Shown here piece after piece: positions 1 to 12,144 of a stretch of DNA of 12,144 nucleotides. A model generated the notes under the pieces. The model saw nothing but the letters and a program-made list of their open reading frames with translations. It ran no database searches and was not told the DNA's origin. The stretch is from assembly GCA_018894445.1 (NCBI GenBank), contig JAHIPJ010000226.1, positions 1 through 12,144 on the forward strand. The letters are read 5' to 3'. This stretch comes from Actinomycetota bacterium (GTDB lineage Bacteria; Actinomycetota; Humimicrobiia; Humimicrobiales; Humimicrobiaceae). Within the stretch, counting starts at the first letter, position 1, and each line of letters opens with the position of its first letter. A program made the translations under genes and the position numbers.

Positions 1-744
1 GTTATAGCTTCAAGGCCTGGAATGGGTAAGACTTCATTAGTCATGGGTATGGCCAAGCATATCGCGCTGAGGGAGAAACTTCCAATAGCAATTTTCTCGC
101 TGGAAATGTCAAAACAGCAGGTAGCGCTAAGGCTGATGAGTGCGGAATCAAGAATAAACCTGCAGAAGCTCAGGAATGGAAAAATAAAAGATGATGAGTG
201 GGTTAAGCTGGCAAGAGCTGTTGAGAAATTAGCGGAGTGCAAAATATATATTGACGACACTGCATTTTTAACAGTTATGGATTTAAGATCAAGAGCCCGT
301 ATGATGGTCAGTACCAATAACATAAAGCTAATAGTTGTTGACTATATCCAGCTAATGCAGTCCACTACTACTTACAGGGGAAATAAGGTTCTGGAAATAA
401 CGGAGATATCGCAGAATTTGAAAGGTATTGCAAAGGAATTAAATATTCCGGTAGTGGCAGTATCTCAGCTCTCAAGAGAAGTAGAAAAAAGAGAAAAAAA
501 AAGACCGCTTTTATCAGATTTAAGGGAATCGGGTTCGATCGAACAGGATGCGGATCTGGTTGCGTTCATATACAGGGATGATTATTATGAGGAAGATGAA
601 AGTAAACACAATGGTGAAGCTGAGATTATGATTGCCAAGCACAGAAATGGGCCTACAGGTAAATTGAATTTACGATTCAATAAGGAGTTTGCATTGTTTT
701 CAAATTTAAGTAAGTCTTACCAGACTGAAGATAGGGGTGAATAA
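1..744 (+). CDS. dnaB: Replicative DNA helicase DnaB, C-terminal ATPase domain (5' partial)
   Basis: The reading frame is open from base 1, so the gene starts upstream; the ATG at 22 lies inside the Walker A motif and is not a start. The 247 visible residues are the RecA-like helicase domain: Walker A (SRPGMGKTS, window residues 4-12), the H1a-type LEMS motif, Walker B (LIVVDYIQLM), the segment VAVSQLSREVEKR followed by SDLRESGSIEQDAD, and near the end KHRNGPTG, which carries the arginine finger. DnaB is the hexameric ring helicase that unwinds DNA ahead of the replisome and binds DnaG primase through its N-terminal domain, which is outside the window. No intein interrupts the visible motifs. 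The stop lies one base before the preferred purA ATG, so the genes are very likely co-transcribed. The family assignment is secure. Confidence 0.96.
   Translation, partial: VIASRPGMGKTSLVMGMAKHIALREKLPIAIFSLEMSKQQVALRLMSAESRINLQKLRNGKIKDDEWVKLARAVEKLAECKIYIDDTAFLTVMDLRSRARMMVSTNNIKLIVVDYIQLMQSTTTYRGNKVLEITEISQNLKGIAKELNIPVVAVSQLSREVEKREKKRPLLSDLRESGSIEQDADLVAFIYRDDYYEEDESKHNGEAEIMIAKHRNGPTGKLNLRFNKEFALFSNLSKSYQTEDRGE
733..740 (+). promoter_or_regulatory. Ribosome binding site that decides the purA start
   Basis: AGGGGTGA matches the extended anti-16S consensus GGAGGTGAT and sits five bases before the ATG at 746. It covers the competing in-frame GTG at 737, which would have no comparable site. 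It lies inside the last codons of dnaB. Confidence 0.7.
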
Positions 745-745
745 A

Positions 746-2074
746 ATGCCCGGTATAGCTATTATTGGTACCCAATGGGGTGATGAAGGAAAAGGAAGGA
801 TTGTAGACTTGCTTTCGAGCAGGGTAGATATAGTAGTAAGGTTTCAGGGTGGAAACAATGCCGGTCATACAGTAGTTAAAGGAAATGATCAGTTCAAGCT
901 TCATCTGATTCCATCAGGAATTTTATATCCGGATGTTACTTGCGTTATTGGAAATGGAGTGGTATTAAACCCCGAAGTGCTGATAGAAGAGCTGGATAGC
1001 CTGGAAAGCAAGGGGATAAGTACTGATAATTTAAGAATAAGCTGTAATGCACATCTCGTTATGCCTTACCATATAATTCTGGATAAGGCAGGTGAACACA
1101 GATTAGGCAAATCCAAAATTGGCACCACACATAAAGGTATTGGGCCTGTGTATGCTGATAAAGCGCTGAGGTCTGGTATCAGAACACAGGATTTACAGGA
1201 TTTAAAGATATTTAGAACTAAACTGGAAGAAGCTCTGAAATTAAATAATGCAATTATAGAAAAAATTTACGGACTGGAGCCTCTTGATCCGGATGAGATT
1301 TTTAATAAATATAAACAATATGGGAAGCGAATTGAAAGATATATAGTTGATGCTACATTTCTGATAAGTAAAGCTCTGGATAAGAATAAAAGGGTACTGT
1401 TTGAAGGCGCACAGGGTACTATGCTGGATATTGATCATGGAACATATCCTTATGTGACCTCGTCTTCTACTATTGCTGGCGGTATTTGTGCTGGAGCCGG
1501 GGTAGGTCCAGGCAGATTAGATGAGATAATTGGTGTGGTTAAAGCTTATACCACAAGAGTTGGTTCCGGTCCCTTTCCGGCCGAGGAAGACGGTAGGATC
1601 GGCCAGTATCTGAGGGAGAAAGGTTATGAGTATGGAACTACAACCGGAAGGCCAAGGAGATGTGGATGGCTGGATGCGGTTATACTGAAATATTCTATTA
1701 TGGTAAACACTATTGATAGTGTTGCTATAACCAAGCTGGACGTGCTTAGCGGCCTAAAAGAAATTAAAATTTGTACAGGCTATAAATATGAAGGCAAAGT
1801 TTATAGAGATATGCCCTGCCATCAGACTATTTTACATAAATGTCAGCCTATATATGAAGAATATGAAGGCTGGGATGAGGACATAAGCAGGGTAAAGAAT
1901 TTCGAAGATCTTCCCAAACAGGCTCAGAATTATATAAAAAACATTGAAAAAATTATCAAGGTTCCCATTTCAATGGTCAGTGTAGGTGCTGAAAGAAGCA
2001 AGATTATCATAAGGGATAATAATCTTAAGAGTAGGTTATTCAATCAAAGTAGAAGATCAACACTTATAGTTTAG
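746..2074 (+). CDS. purA: Adenylosuccinate synthetase
   Basis: PurA condenses IMP with aspartate using GTP to make adenylosuccinate, the first committed step from IMP to AMP, in the cytoplasm. The 442-residue product (about 430 is usual) has the P-loop GTQWGDEGKG at residues 8-17, QGGNNAGHT around 34-42, GTTHKGIGP, LFEGAQGTMLDIDHGTYP, TTTGRPRRCGW and the GTP-base motif TKLDVL. With the ATG at 746 as start, the catalytic Asp and His fall at 13 and 41, the same numbers as in the E. coli enzyme. A GTG at 737 is in frame, but it lies within the ribosome-binding sequence AGGGGTGA (733-740), so the ATG is preferred. After the conserved SVGAERSKIII segment there is an extra basic tail of about 20 residues. 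The gene follows dnaB by one base and precedes purD by 22 bases. Confidence 0.96.
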   Translation: MPGIAIIGTQWGDEGKGRIVDLLSSRVDIVVRFQGGNNAGHTVVKGNDQFKLHLIPSGILYPDVTCVIGNGVVLNPEVLIEELDSLESKGISTDNLRISCNAHLVMPYHIILDKAGEHRLGKSKIGTTHKGIGPVYADKALRSGIRTQDLQDLKIFRTKLEEALKLNNAIIEKIYGLEPLDPDEIFNKYKQYGKRIERYIVDATFLISKALDKNKRVLFEGAQGTMLDIDHGTYPYVTSSSTIAGGICAGAGVGPGRLDEIIGVVKAYTTRVGSGPFPAEEDGRIGQYLREKGYEYGTTTGRPRRCGWLDAVILKYSIMVNTIDSVAITKLDVLSGLKEIKICTGYKYEGKVYRDMPCHQTILHKCQPIYEEYEGWDEDISRVKNFEDLPKQAQNYIKNIEKIIKVPISMVSVGAERSKIIIRDNNLKSRLFNQSRRSTLIV

Positions 2075-2096
2075 TAGATAAAACAAAAGGAGCAGG

Positions 2097-3386
2097 TTGA
2101 ATATACTGGTGATAGGCAGCGGGGGCAGAGAACATTGCATGGTGTGGAAAATTTCAAAAAGCCCTCTGGTAGAAAAAATATATGCAGCTCCAGGGAATGC
2201 AGGGATAGCTGAAATCGCAGAATGTGTTGATATAGACATCTCAAAAAACAATTTTGATAGTCTAATAAAGCTGGTAGAGGATAAAGGAATAGATTTAACT
2301 GTGGTTGGTCCGGAAGCACCGCTGGTGGATGGAATAGTTGATTATTTTGATTTGAAGGGCCATAAGATTTTCGGTCCTAACAGGCAGGCTGCTGCAATGG
2401 AAGGAAGTAAGGTTTTTGCTAAAGAATTACTCCAGAAGTATGGTATTCCTACCCCTGATGGAATTATTTTTAAAAAAGAGAATTATGAGGAAGCAAGAGA
2501 TTACATTGAGAAAAGGAGTAGTTTCCCGGTAGTTATCAAAGCTGATGGTCTTGCAGCAGGAAAAGGTGTAGTTATAGCTGACGATAAAAACCAGGCGATA
2601 GAAGCAATAAAGGATTGCTTCATAAGGAATAGGTTTGGCAGCTCAGGAGACAGGATAATAATTGAAGATTTTTTAAGTGGATATGAAGTGTCTGTCTTAT
2701 GCCTTAGTGATGGCAAGAAAATCATTCCAATGGCTCCTGCACAGGATTATAAAAGAATCTTTGATAATGACATAGGAAAAAATACTGGCGGTATGGGAAG
2801 CTATAGCCCGGTACCTATGGTCGAAAATCAAACTTACAGACAGATTTTAAATGAGATTATTTTTCCCACCGGCGCTGCAATGGTAAGGGAAAATATAAAA
2901 TACAAAGGGATTCTTTATGCCGGGATACTGATTATTGAAGAGAAACCCTACCTGCTTGAATATAACTGCAGGTTTGGAGACCCTGAAACTCAAGTGGTGC
3001 TCCCAAGATTGAAAGATGATCTGGTGCCATTGCTTTTAGAATGTGCGGAAGGGAATCTCACGAGAGGGAAACTAGATTGGGATGAAGATAAGTGTGTATG
3101 TGTTGTAGCTGCATCTGAAGGATATCCGGAAAGTTCTTCCAGTGGAGATATAATAGAGGGATTGGATTATTTTAAAGACAGTGATGATATAATTATTTTT
3201 CATGCTGGTACAAAAAAAGAAAATTGCAGTGTAGTAACTAACGGGGGGAGAGTTCTGGGAGTTGTTTCTAAGGCCGGCAGTTTTAAGGAAGTAAGAGAAA
3301 AAGTATATTCAGCTATGGATAAAATAAAGTTCAGAGGAATTCAATATAGAAAAGATATTGCATTAAAAGCGGAAAGGAGTGACTGA
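2097..3386 (+). CDS. purD: Phosphoribosylamine-glycine ligase (GAR synthetase)
   Basis: PurD joins 5-phosphoribosylamine to glycine using ATP, the second step of de novo purine synthesis. The 429-residue product (about 425 is usual) is collinear with the family: an N-terminal domain starting [12 protein letters not shown], then [11 protein letters not shown] and [14 protein letters not shown], an ATP-grasp domain with [25 protein letters not shown] and the metal-binding [12 protein letters not shown] (around 300-311), and a C-terminal domain with VVAASEGYP. The start is a TTG at 2097. It places the conserved [10 protein letters not shown] strand right at the N terminus as expected, and AAAGGAG (2086-2092) precedes it by four bases; no upstream ATG fits. 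The stop overlaps the purE start (TGATG), so the two are translationally coupled. PurD is single-domain here, not fused to PurM or PurN. Confidence 0.96.
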
Positions 3387-3847
3387 TGGTCACCGGAGGT
3401 AAAAAAGTTGCTATAGTAATGGGCAGTGTTTCTGACGAGACTGTGATGAAAAAAGCGTCAGATGTTTTGAAGGAATTTGGAGTGGCTTATGAGATAAATG
3501 TGCTTTCAGCGCATAGAATGCCCAATAAGACAAGAGAATTTGCTAAAAGCGCAAAAGATAAAGGAATAGAAGTAATAATTGCCGGGGCAGGAAAAGCGGC
3601 ACATCTCCCAGGTGTAATTGCTTCTTATACAACTGTTCCAGTGATAGGCGTGCCTATTAAAGCTTCCGATTTAGGTGGGCTGGACTCTCTTCTCTCCATA
3701 GTGCAAATGCCCTCAGGAGTTCCTGTTGCCTGCATGTCTATAGATGGTGCAAAAAACGCAGCACTTCTAGCCATTCAAATACTTGCCTTAAAATATGATG
3801 ATCTGGCAGAAAAGTTGAAAAAATATAAGGCTAAATTAGAATACTAG
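3386..3847 (+). CDS. purE: N5-carboxyaminoimidazole ribonucleotide mutase, class I PurE
   Basis: PurE class I moves the carboxyl group of N5-CAIR to carbon to give CAIR, using the product of PurK. The 153-residue protein shows the family signatures: MGSVSD (12-17), SAHRMP (41-46, with the catalytic His43), [11 protein letters not shown] (66-76) and [17 protein letters not shown] (98-114). The last of these, with the AHLPG loop, marks class I rather than the CO2-using class II type. The C-terminal segment after VACMSI is shorter than in E. coli and resembles my memory of the Thermotoga form. One oddity is Lys70 where AGAGGAAH is usual. ATG 3386 overlaps the purD stop and has AAAGGAG (3373-3379) six bases upstream. 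No purK lies next to it, so PurK must be encoded elsewhere if this is an ordinary class I enzyme. Confidence 0.93.
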
Positions 3848-3879
3848 CAGCCAGGAACTTATTTGATAGATATTTACTT

Positions 3880-3908
3880 TTGACATCTCATATCTCATAC
3901 AATATAAT
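3880..3908 (+). promoter_or_regulatory. Consensus sigma-70/SigA promoter for greA-lysS
   Basis: TTGACA (3880-3885) and TATAAT (3903-3908) both match the housekeeping consensus exactly and are separated by 17 bases, the optimal spacing. Transcription would begin near 3915, giving a leader of about 88 bases before greA. It lies in the only gap over 100 bp in the window, right after the purE end of the first gene block. This is seen directly in the sequence; its use in the cell is inferred. Confidence 0.85.
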
Positions 3909-3931
3909 ACCTCAATTAAATAATTATATTT

Positions 3932-3961
3932 TTAATTAATGCAGTATTAGACATTAATTAA
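3932..3961 (+). repeat. Perfect inverted repeat in the greA leader (possible operator or RNA hairpin)
   Basis: Left arm TTAATTAATG (3932-3941) and right arm CATTAATTAA (3952-3961) are exact reverse complements, separated by ten bases (CAGTATTAGA). The element begins about 17 bases after the predicted transcription start. It could be an operator for a dimeric regulator or a weak, mostly A-U hairpin in the mRNA. No T-tract follows, so it is not a standard terminator. The arms consist largely of TTAATTAA, which arises more easily by chance in AT-rich DNA. Confidence 0.5.
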
Positions 3962-4002
3962 GACATAATAATAAAGATACAGGAATTAGGAGAAAAAAAC
4001 CT

Positions 4003-4470
4003 ATGAAAGAATATCGTCTCACCAAAGAAGGTTATGAAGAACTGCTTAAAGAAATGGAAGACCTTGTAAACAATAAACGGAAAGAGATTGCTGAAAGACT
4101 GAGAGACGCAAAAAATTCAGGAGGAGATTTAACCGAAAATTCTGAGTATGAATATGCCAAAAATGACCAGGCTTTTATAGAGGGAAGAATCGAACAGATA
4201 AACGAAATTTTAAGTAATTATATAATTATAGAGAAGAAAGAGAATAAAGGGTTGGTTGAACTGGGAGTAACTGTAGTAGTCAGGGATGTAGACAAAAAAA
4301 GGGACAAGGAGTTTAAAATAGTCAGTTCTATAGAATCTGATCCTGAAAAAAATAAGATTTCAGATGAATCCCCGATGGGAAGAGCACTGCTTAATAAAAA
4401 AATCGGAGATGAAGTATTGGTTAAGACACCTGAAGACACAAAGAGATTAAAGATAATAAAGATTAAATAA
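4003..4470 (+). CDS. greA: Transcription elongation factor GreA
   Basis: GreA binds the secondary channel of RNA polymerase and stimulates cleavage of backtracked transcripts. The 155-residue product (about 158 is usual) has the N-terminal coiled coil (roughly 1-75) with the acidic tip DLTENSEYEYAKNDQ and the EGRI motif, followed by the FKBP-like C-terminal domain (ISDESPMGRALLNKKIGDEV). The acidic tip residues are Asp42 and Glu45, equivalent to E. coli Asp41 and Glu44. The tip reads NSGGDLTEN, one residue longer than the EHGDLKEN or SFGDLSEN types, so the loop has an extra Gly. The ATG at 4003 is preceded by AGGAG (3988-3992) ten bases upstream, and the consensus promoter at 3880 drives it. 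lysS follows after 27 bases. Confidence 0.95.
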   Translation: MKEYRLTKEGYEELLKEMEDLVNNKRKEIAERLRDAKNSGGDLTENSEYEYAKNDQAFIEGRIEQINEILSNYIIIEKKENKGLVELGVTVVVRDVDKKRDKEFKIVSSIESDPEKNKISDESPMGRALLNKKIGDEVLVKTPEDTKRLKIIKIK

Positions 4471-4473
4471 AGC

Positions 4474-4489
4474 CCCGGATTTAACCGGG
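4474..4489 (+). other. Short GC-rich hairpin between greA and lysS
   Basis: CCCGG (4474-4478) and CCGGG (4485-4489) pair perfectly around a six-base loop ATTTAA, starting four bases after the greA stop and ending eight bases before the lysS ATG. No run of T follows, so it does not look like an intrinsic terminator. It occupies the place where a Shine-Dalgarno sequence for lysS would be expected. A role in translation or mRNA stability is inference. Confidence 0.45.
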
Positions 4490-4497
4490 CAAGTGTT

Positions 4498-6063
4498 ATG
4501 AAAGACAAGAAAAACGACGAGATTTCAAACTTAAGCAATAATAACAGTGAAGAGCTATTGACCGGAAAAAGTGAGTATTTGCTGGAGTCAGAAGAACCTC
4601 TAGCTGAATCATTAAAGATGAGACTTGAAAAAGTAAAGGCTCTCAAGAAAAGCGGTAAAAAGATTTACAAGAACAGGTTTGATAAAAATTCCGATATAAT
4701 AGACATAAAGACACATTACTCCAAACTTAAAGCCGGCGAAAAGGCTGATAGTGTTTTTAAAATAGCAGGGAGGCTTATTGGTTTCAGGAAACACGGCAAG
4801 GCAACCTTTAGCGATATAAAAGATTTTACAGATAAAATCCAATTATATGTCAATCAAAAAGATATTGGGGAAGAGAAGTATGATGAGTTTTTAAATCTGG
4901 ATATTGGTGACTGGGCAGGTATAGAAGGAAACGTTTTTGTGACACATGCAGGAGAACTTTCAATAAATGTTTCCAAATTTGAGCTTCTAAGTAAAGCCAT
5001 AAGAATACTTCCTGAAAAATGGCATGGACTGAAAGACAAGGAATTAAGATACCGTCAGAGATATTTAGATTTTACTGTAAATCCTGAGGTAAAAAATGTA
5101 TTCTTGACTAGAATTAAAATAATAAATGCTTTAAGAAAGTTTTTAAATGATAGCGGTTTTAAAGAAGTTGAAACACCAATGCTCCAGTCAATCCCGGGTG
5201 GTGCCATAGCAAAACCATTTATAACCCACCATAATGCTCTGGATATTGATCTTTACCTGAGGATTGCACCGGAATTATATTTGAAAAGACTGATTATTGG
5301 AGGATTTGAGAAGGTTTTTGAAGTAAATAGAAACTTCAGAAATGAAGGAATATCCTATAGGCATAATCCGGAATTTACAATGCTGGAATTTTATCAAGCT
5401 TATGCTGACTATAATGATATGATGGATTTGACAGAGAATCTGATAAAATTTGTTTCACAAGAATCTATCGGCAAATTAACTACAAGTTACAGGGGAAATA
5501 ATATCGATCTTGGTAGAGAGTGGGAAAGACTTACGATGCTGGAAGCCATTTATAAGTTTGGTGGAATTAAAATAAATTTTGATAACAGCACAGAAGAGTT
5601 ATTATCAGTGGCAAAAGATCTGGGTATTGAGATAGAAAAAGACTCCGGGAAGGGAAAAATTATAAATAAAATTTTTGAAGCCATAGCTGAGCCCAAGCTT
5701 GTACAACCCACTTTTATAAAAGATTATCCTATAGAAATATCCCCGCTGGCAAAAAGGCATCCGGAGAATGAAAACCTGACCGAAAGATTTGAGCTGTTTA
5801 TAGGAGGGGAAGAGATTGCAAATGCTTTTTCAGAGTTAATTGACCCCGGAGAACAATTGGATAGATTCAGGAATCAGGTAAGGAGCAAGTGCGAAGAAGA
5901 GAGGATTACAGGTAAGATTGATGTAGATTTTCTAAAAGCGCTGGAATATGGAATGCCGCCCACAGGTGGAGAAGGAATTGGGATTGACAGATTGGTTATG
6001 GTACTGACCAACAGCAATTCCATTAGAGATGTAATTCTTTTTCCTCTTTTAAGGCCTGAATAA
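4498..6063 (+). CDS. lysS: Lysyl-tRNA synthetase, class II
   Basis: LysS charges tRNA-Lys with lysine in the cytoplasm. The 521-residue product has the N-terminal helix (LAESLKMRLEKVKALKKSG), an OB-fold anticodon-binding domain (about 85-165), then the class II catalytic core: motif 1 around 207-235, GGAIAKPFITHHNALD, motif 2 with NRNFRNEGISYRHNPEF (277-293), and motif 3 ending IRDVILFPLLRPE at the C terminus. It is slightly longer than the usual 490-505 residues because of about 30 Asn/Ser/Glu-rich residues before the first helix. The ATG at 4498 has no clear ribosome-binding site. A TTG at 4558, with GAAGAG upstream, would remove 20 of these residues. An ATG at 4618 would cut into the conserved helix and is unlikely. 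No T-box leader is present; the gene probably shares the greA transcript. Confidence 0.95.
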   Translation: MKDKKNDEISNLSNNNSEELLTGKSEYLLESEEPLAESLKMRLEKVKALKKSGKKIYKNRFDKNSDIIDIKTHYSKLKAGEKADSVFKIAGRLIGFRKHGKATFSDIKDFTDKIQLYVNQKDIGEEKYDEFLNLDIGDWAGIEGNVFVTHAGELSINVSKFELLSKAIRILPEKWHGLKDKELRYRQRYLDFTVNPEVKNVFLTRIKIINALRKFLNDSGFKEVETPMLQSIPGGAIAKPFITHHNALDIDLYLRIAPELYLKRLIIGGFEKVFEVNRNFRNEGISYRHNPEFTMLEFYQAYADYNDMMDLTENLIKFVSQESIGKLTTSYRGNNIDLGREWERLTMLEAIYKFGGIKINFDNSTEELLSVAKDLGIEIEKDSGKGKIINKIFEAIAEPKLVQPTFIKDYPIEISPLAKRHPENENLTERFELFIGGEEIANAFSELIDPGEQLDRFRNQVRSKCEEERITGKIDVDFLKALEYGMPPTGGEGIGIDRLVMVLTNSNSIRDVILFPLLRPE

Positions 6064-6109
6064 AGCCGTGTAATGTACCACTGATTTCAGTTTATTCTTA
6101 TAAAAAAGA

Positions 6110-6118
6110 TGATATAAT
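6110..6118 (+). promoter_or_regulatory. Extended -10 promoter candidate for mcsA-mcsB-clpC-disA
   Basis: TGATATAAT is a full extended -10 element (TG, one base, TATAAT at 6113-6118). A -35 box is weak at best (TTTATT, 6091-6096, 16-base spacer), as is usual for extended -10 promoters. Transcription would start near 6125, about 38 bases before mcsA. The tandem GTCAAA heptads of CtsR operators and the CIRCE repeat of HrcA operators are not seen in this gap. Confidence 0.6.
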
Positions 6119-6162
6119 TTTGCTGCAATTTAAATAATTGACTCTAGACCGGTGATTAAAAT

Positions 6163-6702
6163 ATGAATTGTGATTTTTGTTATAACAATGAAGCTACTAT
6201 TCATTTAATAAAGATTCAGGGCGCAAGCGTAGAAAGAATAAATATATGCAAGGAATGCGCAAAGGATTTTTCTTTTTTTAGTGAGGAAGATTTTTATAAT
6301 GATCTTGCCAGGATTCTTTATAAATTTTTCAATATTAGTACTAATGACTATCATACCGGCAGGGATAAAAAAATATTAAGGAGTATAAGTTATGGCAGGA
6401 ACAGAAAGTGTCCCTTTTGCGGTATAGATTTAAAAACCATTAAAAAAATTGGAAGGGTTGGCTGCAGCAGTTGCTACAGTGAATTTAAAGATGTACTATT
6501 TCCAATAATAAAATCTATTCAGGGAAGTCTTGAAAATAAGGGGAAAATTCCCGTAAATACCAGCAGGAAAATTAAACTGGAAAAAAATATAAGAGATCTA
6601 AGACATAGACTTAAAAATGAGGTAATAATTGAAAATTTCGAAGAAGCAGCAAGGACAAGAGACAAAATAAAAAAATTGGAGAAAAATAGATATGACCGGT
6701 AA
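6163..6702 (+). CDS. mcsA: McsA, zinc-finger and UVR-domain partner of McsB
   Basis: In Bacillota, McsA binds and activates the arginine kinase McsB and takes part in the Clp stress response. This 179-residue protein has the expected plan: CxxC pairs at Cys3/Cys6 and Cys29/Cys32, a linker, a second set at Cys83/Cys86 and Cys101/Cys104, and a C-terminal UVR domain (about 137-173, containing ENFEEAARTRDKIKKLE). All four metal-binding pairs are intact. The conserved HTGKxP before the UVR domain is ENKGKIP here. ATG 6163 has GGTGAT (6151-6156) seven bases upstream and places the first CxxC at residues 3-6, as is normal. The end overlaps mcsB by 11 bases. The usual upstream gene ctsR is absent; lysS is there instead. 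Confidence 0.9.
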   Translation: MNCDFCYNNEATIHLIKIQGASVERINICKECAKDFSFFSEEDFYNDLARILYKFFNISTNDYHTGRDKKILRSISYGRNRKCPFCGIDLKTIKKIGRVGCSSCYSEFKDVLFPIIKSIQGSLENKGKIPVNTSRKIKLEKNIRDLRHRLKNEVIIENFEEAARTRDKIKKLEKNRYDR

Positions 6703-7774
6703 AAATTTCTACCTGTTAGAAAATAAAACCAGCAAAAATAAGTCTGAAAGCAATAAAAATAAAATTATTTTAAATACCAGAGTCAGACTGGCAAGAAATC
6801 TTACCGACTACAAATTTACAAGTATCTGCAGCAATCAGGAAAAAAATATTTTACTAAAAAAAATAAAGAGATATGTTGAGGAAATAAAAGAACTTAGAGA
6901 TTTTAGGTTTTACTCTGTTAAAAGTCTTGGAAAAATACAAAAGGACCTGCTTTTTAAGGATTACCTGATCACTCCAGGAATGGCAAACAGGATGCAGGGC
7001 AAAGGACTGTTTGTAAAATATGGACAAGACCGGGGGGAATCTTCAGCAATAATGATTAATCAGGAGGATCATTTAAGAATTCAGAGTGTGCGTCCGGGTC
7101 TTAATATTTCAGAAGCTTACGAGGAGGTCATTGAAATTGAAAAATATTTTGAGAAGAAATTAAGTTTTGCTTTTGATAGAAATCTGGGGTATCTTACAGC
7201 AAGTCCGATTAACTTAGGAACTGCATTAAGGGTATCCGTCATTGCCCATCTTCCTGTACTGGCAGTAAGTACCAGGATTGCCGATTTTGTAAAAAAATTA
7301 AACCAGGTGGGATGTTTAATCAATGGATATTTTATGGGAAATTCTGAAGTAATTGGTAATTTATTTAAGATTTCTAATCTGGTAACACTGGGTAAAGGGG
7401 AAGAAGACATAGTTGAAGAAATGAAGGCAATTTGCTTAAATATAATCGATGATGAAGAGAACGCCAGAAAGAAATTAAAGGAGAGCGACCTGCTTGGAAT
7501 TAAAGATAACATATACCGTTCCTTTGGTTTGCTTAAGTATGCTAAAATACTATCATATGAAGAATCACTGGAACTGTTATCAATAATAAGATTGGGGCTT
7601 GATCTGGATATTATAAGCGGGGTTAATGATTTTGATTACTTTGAACTAATAAATAAGATCAGTGATTCACATATTATATTAGATTTAGAGATAAGTAGAA
7701 GTGTAACTGATGATGAACTAGATTCGATAAGGGCTGATTTAATACGGAAAAAAATATTAAAAGGAACTGATTAA
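6692..7774 (+). CDS. mcsB: McsB-family protein arginine kinase homologue with altered active site (possible pseudokinase)
   Basis: McsB phosphorylates arginines on proteins to target them to ClpC-ClpP. The 360-residue product matches the family from end to end: NTRVRLARN (28-36), NQEDHLRIQ (123-131), GYLTASPINLGT (166-177), NSEVIGNLF, ISNLVTLG, and RLGLDLDII late in the chain. Compared with B. subtilis McsB as I remember it, with a constant offset of four and no gaps through 171-223, Cys167 is Ser171, Arg207 is Asn211 and Glu212 is Gly216; Arg337 of the phospho-arginine sensor is Leu343. The first catalytic Glu (Glu125) and the Arg residues 30, 32, 129 and 180 expected to bind nucleotide are kept. 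The frame is open throughout, which argues against a decaying pseudogene. ATG 6692 overlaps mcsA; GGAG (6678-6681) lies ten bases upstream. Family is sure; kinase activity is doubtful. Confidence 0.9.
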   Translation: MTGKNFYLLENKTSKNKSESNKNKIILNTRVRLARNLTDYKFTSICSNQEKNILLKKIKRYVEEIKELRDFRFYSVKSLGKIQKDLLFKDYLITPGMANRMQGKGLFVKYGQDRGESSAIMINQEDHLRIQSVRPGLNISEAYEEVIEIEKYFEKKLSFAFDRNLGYLTASPINLGTALRVSVIAHLPVLAVSTRIADFVKKLNQVGCLINGYFMGNSEVIGNLFKISNLVTLGKGEEDIVEEMKAICLNIIDDEENARKKLKESDLLGIKDNIYRSFGLLKYAKILSYEESLELLSIIRLGLDLDIISGVNDFDYFELINKISDSHIILDLEISRSVTDDELDSIRADLIRKKILKGTD

Positions 7775-10240
7775 ATGTTTGAAAGATTCACAGAGAGAGC
7801 AAGAAAAGTAGTGGTCAGGGCTCAAGACGAGGCTAGATTTTTAAAACAGAACTATATAGGTACCGAGCATATTCTCCTTGGCTTAATTGACGAAAAGGAA
7901 GGAATTGCTGCCAGGGTTTTTTATGAATTGAATATTACTTTTGAAGATATCAGGTCGGCAGTAAAAGAAGTGGTTACTGAAGGGACTTCTGAATCTTATG
8001 AACATATTCCCTTTACTCCGAGAGCTAAGAAAGTTTTAGAATTATCTTTAAGGGAAGCTCTTCAAATGGGGCATAATTATATAGGGACAGAGCATATATT
8101 GCTGGGGCTCTTAAGAGAAGGGGAAGGAGTGGCAGCAAGAGTTTTAAATAGCATGGGAATCACTCTGGATAATGTAAAAGAAAAAGTAAAGGGACTTCTA
8201 AGTAAGCAGTCTTATTATTTAGAACAAGAAAGAGCCCTGTCCGATAAAAGTCAAAAAAAGGTGCTTAAGATGCTGGTACAGTATGGAAGGGATTTAACTT
8301 TACTGGCCCAGGAGGGCAAACTTGATCCTGTGATAGGGAGAAGGAAAGAAATTGACAGAATAATTCAAATACTTTCCAGAAGAACAAAGAATAATCCTGT
8401 CCTTATAGGAGAATCAGGAGTAGGAAAAACTGCAATTGTTGAAGGATTGGCGCAATTCATCTGTTCAAAAAAGGTTCCTTCAAATCTTTCCAAGAAAAAA
8501 ATATTTACCCTTGATCTGGGGGCTTTAATTGCTGGTTCAAGATATAGGGGAGATTTTGAGGAAAGGTTAAAGAAGGTGCTGGCTGAAATTAAGGATGATG
8601 GAGATATCATACTTTTTATTGATGAGGTTCATACTCTAGTGGGTGCCGGCGCTGCCGAAGGTGCTATCGATGCTGCAAGTATCTTGAAGCCTATGCTGTC
8701 AAGGGGGGAAATTCAAACTATAGGTGCTACAACTGTTAATGAATATCGTAAGTATTTTGAAAAGGATAAAGCTCTGGAAAGAAGATTCCAGCCAATTTTC
8801 ATAAATGAGCCTACCGTATATGAAACTATTGAAATTTTAAGAGGGCTTAAAGACAGATATGAATCTTTCCATGGCCTAAAGATAACTGAAGATGCTATAG
8901 TGTCAGCTGCAAAATTGTCCCACAGGTATATTAGTGACAGATTTCTGCCCGATAAAGCTATTGACCTGATAGATGAGGCAGCATCCAGGGCCAGGGTAAG
9001 AACTCTTACAACTCCTCCTGATTTGAAGGAACTGGAAGCAAATATTGAAAAAATCGCAAGTGAAAAGAAGAAGGCTATAGAATCACAGGATTTTGAGAAA
9101 GCAGCACAGATGCGTGATAAAGAGAAACAACTTATTAAGGAAAAGAGGGAAATAGAAGAGATTAAAATTAGAACCAAAAAAGCCGATAAGGAAGTTGTAG
9201 GTGAGAATGAGATAGCAGAGATATTATCCAGCTGGACCGGTGTCCCGGTATACAAGTTAACTTCAAGTGAATCTTCCAAACTGCTTGGAATGGAAGACGA
9301 GCTTCACAGAAGGGTTATTGGTCAGGATGAAGCTATAAAAACAGTGTCCAAAGCCATCAGGCGGTCCCGTTCCGGTTTAAAAGACCCGAAAAGACCAATC
9401 GGCTCTTTTATGTTTCTCGGACCTTCCGGTGTGGGAAAGACTGAACTTGCTAAAACAATAGCAGAATTCTTATTTGATAAAGAAGAAGCTTTAATACATA
9501 TTGATATGTCTGAGTATATGGAAAAGCATTCCGTATCGAAACTGGTCGGTTCCCCTCCCGGATATGTGGGCTATGATGAAGGCGGACAGCTGACTGAAAT
9601 GGTAAGAAGAAAACCATATAGTGTAATACTGCTGGATGAAATTGAAAAGGCGCATCCTGATGTTTTTAACATACTATTGCAAATTTTTGAGGAAGGACAC
9701 CTTACCGACTCTCAGGGTAAAAGAGTGGATTTCAAAAATACTGTGGTTGTAATGACTTCCAATCTGGGAGCGAGGGAAATACAAAAAAATACTCCAATGG
9801 GATTTAAAAAAATAAATACCGAAGATCTTTCCTATGACGAAATAAAAGAAAAAGTAATGAGTGAACTGAAGAAGGCTTTCAGACCTGAATTCTTGAACAG
9901 GGTTGATGAAGTAATAGTATTTCACAAATTACAAAAGCAGCAGGTTTACAATATTATGGATCTGATGATGTCCAGAGTACAGCAACAGCTTGAACTTCAG
10001 GGGATTACAATAGAGCTTAAAAAAAACGCAAAGGAATTGTTACTGGAGAAAGGCTACGACTCTTCAATGGGCGCCAGACCTATGAGAAGGTGCATACAAA
10101 ATCTGATAGAGAATCCTATTTCTGAAAAATTAATAAGCGGGGAGATAAGATCCGGGCAGAAGATCGAAGTAAGTGCCAAAGATAAGAAAATGCACTTTGA
10201 TATTAAGAAATTGAACCGGAGCAGTGTATTAAAAGTTTGA
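7775..10240 (+). CDS. clpC: ClpC, Hsp100 AAA+ unfoldase
   Basis: ClpC unfolds proteins and feeds them to ClpP. The 821-residue product has two Clp N repeats (about 1-70 and 78-142, each with GTEHILLGL), AAA domain 1 with Walker A GESGVGKT (212-219) and Walker B LFIDE (280-284), a middle domain with a UVR-like segment DFEKAAQMRDKEKQL (439-453), AAA domain 2 with Walker A GPSGVGKT (549-556) and Walker B LLDE (619-622), and FRPEFLNRVDE near 702. The middle domain and MGF loop (675-677), at the place of the VGF ClpP-docking loop, fit ClpC rather than ClpB. Glu31 and Glu106, equivalent to the phospho-arginine-binding Glu32 and Glu106 of B. subtilis ClpC, are kept. The ATG directly follows the mcsB stop; AAGGA (7761-7765) lies nine bases upstream. 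The neighbours point to McsA/McsB as adaptor partners. No clpP is in the window. Confidence 0.96.
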   Translation: MFERFTERARKVVVRAQDEARFLKQNYIGTEHILLGLIDEKEGIAARVFYELNITFEDIRSAVKEVVTEGTSESYEHIPFTPRAKKVLELSLREALQMGHNYIGTEHILLGLLREGEGVAARVLNSMGITLDNVKEKVKGLLSKQSYYLEQERALSDKSQKKVLKMLVQYGRDLTLLAQEGKLDPVIGRRKEIDRIIQILSRRTKNNPVLIGESGVGKTAIVEGLAQFICSKKVPSNLSKKKIFTLDLGALIAGSRYRGDFEERLKKVLAEIKDDGDIILFIDEVHTLVGAGAAEGAIDAASILKPMLSRGEIQTIGATTVNEYRKYFEKDKALERRFQPIFINEPTVYETIEILRGLKDRYESFHGLKITEDAIVSAAKLSHRYISDRFLPDKAIDLIDEAASRARVRTLTTPPDLKELEANIEKIASEKKKAIESQDFEKAAQMRDKEKQLIKEKREIEEIKIRTKKADKEVVGENEIAEILSSWTGVPVYKLTSSESSKLLGMEDELHRRVIGQDEAIKTVSKAIRRSRSGLKDPKRPIGSFMFLGPSGVGKTELAKTIAEFLFDKEEALIHIDMSEYMEKHSVSKLVGSPPGYVGYDEGGQLTEMVRRKPYSVILLDEIEKAHPDVFNILLQIFEEGHLTDSQGKRVDFKNTVVVMTSNLGAREIQKNTPMGFKKINTEDLSYDEIKEKVMSELKKAFRPEFLNRVDEVIVFHKLQKQQVYNIMDLMMSRVQQQLELQGITIELKKNAKELLLEKGYDSSMGARPMRRCIQNLIENPISEKLISGEIRSGQKIEVSAKDKKMHFDIKKLNRSSVLKV

Positions 10241-10253
10241 TTTTACAGGACGA

Positions 10254-11363
10254 ATGAATAAAAAAAGTGAAGAATTATTACTAGATTGCTTGAAAAAAAT
10301 AGCTCCTGGAACGGAGCTCAGGCTGGGAATAGAATATATACTTCAGGGGAAAACAGGCGGACTGATTGTTGTGGGAGATTCGGAAGAGGTATTGAAGCTG
10401 GTTAATGGAGGATTTTATATAGGTTGCAGTTTCTCGCCAGCAAAATTCTATGAGATTGCCAAAATGGATGGAGCTATTATATTGAGTTCTGACGGTAAAC
10501 GGATCTTATATGCCAACACTCACCTTTTCCCCAATCCAGACATTAAAACTTCTGAAACAGGTACAAGACATAGAACTGCAGAAAGAGTAGCAAAACAAAC
10601 CAATACCCTGGTAATTTCTATTTCTATGAAAAGGGATGTGGTTACCATATATAAAGGTGATATGAGGCATATGCTTGAGGAACCAAGGGTAGTTCTATCC
10701 AAAGCAAATCAGGCATTACAAGCGCTTGAAAAATACAAAGAAGGGCTGAATGAACTTACATTTAATTTAACCGCGAGAGAACTCGAAGATCTGGCAACAC
10801 TTTTTGATGTAACCAGTGTACTTCAAAGATCAAGCATCGTACAGAGAACCGAAAAGGAAGTTAAAAAATATATATATGAGCTGGGGGTAGAAGGCAGGCT
10901 CTTAAACATGCAGGTTGAAGAATTAATGGCGAATATAGTGAATGATTCCTTGAATATTATAAGTGATTATGTGCATGCGGATATCAGTGCCGAACCATTT
11001 GAATTGAAGGATAGAATAAATCTATTAAGCGAGGAGGAGCTTATCGAGCTGGCCAATATTGCAAAAATTTTAGGTTATGATGTTGAAGGCAGCTTAAAGG
11101 AATTTGACATACATCCCAGAGGACTCAGGATTGTTTCAGAAGTTAGAAGACTTCCTAAATCAATTGTTACCAATTTAATTGGTAAGTTTGGTAATTTAAA
11201 AAATATTCTAAATGCAAATGTGGAGGAATTGTCTGAAGTTGCAGGAATGGGAAAAACCAGCGCCAGCTCTTTATGCGACAAGCTAAAAAAGTTTTCTGAA
11301 TATTATTTATATAATGAACCGTATAATAGAAAAGGAGGAGTAATCCCAAGAATTAAAATATAG
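10254..11363 (+). CDS. disA: DisA, DNA-integrity scanning diadenylate cyclase
   Basis: DisA makes cyclic di-AMP from two ATP and senses branched DNA as an octamer. The 369-residue product (about 357-360 is usual) has the N-terminal DAC domain with the two catalytic motifs DGA (72-74) and RHR (105-107, in GTRHRTAER), a helical linker, and a C-terminal helix-hairpin-helix DNA-binding domain (about 300-350, IGKFGNLKNIL followed by VAGMGKTSASSL). All key motifs are intact, so it should be active. ATG 10254 has AGGA (10247-10250) only three bases upstream, a short spacing. clpC ends 13 bases before it, so it is probably on the same transcript. The usual neighbour radA, whose product modulates DisA in Bacillus, is absent between clpC and disA. 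Confidence 0.95.
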   Translation: MNKKSEELLLDCLKKIAPGTELRLGIEYILQGKTGGLIVVGDSEEVLKLVNGGFYIGCSFSPAKFYEIAKMDGAIILSSDGKRILYANTHLFPNPDIKTSETGTRHRTAERVAKQTNTLVISISMKRDVVTIYKGDMRHMLEEPRVVLSKANQALQALEKYKEGLNELTFNLTARELEDLATLFDVTSVLQRSSIVQRTEKEVKKYIYELGVEGRLLNMQVEELMANIVNDSLNIISDYVHADISAEPFELKDRINLLSEEELIELANIAKILGYDVEGSLKEFDIHPRGLRIVSEVRRLPKSIVTNLIGKFGNLKNILNANVEELSEVAGMGKTSASSLCDKLKKFSEYYLYNEPYNRKGGVIPRIKI

Positions 11364-11447
11364 CAATTATTAGAATTATTTTAATTATTAAACTTATATA
11401 TTCTACGGTTAACAGGTTTTTCAAAAAAATAATAGTGATGATAGTTT

Positions 11448-12144
11448 ATGAATGTAGCGATAATTACAGCAGCCGGAAAGGGTATCAGGCTAAAAGGCAA
11501 TATCAGCAAGCAGTTTATGAACATTTATGGAAAACCAATATTAGCTCATACTATTACTGCTTTTCAAAGATCTTCAAAAATAAAAGAAATATATGTTTCA
11601 GTTCCTAAAGATTATCTGGAATCATGTCAAAAAAGTATAATTGAAAAATATTCATTCGATAAAGTAAAAAAATTAGTTATTGGCGGCAGCAGCAGACAGG
11701 AATCTGTTTATAATGCTCTAATTGAGCTACCTTCCTCCACTAAATTAGTGTCTATTCATGATGGTGTAAGACCACTTATTACCGCGGAAGAGATTGATCT
11801 TTTAATTAATACTTTAATAATGGAAAATAGAAAAGAACCTGGAGTGAAAGGTGTAATAATGGCAGAATCTGCGCGGGAAACTGTAAAAGTAATCGGTAAA
11901 GGTACTGTTGATAGGACTATCCCCAGAGATACAGTCTGGCATGCCCAAACTCCACAGACTTTCTTTTACAAAAATATTTTAGAAGCTCATAATAAAGCCA
12001 GAGAGGATAATTTTATAGGCACAGACGATGCTTCGCTAATGGAAAGAATGAATTGGAAGGTTGGTGTGGTAAGAGGCAGGCATGAGAACATAAAAATTAC
12101 AACCCCACTTGACTTATTTCTGGCAGAGCTTATTATGACCAGAA
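11448..12144 (+). CDS. ispD: IspD, MEP cytidylyltransferase (3' partial)
   Basis: IspD joins CTP to 2-C-methyl-D-erythritol 4-phosphate in the MEP isoprenoid pathway. The 232 visible residues contain the nucleotidyltransferase start AAGKGIR (8-14) with Lys21 in KQF, GGSSRQESVYNAL (79-91), HDGVRPL (104-110), the AQTPQTF segment (166-172), TDDASLME (192-199) and NIKITTPLDL (214-223) with the conserved Lys216. These cover the family's usual 225-235 residues, so only a few C-terminal codons should be missing, unless it continues into a fused IspF domain. The usual DT(I/V)K motif reads ETVK (144-147), a conservative Asp-to-Glu change. The start is ATG 11448, with only a weak GTGAT (11435-11439) as ribosome-binding site. 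It follows disA by 84 bases, the same order as in many Bacillota. Confidence 0.93.
   Translation, partial: MNVAIITAAGKGIRLKGNISKQFMNIYGKPILAHTITAFQRSSKIKEIYVSVPKDYLESCQKSIIEKYSFDKVKKLVIGGSSRQESVYNALIELPSSTKLVSIHDGVRPLITAEEIDLLINTLIMENRKEPGVKGVIMAESARETVKVIGKGTVDRTIPRDTVWHAQTPQTFFYKNILEAHNKAREDNFIGTDDASLMERMNWKVGVVRGRHENIKITTPLDLFLAELIMTR

Follow-up and report, generated by a model that had tools for sequence, protein, structure and literature searches.

The window analysed here, a stretch of DNA of 12,144 nucleotides, is contig C209 of a draft genome of 1.24 Mb (completeness 92%, contamination 2.5%) affiliated with Candidatus Hydromicrobium (Actinomycetota, Humimicrobiia). The genes on the contig follow the order lysS-mcsA-mcsB-clpC-disA, and those considered below are as follows:

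4498..6063, forward strand: lysS, the gene upstream of mcsA, in an order (lysS-mcsA-mcsB-clpC) that is conserved
6163..6702, forward strand: mcsA, encoding the activator/partner of McsB, with four CxxC pairs intact and a UVR-like motif at the C-terminus
6692..7774, forward strand: mcsB, a predicted pseudo-arginine-kinase of 360 aa with an intact open reading frame
7775..10240, forward strand: clpC, whose start codon abuts the mcsB stop and whose N-domain has both GTEH motifs intact

The mcsA and mcsB genes overlap by 11 nt. With model NF053706, the window McsA scores 122 bits (E 1.9e-35) and falls short of the curated threshold of 210, and its UVR match (20.1 bits) is likewise below the cut-off of 21.5. 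In B. subtilis, radA lies between clpC and disA; in the window, disA comes directly after clpC (10240-10254), with radA missing at that place. A further frame, starting at 11448 and running off the contig, is presumably ispD. A ClpP gene was found in the window genome, and McsB proteins 97-99% identical to that of the window occur in Ca. Hydromicrobium americanum and in two further Actinomycetota drafts.

The active site of the window McsB

McsB normally marks damaged proteins by phosphorylating their arginine residues. Positions in the window protein were mapped by alignment with McsB of Geobacillus and Bacillus, whose structures are known. The original prediction, made from the DNA alone, had placed Ser171, Asn211, and Gly216 at the positions of Cys167, Arg207, and Glu212, and this was borne out: the motifs align without gaps (LTASPINLGT in the window against LTSCPTNVGT, and INGYFMGNSE against VRGTYGEGSE), and the codons read accordingly. 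The replacements are:

7202..7204, forward strand: Ser171 (codon AGT) replacing the catalytic Cys167, by alignment and codon reading
7322..7324, forward strand: Asn211 (codon AAT) replacing Arg207 of the VRG motif, by alignment and codon reading
7337..7339, forward strand: Gly216 (codon GGA) replacing Glu212, the second acidic residue, by alignment and codon reading
7718..7720, forward strand: Leu343 replacing Arg337 of the RDxxRA phosphoarginine pocket, from the alignment rows

The pocket reads LDSIRA in the window protein, so that the equivalents of Asp338 and Arg341 are kept and Arg337 is lost. Like Leu343, one more replacement had at first been missed: in the NEEDH motif, Gln124 takes the place of the initial Glu. 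The residues predicted to persist are all in place in the alignment: Arg30, Arg32, Glu125, Arg129, and Arg180 correspond to Arg29, Arg31, Glu121, Arg125, and Arg176. A sequencing error at the replaced codons, a caveat attached to the prediction, is excluded because Ser/Asn/Gly is common to all five readable genomes of the genus (G000, G002, G003, G004, and G006), and it recurs in database relatives.

According to the accessible text of PMC7235348, B. subtilis McsB is inactivated by any one of the substitutions R207K, C167S, and R337K, with R207K alone abolishing the activity in vitro; the R337A/D338A mutant is reported to have destabilised multimers (accessible text of PMC8370763). With positions 167 and 207 both changed here, together with Glu212, the proposed pseudo-kinase status gains support, and arginine kinase activity has very likely been lost from the window McsB, as far as sequence can tell.

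The protein retains PF00217 catalytic-domain homology and a full-length McsB fold, has lost catalytic residues, and evolves under purifying selection (see below), a combination characteristic of pseudokinases. Its score against NF053707 (287.9 bits) does not reach the equivalog cut-off of 500 bits, and it reaches the cut-off of none of the five NCBIfam models that it matches; NF053707 was passed by none of the 396 Actinomycetota genomes sampled. A second McsB did not appear, as the window genome, at 92% completeness, gave no other PF00217 gene, a search in which the B. subtilis control also returned no PF00217 match. None of the 14 control genomes, B. subtilis among them, matched PF00217 or NF053707; B. 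subtilis does possess PF00217, NF053707, and CtsR genes.

The Ser/Thr kinase fold is unrelated to that of McsB. Bacterial pseudokinases of the Ser/Thr fold are likewise kept, catalytically impaired kinases, and in the accessible text of the review on them (PMC12599244) McsB appears in the reference list only and not in the main text. From Firmicutes McsB (B. subtilis, G. stearothermophilus, S. aureus) the window protein differs at Cys167, Arg207, Glu212, and Arg337, and no CtsR was found in the window genome, in a search with a weak control. The laboratory C167S mutant of B. subtilis carries the identical Cys-to-Ser change and is described as kinase-inactive with residual adaptor function, since it keeps part of the McsB effect on MgsR turnover; a kinase-independent adaptor role was inferred by the authors (accessible text of PMC7235348). 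The change in the window, in contrast, is natural, inherited, and combined with the loss of Arg207, Glu212, and Arg337. In the open-licence papers searched, whose coverage is incomplete and missed at least one relevant paper, no report of a naturally inactive McsB was found.

Repeated loss of active-site residues among relatives

The comparison drew on the best 120 of 4489 homologues and on eight tabulated positions (window numbering: Arg30, Arg32, Glu125, Arg129, Cys171, Arg180, Arg211, and Glu216). Among 40 whole genomes of the class, an McsB match was obtained in 30, that is, in 30 of 35 from the window's family and in 0 of 5 outside it. Position 171 is readable in 29 mcsB genes of the family: 22 lack the Cys, which is replaced by Ser, Asn, or Asp; three keep it but have lost other active-site residues (G011, G016, and G025); and four have all eight residues (G009, G013, G017, and G023), so selection presumably continues to maintain kinase activity somewhere. 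Within the genus, Arg30, Arg32, Arg129, and Arg180 are kept in four of the five readable genomes, the fifth, G002, having Lys at 180 only.

The full-length degenerate mcsB genes that were read have open frames. An apparent stop inside the G020 gene proved to be the normal terminal stop, and a supposed loss of mcsB in G005 was rejected as a contig break, the contig beginning inside the last 22 nt of the gene. G033 has only an mcsB fragment at a contig end, G010 has two fragments on two contigs, and no McsB match was found in G012, G028, and G034.

An even draw of 396 Actinomycetota genomes yielded an McsB match in 56. All 26 McsB outside the window's family were read, and 16 of them keep the Cys while ten do not; in all ten of these non-Cys loci mcsB is flanked by mcsA and clpC. 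None of the 55 readable rows from Actinomycetota has the Arg337 of the phosphoarginine pocket, compared with 42 of 46 rows that have it in the outgroup; as it is gone even from catalytically intact proteins, McsB may be regulated differently in this phylum.

Two kinds of loci outside the window's family deserve mention in their own right. L144, L145, and L146 (G079, G267, and G209), as well as L143 (G043), have lost most active-site residues and still lie between mcsA and clpC. In L128 and L129 (G091 and G239), only the Cys is changed, to Ser, and the seven other positions are intact; McsB of this type possibly represents an early stage or has residual activity.

Redundancy filtering left 101 rows for a family tree, 64 of them degenerate and 37 intact, and the columns of the eight active-site positions were masked together with five adjacent ones. 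This tree contains seven changes of state (6-7 under bootstrap), four of which are forced by well-supported branches alone; an earlier tree of 90 rows had four changes. Holding all degenerate rows in one clade, as a single origin would require, was rejected (p-AU 0.0004). For the phylum sample, a quick 81-row tree gave 11 Cys/non-Cys changes, nine of them forced by starred branches (SH-aLRT only, with some long branches). The changes were counted without direction; since the outgroup has intact McsB, they are taken as losses. Read in this way from the alignments, active-site residues are shown to have been lost several times independently among the relatives.

One well-supported clade of 24 rows has Ser at position 171 throughout. 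Its existence, an omega of 0.09, and the finding of no second PF00217 gene in the 92% complete genome support calling this McsB conserved, as had been proposed. The related idea that Ser/Asn/Gly might define a clade held in part: a Ser clade does exist, but it is one of several independent losses and not a single clade of all such proteins. Its members vary at other active-site positions, and some of them have lost Arg30, Arg32, or Arg129.

Retained constraint and the partners of McsB

The location of decay was assessed with 22 intact and 62 degenerate sequences left by a 90% identity filter and with 28 outgroup sequences left by an 80% filter. Of the 63 positions conserved in intact McsB, 48 lie in the kinase domain, where 21 show decay in degenerate proteins, and 15 in the C-terminal domain, where none does (Fisher p 0.001). 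The decayed sites include all eight active-site positions, but this count involves some circularity, since the same sites served to define the degenerate group; the test was therefore redone with Cys alone as the label. The other active-site positions had then decayed in 7 of 7 cases, compared with 28 of the 68 further positions that are conserved in the outgroup (p 0.003). Among relatives that keep the Cys (Humimicrobiia), none of the seven had decayed and 20 of the 68 others had changed. With the outgroup as the only reference, 3 of 13 C-terminal-domain positions are changed in Cys-keeping and Cys-lacking rows alike, and such shared changes indicate that part of the drift is lineage-wide. 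The ratio of kinase-domain to C-terminal-domain tree length is 1.57 for one set of dead proteins (42 sequences) and 1.26 for another (11), compared with 0.81 in intact relatives (24) and 0.90 in the outgroup (28). The features retained in the window are:

7442..7762, forward strand: C-terminal (dimerisation) domain, residues 251-357, with constraint retained (0/15 sites decayed, lower omega)
7517..7519, forward strand: Arg276, equivalent to the dimer-interface Arg273 of Geobacillus McsB, invariably Arg in the readable rows of all groups
7562..7564, forward strand: Glu291, equivalent to the dimer-interface Glu288 of Geobacillus McsB, invariably Glu in the readable rows of all groups

A salt-bridge pair and a cation-pi pair are named for the Geobacillus dimer interface in the accessible text of PMC12387690; the former is kept in all readable rows, and the latter is variable both between and within groups. 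The codon model gave genus omegas of 0.091 for mcsB, 0.130 for mcsA, 0.047 for clpC (partial, 499 codons), and 0.083 for lysS (partial, 289 codons, 4 genomes). Omega of the C-terminal domain, which ranges from 0.014 to 0.086, is lower than that of the kinase domain in four of four degenerate sets, two of which overlap (0.054 vs 0.102 for the genus), the values of the more distant sets being rough because their trees are long. The site and codon comparisons thus show constraint relaxed at the active site and not in the dimerisation domain.

The partners were followed through 30 mcsB loci, 29 from the window's family plus G042, several of these stretches stopping at contig ends. On the same stretch as mcsB, mcsA is found in 26, clpC in 29, and lysS in 23. 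All eight zinc-finger cysteines of McsA are present in 29 of 30 aligned loci, and the remaining one is truncated. Both GTEH motifs of the ClpC N-domain are kept in all 26 rows that reach them, so the change in McsB has left no trace in ClpC.

CtsR was found in none of 61 genomes; this absence is weak because the B. subtilis control gave no match, L. lactis alone matching among the 14 controls. The phosphatase family LMWPc gave 27 matches in 19 of 35 family genomes and none in the window genome. In the 13 of these matches that were read as loci, Ser occupies, without exception, the position that is Thr in YwlE, in a motif that we take to resemble arsenate reductase. By this Thr rule, drawn from the accessible text of PMC8001253, no YwlE-type phosphatase occurs among the 13 of 27 family loci read, which does not prove its absence.

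A possible role without arginine phosphorylation

The locus probably encodes a pseudo-arginine-kinase that has been retained as a dimer bound to McsA and whose action on ClpC involves no phosphoarginine. The window McsB would fold and pair like McsB while no longer phosphorylating arginine, and the McsA-bound dimer would hold or deliver substrates to ClpC, or restrain ClpC, via protein contacts alone; we infer such an adaptor role for the window protein. A dimer acting by contact fits because the C-terminal domain, McsA, the gene order, and the tight gene overlap are all kept. A likely order of events would begin with the early loss in Actinomycetota of Arg337 from the phosphoarginine pocket, followed by repeated loss of the active site where neither CtsR nor, at the loci read, a YwlE-type phosphatase is found, and then by joint deletion of mcsA and mcsB in some lineages.

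Such deletion is visible in G001, a member of the same genus, where clpC follows lysS and mcsA and most of mcsB are gone. The spacer there contains 118 nt that match, at 90%, the end of lysS and the spacer between lysS and mcsA in the window, followed by a 40-nt mcsB remnant and then by the last part of mcsB, from 7751, with the start of clpC. In window coordinates, the remnant corresponds to:

7513..7552, forward strand: mcsB stretch surviving between lysS and clpC in G001 (40 nt matching at 95% by blastn, E 1e-13)

In another family of the class (f3), lysS adjoins clpC and no mcsA or mcsB was found in four of four genomes (G037, G036, G039, and G038, at L099-L102), a state that may be either ancestral absence or loss. 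The pair is thus not essential in G001 or in these four genomes, and this dispensability counts against the adaptor reading, as does the statement, in the accessible text of the review PMC5506225, that the ClpC adaptor activity of B. subtilis McsB depends on its kinase activity. The unchanged GTEH motifs of ClpC, the partly lineage-wide drift, and the four intact members among 29 in the family tell further against it.

The main rival is slow decay towards deletion, in which the kinase became useless (e.g., after CtsR was gone) and mcsA-mcsB are drifting to loss with no present function. It would account for the repeated loss of active-site residues, for the remnant in G001, and for McsA and McsB diverging faster than ClpC. 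A drifting gene is, however, difficult to reconcile with a genus mcsB omega of 0.09, near the 0.083 of lysS, with open frames in the full-length degenerate genes read, and with the low omega of the C-terminal domain and the kept zinc fingers of McsA. As a general account it is rather unlikely, and it may be true of some lineages.

It is improbable that McsB serves as a nucleotide switch, still binding ATP and controlling McsA or ClpC without phosphoryl transfer. Nucleotide binding had been named as possible in the original prediction and accords with the four Arg residues kept in the window and in most of the genus; yet Arg207 is lost, and the loss of Arg30, Arg32, or Arg129 in other Ser-clade members means that ATP binding is not a shared trait. 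Altered chemistry, with Ser working for Cys and other groups standing in for Arg207 and Glu212, is very improbable: the protein retains Glu125 along with four Arg of the active site, Cys to Ser is the only change in some relatives from outside the family (G091, G239), and Cys mutants of arginine kinase are reportedly 'partially active' (so the title of Gattis 2004), but R207K alone is enough to abolish B. subtilis McsB in vitro, Asn211 and Gly216 are uncharged, and other active-site positions vary among members of the same clade.

Within the McsA-McsB-ClpC complex, McsB may have a function that is old and does not depend on phosphorylation, strong enough that many Actinomycetota lineages would have dropped the chemistry and kept the scaffold, giving rise repeatedly to pseudokinases of the phosphagen fold; this broader proposal is tentative, with the chances slightly against it. 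Whether McsB acts as a kinase only or as an adaptor too is unsettled in B. subtilis, the accessible texts of PMC7235348 and PMC5506225 leaning in opposite ways, and natural pseudo-McsB with intact sisters in one family separate the kinase from the adaptor role. The presence of mcsB in a genome is unsafe evidence of arginine phosphorylation, several of these proteins (for example P0003, P0014, and P0017) being labelled 'protein arginine kinase' in the source database.
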